64,000 nucleotides of DNA. Origin: Eublepharis macularius (taxonomy: Eukaryota; Chordata; Lepidosauria; Squamata; Eublepharidae). Made by a program: the position numbers and the translations under genes. Shown one piece after another: positions 1 to 64,000 of this stretch; positions within the stretch are counted from its first letter, which is position 1; each line of letters starts with the position of its first letter. The stretch spans positions 29,951,001-30,015,000 of the forward strand of contig NC_072807.1 in the NCBI RefSeq assembly GCF_028583425.1. The letters are read 5' to 3'. The notes beneath the pieces were generated by a model. That model made no database searches, was not told the DNA's origin, and was given only the letters and a program-made list of their open reading frames with translations.

Positions 1-132
1 TCTACTCGGGTTCTCCAGGGCCTTAGAAAGGGGTCTTTTATATCACCCTCTTTTTAACTGAGGGTGCTGGGCTCGAACCGGAGTCCTTCGGCATGCGAAG
101 CAGATGTTCTACCAGTGAGCCAGAGACCCTCC
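1..132 (-). repeat. tRNA-derived SINE, cut by the window edge
   Basis: Read on the minus strand, this starts near 132 with a pol III A-box-like stretch (CTCACTGGTAGAACATCTGC) followed by a B-box-like GGTTCGAGCCC. Both are hallmarks of a tRNA-derived SINE. Related copies occur at 58565-58785 and 63297-63460. The 3' part continues out of the window. Confidence 0.6.
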
Positions 133-833
133 CTGTTATTGAACTCGTTAAAAATTAATTGCAGAAACTCAACTTATATTATGTCACTGCTCCTTTGGAA
201 AAGGGAGCTCATTTTGCAATTTTAATTGAACAAGATTGATTGTCCTCTCACGGCATCCAACTTCCGTAAACGAGAACAAAATCCTCGTAATACCTTTTAT
301 GAGGTCCAAAATTGGAACAAAACATTGCGCACATTTTCCAGCTTGCCAATGTTGGAAGAGGAGGATCCGGCGCTGTCTCTCTCCTCAGGTTTCAGAGGGG
401 GACAAACCAAAGAGTTAGAAAGATAGAGAGGTCAGGGCACTCTGTTTACTGTTTACCATTGTTTACTGCTCTGACTGTCCTTTAATATGCATATTGCTAT
501 TCTCAGGATTTCCTCCTCCTGACTTCCTCCCTCCCTCTCTCTTCTCTTCCTGGCTTTGTCCCAGGCAACACCTCTCTCCTTCTCCTCCCTTCATCTTGGC
601 AGCATGGATGCAGTTTTCGTACATAAATGTTTGTTGGATGAAAACAAGAACACCTAGCCAATTTATGTGGTGTTACATGCCCGCTATACGCTCGAAATGC
701 TTCCTGTATATCATCTCAGAAATCCTGAATCAACTCTGTCAGGTAGGCCAATATTATTATCCCCGTTGTTCAGATGGTTGACTGAGGTATAATAGCTTTC
801 CAAAAACTACATGGTAAATTTATTACTGATCAC
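133..833. other. Intergenic, no gene seen
   Basis: Both strands carry only short open frames with no recognisable protein family and no splice-flanked homology. The stretch has pyrimidine-rich tracts around 520-600 but no clear repeat boundary. Confidence 0.5.
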
Positions 834-1059
834 CAGGGCTTTTTTTCAGCTGGAACGCAGTGGAACAGAGTTCCAGAACATCTTGAAAATGGTCACATGG
901 CTGGTGGCCCCGCCCCCTGATCTCCAGACAGAGGAGAGAGGGCAATCTAAACTCCCCTCTGTCTGGAGATCAGGGGGTGGGGCCACCAGCCATGTGACCA
1001 TTTTCTCCGAGGGCAACCCACTGAGTTCCACCACCTCTTTTTCCAGAAAAAAAGCCCTG
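834..1059. mobile_element. hAT-like foldback MITE (CAGGGCTTTTTT family), copy 1
   Basis: The element begins CAGGGCTTTTTT and ends AAAAAAAGCCCTG, so its tips are inverted. It is flanked by 8 bp direct repeats, CTGATCAC (826-833) and CTGATCAT (1060-1067), which differ at one base. An 8 bp duplication with CAGGG-type ends is typical of hAT transposons. The interior is palindromic: GAAAATGGTCACATGGCTGG on the left is repeated in reverse complement on the right, so the transcript would fold into a hairpin. No coding capacity is visible. Other copies are at 5132, 13010, 58210 and 59590. Confidence 0.85.
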
Positions 1060-1184
1060 CTGATCATATACTTGACCCAATGGCCTTTCATGTCACCTAG
1101 GCCAAACTTGATATGATTGGGGAGGTCCGCGCACTTCTGTCATTCATTCATGTTTAAAGTGCGAGGGTTTATTGACATATTGAG

Positions 1185-1300
1185 TTAGGCTGAGAGAGAG
1201 TAACGGGCCCAACGTCACCCAGTGAGCTTCCAGGGCAGAGAGGTAATTCAAACCTGGGTCCTAATTTGACACTAATTACTACCACACCATGCTGGAAATT
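1185..1300 (-). repeat. tRNA-derived SINE fragment
   Basis: Read on the minus strand it carries a B-box-like CCCAGGTTTGAATTACC, then text for gaining 'tgggtgacgttgggcc' and 'ctctcagcctaac'. The same order is seen in the better preserved copies at 5560, 7225 and 36645. It is diverged and both ends are uncertain. Confidence 0.55.
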
Positions 1301-1967
1301 ATCAGCCAATACTTTAGCTTCCACTAGCGTATAATGCAGGTACCAATAATGCATTTACAGCACACAACTATGCCCATTTTTAGCATAACTTCATTGTATG
1401 TCATCTGTGATGTAAAATTAATCTATGCTAGCATGTAGCTTGTACAGGTCAACTGCATTATCAGCCTTACATCTACAATAAGCCCATAGATTTGAACCGC
1501 TGAAGATTCAAAAGAAAGTGTTGGGGGAGACATTGGTAATTTTCCAGTACATTACTTGTTTACTCTGAATATTTCCCTGGTGAGAACATGTTCCTCCATT
1601 GTGCATATTGTATAGGAGGGCCGTATGCAAGCAAGAGATTTTAATTCTCAAGTCACCTTTAACCATTGTGTTTGGTATTTTTAAACTCCCTTCTTTTCTT
1701 CCCCCAAGTTGAATACACAGCTGTAAGCCTGTATGCCATGCCCCGTAAGGCTCATTGTGATGGAAAAGGTTAACACATTTAAAAATAAAAAAGTGAAATC
1801 CTAAACAGATTCCTGAGATTAAAATAGCAGGCTTTTTTGCACTGCTGACGTTAACCGGAAAGTGGACAGGATGTCTACCACACACATCCCTCTACAATGG
1901 ATTAGTGGTGAGCAAGCAGACTCCAAGGAGCTGAGTGACATTTATGCTTGGGAGACATTAAAATAAA
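1301..1967. other. Intergenic, no gene seen
   Basis: A minus-strand open frame of 125 codons at 1508-1885 has no motif I recognise, no conserved composition and no splice context. I read the stretch as non-coding. Confidence 0.45.
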
Positions 1968-1974
1968 TAGCCCA

Positions 1975-2083
1975 GCTAGCAAAAAGGGCAAAGATGAAGC
2001 AGTGTACTGGACCTCTAGCTAGCAAAAAGGGCAAAGATGAAGCGACGTCATGCACATTTAATAGAGCGAGAGGTCCAGTACAG
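1975..2083. repeat. Local direct and inverted duplication
   Basis: The 26-base unit starting GCTAGCAAAAAGGGCAAAGA occurs at about 1975-2000 and again at about 2018-2043. Between them is a 13-base GTACTGGACCTCT, whose reverse complement AGAGGTCCAGTAC recurs at about 2070-2082. The direct and inverted copies are interleaved, which looks like a small template-switching event rather than a dispersed repeat. Confidence 0.7.
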
Positions 2084-2319
2084 TATGCATAAAGCATTGG
2101 GGTTGACCCACTTAAAAGTAGCACATTTTTCTGCCCCACCTAGGTTTTGCCCCGCTCCTTGTTCCTAATGCCATATCACATAGCATTGGGTATTGCTATT
2201 GTTACATATATTTCACGTCGTTTTATTTTATTGTTGCTTTAGTGTATTGCAAAACTGCTTTGAACACTCTCTTTGTGGCACAAAAATAGCACATTTAAAT
2301 AAAGAAAAATGTGTTTACT

Positions 2320-2570
2320 TTGAAATAATTCCCACTGAATTCAGTGGGACTTGAAATGCAATCCTATGCACACTTATATAGGAGTAACGCCCACTGTGCT
2401 AAGCTTCAGTTACTTCCAAGTAAACATACATAGGACTGGGCTGTTCCTAGTTAGTGTGGTGAGCATTACACCCTAAGAGTGCAATCCTGTACAGAGTTCC
2501 TCCATTCTAAACTCATTGATTTCAATGGACTTAGGCTGGCCTACCTCTGCCTAGGATTGCAATGTCAAAG
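2320..2570. repeat. Diverged palindromic repeats of the GCAATCCT family
   Basis: Two adjacent old copies carry GCAATCCTATGCA or GCAATCCTGTACAG, then CATTGATTTCAATGGA, then an inverted tail (GGATTGCAATGTC). Sharper copies of the second type are at 22989-23076 and 50976-51062. I infer ancient MITEs. No coding capacity is seen. Confidence 0.5.
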
Positions 2571-3480
2571 CCCAGTAGATTCCATTGGGACAGAGAAGCA
2601 TGTACTTCCATTTATCCCTACAGATTTCAATACTTAACTTTTCCAAAGCCTCATTACAGTTAGCACTAACCCTTCACAACATCTTAAAAGCACATTTAAA
2701 AACACTGTACAAAGAAAAACCCTCTTCTTTTAAGTTCTAGCTATCCGAACGCAGGTCCAGTTCAAGTTGGACTGAATGCCACAAGATTTTCCTGAAATTC
2801 CCACTCACCCAGGGCACAGTGTAATACTTTGGAAAGACTGGACAATCACAAAATATCAGGACATTACAGGTTCTGAGACTATAGAACAATGGAATGTATT
2901 TAATAATGGTTTCTAAGGAGGGAGGAGAAAGAGCGAAAATCAAAGCAGCATTATTAAATTTTGCTATGCAATTCTAAGCATAGGATTTTTGTAGCGCTGA
3001 CCTGAACAAAAGGTGCTGAAGGGATGGGTGAACTAGAAACAATAAAAGCATTATACAGGCTACAACTCAACCTTAAAGGGCTAGTTAAAAGGGAGTACAA
3101 GGTTACAGCATGGGAATATTATGGAGAATACAGCAGCTACATAATGTAATGGGGAAATGGATGGCCGATTAATCAAATTCTATGCTAGGAAGGATGCCAA
3201 GGAAACCACCCATACCTAGGTGTAGCAAAAATGTCAGCTTGCCAGATGCTGGGTTATGACTTAGATTTGACCTGGGGATTTCCCCCCCCCCCCCACCATG
3301 AAAGCCTAACTGTGCAATTCTAAATTCTACTGTGAGGAAGAGAACGGAGGTGTGATCACATGAAAGTATAACTGGGCATTATTCATATTAGAAGCAAAAA
3401 AAAAAGAAAAATAATAATAATTGGGAGGGACCATTGTTATATAGCATTTGCCACGAAGAAAAACTTAATAACTACACTCG
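2571..3480. other. Intergenic, no gene seen; C homopolymer at 3282-3294
   Basis: No reading frame in this stretch is convincing. A run of about 13 cytosines ends near the ATG-like text at 3298, and there is an A-rich run near 3400. Confidence 0.5.
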
Positions 3481-3481
3481 T

Positions 3482-3625
3482 ATAACACTCTTATATACAG
3501 CTGGGGGTCTGGGTGAGTGGCTTCCCCAAGGCCACCAGGTATGCTCATGGCAATAGTGGTCTTTGAACCACAAGAGCACTGATATGGAACCCAAACACTT
3601 AACCACTACGCCACAGCAGCAATTT
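3482..3625 (-). repeat. tRNA-derived SINE, diverged
   Basis: On the minus strand an A-box-like GTGGCGTAGTGGTTAAGTG is followed by a B-box-like TGGTTCAAAGACC, then by the trailing text common to the other tRNA-derived SINEs here. The copy is old. Confidence 0.6.
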
Positions 3626-3822
3626 GGAAGGTACTTGTTGTGCTGAATTATGGAAACAATAAGAATTCAAGGCTCTTTGGCACTACCGAGATAAGGGCAG
3701 ATTCTGAAAGTTTTCTTGACCCTATCAAGACACAAAGTTGATATTTTGCAACCACTTTGTCATAAACAATCCCCACAGAGCCTGGTTTTGTGCATGACCC
3801 TCAACGGGAAACTGTCTTTAAC

Positions 3823-4178
3823 TAGAGATGGGCACGAACCCAGAAAACGACGGTTCTTTGCGGTTTGTGGTAAGTCGTGTTTCACGAACCACGAACCGGC
3901 ATGAAATTGCCCAGTTCGTGAACTGGTTCATTTGGTTTGTGAATACATCACTTCCAGGGCAGTAGAAAGTCTGCAGAAAGCCCATCCCCACCCCTCCAAT
4001 GCCTAGGAAACTGATTGATCGGCACCAGGCTGTCTGCAGTGACGAACCAAATGAACCGACCTAAAAATCATTGTGGTTCATCAGAAATGCCCTTCGATGA
4101 ATCACTGGTTCACGAACCAAAAAACCAGCCCGGTTTATGACGAACTTTGGTTCCTATTTCAGTTTGTGCCCACCTCTA
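3823..4178. mobile_element. hAT-like MITE with TAGAGRTGGGCAC ends
   Basis: The left end reads TAGAGATGGGCACGAACC. The right end is the inverted GTTTGTGCCCACCTCTA. Flanking 8-9 bp direct repeats are TCTTTAAC on the left and GTCTTAAC on the right, an imperfect match. The interior has repeated ACGAACC/GGTTCGT motifs in both orientations. A related, more diverged element sits at 49478-49794. Non-autonomous; no coding capacity. Confidence 0.75.
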
Positions 4179-4310
4179 GTCTTAACCCAACCCAAAGCAT
4201 ATTGCTTTAACAGTATCAAGACAGCAAAATATTGACCTAGCAGCTGAAGCTCTTGTCTTGCCCTGGCACTGTAGTTAGGATCGACAACTGGGAAGTCCCT
4301 GCTGTCCCTA

Positions 4311-4515
4311 GGGTTGCCAGCCTCCAGGTAGGGGCTGGAGATCTCCTGGAATTACAGCTGATCTCCAGGCCATAGAGATCAGTTCCCCTGAAGAAAATAG
4401 AAGCTTCAGATAGCATTATACACTGCAGTGGTCACTCCCCTCCCCAACCTCTGCCCTCTCCAGGATCCATCCCTTAAATCTCCAGGAATTTCCCAACCTG
4501 GAGCTGGCAACCTTA
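4311..4515. repeat. Interspersed repeat, GTTGCCAGCCTCCAGG family
   Basis: It runs from AGGGTTGCCAGCCTCCAGGT to CCCAACCTGGAGCTGGCAAC, with near-inverted ends and internal AGATCTCCTGGAATTACAGC. The same family recurs in either orientation at 9450-9677, 31915-32085 and 44150-44335. Inverted ends suggest a MITE, but I cannot name the family. Confidence 0.65.
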
Positions 4516-5004
4516 GCTGTCCCTTTAAGAATTCAAGAGAAAAGATGTCGCTTTTGCATTGGCCATATTGCTCCCTTTTCTCATCCTTCTTGCTAGGGGT
4601 GGGGGGAGAGACGAAATAATTGTTGCTTCAGCAGATGGAATAGGAGGGTAAGCAAGCCCCCTCCCCCATGCAGAAGGAACAGGGTGGGCAGTACAGCAGC
4701 TGCATTCTCTCTTACCACTTTGGTGGGGGACCTTTTAAAGTAGTGGGAGGATCTCCCAGTTGACAGACAGCAACCCTGGATGCAATAGCCTTTGGTCTTC
4801 ACCTGCTGTAGCAAGCAGATGCTTTGAAACACGCAGGAAAGGCATGTGGGAAAATGGAAGTCTGCTAAAAATATGGGCGGGAGCCTCGGTTCCTGAGCCA
4901 TTTCTTTGCTCCACAGTTCTTAAAACAAGTTCTTAAAACAACTTGTGCTTCAATATGGTGCCCAACATGGTTCAAAACACGCTGTGCATGCCTAAGGAGA
5001 AACC
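4516..5004. other. Intergenic, no gene seen
   Basis: A 102-codon minus-strand frame at 4593-4901 shows no domain or splice context, so I treat it as chance. No repeat boundary is clear. Confidence 0.45.
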
Positions 5005-5540
5005 CGAGGTGCTCAGTGGTTCAGTGGTTTGAATCCCACTCCTGCCATGAGCTCAGTAGGTGGCCTTGGGTAAGCCACTCCTCTCAGCCCCAGCTCCCCA
5101 GCTGTATTGTGGAAATAATAACAACACTAACCAGGGCTTTTTTTCTAGGAAAAGAGGTGGTAGAACTCAGTGATGGAACTCAGGACTGCACAATGAGGTC
5201 ACTTTGGGTTCGTTGGAACAAGGGGGAGTTTTTAAAAGTTTAAATAGCCCTCGGTGAAAATGGTCACATGGCCAGTGGCCCCAGCCCCCTGATCTCCAGA
5301 CAAAGGGGAGTTTAGATTGCCCTCCGCACCCAGCTGGGCATGGAGGGCAATCTAAACTCCCCTCTGTCTGGAGATTGGGCCAGGGCCACTGGCCATGTGA
5401 CCATTTTCAAGAGGTGCCGGAATTCCGTTCCACCACATTCCAGCTGAAAAAAAGCCCTGACTCTAACTTGTTCACTGCTCTGGGTGAGACATTAATCTGT
5501 CTAGAAGAGTGGTATATAAGCGCAGTTATTACTGTATTCC
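5005..5540 (+). repeat. SINE split by a MITE (5132-5459)
   Basis: The left half (5005-5131) has B-box-like TTTGAATCCCACTCC, then GGCCTTGGGTAAGCCACTC and GTGGAAATAATAACAACAC. The right half (5460-5540) carries on with CTCTGGGTGAGACATTAATC and GTGGTATATAAGCGCAG, the usual tail of this type of SINE. The MITE therefore landed inside an existing SINE. Confidence 0.6.
5132..5459. mobile_element. hAT-like foldback MITE (CAGGGCTTTTTT family), copy 2
   Basis: It begins CAGGGCTTTTTTTC and ends GAAAAAAAGCCCTG. Flanking 8 bp repeats are ACACTAAC (5124-5131) and ACTCTAAC (5460-5467), one mismatch. It has the same palindromic core as the copy at 834 plus extra central sequence around 5178-5250, so it is the longest of the five copies. 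No coding capacity. Confidence 0.82.
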
Positions 5541-5559
5541 TCCAGTCAGATTGTGTGTA

Positions 5560-5700
5560 GTGGTTAACTGGGTCTCCCAGATTCAAACACCCACTCTGAC
5601 AAGAAGCTCAGAGGGTGACCTTGGGCCAGTCGTACACCCTCTGCCTAACCTACCTCCCAGGGCTGCTGTGAGAATAAAACGGAGCAGAACGAGAACGACA
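5560..5700 (+). repeat. tRNA-derived SINE
   Basis: A-box-like GTGTGTAGTGGTTAACTGGG, B-box-like AGATTCAAACACCCACTCTG, then GACCTTGGGCCAGTCGTACA, CTGCCTAACCTACCTC and GTGAGAATAAAACGG. This is the standard order for the main tRNA-derived SINE family of the window. Confidence 0.7.
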
Positions 5701-7224
5701 CAAGACCCAAATGAGGTCCCCTCCTATACAGGCTCAGGTAGGGGAAACGGAGGCTTCTCTTTAAAGCTATACACAATTACAGCATGCTCTATACTGTTCA
5801 GACCTCATGGATTTCAAGCATGCAGGTGCCACAAGAGAGTCACCTTGCAACAGAAAGACCATTGCACAAATGCCATTTACGGCAACCCTCTTTGGCAGCT
5901 TCCTTAGAAGTAACTCACAGTTACTAAACAGAGTTACGTTCTTTTTTTGCTTGGATTTATAAGCATGCAACTGTTTGGGATTGCGCTGTCAGCTACAGGG
6001 ATACATTGGGAAAGCAAACAGAATCCTCCAAGTCCAAGGTGGTAGAACAGAGTGGGTTATAGAACAGAGATAAGGCCAAGTTATAAAGCTGGCTCTAACT
6101 GAAGATTCCTATCATGTGGCCTAACAGCCGTTCCTTGCTTGGGGAAGCAGAAACTGCCTTTGCATTTAAGAAATGGTTCTGAGCCTGGGAAGAATTACCC
6201 TTCCTAGTTTCTTCCCAACATATTACCTACCACAGTGCTCAAATCTCTGCTTTCTGCTTCATTTCAGGTTGCTCATGGATGGTGGAAGCCGTCGCCCTCT
6301 TCAAAGTGTTGATTTCAGTCAGGAGTCAACAGCACAAACACTAACAGCTGTGTGTCTTCACTTAATTACATTCACACCACCAGTCTTTTCCCAGGAGGCG
6401 AATGGGGGAGTAGGCCCAGACCTGAGTTTGCAAAGTAATTTAAGCTTAAAAGGAAGACTTTCTGTAGGGTTGCTCATGCTGTGTGGTGCAAAATAAGCAA
6501 GCCAGGAAATTAAAAACCTATCACTCCATCCACTGTTAAATGATTTTTTTTAAAATGGGATGTCAGCCTCCCATTAGAATTTCCTGAGTTTGTTGAGTGG
6601 CATGATATTGCTGCTGTTAAAACACACTCAACATTTAGGACTTGCCTTCATTGAAATGTCAGCTTAAATTAAGACTGCAATAGTGAGAAGTAAGTTTGGA
6701 GGGGCATACGCTTTATGGACTGCAACAGCTACCTGAATATTTATATAGGGTTATTAGGGTCAAGGTAGATGTTGCACATAGATGCAGGTACCTTTGTCAT
6801 TATTTTTTTTTAATTTGAAAAGCAGCCTTAGGAGACTGCAGTCAGGAGTAGAAAAGAGGCAGGAAAAGCTGACTTATACAAAGTCTGTATTGTCTACTCT
6901 GGCAGCAAAGAGTATGTGTACATAGCCCTTTCCCCTGCTGCTTTTTCATCTAAAATCACATCGCAACTTGCTTTTCCTCTGCAGGGTTGAAGTACCTTCT
7001 CCCCCTACCAATTCTTCCACACAATTGCAGCTGTTCATCATTTAAAAAGTACAGGAAAAATAACTCACACCTCCATCAGACCCATATTTGCTTACCTTTG
7101 GTAGAACTGTTGCATCTTGGTTCTTACAGCTGTTGTACACATGGAGGTCCCATGGTCAGTCAAGGTCTACTCTGACAGTTGCTCACCAATGTCTCAGGCA
7201 GAAGCCTTACAAATCACCTGTGAG
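5701..7224. other. Intergenic, no gene seen
   Basis: Open frames at 5509-5907 and 6173-6496 are short, partly repeat-derived and without recognisable domains. No exon-like block with flanking splice signals was found. Confidence 0.45.
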
Positions 7225-7430
7225 CTGGCACGGTTATTATGGTTAGTGTTGGACGAGAACAAGGGAGACTCAGGTTTGAATCCCCACTCTGCTATGGAAG
7301 CTAGGTGACTTTGAACTAGTCACACACTCTCGATCTAACCTACCTCATATGGTTGTTGTAAGGATAATGGAGGAGGGGGAGCAATGTTGGGTTCCTGTTG
7401 GGGAAAAAAGTGAGCTAAAAATAAAAAAAA
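7225..7430 (+). repeat. tRNA-derived SINE
   Basis: A B-box-like GGTTTGAATCCCCACTCTGC is followed by GTGACTTTGAACTAGTCACA, CGATCTAACCTACCTCATA, TTGTAAGGATAATGGAGG and a 3' GTTGGGGAAAAAAGTGAGC. It is one of the more complete copies. A second SINE fragment in minus orientation may adjoin at 7431-7495 (GAATATGGGAAGTCCCAGG on the minus strand). Confidence 0.65.
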
Positions 7431-7495
7431 CACAATCCTGGGACTTCCCATATTCAAAGCAAATGTGCTACCACTAAGCCATGTTCCATCCCTGT

Positions 7496-8849
7496 TTTGT
7501 ATATTTGTGCCTGTACCCTTCTAACATATTCTGGGAATGTGTGCCCCATGTTTAATATTATTGTGGACTTTCTGCCTCAGGCACCAAAATGTTTTGTGTC
7601 CGCCCCACCTGCTATGCAGATGCAGTTTCAAAATGGCCTCCTCATTCTAGGCTGCCATTTTGTGTAAAGTGACCTTCAATTTTCCACATTCTCAGAGGAA
7701 AGGAAAATATTTCTCTTTACCGCTTTAAGAATTTGTGAAGATCTAGCCACAGGGCACATTTGTTACTTTACCTTTCTCTCTATTAAATAGAACTCAGGTA
7801 AAGAAAGGAAGTTTATAAAGCCTCACGCCACAAAATGGGTGGTCTTCACAGATGTAGCCAGTGATTCTCAAAAATAAATTTTTTCCACAACTAATCTAGT
7901 ATTGTCGTAGGGATAAGGAACATGTGCAGAATAACTTGCCTCAGGGAGACCTATTGAAGTGTCAAAGCATTCTTAACCTCTGTTGTATGTGTTTATATAT
8001 TTCTAACAGTATACCATTGTATATGACCTAGTGGGAAAGTTCAAAGGAGGAGGGGAAAGGATTTTTTAGCTGCCTACTAATAGATGAGAGACTACTCTAA
8101 AGAAGATGGAAAACAGTTGTTCAGCCTTCACTGCCCTGAAGGTTAAAGACTGTTTTCCACATTATATTTTTACAACACCCACAACTCACCCCGGGTGTCT
8201 GAAATGTCACCTGAGAATGGCTAATATACATCACTGCCCCAAAGCTGGCGAAAGACCCACAAGTGTCTCAGGAGGGGTGCTGCAATGCAGATCAGCAAGT
8301 AGGGTATTCAAGTTTCCAAAACCTGAGGGAGGGTAGTTTCCTGCCCCCCTCCCAAAAAATCCCAAACATTTGGAAACGTTTCATGTTTTCAATGATAGTA
8401 ACTAAAAGGCGCATGAGATTGGGAGTACTGCCAAACCCAGCAGCCGCTTTCTGAGTAACCATTCACAATAAGCCTATTCAGCCAGGAGACAGCTTTTCTG
8501 AGGGGAAAATTTTTAACTGCTTGAATCACATTAGGCCTACGCTAGAGGACACTGGAGACAGTGTCTCACATCCCGTCAGGGTGCTTTGGTTTGCGGATGC
8601 TCGGATTCAGAAAAGCACCCAGCCACAGGCCTGATTCATAATGGTTAGGTTGCTACAGAAAAGCAATCCTCGCGTGGACTAGGGCTCACGTTGCATCATT
8701 AACGCATGCAAACACTTTTGCACACCCAATGGGTGACTCCCTAGAATTTGTCGTGTATTCTGCTCAGTCCTCCAGACCTTTTTGTTACAGAAGCCTTCCA
8801 GAGCCAACTCTGTCCATTTTGGCGGGAAAGCAGTCTCCCTTTCCCACAT
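7496..8849. other. Intergenic, no gene seen
   Basis: Short frames at 8106-8336 and 8263-8454 show no family resemblance. No repeat with clear ends was recognised. Confidence 0.45.
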
Positions 8850-8980
8850 ATCTGAGGAAGGGAGCTGGACACTCAAAAACGTATACCTTGGAAATCTTGT
8901 TGGTCTTTAAGGAGCTACTGGGCTTGAATCTTGCTTTTCTACTGCAGAGCAACACAGCTACCCACCTGAAACTCCCTTCC
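8850..8980 (+). repeat. Interspersed repeat, AAGCTCATACC family
   Basis: Carries CTGAGGAAGGGAGCTGG, ACGTATACCTTGGAAATC, TTGGTCTTTAAGGAGCTACT and CTACTGCAGAGCAACACAGC. The same word order recurs at 21650, 36060, 49880 and 56905, each time ending near GACCAACACAGCTACCCACC. The family is dispersed but I cannot classify it. Confidence 0.6.
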
Positions 8981-9449
8981 AGAGGTTTGTGCAACTGGTC
9001 AAACAGACTATACATGTCCGGAGGTGAAATGTGTATTTTTGTTGGTAGTGATTGTTGCATAAACAGCCTTTTAAAAGGCCAACAGAAATATTTTTTTCAA
9101 ATTTCTCTCCCTCCTTCCCTCTCTAGACAGAAACAAGATTACTGGTACAAACAACAGATAATAAGAATGCAGTACAAATAACAGATAAAGCAGGGAATGC
9201 TGTCTCAACAAAGGGAAGTGGAATAAAACCATGAACCTAGTTTACTCATGAGGTGAATACCCCTGGACTCCAATGTTTCAGAAGCATGTGGGACAGCCAA
9301 AAGTGCTGTTGGTCTGTGCTCCAAATTCGTGCAAAATGACATCTCTACATGAATAGGGGTGTTTTTTTTGGCTGCCTCAGTTCTCAAGAGAGCAGAATTT
9401 CAAGGCACTGCTAACATTGACATTGAGGCCTAGTATGCAATGGACATGG

Positions 9450-9677
9450 TATAGGGTTGCCAGCTCCAAGTTGGGAAATTCCTGGAGATCTGGGGTGGGG
9501 GGGTGAAACCTGGAGAAAGTGTGGTTTGGGGAGGGAAAGGACCTTGGCATGGCGTAATTCCATAGAGTCCACCCCCCAAAAGTAGCCATTTTCTCCAGGT
9601 CAACTGATCTCTGTGGCCTGGAGACCAGTTGTAATTCCGGGAGATCTCCAGGCACTACCTGGAGGCTGGCAACCCTA
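9450..9677. repeat. Interspersed repeat, GTTGCCAGCCTCCAGG family
   Basis: Runs from GGGTTGCCAGCTCCAAGTTG to CTACCTGGAGGCTGGCAACC, the reverse orientation of the copy at 4311. Ends are inverted, and the interior has a G run followed by CCTGGAGAAAGTGTGG. Confidence 0.65.
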
Positions 9678-9937
9678 ACATGGTACCTGGAGTCCAGCTC
9701 TACCAGAAGCTTAGCATTGGTTGTGTGAAAGCATGCAAACCAGCTCTTTAGAGTGTATGTATGTACATGCGAGAGAGTTAATAGCCAGTAGCATACACAA
9801 TGCTAAAATGTGTTACTGTTTCTTGCCTCATTTATCTTCACAACCACCCAGTAATTTAGTTCTGAGTGTTATAAGGGGGGAAAATAAAGTGCAGAAGAAG
9901 TACAGATTTGGTTATGGCCAACTATTGAATCTAGAAT

Positions 9938-10035
9938 GGAGAAGGCAAACTTTGCAGTGCCATTCTCAACACCCTTCTAAGCCCATGGATTTCAATGCGC
10001 TTAAAAGGGTATAATTCTACTTAGTATGGCACTGT
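9938..10035. repeat. Old palindromic repeat of the GCAATCCT family
   Basis: TGCAGTGCCATTCTCAACAC at the left is balanced by TAGTATGGCACTGTTGG at the right, around CCATGGATTTCAATGCG. It is a diverged relative of the copy at 22989. Confidence 0.45.
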
Positions 10036-10245
10036 TGGTCTCAGCTGGAATCTGAACATTTCTATGCACCAAGCTCTCTCGTGGCCCCTCAATCTGTTAT
10101 AGGGAAATTGCTGTGGAGAGTGGCCTCATTTGAAGCACTGAGGTATACAATCACACAAGCAGGCCAATCATACCAAAAGACAGAGAGAGGGAGACTGTTG
10201 TTTTATAACAACCACACACTGCTTCATTCCAGAGGGATAGCCTTG

Positions 10246-10370
10246 ACAGTTTGTTACGGCAAAAACAACAGAGAGTCTCATGACACCTTAAAGACTAAAA
10301 GATTTATAAATCTTACTCAATAATAAATCTGTTGCTCTTTAAGATGCCACAGGAATCTCTTGTTTTCACA
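10246..10370. repeat. Probable fragment of the AAGCTCATACC repeat family
   Basis: Contains CATGACACCTTAAAGACTAA and GATGCCACAGGAATCTCTTG, which resemble the 'gaccaacaagat...ggtgcc' parts of that family. Weak and diverged. Confidence 0.35.
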
Positions 10371-10710
10371 TAGAACTTCCTCAAGGAACAAACACAATGA
10401 AAAGTAAATAAAGATAATCTCTGCCCCTCAAAACACAATTTCTATTGAAAAGCAGAAACTAGTTTTGAATATGAGAAAAGGCACAACTTTGTATGCTTTC
10501 TCTTATAGGTTTGCTTTTTTAAAAAACCCTACTAAGTTTGCTGATCTGGTGTAACAAGTAAGAACCTGTAACCAGGCATTCTTTCATTTACCTGCGTTCT
10601 TTGCAGAACACCTGTTGTTATTCACAACCACCTTGTATTTTGGCCTGCCTCAGCTCGAGTATTGTCAGCCATCTGTGGACCCTCATGATCACAACTTACT
10701 ATTTGTCTTT

Positions 10711-10712
<2 letters not shown>

Positions 10713-10749
<37 letters not shown>
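10713..10749. repeat. (CA)n microsatellite
   Basis: About 18 uninterrupted CA units on the plus strand, read directly. Confidence 0.97.
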
Positions 10750-10750
<1 letters not shown>

Positions 10751-11284
10751 CTGTTTTTCAGACTTTGAGGTCCTTCTCTCTTATTCTGCTTCTTACTCGA
10801 GAAATCGTCTTCCAGCTCTTAACATCGCAATTGCTGAATACTGATTTCTGGCTCCAAACTGTACTTCCTACAACAGAAGGGAGAAGGCCAGAAATAGGTC
10901 TCACCTGAGCCCTTCTAACTGAAAACTTTCTTTGGCATCCTTGAACTTTACAGGCCTGGGGTGGGGGAATGACACATTAAGACAATCATTTCCAGATCGC
11001 CCATAAGCCGAGCACAGATTGACTACACTGAATTCAGTTTGCTAGCACTGTGGAGATGAATGATTATGTATTTGCATGCTTTCTAGAAGAGCTCAAAGGA
11101 TCAAGTATGTTTAGACTGGCAGGGAGGGAACCCCATTGCCTGTTTTCACATATATAAAGGGATTTCTGAAAAGAAAGAGAAATTAAGGATTGTTTGTCAT
11201 CTCCCACTAAGGACAAGGTTCAAAGGAAAAGGTTTTAATTAAGGAGAAATCATTGAGGTTGCCTGTCTACCTTCATTCCATCAC

Positions 11285-11500
11285 TTGTTCTACTTATTTA
11301 TTTTATATATTTATACTCTGTCTTTCTCATCACTGGGGACCCAAAGAAGTGTATAACATTATTCTCCTCTCCTCCATTTTATCCTCCTAACAACAACTCT
11401 GCAAGGTAGGCTCGGTTGAGAGTAGCTGGCCCAAGCTCACCAGTGAGCTTCCACGGCAGAGTGGAGATTCAAACCCAAGTCTCCCAGATCCTAGTGTGAC
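11285..11500 (-). repeat. tRNA-derived SINE
   Basis: On the minus strand it reads GGAGACTTGGGTTTGAATCT (B box), CACTCTGCCGTGGAAGCTCA, GGTGAGCTTGGGCCAGCTAC, then TTGTTAGGAGGATAAAATGG and GGGTCCCCAGTGATGAGAAA. It is the same SINE family as 36645, nearly full length. Confidence 0.7.
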
Positions 11501-11744
11501 ACTCTACATTCTACATCATGACCATCTGCCATTCATATGCCCTTGAATGATTGCTGCTTCTATAGTTAAATCTCTGCAACTTAAGTATCAGAAGATCAGT
11601 CGTGTTGTGTATGTAGTGGTAGTGGTATAAATGTTTATTTTCTCTGTTGCATGTGTATGCATTTACTCCAAAGCATCCTGCAATACAAGACTGCCATTTC
11701 ACATACCACAGCTGCAAGTTTCTATTTTAAACTATCGATAGCAC

Positions 11745-12035
11745 ACTAGCAGCATGGTCCTATACACAGTTACACCATTCTAAACCCACTGATGGCCCAG
11801 GCTAAACCAAGCTCATCACATCTCAGAAGCTTAAGCATGGTTAGCCCCGATTAGTATTTGGATGGGAGCACACCAAGGAAGTCTGGAGTTGCTACAAAGA
11901 GGCAGGCAATGGAAAGACACCATCTCTTGCTTTGAAAACCCTATGGGGTCACCATAAGTAAGCTGCGACTTGATGGCGCTTCACTTACACACACTCACAA
12001 AGAAGGGTGTAACTCTGCTTAGAATTGCACTGCAG
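11745..12035. repeat. Palindromic GCAATCCT-type repeat interrupted by a 5S-derived SINE
   Basis: The left part (11751-11793) has GTCCTATACACAGTTACACC and TCTAAACCCACTGAT. The right part (about 11996-12035) has GGGTGTAACTCTGCTTAGAA and TTGCACTGC. Together they form one palindromic repeat opened by the SINE between them. Confidence 0.55.
11794..11995 (+). repeat. 5S rRNA-derived SINE
   Basis: The head AAGCTTAAGCATGGTTAGCC and GATTAGTATTTGGATGGGAG matches the internal promoter region of 5S rRNA (AAGCTAAGCAGGGTCGGGCC, TAGTACTTGGATGGGAG). The tail AGGCAGGCAATGGAAAGACA followed by TAAGCTGCGACTTGATGGCG is shared with a second copy at 25295-25480 on the other strand. It is a retroposon, not a working 5S gene. 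Confidence 0.8.
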
Positions 12036-13009
12036 GAAAATTACTTTTTCCTACTATATCATTAAGCAAAGAGGCCAAGCACCACTGGTTTTTAAATGGA
12101 AGACAGGTTATTTCAGAGCAGTACAGCTTACAGAAGGAGCCTTCATGCATTGCATAATAACGGGGCTCAGGCAATAACCTTTGTTATGAAAATAAGAGTG
12201 TGGCAAACATGTCCCTGTTTTCATCTTTGGCAATGTGGGCAGGTATGTGTTTAATGAGCAGCATGACTCCCTTCACATGCCTTCATTTGTTTGTCTTGAT
12301 CTTGTATCCTAGATGCTCGGCTTGGGCAATGTACTATTAAAAATAATGTAGTAAATTAATACCTACTTTATTAACTCTCTCATCCACGTGTTAATCCAAG
12401 CAGAAAGGTCTTGTGCTGGTTCCAAACTATGTTCCAGGAACGTGTCATTTTCCACGGCAACAGCTATTCCACTCAAACATGTACCACTGAAATGAACAGG
12501 TTATGGGGCAGAAATACTTGGTAGATTGCTGTATCTCTAAGGGGTTAGTCTCTCTATAGCATAGGCACTGGAAAGGAAACGTTTAATCGTGAAAAGAAGA
12601 GAACTTGAATAGAGAGAAAAATAATATTATCTGGATCCGTAGTGGTGTTCAGCTTGGAGCTAGTCCTTCTTCTGTGGTCTTGGTGGGCTTGGGACTTTAT
12701 TCAGGACTTCTTAGCAACTTTCATCTTTCCCAGCATGGATGGCCATATGTTCTGAGGTTTTTGAAGCAGCCTTCATTCACAACATGTAATTACTCCATCA
12801 GTCGTTTCCTATTTATCTTGCTAGGAATGCGCTTGGCATGCCCAGAAAAAAAAAAAAACAGGGAAGGGCAATTCGTTTCCTTTACAACCTGATTTTTAAA
12901 AGTGTCCCATGGTGGCCATTTTTCTGGAAATAACATTGATAGAAGGAACAAAGATGCAGAATTCCTTGCTGTTTTGTGTAGGAACTTTGTGCCTTCCATG
13001 ATTTAAGTG
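12036..13009. other. Intergenic, no gene seen
   Basis: A 95-codon frame at 12605-12892 has no recognisable family. A 12-base A run lies near 12846. Confidence 0.45.
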
Positions 13010-13262
13010 CAGGGCCTTTTTTCTGGGAAAAGAGGTGGTGGAACTCAGTGGGTTGTTCTCGGAGAAAATGGTCACATGGCTGGTGGCCCCGCCCCCTGAA
13101 CTCCAGGCAGAGGGGAGTTTAGATTGCCCTCCATGCCGCGGCGCGGAGGGCAATCTAAACTCCCCTCTGTCTGGAGATCAGGGGGCAGGGCCACCAGCCA
13201 TGTGACCATTTTCAAGAGGTTCCAGAACTCCGTTCCACTGCGTTCCAGCTGAAAAAAAGCCG
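13010..13262. mobile_element. hAT-like foldback MITE (CAGGGCTTTTTT family), copy 3
   Basis: It begins CAGGGCCTTTTTTC. The right tip is worn, reading AAAAAAAGCCG instead of the full inverted tip. Direct repeats TTTAAGTG (13002-13009) and TTTATGTG (13263-13270) differ at one base. The core is two arms of about 100 bp in inverted orientation around CATGCCGCGGCGCGG. Confidence 0.82.
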
Positions 13263-13647
13263 TTTATGTGTCACTGCAAACTTAATTTTCTATGTAGGAT
13301 TATCATCCCAAGAAAAGAGAAATGTAAAGAGCCTCATGAGCAGGTTACTGGTAGAACTGTGAGGTATGTTTTCATATAGTAGCACTGTGGAAGATACCAT
13401 AGGCCCTTTTCACAATAAGATCTGCAGTTACCCAGCAATCATTTGGTCTTCTCTCCTATTTATTTTCTGCTGAAAGGTTTTAAACCATCCCAGTTTCCAA
13501 AGAGAACCAGGATTAAGTGAATGGGATCCATCCATCTACCTATATGATCCTCACTAAATGCATTCCACGAACCTTCCAGATCAGTCATATTAGACTGTAG
13601 CCCCAACATAAAACAGGTGTCTAGTGACAAAATTCATTCCAGTTTAT
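13263..13647. other. Intergenic, no gene seen
   Basis: No coding or repeat signal recognised. Confidence 0.45.
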
Positions 13648-14668
13648 GGCCGAATCCATACTTCCCTACCTTCCGGTTTTCCTGCTCATTTATTGAGCTG
13701 GATTCTATCCCGCAATGTCCCAGGTTGTGTTCATATTCCCTTTCTCACTGAGTCAGCATCACACTATGCTTCGTTCACATCCCTGGGAGAAAAGTAGGAT
13801 AAGGGGCAGGTTTAGATCCGCCATCGCCGATGACATGACAGTTTAAAAAAAAAATTATGAGAGATTTCCGCTATATCGGTTTTCCGCTGTATTGCAAATA
13901 CGTTTGATTCATAGAAAACACCACGCTTAGGCCATGCGAGACCAAAGTAGTATTTTCTGTTGGTCAAAGAGCCCCAGGAGAGCACAACGGGTCACTGAAA
14001 AAGATTGTGGACATTGGTGGGACACAGGTGTTCGCATGGCCAATTACCACAGACAACTGTGTTACTGCTCAACTATATTTATAGGATATCAATTTTTTGC
14101 TATACCGATAATTTAAATTAAAAAAAAAACTGGGAAGAGTCAACCTTTGCAGCCACAGTCCGCTTATTGGAAATGACCTAGGCTGTCCTTCGGCAGTAAA
14201 ACATTATTCACTGTAATAAAAATGGTGCGCCCCCCCACCATGCCTCCATGGGCTTTTTACAACACCACTTCCCAAACCGCTTGGGAATTGAAATGGGATT
14301 GCGCAATAGTGCTATGAAAGCACCCTTTAAAAAAAATAATAAACTGGATGGGTGTGCGGGCATGCTTCAGACAGAGTTGGGACCATAAGAATTGCTTGGC
14401 AAAGAGGGACGGTATTCCAGAAAGGCAAGAAACAAGGAAGTGGGGGTGGTTAAGAGGGGCGGTCTCTTTGTGAACCACCTCTATTTGTTCACATCCATGG
14501 TGAGAACTGCGCAAGAGAAGCATTAGAAAGCATGACAAACTCGTCTGAGGTGCAGTGCAACAGATGTGAAAGAATGGCGGGATTGAGGTGAGAGTATGTG
14601 AACAGCCCTCTGAGAAGCGCATAAATGGCGGGAAAATAGTGGCAAACTTGAGCCGTGTGGATTCGGCC
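13648..14668. mobile_element. Non-autonomous DNA transposon, about 1 kb
   Basis: The ends are inverted: GGCCGAATCCATACTTCC on the left against GGCCGAATCCACACGGCTC when the right end is read in reverse complement. Inside the ends the inversion continues loosely, with TTTTCCTGCTCATTTAT on the left matching TTTTCCCGCCATTTAT from the right. The interior has A/T-rich text and a 121-codon minus-strand frame of no known family. The target duplication is unclear (AGTTT against TGTTT beside the ends). I infer a deleted or MITE-like derivative of a cut-and-paste transposon. Confidence 0.6.
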
Positions 14669-16957
14669 TATGTTTTGAGTCAGAGCTGAGCTGTTTTATC
14701 TTACCAAAGGCAGCATCCTCCATGTGCTCTGAGTTACTGAACCACAAATCATTTCTAACATGATAGATCTATCTTTTGCTTGTCAGTTAATTCCTTCCAG
14801 AAAAGCTGTGCTCTGTATGTACTTACTACCCATCTATCTGGGTGGCTACTGCAGAGACTGCCTTCTCTAGTATGGGTACCTCATCTCTAGCATTTGCTCA
14901 GTTTGAGGCATCAGTTGAATGCATTTATGTTTTCCTAGTCTTTTAGTGGATTCTTTCTGTTTTCCTTTTCAATATTGGGTTTAGATTTTTTTGCTGTCTT
15001 TTGAATGATAATGCTGAGTTAATGATTTTAAAGTAGGTTTTTGCTGCTGTTTTCACGGTTGGTTTGTATACTGGTGGGGCTTGAAACAGAAGCAATCTTG
15101 TGAATGCTCTGAGACTGAGTGAGCAGGTTGGAAAAAATGGAATGTTGGCATTTTTGCAAGAATGGAAATTACCACACAAGCCAGAGAGGGGAAAAAAATC
15201 TTTCCAGCTGACTTGCATTATACAGGTAAACAAAGATGATCAGAAAGCTGACACAAAATGCCAGTCATTTATGTTTCTGCTAATTTCATGATTCCCCAAT
15301 TCCTATTCCAATTTTATCACGCTTGAGTGGGCCAGAGTTCAGGATTTTCACATTGGTGGTCAATCAGTGGCTGCTCAAAAATCCCAGAATAAATGCAGCT
15401 AGGATGTGTCATAAGAATGCCACACAATACATGCAGCTGGGATCTGGCATATGCATTAAATATTAGTAAATAGTAAGTTCTAGCCCTCCATCTTGAGATA
15501 GGTTTCCTTGGTGGCCCCATGAAGGACAGGTTGTCTTTACCCATCGAAATTAGTCCCCTTTCTTGTCTCTTACAGCAATGTGAACCTCCCAAAACAGGCC
15601 TCCGGGTTCATTTTAAAAAATGCATTCCTTCTGACACTTCAACTGTTGGAAAAACTGCAGCAGTGTTTTGTCTGTGCATAATCTAGAGGGCAAGGGCACA
15701 TTCCACTACAAAAATGAGACACTGTGGTGGGTTGAGTGAGAGCAGACATGGAGAACATAATTGAAGGCAGAAATCAAATAGGGGTGAACATGGCAGTGGG
15801 GGGAAGGCGTAATTTCTGCTCAGGAATTTGCCACTGGAATGTTCAATATCCAGTGAACTGAGCAGTGTATCAAGGAGTCAAAGCATTGCTGGATTAAATC
15901 ATACCCTGATTATGCCTCGACAGAGGGACCAGCCATAGCAAAAACAAGGAGGAAAAAACGCTTCCTTTGCTGCAAAAGTCTCCTCTCTTTATCCAGGAAT
16001 TTGTATGGATCTTGTACATAAAGCCAGTCCCCCGTCATGCATAGTGAAATCCTTAACTTGTTTAGCTGGGAGTAAGTACCACTGGATACACTTCAGTAGA
16101 ATTCTGAATAGACCTGCATAGAAATTGCATTATAAATCACGTTCGTCTGCAGTCTCCTGTCTTCACCTGGGGTGAGCATACACCAGAAGGGTGCATAGTC
16201 AAGAGGACGTGAGGTGTAAAGTTCTGTTTCCAAAGGGCAGATATGTAAAATGGTGGAAATTTTTGAAGCACCAGGATTTTCCCTTAAAAATCAGAAGTGT
16301 ACTAAAAGTTCTATTTATTTCTTTTTATTGGATCTGAACTTTTAAGAACACAAAATGTGTTATGTATAACTTAGCCGATGATCATAAGCAGATTGACTAA
16401 GTCATAACTGCCATGAAACTCAGTGGAATTTATTCCTGAGCAAATAAGCAGTGGATTGGCTGGTTAGTTACACATAGGCATGTTTATGAAATTCAGATGT
16501 ATAAATAGAAGGTATTTGTACTTCTAAATTTCACAAACATGCCAATTATATTCCAACAATTATAGATTTACTCAGTATTAGAGACAGAACAACAACGTTG
16601 TGTATCCTGAGATAGTTAAGCATATCTTTTTTTTTCTCTCCCTGCTTTCCAAACTGGCAAAAAAAGTAAAGAGCTAAAATTAGAAGACATCAACATGGTA
16701 ATAAGGGGGAAATGTTTTTAGAAACAGCTCCCTCTTCATACAGCCAGCATTACCCAGAAACAATAAAAAAACACAACAGCCATTTACCAGAGGTGATAGC
16801 AGGGGTGGTATAAGCAATGATCTTCTTTCTGACTTGTTCCAAAACTCTGGAAAAAATTAGGGTCTGCCTCCAGCCAAACATATCACAGTTTTAAGGGTGA
16901 ATCTGGATATTACTCCAACCTTTATAAAAACGTTAATCTCCCTTCATCACACACAGT
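14669..16957. other. Intergenic, no gene seen
   Basis: A 96-codon minus-strand frame (14943-15233) and a 91-codon one (15317-15592) lack recognisable domains and splice context. Short text at 16060-16110 and 16400-16450 loosely resembles old GCAATCCT-type repeats. Confidence 0.45.
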
Positions 16958-17252
16958 AAGACTCAATTCAGATACCACATGAAACCATGGTTCATTTTGA
17001 CAACGGCTAGTTTGTAAAATCCGGACTCAACTCACAGGTTCAAATCCTGGTTTGCCTCAAAAAATGCTGGTTTTGTTCCATTCTCTCCATAGCCTGCGAA
17101 GGTATCACCAGGGAATGAAACAGGATTAAACCTGGATGCCTGCATTCATGCATCACATGAAACCATAGTTAAGATTAACTGTGGTTAATAAACCAACTTT
17201 AGGTATTGGTTTAAGGAGCCATGGTTTTGCAGAGTGTCTGAACTAAGCCTTG
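16958..17252. mobile_element. Diverged MITE with inverted ends
   Basis: The left end AAGACTCAATTCAGATACC is mirrored by the right end, which in reverse complement reads AAGGCTTAGTTCAGACACTC. The next blocks, ATGAAACCATGG on the left and AAAACCATGG from the right, are also mirrored. The interior shows ACCATAGTTAAGATTAACTG palindromic text. No target duplication stands out. Confidence 0.5.
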
Positions 17253-20200
17253 TCTTATAATAAATGTGGACAAAATTGGCTACTTCAAACTCATATCCTG
17301 TCATTTAAGCCATAAATAATATTTTCTCTATCACAAGTTTTCCCCCCAGCCAAGTCAGTTTCTGAAAGATCCACAGCTTTGGTTTCTAAAATTTCATCAT
17401 CTCTGTGAACTTCAGAGAACTAAAAGATTTGCCTGAAATGCAACAAACATAAGTTTGAAAATCTGGAGGAATATGAAGCAGACCAAAGGATTTGAAAGCC
17501 GCGCCTGTCCATAACACTGTAATTGTCTACGGCCATACTGTGCCACACATTTATTATGATTCAGGTTGAGTGAATAAAGGATAGCTAAAACAATATTTTT
17601 TAAAACTTATCCAAAAGGCATTTCGTTCAGACAGAGGGATACCCCCCACTAGCTTTTATTTGGGTAACAATTAAAAAAAACCTATCCCCCACCCCCAGTT
17701 TGGGTCCACAATCTTCAAATCACTAGCAAAGTACGCAGAACTGAACAGAATCAAGAACATCTGTCAACAATACTTCTGGGAGCAGCTGGGGTGGAGGAGG
17801 CTTGGAATTAGTTCTTATGCTCCCCCACTACCCATGAAACACTTTGTCTGCCACCTGAAATGCGTGGACCAGACTAGGAAAGAATATCTCAGGTGCCTGG
17901 CCATGTGGTCAGCCTTGAAAATGCCATGTTTCTTTCAAATATGTTCTTGCTCTGAAAGTAGATAAGCTACATGTATTATACAAAGGCTTTAAAAGAAGCA
18001 GACAATGACCAGTTTTTATGCTGAAAAAATGCACAAACCACACATACACACACACAAAAATGCACAAAACATAATTAGGAAATTCTCTAGAGCAGACGTG
18101 GCCTGACCTCCAGACCAACATTAAGCAATTTGGGATTTCCCATGTGAAATACTCTTGATGGTCCTCCGACCAGGCTTAGTAATCAAAGATTTGCTACAAA
18201 GAGCTGTCCTATAGATGGCAGAAAGTTGCCACAGTGGCTTCTCTGCTCACATTCAAACCGAATTACAGTAGAGACAAGACTGTACCACTTCAGGTGCATG
18301 TGAAAGTTCTATTAAAAACATCTCCGTATAAATGTATAGCATGTCAGAGATAAAACCAGGCCAAATCCTTTTATATTTTTAAAAAACATTTGTCCCCCCC
18401 CCCCCCCCATGGGAGAGCAATTGAACAGAGAAGACTCCTTCCTCTCCTGCAGCATCCAGGAGAACGGTTTGCCATTTTGATTCATTGATTGTATGATTTG
18501 GGACTTGCTTCCCACCGGAGCAGGCCTGAAAGAGAGAAAGAGGAGTGATTTGCCGAGGCGCAAAAGTCCTCTGCCAGTCATTGGGCAGCAGAATAGGGCC
18601 TTGTCTATGGCACCAGCTGGCATTGGTTAGAACGGCCCCTGGCAGCTGTTGGATTCATTAGAACTGTAGTAATGACCAAGTCCAAAGCTTTCCAAAGAAG
18701 CTCAAATGGGTTTTCGGCTAATATTACATTTCACTGACTGACAGCTGAGAAACTGAAAGCCGGGAGACACCCCCTCAGCTGTGCTAAGCCCAGGCTATGT
18801 TAAGAGCTTCTGAAAGGCAGTTCCTGTTACCAAGAAGCAATGCAAATCCAGTGTAGCTCTCCAGTGGCCGTTTGTGCGAGTTCAAAGCGTCCCAACAATG
18901 TGCTTAGCAACAATAGGAACATCAATGATTCCTGGAAGCGATATATAACACTGGATCAAATTTTCACCAGATGGTGGAGTGCTTGGGGGTCAGGTTTCTT
19001 GTTTCACATAATCTTTTGACCTGCTCAACCACACAGTTAACTGATTCCTACCACAAAAATGCATCACAGAACAGGAAAACTTTGATAATTACTTTGTCAA
19101 GAATGCGGATGATGGCTAATTTATGGTAACACCCACTTATAGAAAGGATATGTACCAACTCTTTAAATTTGGGGGGGGGGGTTAAGTTCTGTGTGATATA
19201 TATATTTGGGGAAACATTTTGTTGCTGAAGACACTTGTGACTTGGGAAAAATGGGAAAGGGGGAAGCCATTCCTACATGCCGTTATCTTTGACCCATGTA
19301 GGACTTCCCTCCCGCAAACCCAAATGATTCTTCTTGTAGCGCAAATGAGAAAGAAAACATTTAGTCCTGAAATAATGAGAGATTAAATTCTTGCTTGCCA
19401 AGCCCCAGAACAAGATGCCGTGATTCGCCCTTTCTTCCCCATCCTGAAAGTGAGTTTTTTTTTAACCCAGGTACCTTACACTGGTGTTACAGTAAAAAAG
19501 AAAATGCACACTTACCAGTCAGTAAGTCCTACTAAACGTAGTAGGACTTACTTCAGAATAAAGATGCGCAGAACCAGAATGAAAAACTCCAATATGCACG
19601 CATAGGCAAGCAGGAGTTTTAAGGAGCCACATAAAAGTTGGAGGAAATTTGTATTTATTCATTTGTTTTCGCATCGCATCTCAAGGCTTCGAATCAAGAC
19701 ATTCAGGCAGGGTTCAGCCCTGTTCAGATAAATGGGATCTGTTACACTGAAAAGTAGCGTTGGAACAAAGTGCTGTACGACTGCTGTAGAGGTGACATAA
19801 AGCACACTGCTGAAAAATGGAGTATGATCCAACTGGTTCGGAGCAGGAGAGGTTAAGCGCAGCAGCATTTTGAAATGGAAAGCAGCAAGCATTGTGTATT
19901 CTGCAAAAGCGCTTGTTGACACTGATAACAGGGCCAGATGTTTTAGATGACTCTTACAGATGTGGTTTGAATAGAACATGATTGGTAGTATCTTCTGCCT
20001 CTAAAATGGAAATTCAATTGTAAAAAAAAAAAGATTATTGAAGTTCTCAAGTGAGGCAGTTATCTGAAGTCCTGCAGATCGTATGGAAAGTTTATCCGGT
20101 TTTTATGCAAATGTATCTGGCTTTAAAACAAGATGGTGGTAAGGAAGGCGCACATCTGGAATAACATTCATCCATTTTCCCAGAGAGAAGCATTACATGG

Positions 20201-20383
20201 GGCCATGGCACCTACGACGCCCAGATACAGAGAAGAAAGTCGTGTGTGCCATGTACAGGGGAAGTTTGCGAGATGTGAGACAAAACCTGTGCCTAGTAAG
20301 AGTTCCTGTTAAAGGCATAGGTGTTCTTTCTCAGTGGCATCTGTGCCCCTTTTTCTGCATCATACATATCTAATACACTGGAA
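17253..20383. other. Intergenic, no gene seen
   Basis: No exon-like block recognised. There is a C run at about 18397-18408 and a G run near 19172-19181. A short self-complementary block at about 19518-19553 (AGTAAGTCCTACTAAACG and CGTAGTAGGACTTACT) would form a small hairpin. Frames at 18312-18623 and 19659-19979 have no known family. Confidence 0.45.
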
Positions 20384-20800
20384 CAGGGGTCCCCAATGTG
20401 GTGCCCATAGGTGCCATGGCACCCACTGACACCTTTCCTGGCACCCACAAAGTATTTTAAGAAAGTGTTTTAACAAAGTGAGTAGGGCCAAGGGGGCGGG
20501 TCTTGCCAAGTAGGGCTTCCGATTGGCTACTGGAGATCTAATTGGTTGTGAAAATTAAAATAATGTTTCAGTGGCAGCCGTCAGAGTTTTGGTTTGATTC
20601 ACCCCTCTTTCTCTGTGTATTTTTTTTAAATTACCCATCTTATACCCTGTACTTGGGCTTCCTCTGTGTGAGGCTCCACCTCCTGTGGCAGCCATTTTGT
20701 GGATGGCTCTGCCTCCTGTGGCAGCCATTTTGTAGTTGCACCCACCACCCTGTGTCAGAATTCCAAAGGTGCCCATAAGCTCAAAAAGACTGGGGACCCT
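20384..20800. mobile_element. hAT-like MITE with CAGGGGTCCCCA ends
   Basis: It starts CAGGGGTCCCCAATGTGG and ends AAAGACTGGGGACCCT, inverted tips of a type common in hAT derivatives. GTGGCAGCCATTTTGT occurs twice inside, at about 20678 and 20717. A clean 8 bp target duplication is not visible, so the right boundary is approximate. Confidence 0.6.
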
Positions 20801-21649
20801 AGAACTAGACGGTATGCACCTGCCTTGCTGTCCCACTTCAGGGCAAACGGGTAATCCAAGTGAGGAAAGCAACAGAATTAAGAACTGAAGGTCCTTTGGC
20901 CAACCCCACTGCGTCACAAACCAAGAGGGACTAGAAATAAGAGCCAAAACTCTTCAGTCTTTGCCTGTCACAATTCAATTAATGTGCATAACCAAAGAGG
21001 TCTGATGTAAATGTGACAATAAGACATGCAAAGTGAACTGCACACCATTTACGTGTCTTAGGTGCTACAAGCCGCTGGCATGCAGTGAGAAAAGGCTCCG
21101 ACTGGGCATGGAACAATCACATGCCACATGTCTTAGCTGTTTGGCTAAGGCAGCAGTTGCACCAGGAGGCAATTTCCCCATTCTTCGGCACATGGCTTAA
21201 GCACCTTTCAAGCATGGCACCTGCTACATGGAACAGCCGTAAGGGTAAGTTTAGTAAGAACTACTAGCTCAGTGCTGACATGTCAGTACATTACAGAGGG
21301 ATACATTGTTTGGAAGGAGGCAGGTTATAGTGACAGACAAGGCACGCGTGATTAAGACATCTGCAAGAAGGTTGAATAACTTCCCTAGGCTTAGTACCCT
21401 CCCCGTCAGCTATTAGGGGGCAGGTTAACACTAACCTATTTTCTCAGGTGTTTCGGGGATCATTTTGTTTAATGGCTTTCCCTGTTTTGGAATTTTAAAG
21501 TGTTTTTAGTTTAAACACTGCTGTTTATTTTTGAGATTGTATATATTTTGTTGTGGTTTCCATATTTTTTATCTATCATAAACTGTCTCGGGAACAAAAT
21601 CTTAAAACCCCAAGCAAGGCAGAGTAAATATAAACAAGGAAGATTCAAG
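20801..21649. other. Intergenic, no gene seen
   Basis: Short frames only. The 21430-21610 stretch is AT-rich. Confidence 0.45.
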
Positions 21650-21845
21650 ATCCCCTTAAACACCAACTAGATTTCTAAGGTATAAACTTTCAAGAGTTGC
21701 AGCTCCCTTCATCAGATACAAAGTAAGCTTTGACTCTTGAAAGCTCATACCTTGGAAATCTAGTTGGTCTTTAAGGTGCTCTTGGACCCGGATCTTACTC
21801 TTCAACTGCAAACCAACACAGCTACCCACCTGAAACTATAAACAA
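21650..21845 (+). repeat. Interspersed repeat, AAGCTCATACC family
   Basis: Two facing blocks, CACCAACTAGATTTCTAAGG and TGAAAGCTCATACCTTGG, enclose CTTCATCAGATACAAAG. The end is CAAACCAACACAGCTACCCA. It matches the copies at 36060 and 56905. Confidence 0.6.
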
Positions 21846-22324
21846 GAAAGAAAACTCTTTTGAGCCCTCCGAAAGAGCTGGACCCAGACTTAAGTTTTCC
21901 AGTGGCAGAATGGAGCTTTCCTGCCTCCCAGCTTCAGCTGGAGAGAGCGGAGCCGCCTGGATCAGGCTCTTGGCTCTGCCCCCCAGCTAAGCCCAGGATG
22001 CCTGGGAAGGGAGCCTGTCTCTTTTCCTCCAGGGCGGGGCCGCAAAGGACGGCTCCCAGCTTGAGCGGCCTTCTGCCGTGCTGGGAGAGCCGCAATCTCC
22101 ACAAAATGCAGCTCCTAGGGGATAAGGGAGCCCGAGGAATGACATGAGAGCGGTCTGCAATAGGAAGAGGGACTGTGGAAATTGCCAATTTAGTCTGGAT
22201 TCAAATCAAAGTGACTACAGTGGTGGGCGATCTCTTCTTTTGCAAGAGAGCTGTCCAGAGTGATGGAGCCGCTCCTGTAACCCCGTGCTTAGCTCCTGGC
22301 TTTGGGGTAGTTTTGACTTTAAGA
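21846..22324. other. GC-richer intergenic stretch, no gene seen
   Basis: Overlapping frames at 21860-22147 (plus) and 21934-22188 (minus) are of similar length and mirror each other. Neither has a known domain. I cannot exclude a lineage-specific exon. Confidence 0.35.
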
Positions 22325-22590
22325 ACTGCCTTACTGGATTAGAGCGATCCATCTAGTTCTGCATCTTGTCTCACACAGTGGCCAGCCAGTTACTATGGAG
22401 GGCCAACAAATAGGGCATGGAGCCCAAGGCCTTCCCTTCACATTGCCTCCTGGCAATGGTATTCAGAAGTTGATTGCCTCTGAATACAGAGGTTCCTTTT
22501 TGCCACCATGGCTAGTAGCCACTGACTGGCCTATTCTCCATGAATTTGTCTTAAGAGTCTCTCTACACAAGACATTTGACACGTGAAGAA
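22325..22590. repeat. Unclassified interspersed repeat, CACAGTGGCCAGCCAG family
   Basis: Carries ATCCATCTAGTTCTGCATC, CACAGTGGCCAGCCAGTTAC and GGAGGGCCAACAAATAGGGC. A related copy is at 54170-54470. What looks like this family's later part (GTCATAACATCCTCGGGCAA) appears at 23091-23170. Confidence 0.5.
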
Positions 22591-22593
22591 CAC

Positions 22594-22947
22594 GTGTTGG
22601 GAGATGCAATGTTAGCTAGGAAGAGTAGTTTTAAAAAGACAGAGCCGGCGGCAGAGCAAAGGCATTGCTATAGACTGGAGCTGTGTGAAGGGGCTGTGAA
22701 ATGCCGGAAGGGAAACTTCAGCCCATTATAACCTCTCCAGGTCCAAGCCTGGCTCTGGGAGGCAGCTCCAGCCCATTTCCATTCCTCGCTGCCCTCTGGT
22801 TGCGATCCCACAGAGTTTTAGACTGGAGAAGTAAAACTGACAGAGACTTCAGGGAGGCGAAGATGAAATTCACACTCCCTCTGAGGAGTGATCTCCACCA
22901 GCCCTTTTTAAACTACACTTTCCAGCTAACACTGCGTCTCCCTACAC
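22594..22947. mobile_element. Foldback-type MITE with GGGAGAYGCARTGTTAGCT ends
   Basis: The left end GTGTTGGGAGATGCAATG and TAGTTTTAAAAAGACAGAGC is mirrored at the right: GTGTAGGGAGACGCAGTG and TAGTTTAAAAAGGG in reverse complement. A related element is at about 25000-25235. Exact limits and target duplication are unresolved. Confidence 0.6.
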
Positions 22948-22988
22948 TTGTCAAACATGCGCCGAGGCTTCTTGTACAGAGACTCTCA

Positions 22989-23076
22989 CAGTGCAATCCT
23001 ACGGAGAGTTACTCCAGTCTAAGGCCATTGATTTCAATGGGCTTAGACTGGAGTAACTCTGCCTATGATTGCACTG
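22989..23076. mobile_element. Short near-palindromic element (CAGTGCAATCC)
   Basis: The left arm has CAGTGCAATCCTACGG and GTTACTCCAGTCTAAGGCC. The right arm is its reverse complement, with few mismatches, around a centre ATTGATTTCAATGG. It is a small MITE of about 88 bp. A close relative is at 50976-51062. Confidence 0.7.
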
Positions 23077-23090
23077 TCAATCTCCCTTTA

Positions 23091-24689
23091 AAGTAGTCTA
23101 TGCCCATGGCCGTCATAACATCCTCGGGCAACAAATTCCACATTTTAGCCTGCCAAGCACAGGGAACAGATACAGTGAGGTTACAGACATTAAGTGCAGG
23201 TGTGAATCTATCTCACAGGTATGTCTACAGATGCTCTTCTAAACCTGTTCAGGAGCGCAACAAGGGTTAGCTGCCTGTGGCACGGATGAGCCAGTATCTT
23301 CACAGGAACACTAAGCGACAGCAATACTATTTTAAAAAATGGAACAAAAAAAGGGGTGTGGAGTTCCTTCCATTATTTCTTGTGTATCTGTTTTACAATA
23401 GGAGGTGGCTCCTATGTTCAGAAATAAATGCAAGGGCGTGCTAAATTAAACACAGGAACTCCGCTAATTGAGCTGTTGTCATAGGTCAGAAATAGACAAA
23501 ATCCAGAGGGGAATGAAAGTGTTGCATAGCAGACTCTGCCTACTTAAAAAAAAGAGAGTCCTGTGATACAGTTTCTTCCCCCACCACCTCAGAGATACCA
23601 GATATAATCTGCCATAGCTGCTGGGTAACCTCATTTGCAGATTTTCTCAAAGGATCTCATCTGCTATGTTAACAGCAGTTATAGGCAATTACTTTATGCC
23701 AACATCCCTTTCCTAATTTTGGAATTTTTAAACAATTCAAACAATGCAAGATATTGCAATCCAAACCACGTATTAGAAAAGCTTTTCCTTTTCTTTCTAG
23801 TATCTTTTATTGATGAGAAACGGAAAATGAAAACTAAAAACAAGTGCAAAAAGGTGGGACTTTACATGAACATAAAAAGGGAAACCAGAAAGCAAGTATT
23901 ACTGAGAGACTCTCATGTATTTATCACTTCCTCATTTCACTGCCCTTCATTCATCACGGCTTATTAAAATATTCTTAAATTGATAAGCACCTTTTCCCCA
24001 TTTGACAAGCCTTCAAGTGATATAGATCTTTTCAGAAGTAAAATCCCCCCAATCTAACATAGCACTCTTCAATATATGTGGCAATGTATTAATGTCTACG
24101 TACTTATGAATCGCTCTAACAGTTGGACAGTGTTTTTCTGTTATTGGCACAATCTAAACCTGCGGTGCTTGTCCTTGGTTCAATTGGCTTCATGGCAACC
24201 AAACCTAGCCTGCATTCTTCTGCTTCAATAGACCAATGAGCAGATCTGATGTGAGGGTTACGAGAACAGAACTCTTGAATGGGGAATACTAGTAGGTGTA
24301 AGATGGCACCTACTGAACTGACTGTCCTCCACGGTACATATTCCCTCTAGTTGAGCCAGAAAGTGCTCGAATCCCTCCACAGGTATGAATTCACCAGGCA
24401 GCCCCAAAACTCATTCTAGCTCTGTTATTGGGGAGATATCACAACAGAGAGAGAAAACACGAAATGTAGCACATCCCTTGATATCCCAATGAGTGGTAGC
24501 AATCTTAAACTGTGTGTCCTGGATTATGAAATTACCGTGCACAATCGTCATAATGTGCATGAATGATTATAAAAATTAACTTAGGGTTTCCTATCCCATT
24601 AGGTTTTTTGTTGTGCATTTAAGATTTTGCAAGGTAACAGGACAGATACTCAAAAGAATCAACTGTTACTCTGTACTATATTAAAAAGA
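23091..24689. other. Intergenic, no gene seen; repeat fragment at the left
   Basis: 23091-23170 resembles part of the unclassified repeat at 54340-54470. The 110-codon frame at 23635-23967 is lysine- and asparagine-rich and matches no family I know. Confidence 0.4.
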
Positions 24690-24987
24690 GGTAAAGGTAG
24701 TCCCCTGTGCAAGCACCGAGTCATTACTGACCCATGGGGTGGGGGACATTGCATCAAGACGTTTGCTTGGCAGACTTTTTGTTCGGGGGTGGTTTGCCAT
24801 TGCCTTCCCCAGTCATCTACACTTTACCCCGAGGAAACTGGGTACTCATTTTACCGACCTTGGAAGGATGGAAGGCTGAGTCAACCTTGAGCCGGCTACC
24901 TGAACCCCGCTTCCACCAGGATCGAACTCAGATTGTGAGCAGAGCTTGGGCTGCAGTACTGCAGCTTACCACTCTGCCAGGGGGCTC
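24690..24987 (-). repeat. Sauria SINE, near full length
   Basis: On the minus strand it opens with CCCCCTGGCAGAGTGGTAAG (A box), CTGCAGTACTGCAGCCCAAG and GAGTTCGATCCTGG (B box). It continues through GTAGCCGGCTCAAGGTTGAC and ends GCACAGGGGACTACCTTTAC. This order is characteristic of the Sauria SINEs of squamates, which carry a LINE-derived 3' tail. It sits directly beside a foldback element at 25000. Confidence 0.88.
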
Positions 24988-24999
24988 CTCTCTCTAGAA

Positions 25000-25235
25000 G
25001 AGGGAAGTTTAAAAAGACAGAGCTGATGGAGATGGCGCCTCAGAGGGTTTGTTAATTTCACCTTCACCTCCCCAAAGGTTCTGTCAATTTCACCTTCCCT
25101 TCTGAGGGAAGGATTGTTCTGTCTTTTTAAACTACCCTCCTGTAGAGAGGTGAAATTGACAGTGCCTTCGGGCGCCATCTTTTAAAACTACGTTTCCCGG
25201 ATAACATTGCGTCTCCCTACATTTGAGTGCCCTCA
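25000..25235. mobile_element. Foldback-type MITE relative
   Basis: Contains GAAGTTTAAAAAGACAGAGC at the left and CTACGTTTCCCGGATAACAT plus TGCGTCTCCCTACATTTGAG at the right, matching the right end of the element at 22594. Internal blocks TTAATTTCACCTTCACCTCC and GTCAATTTCACCTTCCCTTC are tandem-like. The outer left tip appears lost or replaced by the adjacent SINE. Confidence 0.5.
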
Positions 25236-25294
25236 TGTAAGAGGTCTCAGGTAGAGAGAATCATAGGTTAAGAATGGGAACCATTTTATCTACC

Positions 25295-25480
25295 AGAACA
25301 TGATGTCAAGTTACAGCTGACTCACGGCAACCCCAACTTCAGGACGTTCCAGGGTAGAGATTAGAGGTGGTTTACCATTGCCTTCCTCTGCATATCAACC
25401 CATCTTCCTTGGTGGGCCTTCCATCCATGGCTGACCCTTTTTAGCTTCCAAACTCTGACAAGTTCAGGCTAAGCTGGGCT
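25295..25480 (-). repeat. 5S rRNA-derived SINE
   Basis: On the minus strand it starts AGCCCAGCTTAGCCTGAACT, then GTCAGAGTTTGGAAGCTAAA (5S-like), then AGGAAGGCAATGGTAAACCA and GTGAGTCAGCTGTAACTTGA. It has the same family plan as 11794-11995. Confidence 0.75.
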
Positions 25481-25624
25481 ATTCAGGCTGCCCAGCTAGG
25501 AGGAAAAACCCCCCACCAAAGCAGGACTACAAATACTGAGCTTCTTCAAGATCCATTTTTTAAAAAAAGAGGCATGCCAATTCAAGCCAATGTGCTCAAT
25601 TTAAAATAAAAATATTCAGTTGTA

Positions 25625-25630
25625 TTTATT
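25625..25630 (-). terminator. BCL2L10: Candidate poly(A) signal of BCL2L10
   Basis: TTTATT on the plus strand is AATAAA on the minus strand. It is the first canonical hexamer I can find past the BCL2L10 stop at 26618, giving a 3' UTR of about 1 kb that includes the (CA)n tract at 26239. Inferred from position only. Confidence 0.45.
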
Positions 25631-26238
25631 CACATATTAAAACTGTACAAGCTAAAGAAAATGAGATTGAAGAACGCTTCTGGAGACTATTTTTTACAAT
25701 ACACAGTACACAATACCAAACTGTTAACAAGGTAGTAGACAGTAGATAACAGCTGAGAAAGCAATTGTGAGACAGCTTTTTTGTTTCTTTAAAAAAAATG
25801 GAACTTAACAAAAATAGATGTTACCAACTACCAGTTATTATACAATGATAAATACTTCAAAAATATATTAAGTTATATGGAGTTTCTGGGTTTGACAGGA
25901 AATCCACAGAAATCCCAGCCTTCAATGGAATTCCCAAATAGACCAATTTCAAAAAAGGTTTTTCAATAGTTAAACTCACTTCAGTTAAAAGAACTGGTTC
26001 TGCAGCCTTCCACTGTTTGGTATCAACATTCAATCACCTAACTGTAGTGTAAGTTGTACTAAAGTCATCATAACAAAAAAAAAAACCCATGTAAGCTACA
26101 ATGCTTTGTGCAATATTGATCTTACAGTTATACACTGAGGAGTTGCATTAGTACTGTGAGCATCGCACCAAGGGTGGAATTAAGCTCTTCGTTCTTGCTA
26201 ATACTGGCTCACATTTCACAAGGCAATTTCTTCTCCCT

Positions 26239-26264
26239 ACACACACACACACACACACACACAC
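26239..26264. repeat. (CA)n microsatellite
   Basis: Thirteen AC units read directly. It lies in the inferred 3' UTR of BCL2L10. Confidence 0.95.
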
Positions 26265-26617
26265 GAAAGAAACCAAACATACATCTTCACTTAAGTTCCA
26301 CTGTAAGCCCATCTAATATCATTAGCATAACATCCAGTACTCAGTGGTTTTCTAGAATGGGACTACATGACAGTTACAGCTCTCACATCAAGGTCAAGAA
26401 GACATCCCCATTTAGGATTAACCGGTCTGGTCTTCCGTTTGTATTGCCACCGCCAAGGTGGGATGTGCTTCCATTTTCAACATTCTGCTCCAGACGCCAA
26501 TTAAAAAATATAAGCTTCTGTCTTTCACCATCGTAGAAATATAGAACGGACTCTTCACAGGTACGTTGGCAGTTTTGAAGAGTTCCCCCCCCCCAAAGTC
26601 AAGTCCACCGATGTACT

Positions 26618-26749
26618 TTATCGCACAGCCAAGAGGAAAGCCAATCCTGCCAGGCCAAATCCTGCAGCCGCCACGATAGCACTGCTTATGGTACTGTTCT
26701 GGTCAGTTGCGTCAGAGCCGTGTTTGTTGAAGAAGAGATGGAACCCGTC
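26618..26749 (-). CDS. BCL2L10: BCL2L10 (NR-13-like), coding exon 2
   Basis: This exon codes for the last 43 residues. It begins DGFHLFFNKHGS and ends FLLAVR followed by TAA at 26620-26618. The acceptor is TTTTGTAG just before GAC at 26749, and the exon joins exon 1 in phase 0, so the BH2 block reads W-LEAHGGW then DGF across the junction. The second half, starting near STISSAIVAAAGFG, is a hydrophobic tail of about 20 residues ending in a single Arg. This is the typical C-terminal anchor that places BCL2 proteins in the outer mitochondrial or ER membrane. The wording closely follows my recollection of chicken NR-13 (the ADQNSTLSNAIMAAAGFG region). No breaks are seen. Confidence 0.92.
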   Translation of the reverse strand, partial: DGFHLFFNKHGSDATDQNSTISSAIVAAAGFGLAGLAFLLAVR

Positions 26750-26799
26750 CTACAAAAGCAAAGAGCAAGATCTCAAGTCAAGAGTATTGGGAATTCGTC

Positions 26800-27020
26800 A
26801 CCTTACATTCAGGCTTCACGGTTATCCCTCCTATCCTCCAAGGAGCTCAGGATACTGGTTCCCCCCCCCCACTCCATTTAATCTTCACAGCTATCCACAA
26901 GGAAAGTTAGGCTGAAAGAGTCTGACCAGACCTATATCACCCTACAAGATTTGTGGCGATCAGAGATTTGAACCTCAGTTCCCTCGGTCCTAGTCCGTCA
27001 CCATACTGGCTCTCTTATTT
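26800..27020 (-). repeat. tRNA-derived SINE, diverged
   Basis: On the minus strand, GAGAGCCAGTATGGTGACGG is followed by the B-box-like TGAGGTTCAAATCTCTGATC and CTCTTTCAGCCTAACTTTCC. It lies near the end of the BCL2L10 intron. Confidence 0.6.
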
Positions 27021-29266
27021 CCTCCAAGCCAAGGAGGAAGTAGATCCTTACAGTAATTCACTACTTCAACCAGTGGATGGAAATCACCACTAAAAGAACT
27101 TGCATACCAGCCCAAACAAAGCTCTTTTTTAAAAAGAGAGACCATTCATATATTAAACCGCAAGTCGTTGAATGAAGTCGTTGCCTAGTCATACAAAACC
27201 AGTCCTCAGACTATGAGCTAGTGGCTCGCTACCGCCCAGATGCTCTGGCAGGCGCCCAGCCGGGTGTGGGATCTGGAGCCAAGTCTGACACCGTCCAATG
27301 ACATCTCCCTCTCCTCCGTGGTTCAACTGGTTTAGTACACACAAAATCATGCTGTCATTTGCCACAGTTCCAAATTAAACGGAACTACAAGAACGGGTCT
27401 TTGATACAAGTAAAAACCAACACAGGGAAGAAACCAGGCCTCCAACTCTGCAGATGCCCCCAGAGAGTTATCCCCTCAACTACAAGCTGAGAAATTCAGC
27501 GCAGCGAGCCAACATTTGCAGCACTGTTGTGAATGGAGATCCATGGATCGGTACCTTTCAGGGCCACCACCTCCAGTCCTAATTCTATTCCATGCACACA
27601 TGCACTCCTTCAGCCTGCAAGCAACTCAATTCACAGCTGACCTGTGACAGAAAGAGACTGGCAGTTGCCCTGCCAGATCTTTATTCAGGATCAAGGAGAA
27701 ATGGCAGTAATACGACTCCAGATGGCTATGTCTGAACTTATCTGGCAGATGTCTATGTAAACGAGTTATGCCCTTAATTTCTTCCGGAACTTTGTTCTTT
27801 ACACTTTAATTTGTGCAAACAATGGGTGCATTTTTCATTGAATGTCAGTTTACACTTGTTTGCCAGCAGCTGTTCGACATTCATTAGCATTCAGGTGGGC
27901 AGAATACAGGGGGAAAGGGAATCAAGCCCCCTCCTGCTTGATTCGACCCCCTCTCCATTTGTGTAAGGAGAGGAAGAAGGTAAGCCAGTCATCTCTCAGA
28001 ATTGTTTTGTGTACATTCAACGAAGTAGAATCGAGTCTGTACAACTGGAAATGAGACGGGGAGGGGGTTGACATTCTATATTTTATTTCCATTTCAGTGC
28101 TAGTTAAGAATGTGGGACAGAAAGTTCTCTACTGGAGAAAAAAAAAAGGTTCCCACTACTATGATTTTCCTACGGAAGATTTGGGGGGGGGGGTTCTACT
28201 TCATATCAGCTGAAGATGAACATCAGTAAGCAGGCTAGGCCTCCAACTCAAAAAGAGCACATTAGACAGTTATTCCATTAGCTAAAAAAAAAAAGAAGAT
28301 AAATTCAGCACAGCAAGTTATGTAGCTGAAATGCTACTTGAGAGCAGAAAACTGTAGAAAGGTACTTTTTGGTTTACCTCCCAAGAACAAGTATGCTGGG
28401 CATTTTCAAAGTTAAAATTAACTTTTTAAATGTTTATATTGAATCCAACACACTTCAGCTTAATCTACGTTAAATGGTGTTTTACTGAATTCTGTACAAG
28501 ACTCATGCTGCATACTTGCTTCCTGAGTACAACTCAAATATGTTAAATGAATCTATTTGAATGAAGACATTTTCTGATAAAAGATTATCCAGAAAGCCTA
28601 TATACCTTTTAAGAACACTTTCAAGTCCACCAGTAAGTACCTTTTGCTTGGATTTAAAAAAATTAGCACAGTTAAATTTATAATCAAACAGGACACAAGG
28701 GGGTTTAAAAAAAAGGTAATGGAGGCTGATTTACACCAAGTGACATTTCTGTTCCTTCCTGCTGTGAGAAGTGTTGCCAAGTTTTCACAAAGTGACGGCT
28801 TGTGTTTTTGTAAAACCCAACTTATTTAAATGCCAAGCTTCTGTAGCAGGCCCAGGATCTGAGAGTTAAGGATATACATCTTTTGCTTTAGGCTCACGCC
28901 CTAACCCTAGGTGCCATGACAGCAGGCTTGGTTCTGCAAAAAAGCCCCAAATCCACGACCACATCAAGACTGTTATCTATGAAAGCCACATTTGCAGTGG
29001 GTGTGCACACACAAACCTTTCACCTTCTAAAGCCAACAATGGGAGCTGCATCTCTGCCTTTCACCTGGATAATGGTATATTTTAATCCAGGAAGTAATGC
29101 TGCTTTCTCAAGGGCTCCAATGAAGCAGTTCTACTTGGGCAGTGGAATCCAGTCACACCACGACAACAAGGACTCAAGAAACACTGCCCACATTTTACTT
29201 GTGCGAATACGTTCCCACGTGCACCACCCAACAGTTTCCAACTCGTGTGCTAAAGCTGTCATCACT

Positions 29267-29286
29267 ACACACACACACACACACAC
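29267..29286. repeat. (CA)n microsatellite
   Basis: Ten AC units read directly, inside the BCL2L10 intron. Confidence 0.93.
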
Positions 29287-30592
29287 GTTCTGGCTCACTG
29301 GCTTCATAAAATGTGGCAAAACAGGCACCCACAACTGTCACACATGGCTTCCCCTATACCCACACAGAAAGAAAGGTCATACATAAGAAGCGCTTTAAAG
29401 ATGATCTGACACAGGTCAGCTTGCCTGCTTCAAAGCAGGCCCTTATGAATGGGTGAAGAGCGGCATCTTATTACATCGTCCATGGGTTAGAAAATAAGCT
29501 TTTGTCCAATAAAATCTTTGTGGCCTTCTTTCTGTAAGGGCTTTGGGATATTTGCTGACTGCAGAATGTGACTTCACAAGAGATGTGGCCGGATTTCACC
29601 AAGAGGCAGGTTTGAATAGACTTTCCCACCAATGGCCTGTTTGAAAACCGAGAACTGAATACAGGTTTCTATGTATTCTTTACCCTAGTACTGTGGGAAA
29701 TAGTTGCTTTGAAGTTGATTATTCAACATTCCTGGCAGAAGTTTAAACCCGCACCCACGCTCAACAATGGCCAGTACCAGATACTTCAGACAGGCAGAAA
29801 CTCTACACTGGGGGAAAAAAAACCCTTAGCTAACTGTAAGAAGATTCTGTAATCTTCAGCTAGACTTTTGCTTGAGCCAGAAAAATAAAGAATCCATTCC
29901 TAAAGGATTAAAACATTATTGCTGATCGGCCACATTAGAAATGGAAGTTTCCTTTGCATGCCTTTTCTAATGATCCCATAATTCCTAAAATTCAAAGACA
30001 GAACAGCTTTGCAATACTAACTGTAATATTTCTTTTTAATTTAATTCTGAGACTCTAGCAGAAAGTCCACAGCAAAGCTTTATTTTTTAAAAATGCACTG
30101 AGCTTCTCAAGTTTTAAGGAGGGCTGGAGAAATTCCAGGCTCTTAAGAATTTGAAATATTTTCTCTCCAGCCCTGATTTTATCTAAGACATAACAATGAC
30201 TTTTGCTAGCAGGGTTCTCATGCCAGGTCCATGGGAAAGTGAGAGTGTAGGGCAGTAAAAAAAGGAGAGGAGGGTTGTGTCTATACTGCTTGGAAAAAAC
30301 CCCTTGCTCACTGCCTCCAGAGGGAGCCAAACTTCTCACCCTATCACAAGTGGGATGTCTTTTTTTTTTTTAGTTGCAATGTAAGCTTGAACCCAGTGAT
30401 GCTTCCATGTGCCATTTCGATAGCAAGAAGTGGGGCCTTCTATTCCCTTGCAAGACATAGTACCATGCTGAGAAAGCGAACTGATCCTACTATCACCCTC
30501 ACCCCCAGGAAAAATTGACAGGAAACTACCGTGCCATGTTCCATGACAGTATGGCTTTGAACCTGGATCTTTCAGATCTAAGTCTGACTCTA

Positions 30593-30796
30593 AGAGCCAA
30601 GCTACAAGTGACGCCTGACACAGGTTGGACACGTGTCAGCTTCCCTCAAGTTTTGATGGGAAATGTAGGCATCCTGGTCTTGCAGCTGTAATGGAGAGCC
30701 AAGCTGTAAAACCAGGATGCCTACATTTCCCATCAAAACTTGAGGGAAGCTGACAAGTGTCCAACCTGTGTCAGGCGTCACTTGTAGCTTGGCTCT
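30593..30796. mobile_element. Long foldback element (AGAGCCAAGCTACAAGTGAC)
   Basis: The left end AGAGCCAAGCTACAAGTGAC is exactly mirrored by GTCACTTGTAGCTTGGCTCT at the right. The two arms of about 85 bp match with a single mismatch by eye and enclose a loop of about 30 bases, including GCAGCTGTAATGGAGAGCC. A shorter relative with the same tips is at 35150-35291. No target duplication is obvious, so the superfamily is not assigned. In the BCL2L10 transcript it would form a long hairpin. Confidence 0.75.
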
Positions 30797-31914
30797 CAGT
30801 ACATAAAACAGAATGAGCTGGAGGTTTTTAACCCCACCTTCAAACCCCCACAACTTTCTCTCTAAGAACCTTGTTTGTTTGGGGGGGGGGAATGGAAGCT
30901 CCCGCTTACCCTGCGAACTTCATGACCAATACCTGAAACATGGCATGGGATGACAACTGGAGCCAGTCCAAGTTTGCTGCTGAGGTTAGAGTGTATTTAT
31001 ATACAGCACTCTATATTTAACAACGATTCTTTCACCAAGTCTCCTGAATGCATCCTTTACATACTGGACGGTGCCTCGTTTGAGATGCCATGAGGTTTGT
31101 TCACTGGCTTGCATATTCTGGTACCTCCTGCATGGCTAGGAAATGGAAGACTTCCTAGTTCAGAAGAGCCGTTTCACCAGATTTAAACATCACAAAACAT
31201 TTCCATTTCCTTGCCACACATAAGAGATGGGAGTGGGCGAGCTAGAAGCCTTCTGGGATTGTTATCACAATTAAACCAACATTTGTGGGTGATGCCACAG
31301 AGTGGTCAAATGACACTGCGGCTCAATCTTCTCACATCCAGCAAGCCCCCATGTACCACTTCTGACTCCACACTGGTAGGTTCTTACAGGGCTCAAAGAA
31401 AGGTATCCTAATGAGTCAACCCTCAAAGTCAGCTTAAAACTTCACCTGGCCCAGAATACAGATCTCCGGCTTTTCTCTGATCGATAATACCTATTCTCCA
31501 TTATCTCCAATGCTTCCTGTTTGAATTTAGGCATGCTCCCCAACCCCCACTGAAGTCACTGGCTTAGACTTTCAAAACCTTGAATAGTATTTAGATAAGA
31601 TGTCTTGAAAGCCACTCTTCTTCCACATACCAACCTGGAAACACAATAGCTAAAATACTGACAGCTGCTAATCAACTCCTCCCTTTCCTTGGAAAAGACT
31701 TCACACCAGACGGGGAGACATTCCAACCAGTCATAGTGATAAAAATCAGTTCTAGTAACTAATCTCCTCCAGCACAAGCCAAGGAGAGCCATTGTGCCTG
31801 AGGCCTGGAGACTAGGCCACTGTTGGATGTTGGTATCAGTTGAGTCAATGATACTAGCACTAAGCCCAGAATTCACCACAACTGCTTCTGTACTAGACTG
31901 TTGGGTTTCAATTT

Positions 31915-32085
31915 AAAATTGCCAGCTCAAGGTTGGGAATTCCCTGGAGATTTGGGAGGGTAGAGCCTGGAGAGGGAAGGACCTCTGCAAGGTATAAAAT
32001 CATCAAGTCCAACCTTCAAAGGAACCATTTTTTTCCAGGGGAACTGATCAGTCATAATTCTGGGAGATCTCCAAGTCGCTGGATC
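31915..32085. repeat. Interspersed repeat, GTTGCCAGCCTCCAGG family
   Basis: Carries AATTGCCAGCTCAAGGTTGG, GAATTCCCTGGAGATTTGGG and TCATAATTCTGGGAGATCTC. It has the same orientation as the copy at 9450, with the right end truncated. Confidence 0.55.
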
Positions 32086-32679
32086 CATCAACAATCTCAC
32101 TCACTCTCACCCAGTTCCCCTATTTTTACATTTTCTGGATTTTGTACAAGATCCCATGCTCTTCAACATAGCCTTCTGGGAGTTCACAGGGGACCCCACT
32201 CACCCTTTTCCCCTAGGGTCATAACCAACCCTGTATACCTAATCTTCAGTTTCCTAGCAAGCCACATTAAAAAGGTGAGTTTTAAGGTGGGGATAACTGT
32301 TCTAGAAAAGAGGCAGAAGCGCACAGAGCATAAATACTTTGGAGCAGACTCTAGAGCCTCTGCCAGCTTTCAATAATATGTAAACCAGCTATTGCATTAG
32401 GATCAAATGCATCATTACCAGCTACAGTACAGCACTTCTGCTATTCAAGATGCAGGCATGTTCTTCAAAGCAAGAATGCTCATGTAATGGCAATCCTAAA
32501 CCCTACCAACTCTGGAGCTCCTTACTGGGAAACCACCATCCAGGCAACAGACTTAGAAGCAGGGATTCTCCTAATTAAAACCAGGCCTTCCACAATTAGA
32601 TGCTCACTCAGCTTGACAGATCCCCTCCTTACGTTCATTTTTTTACTATCTCCAAAGCAAAATGCATTGCTTGTGTGGT

Positions 32680-32830
32680 ATAGAGGTGAGTGTGTCATAC
32701 TGGGACCTGAATTCAAAGCCCTGCTCAGTCATGGAAGCTGCAGTGTGACCCTTGTGCCAGTCGCACGTAGCCTTAAAAGGATGCCACAAAGATAAAATGG
32801 GGGAAGGAGAACCACCTTTGCTCCCTTGAG
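32680..32830 (+). repeat. tRNA-derived SINE
   Basis: GTGGTATAGAGGTGAGTGTG, ACTGGGACCTGAATTCAAAG (B-box region), CAGTCATGGAAGCTGCAGTG and CCTTGTGCCAGTCGCACGTA follow the usual family order, ending near AAAGATAAAATGGGGG. Confidence 0.55.
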
Positions 32831-33399
32831 CTCCTTGGATGCAGAAAAGAGGATGCCAAATGTAAATGGTGAATTTGCTGTTCAGCCCTTCTTTTCATTT
32901 TTAGAGGAAAAAAGTTTCAAGTCCTCACTGTTGCAGAAGCATATAGGCAGAGAGTCCCAAAGGCTCAGAATCTTTGCAGTGCTCCTCCACTCTTGACCCC
33001 TCCAGCCACCCAGGCAGCATTTCTTTGCCTTACGCCACCCGCCTCCTTCCCAGAAGCATTCCATACTCTGCAGGCCTCCAGCCAATGTTACCAGAAGGCT
33101 AAACAGATGCACTTCACATTGCATAAGCGGCTGCAGGGGGGAGAATCCGGCCTCCTTGCAACTGGTACACGAGCACAGAAGTCCAGTTGCTGCATAAGCT
33201 CACTTGCAGGGTTCCTCGCATCCATCTTTGGGCAATGCATAATTTGGTGCTGGAACACTACGCCATGTACCAGCCAGTTTAATATTTAAAGGGACAAAGG
33301 CTGAAGGGGGGGGGGAGAGAAGGCGGCCAGCGCAGAGCTCTTTCTAAGGCAACTTCTCACGGGTAGTCACAGAATTTGCTTCCCATATATGGGAAAAAT

Positions 33400-34760
33400 A
33401 TTATCCGGGCCTCCCTGATGTAACGAGCAGCCATCCCTCCGCCTCTCCTCCCCCCGCCCCCCGTTCGTTCTGGAAGCGGTTCCCTTGGCGCCCTCGCAGA
33501 AGCTATGGGGTGGGGGGCGCCGGGAAGGGGCGCTCGCTCGGCCCCCTGCCTTAAGGGGTCTTGCGCCGGAGCCTGGGAGAGGGGGCGGCGTGCGCGCCTG
33601 GGAGGCAGGAGGAGCGCCTTCGCCAAGGTCATTCCCAGCCCGCATCCAAGGCGGAGGGGCGGGAAGCAGCCGGCCTCCTGGAACCGGCGCCTCCTTCCCC
33701 CTCCCGGGGAAAGAGGGGCGAGGGCGCAATAAGCCCCCTCCCCCGGGCAGAGCTGCAATGGCGAGGCGGGCGCCTCCAGGAGCGCCCCGGGAACAGGCGA
33801 TTGCTGCACGCACCGGGCAGGGCGCACGCCGCGGAGCGAGGACCCCCCTCTCCAAGGCCGGGCGCGCACGGACGGAAGCGCAGCCATTGCTGGGGGAAGG
33901 GGCTGGGTCGGGGCTGCGGGCAGAACGCGCCCGCCCTCCCTCGCTGCCTCCCCGCGCCCGCGCTTACCCAGCCGCCGTGCGCCTCCAGCCACTCGCGCTT
34001 CTCCCCGGCCAGATAGGCAACCAGCGCCTCGGCCAGGGCGCCGATCTCGTCGCGGGTGCCCCGCTCGGCCAGAGCCGCCGCCAGGTTGCCGGTGAACACG
34101 ACCAGCGCCACCACCCGGCCCCAGTTGAGGCCGCCGTCGGCTTCCATCTGCGCGGCCACCCGGCCCAAGTGCGCGGCCGCCCCGCCGGGCTCCGGTAAGG
34201 CGGCCGGGCTGCAGGCGGAGCGGAAGAAGGACTTCTCGCGGCTCTCCAGCTCGTCGGCCACCCGCCGCAGGGTCTTGGCCGTGCGGCTGGGGGGCAGCGC
34301 CGAGCCGCCCAGGCGGTGCTGCAGATAGTCGTCCACCAACTGCGCCGTCTGGGCGGGCAGCTCGCTCTGCATGGCGGCGGCGGCCGAGGGAGAGCTGGCT
34401 CAGTCCGACCGGGCCCCGTACCGGCGCCTGGCGCAGCCTAAGAAGCCGCCTCCGCCCCCGCACTTGCCCACGTGGCCCGGCCGGCTTCGGCGGCTCCTCC
34501 CCAGGCCCGCGAAGCTGCCGTGCTCCGCTGCCCCCCCTCCTGGGCCGACGGAGGACAGCAAGCGGAGGGGCGCGTCGCCGGCGCGCAACGAAGCCGCAGC
34601 CCTCGGAACGGTGGAGTCCCGCTGGGCTGGCCGCGCGATAAACCCTGGGGGCCCGGTAAAAGCGGCGCAGGAGGCGCCCAGTGGCACCTTCGCAGAATTT
34701 GTCCCTGCGTCCGGCGGCAGCTTAGCGGAAAGAGGCAATCGACCCCCCCCCCGGTTTAAA
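33400..34760. promoter_or_regulatory. BCL2L10: CpG island covering BCL2L10 exon 1 and promoter
   Basis: This stretch is much richer in G, C and CpG than the AT-rich DNA on either side. It spans the 5' part of the intron, exon 1 and about 390 bp upstream of the start. Long open frames on both strands here arise from the GC bias. I saw no TATA box in the first bases upstream of the start codon, so a CpG-island promoter with spread-out starts is likely. Confidence 0.8.
33968..34372 (-). CDS. BCL2L10: BCL2L10 (NR-13-like), coding exon 1
   Basis: Codes for the first 135 of 178 residues of a BCL2-family apoptosis regulator, which acts by binding other BCL2 members at mitochondrial or ER membranes. 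The start ATG at 34372 gives MQSELPAQTAQLVDDYLQ, a BH4-like helix at residues 8-21. A BH3-like stretch LRRVADELESRE lies at about 35-46. BH1 is GGLNWGRVVALVVFTGNL at 80-97. BH2 starts at WLEAHGGW (128-135) and is completed by exon 2. The total of 178 residues agrees with my recollection of about 177 for chicken NR-13. Donor is GTAAGC at 33967. GNB5 as the 5' neighbour on the same strand also supports the assignment. Mammalian BCL2L10 is more diverged. Whether this copy protects or kills cells cannot be read from sequence. Confidence 0.93.
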
Positions 34761-34761
34761 A

Positions 34762-36058
34762 AACCATCCTCAGACAAAAATAATGTAGCCAGTTATCGCC
34801 CAGTCTCTAATTTAGCTTTCTGGGCAAAGTAGTTGAGAGAGCGGTAGCTGGCTAACTCCAGGCCTTCCTGGACAAGTCTTATCCTCTGGTCCCTTTTCAG
34901 TCTCGTTTTAGGCAGAGACAGCTCTGGAGGCTCTAATTGATGACCTCCTGAATGTAGGCAAAATGTTGCTCCACCTGGATCTCTGTCTGCAGACTTCAAC
35001 ATCCTGCTTAGGCGTTTGGAGGCATAAGTAGGATGGAAGATGGCCCCCTACTTTGGCATGGGTGATCTGGCCACCTGAATTCACGCTGCAGTAACATAGA
35101 AACTAGACTATAATGCATGCTACATAGGTCTCCCCTCAAAGTTGACTCAGGGCCAAGCTACAAGTGACGAACAGCAAGTGAACAGACGTGTATTCCTCCC
35201 TGTTCACTTGCACTCCACTTGATCAATAGGTGAACAGGGAGGAATACATGTGAGTCTGTTCACTTGCCATTCGTCACTTGTAGCTTGGCTCTATGAAACT
35301 CCTGCTGGTGCAAAATGCTGCAGCTCATTTACTCTGAAGAGCTAGACTAAGCATGCATATCACTCCCATTCTGCAGTCACTCCATTGGCTTTCCATCAGT
35401 GACTGGGCTGAGTTCAGGCTCAAGATTATCGCATTCAAAGCCCTTTATGACCTTGGGCCCTCATAGCTGTGCAACCATGTCTCCCCCTAAGCTTCGATCA
35501 TTTGGACAGGGCCTTCTGCAGAGACCATCCTGCAGCTGTGCAAAATCAACAGATGCCCCCACAAGTGCTTTCTCTCTGGCAGCCCCCCCCCCCCCGTTAT
35601 GGAATGGCCTGCCTGAGGAAGTCAGGAAAGCTCCCGATCTTGTGGCTTTCTGTAAACTCAGCAAAACCAAATTCTTCAGAAGGGCTTTCTATTCCCAGAT
35701 TATAGGGCTGCATCATATGAAGTAGCTCAGAGAGATGCATTAGTAGGGGCAGGGACTGTACACTACTCTGTTGGTCATTGTCTGCTGATGTAGACATGCG
35801 CCTACTAGGGAGTTTCCACATTGCTAAACATACCATGTAAATTAGTTATGCTTTGTTTCAGAAAGATTTCATCTCTGTGCTTGGCTTTTCCCGCCTCAGC
35901 CCAACTTTTCTGCTTCCATATTGTATTACTTTCACTGAGTGTCCGAACTGCTGTTCATTATTGTACTTTGCTTAATGAGCGTCCTAGCAGTTGATTATAT
36001 TGCACTGTGTAATCTGCCTTGGATCTGAGAGAAAGGCGGACTATAAATCATCATAATC
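34762..36058 (+). mobile_element. L2-like LINE fragment, broken, split by a foldback element
   Basis: At 34772-34830 the plus strand codes for ASYRPVSNLAFWAK, the RT motif 0/1 wording of L2/CR1-type LINEs, followed by text like FLDKSYPLVPFQSRFR. The 3' part (35292-35720) codes for a C-terminal segment with LHWLSIS/LGPS and WNGLPEEVRKAPDL. The end, CTGCCTTGGATCTGAGAGAA then GGCGGACTATAAAT, is the standard L2-like 3' tail. The frame is interrupted at several points, and the middle of ORF2 is missing. It begins only about 390 bp upstream of the BCL2L10 start codon. Confidence 0.75.
35150..35291. mobile_element. Foldback element (GGGCCAAGCTACAAGTGACG)
   Basis: Tips GGGCCAAGCTACAAGTGACG and CGTCACTTGTAGCTTGGCTC are inverted. 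Inner blocks AGTGAACAGACGTGTATTCC and GGAATACATGTGAGTCTGTT continue the mirror. It belongs to the same tip family as 30593-30796 but has a different interior. It sits inside the L2-like LINE, whose coding text resumes directly after it (AAACTCCTGCTGGTGCAAAA). Confidence 0.7.
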
Positions 36059-36059
36059 C

Positions 36060-36340
36060 CGGCAGGATTTGAGTCCGGTGGCACCTTAGAAAAATTTATC
36101 CCAGCAGAATTTGAGTACGATGGCACCATAGAGACCAACACGATTTTTCAAGGGTATAAGCTTTGAAGAGTCAGACCTCCCTTCTTCAGATACAAGTGTA
36201 CACCTCAGATACTCCTGCCTGTATCTGAAGAAGGCAGCTTTGATCTCAAAAGCTTATACCCTGAAAATCTTTTTAGTCTCTATGGTGCCACTGGACTCAA
36301 ATCTTGCTGTTCTACTGCAGACCAACACGGTTGCCTACCA
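36060..36340. repeat. Interspersed repeat, AAGCTCATACC family, two facing copies
   Basis: The left part reads the family backwards (TTGAGTACGATGGCACCAT, GTATAAGCTTTGAAGAGTC). The right part reads it forwards (AAAAGCTTATACCCTGAAAA, TATGGTGCCACTGGACTCAA, ACTGCAGACCAACACGG). The two halves meet at TCTTCAGATACAAGTG and TGTATCTGAAGAAGG, so this stretch is a large imperfect palindrome. Confidence 0.55.
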
Positions 36341-36469
36341 GAATTTATTTCATTGTGTGTTTTCCTGGCAGCTGATGGAAGGGTGTTCAGCCTTGCTAAG
36401 CTTACACTGGAATAATTTTTTTCAGTATTTTAAGGTGCCACTGGGCTCCTGTTTCATTTTCCTTTAAAA

Positions 36470-36625
36470 GATGTATTTATGTACTTTATTTATAGCCCAC
36501 TTTTCTCCCCTAGGTACCTCATGTTGTTCTCCATTTTATCCTCACAGCAACCCTGTGAGGTGGGTTAGGCTGAATTTATGTGACTAGCCCAGCTTCCATA
36601 ACAGAGTGGGGGAGTTGAACCTGGG
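36470..36625 (-). repeat. tRNA-derived SINE
   Basis: On the minus strand: CCCAGGTTCAACTCCCCCAC (B box), TCTGTTATGGAAGCTGGGCT, TCAGCCTAACCCACCTCACA, GGTTGCTGTGAGGATAAAAT and GTACCTAGGGGAGAAAAGTG. It is the window's main SINE family, head-to-head with the next copy. Confidence 0.7.
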
Positions 36626-36644
36626 TTGTGATCCTATGCTCAGA

Positions 36645-36870
36645 GAGACAGTATAGTGTAGTGGATAGAGTGTCAGAGTAGGCTCTGTGAGACTAGGGTT
36701 CAAATCCCCACTCTGCTGTGGAAGCATTCTTGGTGACCCTGGACCAATCATACACACTCAGCCTAAGCTACAGGGTTGTTGTGAGGATAAAATGAAGGAG
36801 AAGGATGTAAGCTGCTTTGGGTCCCCGTTGGGGAGAAAGGCAGGGCATAAAGTAAATAAATACTCTAGAA
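36645..36870 (+). repeat. tRNA-derived SINE, well preserved
   Basis: GACAGTATAGTGTAGTGGAT (A box), AGGGTTCAAATCCCCACTCT (B box), CTTGGTGACCCTGGACCAAT, GTTGTTGTGAGGATAAAATG, then GGGTCCCCGTTGGGGAGAAA and a TAAATAAATA tail. This is the best copy from which to read the family consensus in this window. Confidence 0.78.
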
Positions 36871-36984
36871 GCACTCCCCTGCGTAGGCGAGTAGGCCAGA
36901 TCTGCACAACCATAAAAACTGAGCTGTCAGTGGACATTTGATCAGCATTCATGCCTATGAAAGGCCAATGTTTGCCTATGAAAG

Positions 36985-37055
36985 GATGCTTTATTTATTT
37001 ACTTCATGTTTAGCCCGCCTTTCTCCCCAGTGGGGACTTAGACCATTCTCTCCTG
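36985..37055 (-). repeat. SINE 3' tail fragment
   Basis: On the minus strand TAAGTCCCCACTGGGGAGAA then AGGCGGGCTAAACATGAAG matches the 3' end of the SINE at 36645. Confidence 0.55.
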
Positions 37056-37758
37056 TTGCTATAAACCTGGTTTCTTCATGGAGAATTATAACATTCTTAT
37101 CACACATACCTAAGAAAAGCTGGAAATTATTCACAAGGAAGCATTTTTGTTACAGATAAATTTCCCCCACCTCTGGATGTGCTTCTACGTAGGAAAAAAT
37201 GCTCTTTAGTACTGTTGTGGTTGCAGAGAGCATATGGTTACACAGGTGTCACCAGCACCTAGTGGCTATTGCCAGTGAAGTCATATTCTAAGCTTTCTTT
37301 CCTATTGCAAAAGCAGCAGGCAGCTCGCATTTTTGTCATGAAAATAGAACGAGAAAGAAGGAAGGAGAAATGAGAATCAGCATCAACAGACAGAAAAGAA
37401 GGGAACGTAAATAAAAGAAGAAAGGAATAGGAAGGCTGGAAAAAATTAGAAAAGGACAGAGAAGAAATATCTTTTAAAGGATGGGCGTTCTCCAATTATT
37501 AAGAGGATGAGATTATCTCCTTTCCCTAACGCATTTGAGTACTGACACTCCCTTTCTCCACAAAAAGTACAACTGGGGGGAAATTATTTCTAGAAACACT
37601 GATTTGCCTTCTGTGACAAAAGATTTCTTGCCCCTGTAAACTCTCAGGCAGTTTCTCTTTTCTGTTTATTGCTATGGTATATAACCAGGAGCTAATGGAG
37701 GCTCTTCACAAAATGGCTGCTCCAAAATTGCCTCTTTGCACCCATTATAAGGAAGGAA
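37056..37758. other. Intergenic, no gene seen
   Basis: Purine-rich text around 37340-37480 gives a serine- and phenylalanine-rich minus-strand frame, which looks compositional. There is no repeat with clear limits. Confidence 0.45.
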
Positions 37759-37812
37759 AAACAGGGTTTCTCACCTGTAACTGTTGATCGTCGAGTCTCT
37801 TCTGTGCAGACA

Positions 37813-37970
37813 CACATTGGGACTGCGCAGGCGCAGGCCAGCCGCGGAAAAGATTTTTCTAGCTCTAAGAGATGTGAGGGGGACGTTCGGATCCACCGCG
37901 CATGCGCGCCGGTGTTCCCGCCAATTTTGAATGCATATATATCCGAACGTCCCCGGCATTCCCTCAGTTC
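37813..37970. repeat. DIRS element, left inverted terminal repeat
   Basis: 158 bp from CACATTGGGACTGCGCAGGC to CCGGCATTCCCTCAGTTC. Its reverse complement is at 43379-43536, and the two look the same throughout. An outer arm at 37759-37818 (CAGGGTTTCTCACCTGTAAC onward) is mirrored within the internal complementary region. Confidence 0.9.
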
Positions 37971-38032
37971 ACCTGAGCCGCCGGAGAAACAATGGAAGAA
38001 ACCAAGCACTCACAGCGGGGCAGGCGGGAGGG

Positions 38033-38130
38033 AATGTGTGTCTGCACAGAAGAGACTCGACGATCAACAGTTACAGGTGAGAAACCCTGTTTATCGTCTT
38101 CGTCCTTCTGTGCAGCCCCACATTGGGAGA
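38033..38130. repeat. DIRS element, internal complementary region
   Basis: The first part (38033-38090) is the reverse complement of the outer left end (37759-37818). The second part (38093-38130, ATCGTCTTCGTCCTTCTGTG onward) is the reverse complement of the outer right end (43526-43562). The two outer ends are thus copied side by side, as expected from the circular-intermediate model known for DIRS elements. Confidence 0.85.
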
Positions 38131-38168
38131 GTAACTAGCATCTCACCAATGGGGGCGGGTGTGAGTGT

Positions 38169-39713
38169 CTACTTGAACAAGGACTGCAGGACAGCTGTGC
38201 CCACAGCCGAGTCACGTCGTGCATGCACATCCACAGAATAGTGCTTGATGAAAGTGTCTGCAGTGGACCATGTCGCAGCTTGGCAGACGTCCCGGAGCGG
38301 CACTCCTCGTAGGAAGGCAGCAGAAGCAGCTTGCGCTCGAGTGGAATGAGCGGTAACCAACAAGGGACACTGGACTCCAGCATGCTGATAGCAAAGTTTA
38401 ATCGTAGACACAATCCAGCGAGAGATGGACTGGGCAGAAGCAGGTGAGCCCTTGCGAGGGCCAGAGTAACACACAAACAGGGCAGGAGACTTCCTGAAAC
38501 ATTTGGTGCGGTGCAAATAAAACAATAAAGCACGCTTTACATCCAACGTGTGTAGTGCTCGTTCCCCTGGGGATGAAGGTGTTGGAAAAAAGGAAGGGAG
38601 GAACACCTTTTGCTGTAGGTGAAACCTTGAGACTACCTTGGGCAGAAACTCCATGCTAGTGTGGAGCATGACAGTACCAGGGAAAAACTGCAGGAAGGGA
38701 GGGTCACACCGCAGGGCAGACAGCTCCCCAACACGCCTAGAGGACGTGATTGCCACCAGGAAAGCCACCTTCTGAGTGAGCAAAGGCAGGGGACAAGAAG
38801 ATAGAGGCTCAAAGGGCTGGAGCATTAGCTGGGAGAGAACCAGGGAGAGACTCCATTGTGGAATGGGATGGGCCCTAGGAGGGAAGGTCTTGAACAGGCC
38901 CTTCAGGAACTGCTTGGAAAGCCAGTGAGTAAAAACTGTCTTCCCATCAATCTGCTCATGGAAGGCAGAGATTGCAGCCATGTGGACCTTAATACTGGAA
39001 AACGCAAGGCCCTGGGAGCAGAGATCCAGGAGGTAGTCCAGGATGACAGGGAGCGGGCAACTAAAGGGAGAAACCCCCTTTTGGGCCAACCACCGGGAAA
39101 AACGTGACCACTTCCTCTGGTAGGACAACCTGGTGGACGGTTTCCGGGCATTCAAGATCACCCCAAGCACCCCAGAAGAGAGGTTCATTCCCGGTTGCCC
39201 AGAAGCCAGGCAGCCAGATTCAGTACAGCCACATCGTGATGCCACACCCCGTCCCTGGTTAAGAGGTCCGGGGCGTGAGGCAGGGGGAGGCATCGCCCCT
39301 GGGACAGGGAGAGCAAAAGGGGGAACCAATCCTGGCGAGGCCACCGAGGGGCAACGAGGATACAGCGGGTTCGGTAGGCCCTGACCCTGGAAAGAACCTT
39401 GTACAGGAGCGGGAAGGGCGGGAAGGCATAAAAGAGCCCTGGGGACCAAGGTATTTGGAAGGCATCCCCTAGGGAGTGGCGGCCAATGCCGGCCCGGGAG
39501 CAGAACAGCGGGGCCTGTTTGTTGCGGGCAGTGGCGAAGAGGTCGACCAACGGCGTGCCCCATGTGCGGAAAACCTGGTCGAGGTAAACCCTGTTTAGGG
39601 ACCACTCGTGCTGAGGCAGAAACACCCTGCTCAGCGCATCCGCCGAGGTGTTGAGATCCCCGGCAATGTGCACGGCTCTGGGAAGGACGTTGTTGACCAT
39701 GGCCCAATTCCAT
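38169..39713 (-). CDS. DIRS tyrosine recombinase frame
   Basis: 514 codons, open throughout. The recombinase part starts near LNARKPSTRLSYQRKWSRF, a core-binding type segment. The catalytic set is visible as Arg in SSRRVGELSAL, His-x-x-Arg in AHSTRAQAAS, and Tyr in IKHYSVDV near the C-terminus. This enzyme joins the DNA circle to the target and replaces the integrase of LTR elements. The frame overlaps the RT/RNase H frame by about 0.5 kb in another phase, as is common in the family. The true start may lie downstream of the first Met. Confidence 0.88.
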   Translation of the reverse strand: MELGHGQQRPSQSRAHCRGSQHLGGCAEQGVSASARVVPKQGLPRPGFPHMGHAVGRPLRHCPQQTGPAVLLPGRHWPPLPRGCLPNTLVPRALLCLPALPAPVQGSFQGQGLPNPLYPRCPSVASPGLVPPFALPVPGAMPPPASRPGPLNQGRGVASRCGCTESGCLASGQPGMNLSSGVLGVILNARKPSTRLSYQRKWSRFSRWLAQKGVSPFSCPLPVILDYLLDLCSQGLAFSSIKVHMAAISAFHEQIDGKTVFTHWLSKQFLKGLFKTFPPRAHPIPQWSLSLVLSQLMLQPFEPLSSCPLPLLTQKVAFLVAITSSRRVGELSALRCDPPFLQFFPGTVMLHTSMEFLPKVVSRFHLQQKVFLPSFFPTPSSPGERALHTLDVKRALLFYLHRTKCFRKSPALFVCYSGPRKGSPASAQSISRWIVSTIKLCYQHAGVQCPLLVTAHSTRAQAASAAFLRGVPLRDVCQAATWSTADTFIKHYSVDVHARRDSAVGTAVLQSLFK

Positions 39714-41083
39714 AGAGTCGTTGCCTCCTTGCAGAGCTTGAGCGAGACCGTCCCTCCCTGCTTGTTGAGGTAGTAGCAGGCCGTGGTATTGTCCGACAGG
39801 ACCTGAACCCTCCTGTTCCGAATGGCATCTGCAAAAGAAGCGAGGGAGTAACGGATCGCCCTAAGCTCAAGAAGGTTGATATGCATGGATGCCTCAGATG
39901 GGGACCAGATGCCCTGAGCCGAAAGCTGTCCACAGCGCCCCCCCCATCCCAAGTTGGAGGCATCGGTATAAACCGTGACCTCGGCTAGGAAGGGGCCGAA
40001 AGGACAACCTTCAGACAGGTTCCCAGGGACAGTCCACCAGGCCAGAGAGCGCAGCACCACCCTGGGGATGGAAAACCTCCGGTGCTGACCCATGGTGAGG
40101 GGGTTGTACCTCCGGACAAACCAGTTTTGCAGAGGCCTCATACGCAGGCGCGCAAAGAAAACCACCCCTGTGGTGGAGGCCATAAGGCCCAACAGAGTCT
40201 GAACCAAAAGGGCAGTCTGATACCGGCAATGCATAAAATGCCGGGCCAAAGCGGAAAGCCTGGCCAACCGGTCAGGGGGCAGGTAGGCTCTACCCAGCAG
40301 GGAATTGAAATGGACCCCAATAAACCTAATGGCCATGCCTGGGGTCAGGATAGACTTATCCCCATTAACCACCAAGCCCAGCCTAGCCAGCACGGACAAA
40401 GTGAGGGCAATATGGGCCTGGAGAGAGTCAGGCGAGGGTCCCACCAGGAGCCAGTCATCCAAGTACGGGTAGATAAAGCAACCCTGGGACCGCAGGTATG
40501 CCACTACGGTGGCCATGCACTTTGTGAAGACTCTGGGTGCAGAGGCTAGCCCGAAGGGCAACACTGTATATTCATACACAGAATCCCCATACACAAACCG
40601 CAGGTATTTCCTGTGGCCCTCAAATATAGAAATGTGGAAGTAGGCATCCTTCAGGTCTAGAATGGCCAGCCAGACGCCCACTTCCAGGAGTTCCATGACT
40701 CGCGCCAGGGTCAGCATGCGAAACTTCTCAGCCTTCAAATAACCATTGAGGCCTCGAAGGTCTAAGATGGGCCGGGAACCTCCACCTTTTTTATCCACGA
40801 GGAAGTATCTGGAGTAAAATCCCCATGGGGAAGTAGAGACATTGACCACCCGGACAGCACCTTTGGTAACCAACTCCATAACATTATTGTGTAACACAAC
40901 ATCACAACATGGAGAACAACGGGGAGGGAGAGAGAGAGGGGGTGCATCCGTAAACATTAACTTGTAACCATGGGCCACAATGGACAGGACCCAAGCGTCA
41001 GAAGTAACACGTTGCCAACAGGGCAAAAAAGGTCGAAGCCTGTCCAGAAACTGGGCAGCAGAGGAAGCACCCTCGGAGGCCAA
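39185..41083 (-). CDS. DIRS reverse transcriptase and RNase H frame
   Basis: 632 codons, open throughout. RT motifs include SRPILDLRGLN at about 103-113, LDLKDAYFHI at about 142-151, LPFGLASAPRVF at about 175-186, and the active-site YLDD at 207-210. RNase H follows, with VYTDASNLGWGG, NLLELRAI and LSDNTTA. A DIRS-like segment LVAPRWPRQDWFPLLLSLS comes near the end. I do not see a clear methyltransferase domain, which many DIRS-1 relatives carry. Confidence 0.9.
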   Translation of the reverse strand: MASEGASSAAQFLDRLRPFLPCWQRVTSDAWVLSIVAHGYKLMFTDAPPLSLPPRCSPCCDVVLHNNVMELVTKGAVRVVNVSTSPWGFYSRYFLVDKKGGGSRPILDLRGLNGYLKAEKFRMLTLARVMELLEVGVWLAILDLKDAYFHISIFEGHRKYLRFVYGDSVYEYTVLPFGLASAPRVFTKCMATVVAYLRSQGCFIYPYLDDWLLVGPSPDSLQAHIALTLSVLARLGLVVNGDKSILTPGMAIRFIGVHFNSLLGRAYLPPDRLARLSALARHFMHCRYQTALLVQTLLGLMASTTGVVFFARLRMRPLQNWFVRRYNPLTMGQHRRFSIPRVVLRSLAWWTVPGNLSEGCPFGPFLAEVTVYTDASNLGWGGRCGQLSAQGIWSPSEASMHINLLELRAIRYSLASFADAIRNRRVQVLSDNTTACYYLNKQGGTVSLKLCKEATTLWNWAMVNNVLPRAVHIAGDLNTSADALSRVFLPQHEWSLNRVYLDQVFRTWGTPLVDLFATARNKQAPLFCSRAGIGRHSLGDAFQIPWSPGLFYAFPPFPLLYKVLSRVRAYRTRCILVAPRWPRQDWFPLLLSLSQGRCLPLPHAPDLLTRDGVWHHDVAVLNLAAWLLGNRE

Positions 41084-41104
41084 CGGGGGAGCGTTCAGGC
41101 GCAG

Positions 41105-43249
41105 TCAGAAGACCGAGGGCTTCTGCGCCGAGGTCGAAGGCTTGGGCGAAGAGGGCTGTTGCCTGCCCTTGGACCGGCCGGAGCGCCTGGAAGGGTGACG
41201 CTGCTGGGCAGAGTAGGATCGGTGACCGTAGGACTGGCCCGAGAAGAAGCGCCCTTGACGCTGCTGGTAAGGCTGGTAAGGGGTCTGGTAGGATCGGAAC
41301 CGACCATAGCGATACCTCGGACCCGACGACTGGGCTGAGGGGGCGACCCCGAGGGACTTGGCCGTCTGCTGATTCTTCTTCATCAGGGAGAGGGACTCAT
41401 CCGTCTTCTCCGAGAAGAGCTGGGGCCCCTCGAACGGGAAGTCCTCCACCTTCGCCTTCTTCTCTGGAGGCAGGGCCGTGGACCGGAGCCAGGCGTGGCG
41501 ACGCAGGACCACCGAAGTTGCCATCGCTCGCGCTGCAGAGTCGGCGGCGTCCTTGCCAGCTGTCATTTGCTGTTTTGACAGCTTCACTGCCTCGGCTTGG
41601 AGGGCCTTAACCAGGTGGCGGCGATCCTCCGGGAGGTCGGAGAGGTAAGAAGACAGCCTCTTCCACAGGAATAGATTATAGGATCCCATTATGGCCTGGA
41701 AGTTGGCAATACGGAATCCCAGAGACGCGGATGAGTAGAGTTTCCTGCCCACGCCATCCAGCTTCCTGCCTTCCCGGTCCGCCGGGGCCGACGAGGAACC
41801 GGAACGGAACCGAGCCTGACCCTCCTCAGCCACGATCGACGAGGGTTTCGGGTGATTGAAGAGGTACGGGCAATCATCTTGCTTTAAACGGTAGTACCGT
41901 TCCACCTTCTTTGCCGTCGCGGACAGGGACGCCGGCGCCTGCCAGAGCGCGAGAGCGTTATCAACAAAATCCTCCACAGGGGGAAACGCCACCGACGCGG
42001 GGGACCCGGAATACAGCGCCTCCAGCAGCTTACTCTTGGGCTTGGAGGTCGTGGAGGAGACGTCTATCTCCAGCGCGGCGGCCATCCGCACCATCTGTTC
42101 GGAGAATAGCCTGTAATCGTCATTTGGGGACGATGAGCGGGGCCCACCCACGGTGTCATCCGGGGAAGGATCCGAGGCCGCGTCTGAAGAGCACTCCGAC
42201 GGTGACGCCAGACCTTCCTCATCCTCGGAATCTGAAAACTCCGGCGAGGTTTGCGTCGGAACCGAAGACCGGTGAGCGGTCGGGGCCGACGGATAAGTTG
42301 CAGGAACCGGCGGTCGCAGAGGTAAGCCCGGAGGTGGAGGAGCGGGTGCTGGGAGCCCGACTGGCTGAGCCGGAACGGAGACCATCGGAACCGACGGATG
42401 TTGCAGGAAGGGCAGCGACTGCTGGAACCATGCCACAAAATCCTGCCAGGAGGTCATGTTCCCAACCCCCGCGACCGGCTGGCAAGGGGGCAGAGGAGCA
42501 GGCACCGGGGCAGGCCAGCGAAGAGGCATCGGAACCGACGAGGTAGACGGCAGTGGAACGGAGGCCTCTGAAGGCGCCGGGGCGGACGGCAGGGAGCGCT
42601 CAAAAGATTGGAACGGATCCGGGAAAGGCGGAAACGGCACAAATTCCTCGGGAACCGACGGAGGAGGCGTGCAAGGAGGCGACGGGGTGTGGAGACTCAC
42701 CACATCGTCGGGTATCAGGACTGGTTCGGCCGGAGAACCAGGCAGCACAGTCGGAGCTGGGGACAATGCACGGTCCTTGGCCCTCGACTTCGCCTTGGCC
42801 TTCTTGGACGGGGGCTCCGAAACAGCCTCCGGAACCGAAGGCTTGGAGGAGGACTTCGGCTTGGGCGCGGAACGCTTCTTGGCCTTCCGGCTCGAAGGAC
42901 GATCCCCGGAACCGGAATCAGGACGGGCCTCCGGAACGGGTTGCCCCGTCGGTTCCGAGGGGAGCGGCTCTGGCGACTTACGAGACGGCGCCGGTGACGG
43001 AGCGGCGGAGCGCGGCCTATCTCCCGAAGAGCCTGACGGCTTGGGGGGGAGAAGGTTGGCATCCCACAAGAAGGCACGGAGCCTGGCCTTCCGATCACTC
43101 CTTGCCTTCGGAGTGAAGGACATACAAATGGAGCAGCGCTCGACAACATGCCCCTCGCCCAGGCAGATGAGGCAGAGCTCATGGCCGTCCGAATGGGTCA
43201 TCTTAGTGCCGCATTTATGACACTTTTTAAACAAAGATGTCTGCGACAT
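41105..43249 (-). CDS. DIRS Gag-like frame
   Basis: The likely start is ATG at 43249 (MSQTSLFKKCHKCG). The open frame extends upstream into the terminal repeat, which I take as leader. The N-terminus has a Cys/His cluster, C-x2-C and later C-x2-C with His. A long proline- and serine-rich low-complexity middle follows, then a helical C-terminal part with FQAIMGSYNLFLWKRLSSYL and a basic, tyrosine-rich end. DIRS Gag proteins are poorly conserved, so the assignment rests mainly on position. Confidence 0.75.
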   Translation of the reverse strand: MSQTSLFKKCHKCGTKMTHSDGHELCLICLGEGHVVERCSICMSFTPKARSDRKARLRAFLWDANLLPPKPSGSSGDRPRSAAPSPAPSRKSPEPLPSEPTGQPVPEARPDSGSGDRPSSRKAKKRSAPKPKSSSKPSVPEAVSEPPSKKAKAKSRAKDRALSPAPTVLPGSPAEPVLIPDDVVSLHTPSPPCTPPPSVPEEFVPFPPFPDPFQSFERSLPSAPAPSEASVPLPSTSSVPMPLRWPAPVPAPLPPCQPVAGVGNMTSWQDFVAWFQQSLPFLQHPSVPMVSVPAQPVGLPAPAPPPPGLPLRPPVPATYPSAPTAHRSSVPTQTSPEFSDSEDEEGLASPSECSSDAASDPSPDDTVGGPRSSSPNDDYRLFSEQMVRMAAALEIDVSSTTSKPKSKLLEALYSGSPASVAFPPVEDFVDNALALWQAPASLSATAKKVERYYRLKQDDCPYLFNHPKPSSIVAEEGQARFRSGSSSAPADREGRKLDGVGRKLYSSASLGFRIANFQAIMGSYNLFLWKRLSSYLSDLPEDRRHLVKALQAEAVKLSKQQMTAGKDAADSAARAMATSVVLRRHAWLRSTALPPEKKAKVEDFPFEGPQLFSEKTDESLSLMKKNQQTAKSLGVAPSAQSSGPRYRYGRFRSYQTPYQPYQQRQGRFFSGQSYGHRSYSAQQRHPSRRSGRSKGRQQPSSPKPSTSAQKPSVF

Positions 43250-43378
43250 AATGAACGGTATCTCCCGACAGATGACAAGGGGAAAATACCGACCAGCAGA
43301 AGAAACGATCCAAAACTCCGAAGAGACGCTTGAAACGAACGCTAGACAATAAGAACCTTTTCGACGGCGGCGAAAAAG

Positions 43379-43536
43379 GAACTGAGGGAATGCCGGGGAC
43401 GTTCGGATATATATGCATTCAAAATTGGCGGGAACACCGGCGCGCATGCGCGGTGGATCCGAACGTCCCCCTCACATCTCTTAGAGCTAGAAAAATCTTT
43501 TCCGCGGCTGGCCTGCGCCTGCGCAGTCCCAATGTG
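43379..43536. repeat. DIRS element, right inverted terminal repeat
   Basis: 158 bp, the reverse complement of 37813-37970 with no difference seen. The outer segment to 43562 (GGGGCTGCACAGAAGGACGA onward) differs from the left outer arm. It is mirrored at 38093-38130 instead. Confidence 0.9.
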
Positions 43537-43562
43537 GGGCTGCACAGAAGGACGAAGACGAT

Positions 43563-44149
43563 CTAATTTGATATCGACAACATTGCCTGCAAGAAGGTCC
43601 AGGATACAAGCTTAATAATAATATAAATATCTCTGACTTAGGTTTTGGTTTGCGTGAAGGTCTTTTGCCCTTCTTGGCCTACCTTGTTCAGTCTGTCAGG
43701 TGGCCTGTGGTCTACTGGGCCCGGCTGAGGCCTACTCTCCACCTGGGAGTCCTCCTGAGGAGACAGAAATCCAGTCAGGGGACAGGAATCTTTCAAGGGC
43801 TGGCTCTCCAAAATTGATACCAATAGGGACAATGCCTCAAAAATTGTAGTTTGGCACACCTGAGGCCTGTCCTGTGTGGCAGCAGCTGTTATGACAAAAA
43901 GAAGGCTTGAAAGGGGAAGGCCAAAGAACTGGAGGAGAGTTGGAGACATGGCGGCCTCCTGGAAAACAGAAAGGGCTACATTCTCCTGCAGGGCCGAGTA
44001 GGACATAGTCGCTTAAGTGAACGGCAGCTGCTGGAGACAAACTTTTGACATGCTCAGTTGAGGGAAATGGGACACAATCATGTCATTTTATGTTTTATTT
44101 TGTACTACCAGGTAATACCTACATATACTGGCTTGCATCCTACCACTGG
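43563..44149. other. Intergenic, no gene seen
   Basis: A 122-codon minus-strand frame at 43638-44006 contains wording such as FLSPQEDSQVESRPQPGPVDHR but no domain I know. It may be chance or an old repeat. Confidence 0.4.
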
Positions 44150-44335
44150 GTTGCGTTGCCAACCTCCAAGTGGGGCCTGGGGGTCTCTTGCAATTACAGC
44201 AGATCTCCAGACTACAATGATAAATTGTCCTTGAGGAAATGGAAGGTAGACTTTAGGGCAATTATACCCTGCCCCTACAAACCCCCCTCTCCAAATCTCC
44301 AGGAATTTCCCAACTCAGAGTTAGCAACTCTTCCT
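44150..44335. repeat. Interspersed repeat, GTTGCCAGCCTCCAGG family
   Basis: GCGTTGCCAACCTCCAAGTG, TCTCTTGCAATTACAGCAGA and CCAAATCTCCAGGAATTTCC match the copy at 4311 in the same orientation, ending near CCCAACTCAGAGTTAGCAAC. Confidence 0.6.
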
Positions 44336-47300
44336 CTTGACTCAGCAAAGTTTGAAGCTTTCCAGAATAAGGAAACTTGTTCCATTAGAAGGGGCTCTTT
44401 CTGCACTGGAAGAGCCACTTCTGTTGGAGAATAGTCCATAGGGTGAAGGAAGGCTTTAAGCTTTGCTGAGCATAGTGATAGGACATAAGCCACTGTTTTA
44501 ACTAGAATTAAACGTGTGAACACGTTCCTTTGACTCGTCAAATATCAGTGTTACGATATATACATAATGCAGAAAGTTACAAAGACAGAAGATTAATTTT
44601 CTAATTCTGTTTTTTGCATGTTTTTTAAAAATCCCATATGCTCAACTGCACAACAACTTATTCCATCATGCACAAAAATGTTCAGCACTTGACAAAATTT
44701 GTCTACCTGCATGTTAGAATAAATCGAGTTAATCATAACCTCACACCCATGCTATTTTGGAAACTTTTACTCTAATATTTTCTGCATGGCTGTGTGATCT
44801 ATTGTGGCCTAGCACTACTTTAAATAATAACACAAAAAGCACAAGATGAAATCCTGTTTCAGTAGCCTTTATTTTAAAAACCTTTACATATTCCCTACTG
44901 GCTGTGCCATTCCCCGCTTTGGAACATCTATCTCAGGGCAGTCATTTATGCAAACTCAAAGCACACACTGGTCTAGTCTGGTGAAGTTGTATTGGAGCTA
45001 GTATAGTCCTTAGAATAAACTTCGGGACTTTTGTTACCTGGAAAACCCCTAAAACACTTTGCAGTTTCTCGTAACATCTCTAGTGTTTTGTTTTCCTTGG
45101 ATTCGTGCCTTCCAACCACCCGTATACGGCTTCTTAAGATTATCTTTTAACATAGCACAACAATGTTGTGGCAGTATGGATCAAAAGTCCATGCTGTTCA
45201 CTTTTGATGTTGCTACCTTTGCTCAGTGCAACAGAAAGGTTTTTGAAAAGGGGGGACAATTGAGTATTTCTAACATGGTCAGTATCCTAATTTGTGCTAC
45301 AGCTTCATTAGTTGCTTAGAGTCGTGTATATGAAATTTGATGTGGGGTGTATTTAGCCCAGGTCTTTGCCAGAACTTATACAAAAAACTTTTTAAACTAG
45401 ACATACCAGGAACTGAAACAGGGACTTTGTGCATGGAAAGCATGTGCTCATTCATTGAGCTATAGCTCCTCCTAAATGACATAACCGCTTTTGGTTATGT
45501 ACTGGGCTTCAGTTCTGTATTGGAGTTTCCAGGTCATTCATGAGGGCATTTTGAAAAAGGAATTTAATTTCCCTAAGACACTGCTTAAGTTCAAAATCAG
45601 CAGAAGGTCACTAGAAACTGGAAGACACATAGCCGTGATGGGAAATGAACCCATCAATCTTTCATTTGTACTACCCTTGAAGAATGATTGTCCTTTGCAG
45701 CCAGCGAGGCCTCTGTCATCACCATCATCCATATTCATCATGTGATGAGCCAATTCATTTAAATTCTAAAATGTAATTAAAAAATAACAGCCATTTTTTC
45801 TACTGTGGCATTCAGTGCTGCCTTTAGATTTAAACACCAGGCTCCCACTCCAAATAGCCCTTACCTAGCTGCTTACCCTTTGGAAAAGTATGTCATTTTA
45901 CTCTTCAGTAAAAGAACATCTCTATACATAGGCTTGGATTTGGATTGGTTTCTATGGGTGCAAGAATTTGTGCTCCTAAAATGTAATTCCGCCCACCCCA
46001 TCCTATCAGTGGAAGCCCGAAATGCACTCTCAAATCCTGTTCTTGGAAGACAGGGGAACCCCCCAAGAACAGGATTTCTGGGATATTTGGGGCTGCCATG
46101 GGAAGGCAAAATGGGAAAACTGCCCTCCGAGAGTGGAAATCCTTGCACTTATGGAAATGTTAACCTGGTTCCAACCCACAGCCTCCAAATAATTGTTTGT
46201 GTTAGGATACAAAAGCATTTTTATGCAACTTGGTTGCATAAAACCTAAAAGGGAAAAATAGACTGTAATCATTAATTTACTGTACAATTCTAAAGTCACA
46301 CTGTTCTTAGTCCACTGCTATCAACGGGCTCCGAAGTATGTAACCCTGTTTAGGGTTATACTGCTAGTTTATTTAATCAGTAGACTTACCATTCCATGGA
46401 AACTGTAAAGCAATGGAGTGGAAATCCCCTCTGACAGACTGCCTTCTCCCTTAAGGCTCTTTCAGATGAGAATGTCTAAGGTTGATTGAAAATGCCTTTT
46501 TAATTAGATTATCATTGTAACAGGATGTTTATTATGTTTATCTTTTACCGTCTTTCTGTGGAACCCATAAAGGCATACATAAGGTTTCTGGGAGATCTTC
46601 CATCCATGTAGTGACCAGATCAAATCTGTTTTGCTAAAGCAAGATGGCAGTATCAGAGCATGCCCTAAGATAATCCACTCCATTCTTCCCCAGGAGATCA
46701 TGATTCCACAGCAAATCCATGTGGTAGGTCTGCCTGAGATGCAGCAATTTTTCCAAGGCTACCCAATAAACTGCATGGCAGAGCTGAGCTCTCTCTTTGA
46801 GAATGCACATGTCAAGTGAATATAAAGGAGATGTTTTGATTGCCTGACCCAAGCTGTTCTCAGAACCAGTCCCTGGGTACAGATACAGTGAAGACAATAC
46901 AAAATGAGGGAGAGAATGTTGTCTTGTCCCAAGGAAGAGAACAGAACACACATCGAGTGAAGGCAATCTCCGGTGGGCTTTAAGAATGTAATCCACCTGC
47001 TGACCCCTTGCCCTGAATTCATGAATCCATGCAGCAAACTAGCCACAACACACACCAAATTTCTTTGAAGATACTTAGCTTGTTCAGAAAACAGAAATTT
47101 TTAATTATGCTTTCATACAAGCAGAGTGAGGAAGAAGAGCTGTGAGAACCCAGCAAAAAAAAAATTGCTTGAATGTCTTGTATCATTTCCCCTCTCCTTT
47201 TTGAATTTAAATTTCAGCTCTAGTAAGTGTTCTACAACCCTGCTGAGTGACTAGTTGCAGTGAACAGCATGGACAGCAGTTTAAACCCACTCCCCCACCA

Positions 47301-48619
47301 CACGCTTCAAAATGGCCTGCTGACACAGCCTCCTTCATCTCAACAACACATTCCAGCTATATATTCCCATCTGTTTAGGAAGCTGCAGACCAATAAAAAA
47401 TGAATTTAAAAAGCTGTATTTGTTATATTCACTACTGTAACAAAAACAAACGTGAATAAAAAGAACAAAGATGACCATTAATTTAATTATTTTCACTGGA
47501 GCCTAGCAGTCTGGGTAAAGAGTTCAAGGAGGTAAGAAAAAGGTAGGGAGAGAGATGAAATTGACATCTATGTTTTCCAATCATCCAAGTCAAGCAAATC
47601 TTACAACAGCAGAAGTTCAAGCAGAAGTCAAGAAGAGAGGGGAAAGAAGAAAGAGTTGGAAATCAACATCAAAGTACTCCAGTTGAAACAAAAATGAACG
47701 TCATAAAAATTAATGAGAAGAGAAATAAATATAACAAAAAACAAATTAAGCTTTTGAACCAAAACATAAACATTCCTCTTGGGTACCACCATGATGGGTG
47801 CCTTCTAAGTTCCTGGGAGAAGGAGTATTATGATTTCCTGTAAGTTTCAGCTTTTTATTGTATCTTTATTTTGGTAACAGACAAAAGAAGTGTCAGGAAT
47901 ATATAGAAAAGAGTGTTAACTTTTTTTTTAAATTAAAAGCATTTGGAGCCAATCATAGACACAGAGATTCTCAATATGTAAAATACAATTTATTACATGG
48001 AGGCCCGTTCATAGGTATCAACACAACATTTTCCATTCAAAACTCAAAATATCTTGTTGAGTAAATACTGCCTAATTGAACATGTGCAGTGTGTCAAGCC
48101 TGGCATTGTACAATGTGCTCTAACATTTACAGTTTTTACAACGCGTTCAATTTGTCACAGGCATAATTTGCCACAAACATTGCAAAGCAGAGAGAATCAT
48201 TTCCCTCAAAATGAAGGTGTGGGAACTGATTTGACAAGGACTGTAGAAGTCAGAGAAGTTCCCAGCTAGCAACAGAAAGTGAGTTATATTACAGTTGAAA
48301 TCGTTCTTGACAGCCAGACATTTTTATGAACAAAAGAACCACCTAATATAAGTATTTACACCTCTTAAAAATAAATATTTTTAAAAAATCTATTCCATAA
48401 GTGAATTTCAAGTGGTTGGCTGAACTAGCAATACCCAAAAGGTTAATTGTTCAAATCTGGACTGAAATAAGTCTAAAGAGATGTTTTCTGAATTTTTACA
48501 AAGTATCCCTTACAAAGATCCTGGTGTGGCTACATCCATCTGCCAAATAGCCTTCCTACAATTTGCTTTTCCTCCCATGGAAGAGCCACTGAATTGGAGG
48601 GAGCCTCAGATTGGTTTCA
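44336..48619. other. Intergenic, low repeat content, no gene seen
   Basis: About 4.3 kb of AT-rich DNA. A diverged SINE fragment on the minus strand lies near 45385-45475 (AGCTATAGCTCAATGAATGA). A short perfect hairpin is at 46032-46077. Frames at 45805-46248, 46634-46996 and 46759-47058 show no domain and no splice-flanked homology. No exon of BCL2L10 or GNB5 is seen here. Confidence 0.5.
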
Positions 48620-48676
48620 AATTTGAGCCAAAAGGAAAGGCGGGGTACGATTATTTTAATAAATAAATAAATAAAC
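48620..48676 (+). repeat. L2-like LINE tail fragment with (TAAA)n
   Basis: GAAAGGCGGGGTACGATTAT followed by AATAAATAAATAAATAAA is the usual 3' end of L2-like elements or of SINEs that borrow it. Confidence 0.55.
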
Positions 48677-49477
48677 TTTGCTCAGTGGAGTGATAGGATA
48701 CGGGCAAGGATCCGCCCTATTGTATTTTTACAGCAGTCAGACTAGCTTGGAAGCAATCTCACAGCATTCAATAAGAACTTACATTTCCCTCACTTGGGCA
48801 GGGCTGACAAAGCTCAGGACTCAATGTGTGCCTTCTGTTTATTTGGACGGGAGATACAGTCAAATTTCTGCGGTCTTTTGATTTTATGTCTGTGGTACTG
48901 ACCAAGTTAAAGACATTGAACATCATGTGTTCTAGTACCCTTATGATGGGTCAAGGATGACACTTTGTACAGACTATAATTGATATTGTTTGTAACCTAT
49001 CTGATGGACACATATATCACATATAGAGATTCTTTATGTGGTGGTAGCTTTAAAAAATTAGGCAGAAGTATTGGATGAAGCAGCTGTCTGTTACACAGGC
49101 AATTCTCTGACCTAGAGTTTTATTGTGAAATGTAGCTGTTAAACTTCCCCTGTGTTGTTCGGTGGGGTTGATTTTTTTTTGTAAACCCCTATGGCTAAAT
49201 ACAGTGGCTTGACATGACTGCATTCACAGCAAACAAAACCTGCCTGTCTCCCAGGATGAGCAAGTTTGCAGCACGGTTCAGTTTTAACTGGGAAAAGCCA
49301 GCCACACAGGACGCTTGCTGGTTAGCGTCCATGATTTTATGAACATACCTGCCCCCAGTCTCATCAGACTAGCTTTACAAAAGCTTTAAAAATATTTACA
49401 GGAAGGATGAGACCATAAAAATGTTAACATTTATGTTTTTTAAACTCACTTTTTAAGAAAAGGTGGACAGTCTTTAT
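48677..49477. other. Intergenic, no gene seen
   Basis: No coding or repeat signal recognised. Confidence 0.45.
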
Positions 49478-49794
49478 TAGGGGTGTGCAATCCAGGATTC
49501 GTGATCCAGAATTCAGGGTGATCCAGCATAATCCATAATCACATAAGAGAATCCTGGAATTGATCCAGGGAATCTGCTGGGCCGGATTAGTTGGCTGCAG
49601 GCAGTTGCAGGCGGCGGCAGCAGCAGAGGCAGAACAGCAGAGAGCAAGTTAAATTCAGCAGAGAGCTGGATAAATTCAGGATTCTCTAACTGGATTAGAG
49701 AATCTGACCCAGATTGCAAGGATACTTAAAAGTTTTTCATATCCCTAAAACTCAGATCCAGATCACCTGGGTTTTTTTGGGGTGCACACCTCTA
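49478..49794. mobile_element. hAT-like MITE with TAGRGGTGTGCA ends
   Basis: The left end TAGGGGTGTGCAATCC is mirrored by the right end GGGGTGCACACCTCTA. The interior repeats GATCCAG/CTGGATC words. The flanks GTCTTTAT and GTTTATGT share GTTTAT-like text but do not give a clean 8 bp duplication. Related in its tips to 3823-4178. Confidence 0.6.
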
Positions 49795-49879
49795 GTTTAT
49801 GTGTGGTGGACAAGCCTAAACCACCATATTACGTAGCATTTTGTATATCTGGCCTCATCCCTACTGATAAAAAATTCAC

Positions 49880-50005
49880 TATGACGGATGAAGGGAGCAT
49901 GGACTTTCAAAAGCTCACACTCTGGAGATCTCTGCGCTACTGGACCCAAATCTTGCTCTTCTACCACAGACCAACACAACTGCACTATAACATGCAGTTA
50001 AGTCT
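49880..50005 (+). repeat. Interspersed repeat, AAGCTCATACC family
   Basis: GATGAAGGGAGCATGGACTT, TCAAAAGCTCACACTCTGGA and TACTGGACCCAAATCTTGCT, ending CACAGACCAACACAACTGC. Same plan as 56905. Confidence 0.6.
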
Positions 50006-50573
50006 TTCACACAGGTTAAAAACTCTGATGCACATGTAGGTTTTCCCGGTGGGTAAGGTTCCCCCCATTTAATTCACAGTTGAGAATAGTTCCTTGAATG
50101 CTGTTGGGTCAAAGCTTCAGCGGAGGGGTGGCCTGAGGGTTTTATTTAGATAGGAACAGAGATTGCTACAGAGCTCAAGATCTCATCATATTCTGCGGCA
50201 GACCAAAATGCATTGAAAACCAGACCCACAAGCAGACCAGACTGGAACAAAGACTAGCAAGCTTTTCAGGGAAATAAAGCCAGCATATGACAGTGCTGGA
50301 ATTCCTGATATGGAAAAGGTCACTTATGAGAACACTGTACAAGCTTTAGAGGATATAGAAATAGAGCATTCAGGTAACTATGATGTCTAATATTAGTCTC
50401 AATATGCACCAGAAAAGGTCAATATGAGAGGCTCGCCTTGTGAGATCTGATTTTAAGTACAGATGCTTGGAGCTAAATATAGTAGTATCTACAGTTGCAT
50501 TATATGTTGCATAGTATGTAATTTAACTTTCAGCTATATGATTTTGCAGTCATCTCGGGTTCTGTAGCAGGGG
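50006..50573. other. Intergenic, no gene seen
   Basis: No signal recognised. Confidence 0.45.
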
Positions 50574-50790
50574 TCTGCAACCTGTGGCTCTACAGCCAAA
50601 CGTGGCTCAGTGTGGAACCAAATATAGTACTTTCCGCAAAAAAACCCAAAACTTTAAGATATATTGGAAGGTCAGGTGCGATGCTATAATGCTGTTTGAC
50701 TGGATTGTTTTTACCATATTCTGTAATCTGCCTTGAGTCTCAGTGAGAAAGGCAGACTATAAATAACAAGAATAAATAAAATAATACATT
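50574..50790. repeat. hAT-like end fragment next to an L2-like tail
   Basis: CAGGGGTCTGCAACCTGTGG is a typical hAT-derivative left end with no matching right end. From about 50700, GTAATCTGCCTTGAGTCTCA, GTGAGAAAGGCAGACTATAA and an AATAAATAAA tail form an L2-like 3' end. Confidence 0.5.
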
Positions 50791-50975
50791 AGAAAAATAT
50801 ACATGGAAAGTTGCTTCCAGCCTGGAATTGGGAAACTTGTGCTCACAAAGGAGCCCCATAAACTCTCAGGAACTCCTGCACTGTATGAGGAACCACTGAA
50901 CCCAGGGTAGTTAAATCATGTGTAAATCACATGCCAGGGGCTTTTCCTTCACTGAGCCACACCTCCTTCCCTAAT

Positions 50976-51062
50976 AGCGCAATCCTAAACCGAGTTACTC
51001 CAGTCTAAGCCCATTGAAATCAATGGGCTTGGACTGGAGTAACTCTGTTCAGGATTGCACTG
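50976..51062. mobile_element. Short near-palindromic element (GCGCAATCC)
   Basis: GCGCAATCCTAAACCGAGTT and ACTCCAGTCTAAGCCCATTG are mirrored by CAATGGGCTTGGACTGGAGT and AACTCTGTTCAGGATTGCAC, with only a few mismatches. This is the sharper of two close copies (other at 22989-23076). Confidence 0.72.
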
Positions 51063-53069
51063 TAAATCTGTCTCTCTCTTTATACCTTCTGCTTAGCCTA
51101 GGTGAGCTACTCAAATTCTTATGTAAAGGGATTCTAAGGAGATTTTTTTGTTTAATCATCTCTACTGATATGTCATGCAAAATTCCTTCACCACTGCAGA
51201 TAGCGGCAGCGTGGATGACTCAGAAGGTTTTAGTTAGTACTTGCAACGCAGTGTCTCTGTAATTCAAAATAATACCGTCAAACAATATGAATTTATACTT
51301 TCTAGGGGACTACCTAGCAATTATCTCACAAACAGATACATTAAAACCACTCTGCCATACAATTTTGCTTTATACATACAAGTTATTTCAGTTCAAAACA
51401 CATCCATTAAATTGTGGAATCTAAAAACAGTTTAAAAGGGGATCAAACGGATTCTTCTTACTAAAAAAAACACTTTTATATAATAGCTATGATCTTTAAC
51501 AGGATATTGATTGGGTCTTTAAGAACCCATCCTGGAGATACTTACATAAATGCTAACTTGATTAAACTGCTAGACCAGATACCACGGTTCTCCATTTACT
51601 TAATCATTAGTGGATATGACAGGGTGTTGGGGTCTGCCCCACAGCATTTTATCACATAATTGAATTGTTTCCTAATTTGGGGCTTGAGAGGATGAGACCC
51701 TGGGTCCCCACCTCCCATAAATAAAAGTTGCAGAAGGTCCCCAATTCAATGGATAACTTCCCACTGGAGCACCTATTTTCTCTGTGAAAGAAAACATACA
51801 TGTTGCCTTTAGGTTTCTTCCAACAGGCAAAAATAGCAGCTCAGGAAATCTGAGGCTGGGGAAACGGAAGAATTAACCCCCCCCCTCCCCTAGGGAATCA
51901 TCATAATCTGAATGGAGGTTGCTATTTCTTCCCCCCAAATGCACTGGTGTTCCCGGAAGTACCACCATTTAACCTTGTTAAATGCATAGTTAGATTTTGC
52001 TAACAAACCACTGGTTCGGGGGAGCAATCAGCATCCAAAGGAAACAAATGGCAAAAAACAAAACCTGTGCTGATTTTTATTTATTCTAAACTGCACTTGT
52101 TGTTTTTATGCCCCACATTCGGCAGTAAACTGAGAAATTTTTCAAAAAAACCAAGACTGCTTTGCACATTCCAAGGAACTTGACAAAGAGGAGGAATAAG
52201 TGACTCACACTTCTCGCCCATGCTGTTTGGGAGTCCTGGTTGAGCCAATACCTCTTTTCTTAGCTTTGTCTGATTTTCTCTTAGTTTCTACGCCTAGCAT
52301 TTTATTCCTCCTTTTACTAGCTGTAGAATTTATTTTAGAAAAATATCAATGCAAAACAACATTGTTAATTACACTTGATACTACGATATTAAGTACAAAA
52401 TCCCACGCCGTCTTACCGTGGGTTGGTCATTACAGTCAGTAATGTGTTCTTTGCAATCCACACATCAGCCCTCTATTCTGCTCACCTTAAAAACTGACTG
52501 CAAAACATCTCCTTTTGCCTGGAGGTGACAGAGCATGTTACAAGACCCAGTATGGTTTTCTGCCATTTAGTGCTATAAACACAACCAGCAATATGCGTTA
52601 TATTCTCAACAAGGATCAAGTTTGCTGCAGTGAACCAAAAATTGCAGTTTCAAGTTACCAACAGAAGGACATGGCAAGTAAGAACAGATTCCAGAAGTGA
52701 ATTCGGTTGAAAAGAAATAGAGGGTTTGATCTCGACTAAGTTTTCTGCTGGTGGAAGGCACTTCTGCCAACAACAGAACTTGCCTGCCCCCTCCCCATAC
52801 ACACACTGCAGCCGATTGATCTCTCTGAAATGCTGCTCCTCAGTTGACATGAGGGGCAGGAATGGCATGGGGACAAAGTGAGGGTTTGCAGCAGGAAGGG
52901 AGAACTGACAGAAATTATACCTCCCCTTCTGCAAGTGGAAGAACCCTCAGGACCTTCCCTGGTGGAATCTTATAGGAAGAAGTGGAGTGTCCTGTAATGA
53001 TGCCGAGGCTCAAGCAATGGAGCGGTGGGGGAGACCTGCATATTCTTCATGAGATACGCATACTCTCTT
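51063..53069. other. Intergenic, no gene seen
   Basis: AT-rich, with short frames only. A C run lies near 51880. No repeat with clear ends was recognised. Confidence 0.45.
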
Positions 53070-53815
53070 CCCACATCACAAGAACACAGTAATCCATGTA
53101 ACGGTCACCTCCAGGCTAGACTACTGCAACTCACTCTACGCTGGGCTGCCCTTGGGCCTGACTCGGAAGTTACAGCTAGTCCAGAATGCAGCGGCACATG
53201 TCCTTACTGGAACACCAGTCTGAGCGCACATTGAGCCAGCTGCACTGGCTCTCAGTGGAGTTCCGGATCCGGTTCAAAGTGTTTAAAGCCCTTCACGGAC
53301 TGGGACCTGCATACCTGCGGGACCGCCTCTTCCATTACGTCCCCTGCAGGGTGTTGCGCTCTGCAGACAAACAACTCCTGGTGGTCCCCGGCCCGAAGAA
53401 CATCCATCTGGCCTCAGCCAGGGCCAGAGCTTTTTCTGCCCTGGCCCCAGCCTGGTGGAACGCTCTCCCGCTGGAGATCCAGGCCCTGGGGGACCTGTTA
53501 CAGTGTCACAGGGCCTGTAAAACGGAGATGTTCCGCCAGGCCTTCGGCTGAGTGCCAGCGGGTGTCCTCCTTCTTCCATCTAAGACCACCACTTCTTCTG
53601 GGGCTGCCCTCGGCCATCTGCTATGCCCATATACGGACTCCCAATATTTGTTTAAGTAGCCTGCACCTGGACTATTTTAATGACTTTTTAAAAATTATTA
53701 TTGATTTTATGTTTTTGTGACTTTTAATGTATTTTTTGAATGTTGTTAGCTGCCCTGAGCCCATCTGTGGGGAGGGCAGGGTATAAATAAAATCAAATAA
53801 ATATAAATAAATAAA
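53070..53815 (+). mobile_element. L2-like LINE, 5'-truncated 3' end
   Basis: It carries the C-terminal end of ORF2. Text translating as TSRLDYCNSLYAGLPL precedes 53186-53551, an open frame with LSQLHWLSVEFRIRFKVFKA, LGPAYLRDRL and ALAPAWWNALPLEIQ. The 3' tail GCTGCCCTGAGCCCATCTGT, GGGAGGGCAGGGTATAAATA and (AAATA)n is diagnostic. At least one frame change lies between the two coding parts. It is better preserved than the copy upstream of BCL2L10, so probably younger. Confidence 0.82.
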
Positions 53816-54169
53816 CACACATTTCTCAGGCTCAGTGTCAAAAAGTGGGGCAGTTGGAGCATCTACTGATACCTACAGACTAGCCAAAGGCCTCACTCCC
53901 GCCACCGGTGTATGGCTGGTGGTAGGAATGCCTGGTTACAGCAAGGGACGCAGAACACACAAGGAGCCCTACCTGAGGCTCTGCTTCCTCCTCCGTGGGT
54001 CCTTCCCCATGGGGAAATGAAAGACTGCCTTTCTGGTGAAAGAGCAGTGAGGAGGGGGAGAAAGGAAGGGAGGTGAGAACGGGAGGCAATTATGAAAGGA
54101 GCTGAGGGTTCCTTCTGTCCCAGGGCCTGTTGATGTCTGCAGCCATCGTCGAAATCTCTCCTTGCTCCA
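53816..54169. other. Intergenic, no gene seen
   Basis: Frames on both strands are short and mirror each other. No family recognised. Confidence 0.4.
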
Positions 54170-54470
54170 TGAATAACCAAGTTGGGTCAGACCAATGGCC
54201 CACCTCGTTCAGCATCCTGTTTTCAACAATGGTATGTCAGATTCTACAGGGAAGCCCAAAAGCAGGGCAGGCAGACAGCAGCCTGGCTTCCCCCCAGCAT
54301 CTGAGAAGCAGAAACATTCTCTGATCCCAGACACTCTCATCATGGCTAACAGACAGTGACAGACCTATCCACCCACAAGTCTGTCCAACATCCCCTTTTA
54401 AATTCATCTAAAGCAGTGGCTATCATGAAATCTTGCGGCGGTGAGTTCCACAAGTCACCTACTCATTGCA
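54170..54470. repeat. Unclassified interspersed repeat, CAGACCAATGGCCCA family
   Basis: GTTGGGTCAGACCAATGGCC, TTCAGCATCCTGTTTTCAAC, CATCATGGCTAACAGACAG, CCAACATCCCCTTTTAAATT and GGCGGTGAGTTCCACAAGTC. This wording recurs in pieces at 22325 and 23091. Confidence 0.5.
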
Positions 54471-55108
54471 TGCAGTAGTAATAACAGAAGTATGGAGCAG
54501 GGTAGGGGGACACGAAGGGGGAAACACTCATTTGTTCTCTCTTGTTGCCTTTACGGAGTGTGCAAATGAGCCTGAAAAACCCTGACAAAGGCAAGGAGTT
54601 TGTATTATTTCCAAGTTGACTGGTGGAAGAAATGTAATTCATGCAACTACTACACAATAATGTGCACTAAAATACTAAATTCTGTTTTACAGGTTATTTG
54701 AACAGAAGTCTGGCTTTTAGAATTATTAAACTATTTTCTAAGAAAAAAAAGTCGTTTCAAAACCAGCATTAAAAACAGCTTATTATACCACACACAGATT
54801 TTTTTCCCCCTTCCACTGTAGGATAAAAGTGTATTTACCTTTTCTAACTAGTAGTGTTTGGGCAATGGTTTGATAACCCTGGCAAAATATTGTTCAGTCA
54901 TTTGACTACCAGATTGTTCCAAGTTGTTTCTTTGTTGCAGCTTTTTTCTTTTTCATTTTCTTTTTTTTTTGCAAATGGAGATTTCCTTTTTGTATCCTAG
55001 GATGTCAATTTTAGTGCATATTCGGGGATAGTGCTGAAGATTATGCCCAGATCTGCAGAGAGAAAAATAAAACTACAATTAGGAACTATGGCAATATTTG
55101 GTTTTTCC
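54471..55108. other. Intergenic, no gene seen
   Basis: AT-rich with a T run near 54960. No signal recognised. Confidence 0.45.
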
Positions 55109-55542
55109 CAGGGGTCATTTCGTAGAAAAAGAGCGGGAGGAACTCATTAGCATAACTCATTAGCATATGCCACGCCCCTTGACATCAACAGAAATGTGTC
55201 ATTAGCATAACTGATTTGCATATGCCGCACCCCCTGACATCACCTATCCTGGCTGGTTTGGACCCAATCCTGGCCATTCAGGACCGAAATTGGGCCCAAA
55301 ATGGCAAAAAGAGGCTGAAAATGGCCGAAAAGGGGCCCAAAATGCTCAGGATTGGGCTGCTGCTGAACAGGAGAGTGATCCTCTGCCTGTCAGAGGCCTG
55401 ATCTGGGCCGTTTTGGACCCAATCCAGGACGAAACGGCCCCAAATGGCCGAGAGTCAGGTGGGCAGGGCCACCTGACATCTGACCTCTTTGGGGAACTGC
55501 CGGAACTGCCTTCCTGCATGTTCCCCCTTGAAATGAGCCCTG
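55109..55542. mobile_element. hAT-like MITE, second family (CAGGGGTCATTTC)
   Basis: Left end CAGGGGTCATTTCGTAG, right end TTGAAATGAGCCCTG (inverted tips). A perfect 8 bp target duplication, GTTTTTCC, lies at 55101-55108 and 55543-55550. Inside, CATAACTCATTAGCATATGC and CATAACTGATTTGCATATGC are a direct repeat, and AAAATGGC/GAAAATGGCC words recur. 434 bp, no coding capacity. It lies about 0.7 kb past the GNB5 3' end. Confidence 0.85.
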
Positions 55543-56209
55543 GTTTTTCCATTGTAAATTTCATGTTACAGTAGAAACCTGAATTTGTTCTTTTAATTTC
55601 ATCATATAAGGATGGGGTTGCTGGTTTAATGGGCCAGTGAATGAACCAGTGTGCAGTACTGAACAGAGTTTAGGAGTATTTGGATATTTCCAATCTGAAA
55701 CTAAACAGGGTGTTTCAGGGACTGTTTGAGATCAGAATATCTGAATGCACACCCCATCACAGTACCAGACCAGAAGTAGGGAGACCTGAGTTTGAATTCT
55801 CACATGGAAAAGCACTGTCTTTCAGTGCAGAGAGGTGACATTGGAAGTTCCATGAACACAGCTTCCAGGAATTCTTTTTCTCTAAGAAACAGATGGTGGG
55901 ACCCCAAAGTGGATTGGGTCAAAGTGCAAGGAAGGAGGTTAAGCCTTCCCCTCATGCCATTTCCCCCAATCCAAACTGGACTCACAGAACTGCAAATTGT
56001 CCTGCTGTACACTTCCTCGAGAAAGGGTGGGATGAAAATGTAATGATGTCAGAATTTTCCTAAGACTGAGGGCCACCCGTTCACGCACCCTCTAGCTGGT
56101 GATACGTCACAGAAGAATTAATGCATGTTTCCCATCACACACATGTGTTTCCATAACATGGGCCATGAGAAAATGTTATATGAATATCTTTAATAAATTA
56201 AAAAGCAAT

Positions 56210-56215
56210 TTTATT
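56210..56215 (-). terminator. GNB5: Candidate poly(A) signal of GNB5
   Basis: TTTATT on plus is AATAAA on minus, only a few bases past the in-frame TAA of the last exon as read (56219). If used, the 3' UTR would be very short. Signals further downstream may serve instead. Confidence 0.35.
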
Positions 56216-56218
56216 AAA

Positions 56219-57621
<1,403 letters not shown>

Positions 57622-58209
57622 CTAGAAGGAAAAAAGTAAAAAGCAAAATCTCAGCTTAAGCACAAGATGGACAAAGTAAGACAAACAAATTATTTCTTTT
57701 TAACATTATGTTAATCCAGTATAAACCAGTTTGGGTTCCTTCAAGGAGAAAAGCTGAGTACCAATATTTAAATAAATAAATTGCAGAGTACAAATCCCCC
57801 ACCAACATGGAAATAATAATTCCCCTAGGAAAACCAATCTCCACAGTGTTGTCGTCATAATCTTTGATCATAGTCTCTTCCTCATAAACTTCCATAATGA
57901 TTTCATTCTCTTCCAATACATAAATTTCCTCTGCCTTGGGCCTGATTAACAATTAGAACCTTTCCCTCCCACGCACGTCTAAAAAAGCTGCAATTATATG
58001 AAAATGATTTCTTTAGCACACTCATATGTTACTCTTTCTCCAAAGAGCTTAGAATGGTATAGATGGAGGTAATTTCCCTTTTATTCTCAGAACAGTCTTA
58101 AGGTTGGGCTGAGAGGGTTGCAACCAGCCCTCAATCCTGCAGTGAACTTCTAGGCTGAATAGGAGTGTGAAAACCATTGTACTCTCTCTAGCTTTGGGTT
58201 GCCCAATAC

Positions 58210-58448
58210 CAGGGCTTTTTTTCTAGGAAAAGAGGTGGTGGAACTTAGTGGGTTGCCCTCGGCGAAAATGGTCACATGGCTGGTGGCCCCGCCCCCTGAT
58301 CTCCAGACAGAGGGGAGTTTAGATTTGCAGAGGGCAATCTCAACTCCCCTCTGTCTGGAGATCAGGGGGCGGGGCCACCAGCCATGTGACCATTTTAAAG
58401 AGGTTCCGGAACTCCGTTCCACCGCGTTCCAGTTGAAAAAAATCCCTG
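58210..58448. mobile_element. hAT-like foldback MITE (CAGGGCTTTTTT family), copy 4
   Basis: Tips CAGGGCTTTTTTTC and GAAAAAAATCCCTG, with a perfect 8 bp duplication CCCAATAC at 58202-58209 and 58449-58456. Arms of about 95 bp (ATGGTCACATGGCTGGTGGC onward) are inverted around a short TTTGCAGAGGG centre. It lies in a GNB5 intron. Confidence 0.9.
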
Positions 58449-58564
58449 CCCAATACCATGATCTATGTATTCTTCTGGGGCCTGGTTAATTTGCTGCAGC
58501 TGTCTTAAATTAGACAGCTTCCAGGAAGATAGGTCTATCAGAGGCCTCTGATAGACCTCCATAT

Positions 58565-58785
58565 TCAGAGGCATGCCACAGGAAGCTGCCTTATTCTGAA
58601 TGAGACCATTGGTCCACCACGGTCAATACTGTCTACTCAGTGACTCTCCACGGTTTTAGACAGAGGGCTTCCATATCACCTACTTCCTGGTCTTTTTAAC
58701 TGGGCATGCCAAGGATTGAACCTGGGACTTTTTCTGCGTGCCAAGCAGATGCTCTATCACTGAACCACACATCCCTCCCTCCAGT
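58565..58785 (-). repeat. tRNA-derived SINE, second family
   Basis: On minus: GTGGTTCAGTGATAGAGCAT and CTGCTTGGCACGC (A-box region), CCCAGGTTCAATCCTTGGCA (B box), and a 3' end AGAATAAGGCAGCTTCCTG. It is distinct in its body from the SINE at 36645. Copies of this family are at 1-132 and 63297-63460. Confidence 0.7.
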
Positions 58786-59296
58786 AAATCTCTGAACATC
58801 TTTGCCAGGGGCAACATCAGGGGAAGGCCTCTGCCTCTGTCCCCTGCTGTTGGCCAGGATGCTGGAGGCGGAGCAAATTTTCAGTGGACTGAGAAGTTGT
58901 GGGCACCTGGGAATGTGGCACATTCAGTTACCATCAGTCAAAACGGCCACGTTTCCTTCCATTCCTGGGAAAAGGCCCACAACACAGGAGTGACTCACAG
59001 CTTATTTGTCTTCCAGTCTCTGTGCTGTTGGCTCTTCCAAGGTGGCAACCACCTGCCAACCAAAAGTCGGACCAGGCAATGGCCCTGCTCACTTCTTGGA
59101 ACATGGAGCGGGCGCCGCAGGTAGCTGGTCAAAGAGCCACGTGTGGCTACCGAGCCTCTCTTTTCCAGTGTGCATTCAGTGGATAAGGCATGAGGAATTT
59201 TACAGGCACCCAGGGCTTGATTTTAGCCGGTTCCAGCCCCAGCCTGGGTAATATTCATAACGAAACAACTATTCATAAAGAAACAACGCAACCTAC

Positions 59297-59345
59297 TGTG
59301 GCATCATCCGAACCAGAGGAAAACGCATCCCCACTGGGATAGTAC
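59297..59345 (-). CDS. GNB5: GNB5 internal exon (YYPSGDAFSSGSDDAT)
   Basis: A 49 bp exon: one base completing the Arg codon from the previous exon, then YYPSGDAFSSGSDDAT. The acceptor is TCTAG before G at 59345. The donor is ACA|GTAGGT. One residue (FSSGS) differs from the human FASGS I recall. Start of a WD blade. Confidence 0.93.
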
Positions 59346-63272
<3,927 letters not shown>

Positions 63273-63296
63273 TTATCAAAAGGACGCACGGCTTTG

Positions 63297-63460
63297 TTCT
63301 GGAGGGGCTCAGTGGTGGAGCACCTGCTTGGCAGATCCCAGATGCAATCTCTGCACCTCCAGTGGAAAGGATCAGGTAGCAGATAATGCGAAAGACCCTA
63401 ATCTGCATAGACAAGACGGCCCTTGATGGAATAGTGGTCTGATTCAGTATACGACAACGT
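63297..63460 (+). repeat. tRNA-derived SINE, second family
   Basis: GGCTCAGTGGTGGAGCACCT and GCTTGGCAG (A-box region), CCCAGATGCAATCTCTG (worn B box), AGTGGTCTGATTCAGTATAC at the 3' end. It has the same family plan as 58565-58785, in opposite orientation, in a GNB5 intron. Confidence 0.65.
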
Positions 63461-64000
63461 CATGTGTTTTAACTTTGGGGGCAATATTAATAAGGGACAA
63501 GCTCAAGAGAATAAACGATTCACTGTTTATTTTTCTAGCCACGTTTTAGAATTCTCAGTTTTCACTCATTGTATAAAAAGAAATACCGACATTGTCAAAA
63601 GAGGATATGGAAATTGCTTGATTGCAGACAAAAGTAAATGGAACAAAACAAAACATTTCCTATGGCACACAAGCCAGTAAGTCAGAGGAGGGTTAATTTT
63701 TAACAAAAAAAACCCTCTCCCCTTTTAATCCAGAAAAACCACTCAGGTAAGACTAGTGGTTTTATAAGCATCCCCTTTGCTTTTCATTCCCACTCCCCCT
63801 TAATCTATACACAGTAAGAAGCTAAGATAACATTTATTGGATGGATCACTAATTGCCCCCTTGTGGTTGCGTTTTAAACAGTTTTGCAGGCAAAAGAACT
63901 TGCGTCATTTCTTTGCTGTTAGACTGGTAAAGAAAATCAACAGCCCTAAACATTAGGATCACGCAGGGCTTAAATGAAAACCCAGGGTCTGCATTTTTCC
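63461..64000. other. GNB5: GNB5 intron, no exon seen
   Basis: AT-rich with an A run near 63702. No minus-strand block resembling the preceding Gbeta5 text was found. Confidence 0.6.

Follow-up and report, generated by a model that had tools for sequence, protein, structure and literature searches.

The window analysed here, a stretch of 64,000 nucleotides from the leopard gecko Eublepharis macularius, carries on its minus strand a DIRS1-like retrotransposon in which the Gag, Pol and tyrosine-recombinase frames are all open (Table 1). It is almost certainly complete, very young and part of a DIRS1-like family with a layout close to that of AcDIRS2 of Anolis. The three-frame coding region is accompanied by an inverted terminal repeat (ITR)–internal complementary region (ICR)–ITR layout, and exact ends occur by the hundred in this genome; the copies differ from one another with an excess of synonymous changes, and they are cleanly inserted at G^TTCY-like sites without duplication. 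The element type is already known, and an abundance of DIRS elements in a lizard is unsurprising in itself. What is new is a very young family, a target motif resolved to the base with empty sites, and junctions that break the rule of 3-bp identity.

Table 1. Features of the DIRS1-like element and its surroundings, in window positions.
Feature	Position	Strand	Details
Complete DIRS1-like element	37759-43562	minus	5,804 bp; ATCGTC (43562) to CCTGTTT (37759)
Left target flank TAG	43563-43565	minus	its G is -1 of the G^TTCY site
Left terminus	43379-43562	minus	outer divergent part 43537-43562 (26 bp), ITR core 43379-43536 (158 bp)
Gag-like ORF1	41105-43249	minus	714 aa from ATG at 43249, purine at -3
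Pol ORF2	39185-41104	minus	639 codons; RT, RNase H, DIRS-methyltransferase-like C-terminal region; YLDD at about 40465
Recombinase-frame extension through Pol end	39189-39860	minus	224 codons open; long ORF overlap
Tyrosine recombinase core	38169-39188	minus	339 aa; R at about 38738, HSTR at about 38348, Y at about 38240
ICR	38033-38128	minus	two directly adjacent arms, 38093-38128 and 38033-38092
Right terminus	37759-37970	minus	core 37813-37970 (158 bp), divergent part 37787-37812 (26 bp), extension 37759-37786 (28 bp)
Right target flank TTCC	37755-37758	minus	+1 to +4 of the G^TTCY site
BCL2L10	33629-34399	minus	one side of the element
Presumed GNB5 last-exon motif	56327-56416	minus	other side of the element

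Element boundaries and coding frames

A first-pass annotation had placed a whole DIRS element here, with Gag-like, RT/RNase H (YLDD) and tyrosine-recombinase (R, HxxR, Y) frames on the minus strand between inverted terminal repeats. The span proved exact, its ends being fixed by the match to the ICR and by 38 other copies that share the same ends in different flanks, and the three frames and YLDD were found as described. The element lies between BCL2L10 and a motif that probably belongs to the last exon of GNB5, neighbours that mark the genome as that of a vertebrate, and no further DIRS copies were found within the window. Chance does not account for its open runs of 788, 639 and 563 codons: when the element was randomised 200 times under a first-order Markov model and read on either strand, the longest stop-free run averaged 221 codons, with a maximum of 373.

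Pol matched the Pfam family RVT_1 at 3.1e-19. The Pfam matches to RNase H (0.00042), to a SAM-like integrase domain (0.0017) and Phage_integrase (0.074) in the third frame, and to LAP2alpha in Gag (0.0045; 0.0037 by phmmer against the PDB) were all below the cut-off. Recognised by eye, the R, HSTR and Y of the recombinase are presumably its catalytic residues, and the Pol tail VDLFAT...FPPF appears to resemble the DIRS methyltransferase; no methyltransferase match was returned by Pfam or NCBIfam. A single-protein scan, which detects close relatives only, yielded no relatives of Pol in viral and genome contig collections, and the AlphaFold model of the recombinase, built without relatives, was poor (mean pLDDT 43).

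Among solved structures, the RT is closest to Ty3 polymerases, as would be expected if a Ngaro-like, PAT-like or LTR (Ty3/Gypsy) element had been misread as DIRS, but a Gypsy-like RT has also been published for DIRS elements (PMC3266345). We regard such a misreading as exceedingly improbable. An LTR element is contradicted by the lack of any integrase or protease among Pfam matches up to E 0.1, of direct LTRs and of a target-site duplication; Ngaro and PAT elements need split direct repeats, and the search of 36500-45000 gave no family of direct repeats reaching 20 nt. The inverted repeats, together with an ICR exactly complementary to both ends, speak against all three.

Terminal repeats and internal complementary region

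A repeat search of 36500-45000 detected at the termini an inverted block of 185 nt, 96% alike. The terminal repeats had been described as looking identical, which is correct for the inner 158 bp (158/158 within the window copy) and incorrect for the outer 26 bp, which differ, and for the right end, which is 28 bp longer. The ICR, absent from the first-pass annotation, complements the left end in one arm (36/36) and the right end in the other (60/60), thereby recording a circle junction TTT|ATC, and the 28-bp extension of the right end has its counterpart in the ICR only. The outer ends are unlike each other because each follows its own ICR arm, as in published DIRS elements (PMC3266345).

Among the 20 aligned copies described below, which were picked for exact ends, the ICR is exact in all 20, and the ITR cores are identical within the copy in 19, with 1 mismatch in 158 in L015. 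Zero differences in 254 paired base pairs bound the divergence below about 1.2%. This is only a bound, and dissimilar outer ends are part of how DIRS elements are built, so the identity of the repeats is a poor measure of age; the recent insertion that had been argued from it stands as a conclusion, with the genome copies as the stronger evidence.

Genome copies and recent activity

The assembly (2,236,738,225 bases in 72 contigs), in which the window occupies C18:29951001-30015000, was searched with a 185-bp query from the right terminus. Of 1,758 first-look candidates, 40 were scored, each matching 185/185 with a further 33-nt match at its ICR. Full sequences with 1-kb flanks were taken from 20 of these (L009-L028) and junctions only from the other 20. 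Both ends were exact in 19 of the 20 full copies; L023 is internally deleted. The alignment comprises 20 copies, the window copy and 19 others, and leans young, having been picked for a perfect right terminus. Across the whole genome, exact left ends of 39 bp numbered 242, and right ends with TTCY directly behind them numbered 258.

Divergence among the aligned copies reached at most 1.46%, with a median of 0.83% over 190 pairs, and the copies form subfamilies whose main split has a support of 1.000. The window copy differs from its nearest relative, L013, at 4 of 5,804 sites, which amounts to roughly 0.2-0.7 million years if 0.5-2e-9 changes per site and year are assumed. L019 and L020 show zero differences, although they lie about 22 kb apart in opposite orientation and in different flanks; at the same assumed rate, the pair is at most about 0.5 million years old (95% bound). 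Recent DIRS activity, as the first-pass annotation had proposed, is thus supported, the genome copies being better evidence for it than the terminal repeats.

Gag is open in 16 of the aligned copies (broken in L014, L015, L019 and L020), Pol in 17 (broken in L011, L018 and L021) and the recombinase in 19 (broken in L009), or in 11 if its ATG is required. All three frames are open in 12/20 as read by eye, copy by copy, and in 9/20 by a script count that included the recombinase ATG. Both members of the identical pair, L019 and L020, carry one and the same Gag frameshift, so a copy lacking an intact Gag may have been mobilised with the aid of other copies.

Synonymous changes made up 49/72 in gag (expected fraction 0.30, p 3e-11), 28/41 in the recombinase (p 9e-7) and 21/41 in Pol outside the overlap, with transitions weighted 4:1 and CpG changes left out of the expectation. 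This excess implies that the source copies were under selection. Among singletons, gag (28/45) and the recombinase (16/22) were still in excess, and Pol had none (6/19), as expected for recent neutral changes.

An old, dead insertion whose similarity to other copies was kept by gene conversion or assembly collapse is, in our judgement, very unlikely. Conversion-like events may occur in this family, one related copy having its end and flank duplicated in inverted orientation with 99% identity, and the same Pol frameshift pattern recurs in two subfamilies (L018, L021), perhaps through homopolymer error or slippage. Such an origin is, however, at odds with copies that sit in different flanks and fall into subfamilies, keep all frames open in the majority of cases and differ predominantly by synonymous changes. 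A recently active family, in turn, predicts insertion polymorphism in living animals.

Expression of Pol and the recombinase

In the window copy, Gag ends in TGA followed by CTG, and Pol is open directly behind it in the same frame, its first ATG occurring only at 40957, about 150 nt past the Gag stop. The stop context is TGA-CTG in 14 and TGA-CTA in 6 of the 20 aligned copies, and UGA-CUA is a known readthrough context. With the frame shared and no ATG nearby, Pol would be made by readthrough of the Gag TGA. RNA structure at and behind the stop is ordinary (z +1.2 and +0.3), so the case for readthrough rests on the frame, the missing ATG and TGA-CTR in 20/20 copies, whose close similarity keeps them from being independent cases.

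For the recombinase, translation by termination-reinitiation at an ATGA, in which the Pol stop overlaps the recombinase start, is possible but somewhat doubtful. Its ATG at 39188 overlaps the Pol TGA (39187-39185), with a purine at -3, and the SAM-like domain starts 15 residues after this ATG. The ATG is, however, kept in 12/20 aligned copies and replaced by GTG in the other 8, which form one subfamily that includes the identical pair, and this weakens a dependence on the ATGA overlap. Moreover, the recombinase frame upstream of the ATG stays open beyond chance, though its amino acids appear unconstrained. Stops were used at 0/39 possible positions in the overlap compared with 18/60 in non-overlapping Pol (probability of zero stops 6e-4 using the overlap's own third-base T frequency), and an overlap as long arose in 0/2,000 synonymous shuffles; that the frame is open in 20/20 copies carries little weight, the copies being so alike. 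Neither the codon usage of the recombinase frame in the overlap (log-odds -0.085 per codon, against 0.053 for the Pol frame) nor its amino acids (5/23 variable sites synonymous) gave a sign of constraint. The recombinase might start at the overlapping ATG or be produced through the longer overlapping frame.

Insertion site

Junctions were compared in 39 pairs, comprising the window copy, 19 of L009-L028 and 19 of the 20 junction-only copies; L036 was left out, its left end being located just outside the stretch used for junctions. Position -1 was G in 34, +1 was T in 36, +2 was T in 39, +3 was C in 27 and +4 was a pyrimidine in 39. The full motif G^TTCY occurred at 22/39 junctions, compared with 0.22% of flank positions. 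Among the 100 right-end matches listed, 4 look like the ICRs of a relative (3 resembling TTT|TTCG, 1 TTT|TTTG); 94 distinct sites were represented, of which 89 start with TT and 55 with TTC, the search pattern having excluded A-start targets. Target-site duplications of 3, 4, 5 or 6 nt were found in 0/39 junction pairs.

Empty sites were available for two copies. For L018, the left flank contains the same host sequence once more, inverted and uninterrupted across the junction (85/88), and two copies of this sequence in the window (86-87%) are uninterrupted too. At L025, a host repeat copy at window positions 58577-58762 (72%) is likewise continuous. Insertion at the G^TTCY-like site is precise to the base and duplicates nothing. 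A limited literature search returned no title or abstract opening on a DIRS target motif or on DIRS elements in geckos.

Junction asymmetry and the mode of integration

According to the published DIRS model, the RNA would be reverse transcribed, the ICR would bridge and complete both ends into a circle joined as TTT|ATC, and this junction would then be linked to a genomic site by the tyrosine recombinase. The circular DNA of DIRS has been verified, and the replication model is described as experimentally not fully proven (PMC5633606). The rule of identical 3-bp junctions does not hold here, because it needs left flanks ending in TTT, which were seen at 0/39 junctions. In a search of A and T starts, exact left ends began with the element's A in 242 cases and with the target's T in 6, and right flanks began with T in 36 and with A in 3 of the 39 junction pairs. 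This asymmetry, A at the left and T at the right, may mean that one strand only is integrated.

Two accounts of the asymmetry were weighed. If integration followed the published model of two-strand exchange, and the 3-bp overlap were WTC, the ATC of the circle would pair with TTC in the target, with repair happening to retain the circle's base on the left and the target's base on the right. We consider this quite plausible, if a little short of an even chance. The target bases +2 and +3 match the TC of the element's ATC in 39/39 and 27/39 junctions, respectively. In addition, the TTT|TTCG-type ICRs of the relative suggest that the ancestral junction may have been TTC, and DIRS-like families with TTT at both ends have been reported in Xenopus (PMC9210276). 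Repair of a heteroduplex should, however, mix the two bases at each end, in contrast to the strong biases that we observed.

Alternatively, though we think this rather unlikely, the family might integrate by exchanging a single strand, the mode of integron cassettes, instead of by the staggered exchange of both strands that tyrosine recombinases usually perform. A single phosphodiester would then be joined, from element T^A to target G^T, no overlap would have to match, and none would be duplicated or mixed. The A/T difference at +1, circle ATC against target TTC, would serve as the marker: left ends that keep A and right flanks that keep T would follow from single-strand exchange and subsequent replication, as they also could from biased repair. 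The TTT reported at both ends of Xenopus families counts against single-strand exchange as a general DIRS feature (PMC9210276). Hundreds of near-identical copies in a vertebrate provide a large natural set of junctions for the study of target choice and strand inheritance.

Comparison with known systems

In Anolis carolinensis, 775 well-conserved DIRS copies in 42 families have been reported (PMC3266345). As judged from published dimensions, not from a sequence comparison, our element resembles AcDIRS2 in its junction AAA, its divergent ITR of 26 and right extension of 28, its long ORF overlap and the lack of a left extension, and its ICR arms (36 plus the 3-bp junction, and 60) parallel the 39-60 given there. 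It differs in length (5,804 bp, or 5,807 with the 3 bp before ATCGTC, compared with 5,997 bp) and in its conserved ITR (158 compared with 136), and AcDIRS2 is listed with a TTT start, unlike the left flanks found here (PMC3266345). AcDIRS1 shares the divergent ITR of 26 and a similar layout, but has the junction AAG, an extension of 26, an ICR of 40-58 and no long ORF overlap (PMC3266345). Identity of the 3-bp junctions is usual rather than universal, with AcDIRS1, AcDIRS2 and others listed as differing between start and end (PMC3266345); given these exceptions, we do not treat its absence as defining.

The LAP2alpha domain of mammalian TMPO and ZNF451 has been reported to derive from a DIRS1-like Gag (PMC4495291). 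The weak LAP2alpha match of our Gag fits this proposed origin, although in TMPO and ZNF451 it is a domain of a host gene, not an element.

With DIRS-1 of Dictyostelium, the gecko element shares a Gag, an RT-RH frame with a putative MT and an overlapping YR, inverted repeats, an ICR and, presumably, the circle model (PMC5633606). It differs in its host and in occupying dispersed sites with a G^TTCY-like motif.

Variant copies of the element

The copy L023 carries an internal deletion and measures approximately 870 bp, consisting of 27 bp of the left end, 64 bp of the Gag region and approximately 790 bp of the right end; its right terminus is perfect, and it is possibly a non-autonomous derivative. 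In a related element (L029 and L030; approximately 93% alike over the parts compared), the right terminus was present at both ends, and 470 bp comprising this terminus and its flank were found again, inverted, on the opposite side at 99% identity. This arrangement could reflect an inverted duplication mediated by the inverted terminal repeats, a conversion, or an assembly fold-back. Two further right ends, at C1:56913125 and C1:56923610 of the source assembly (G000), lie 10.5 kb apart and have identical 17-base flanks, which suggests a segmental duplication that postdates the insertion.

The copies L018 and L021, which belong to two different subfamilies, showed the same frameshift pattern in Pol from codon 36 onwards, perhaps owing to slippage on a T-run or to sequencing error.

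Other repeats in the window

The window also contains five copies of a dispersed repeat of approximately 250 bp, approximately 71–91% alike and with matches on both strands. Within window positions 58577-58774, a match resembling tRNA-Ala GGC overlaps a dispersed repeat of the same kind as that into which the exact-ended copy L025 inserted; this is probably a tRNA-derived SINE.

Coordinates of repeats in the window and of the related element
Feature	Location
Dispersed repeat (~250 bp), copy 1	window 834-1061
Dispersed repeat (~250 bp), copy 2	window 5247-5460
Dispersed repeat (~250 bp), copy 3	window 13009-13261
Dispersed repeat (~250 bp), copy 4	window 58207-58448
Dispersed repeat (~250 bp), copy 5	window 59590-59850
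tRNA-like match, tRNA-Ala GGC	window 58701-58774
Related element (L029 + L030)	G000 C2:140265700-140272900
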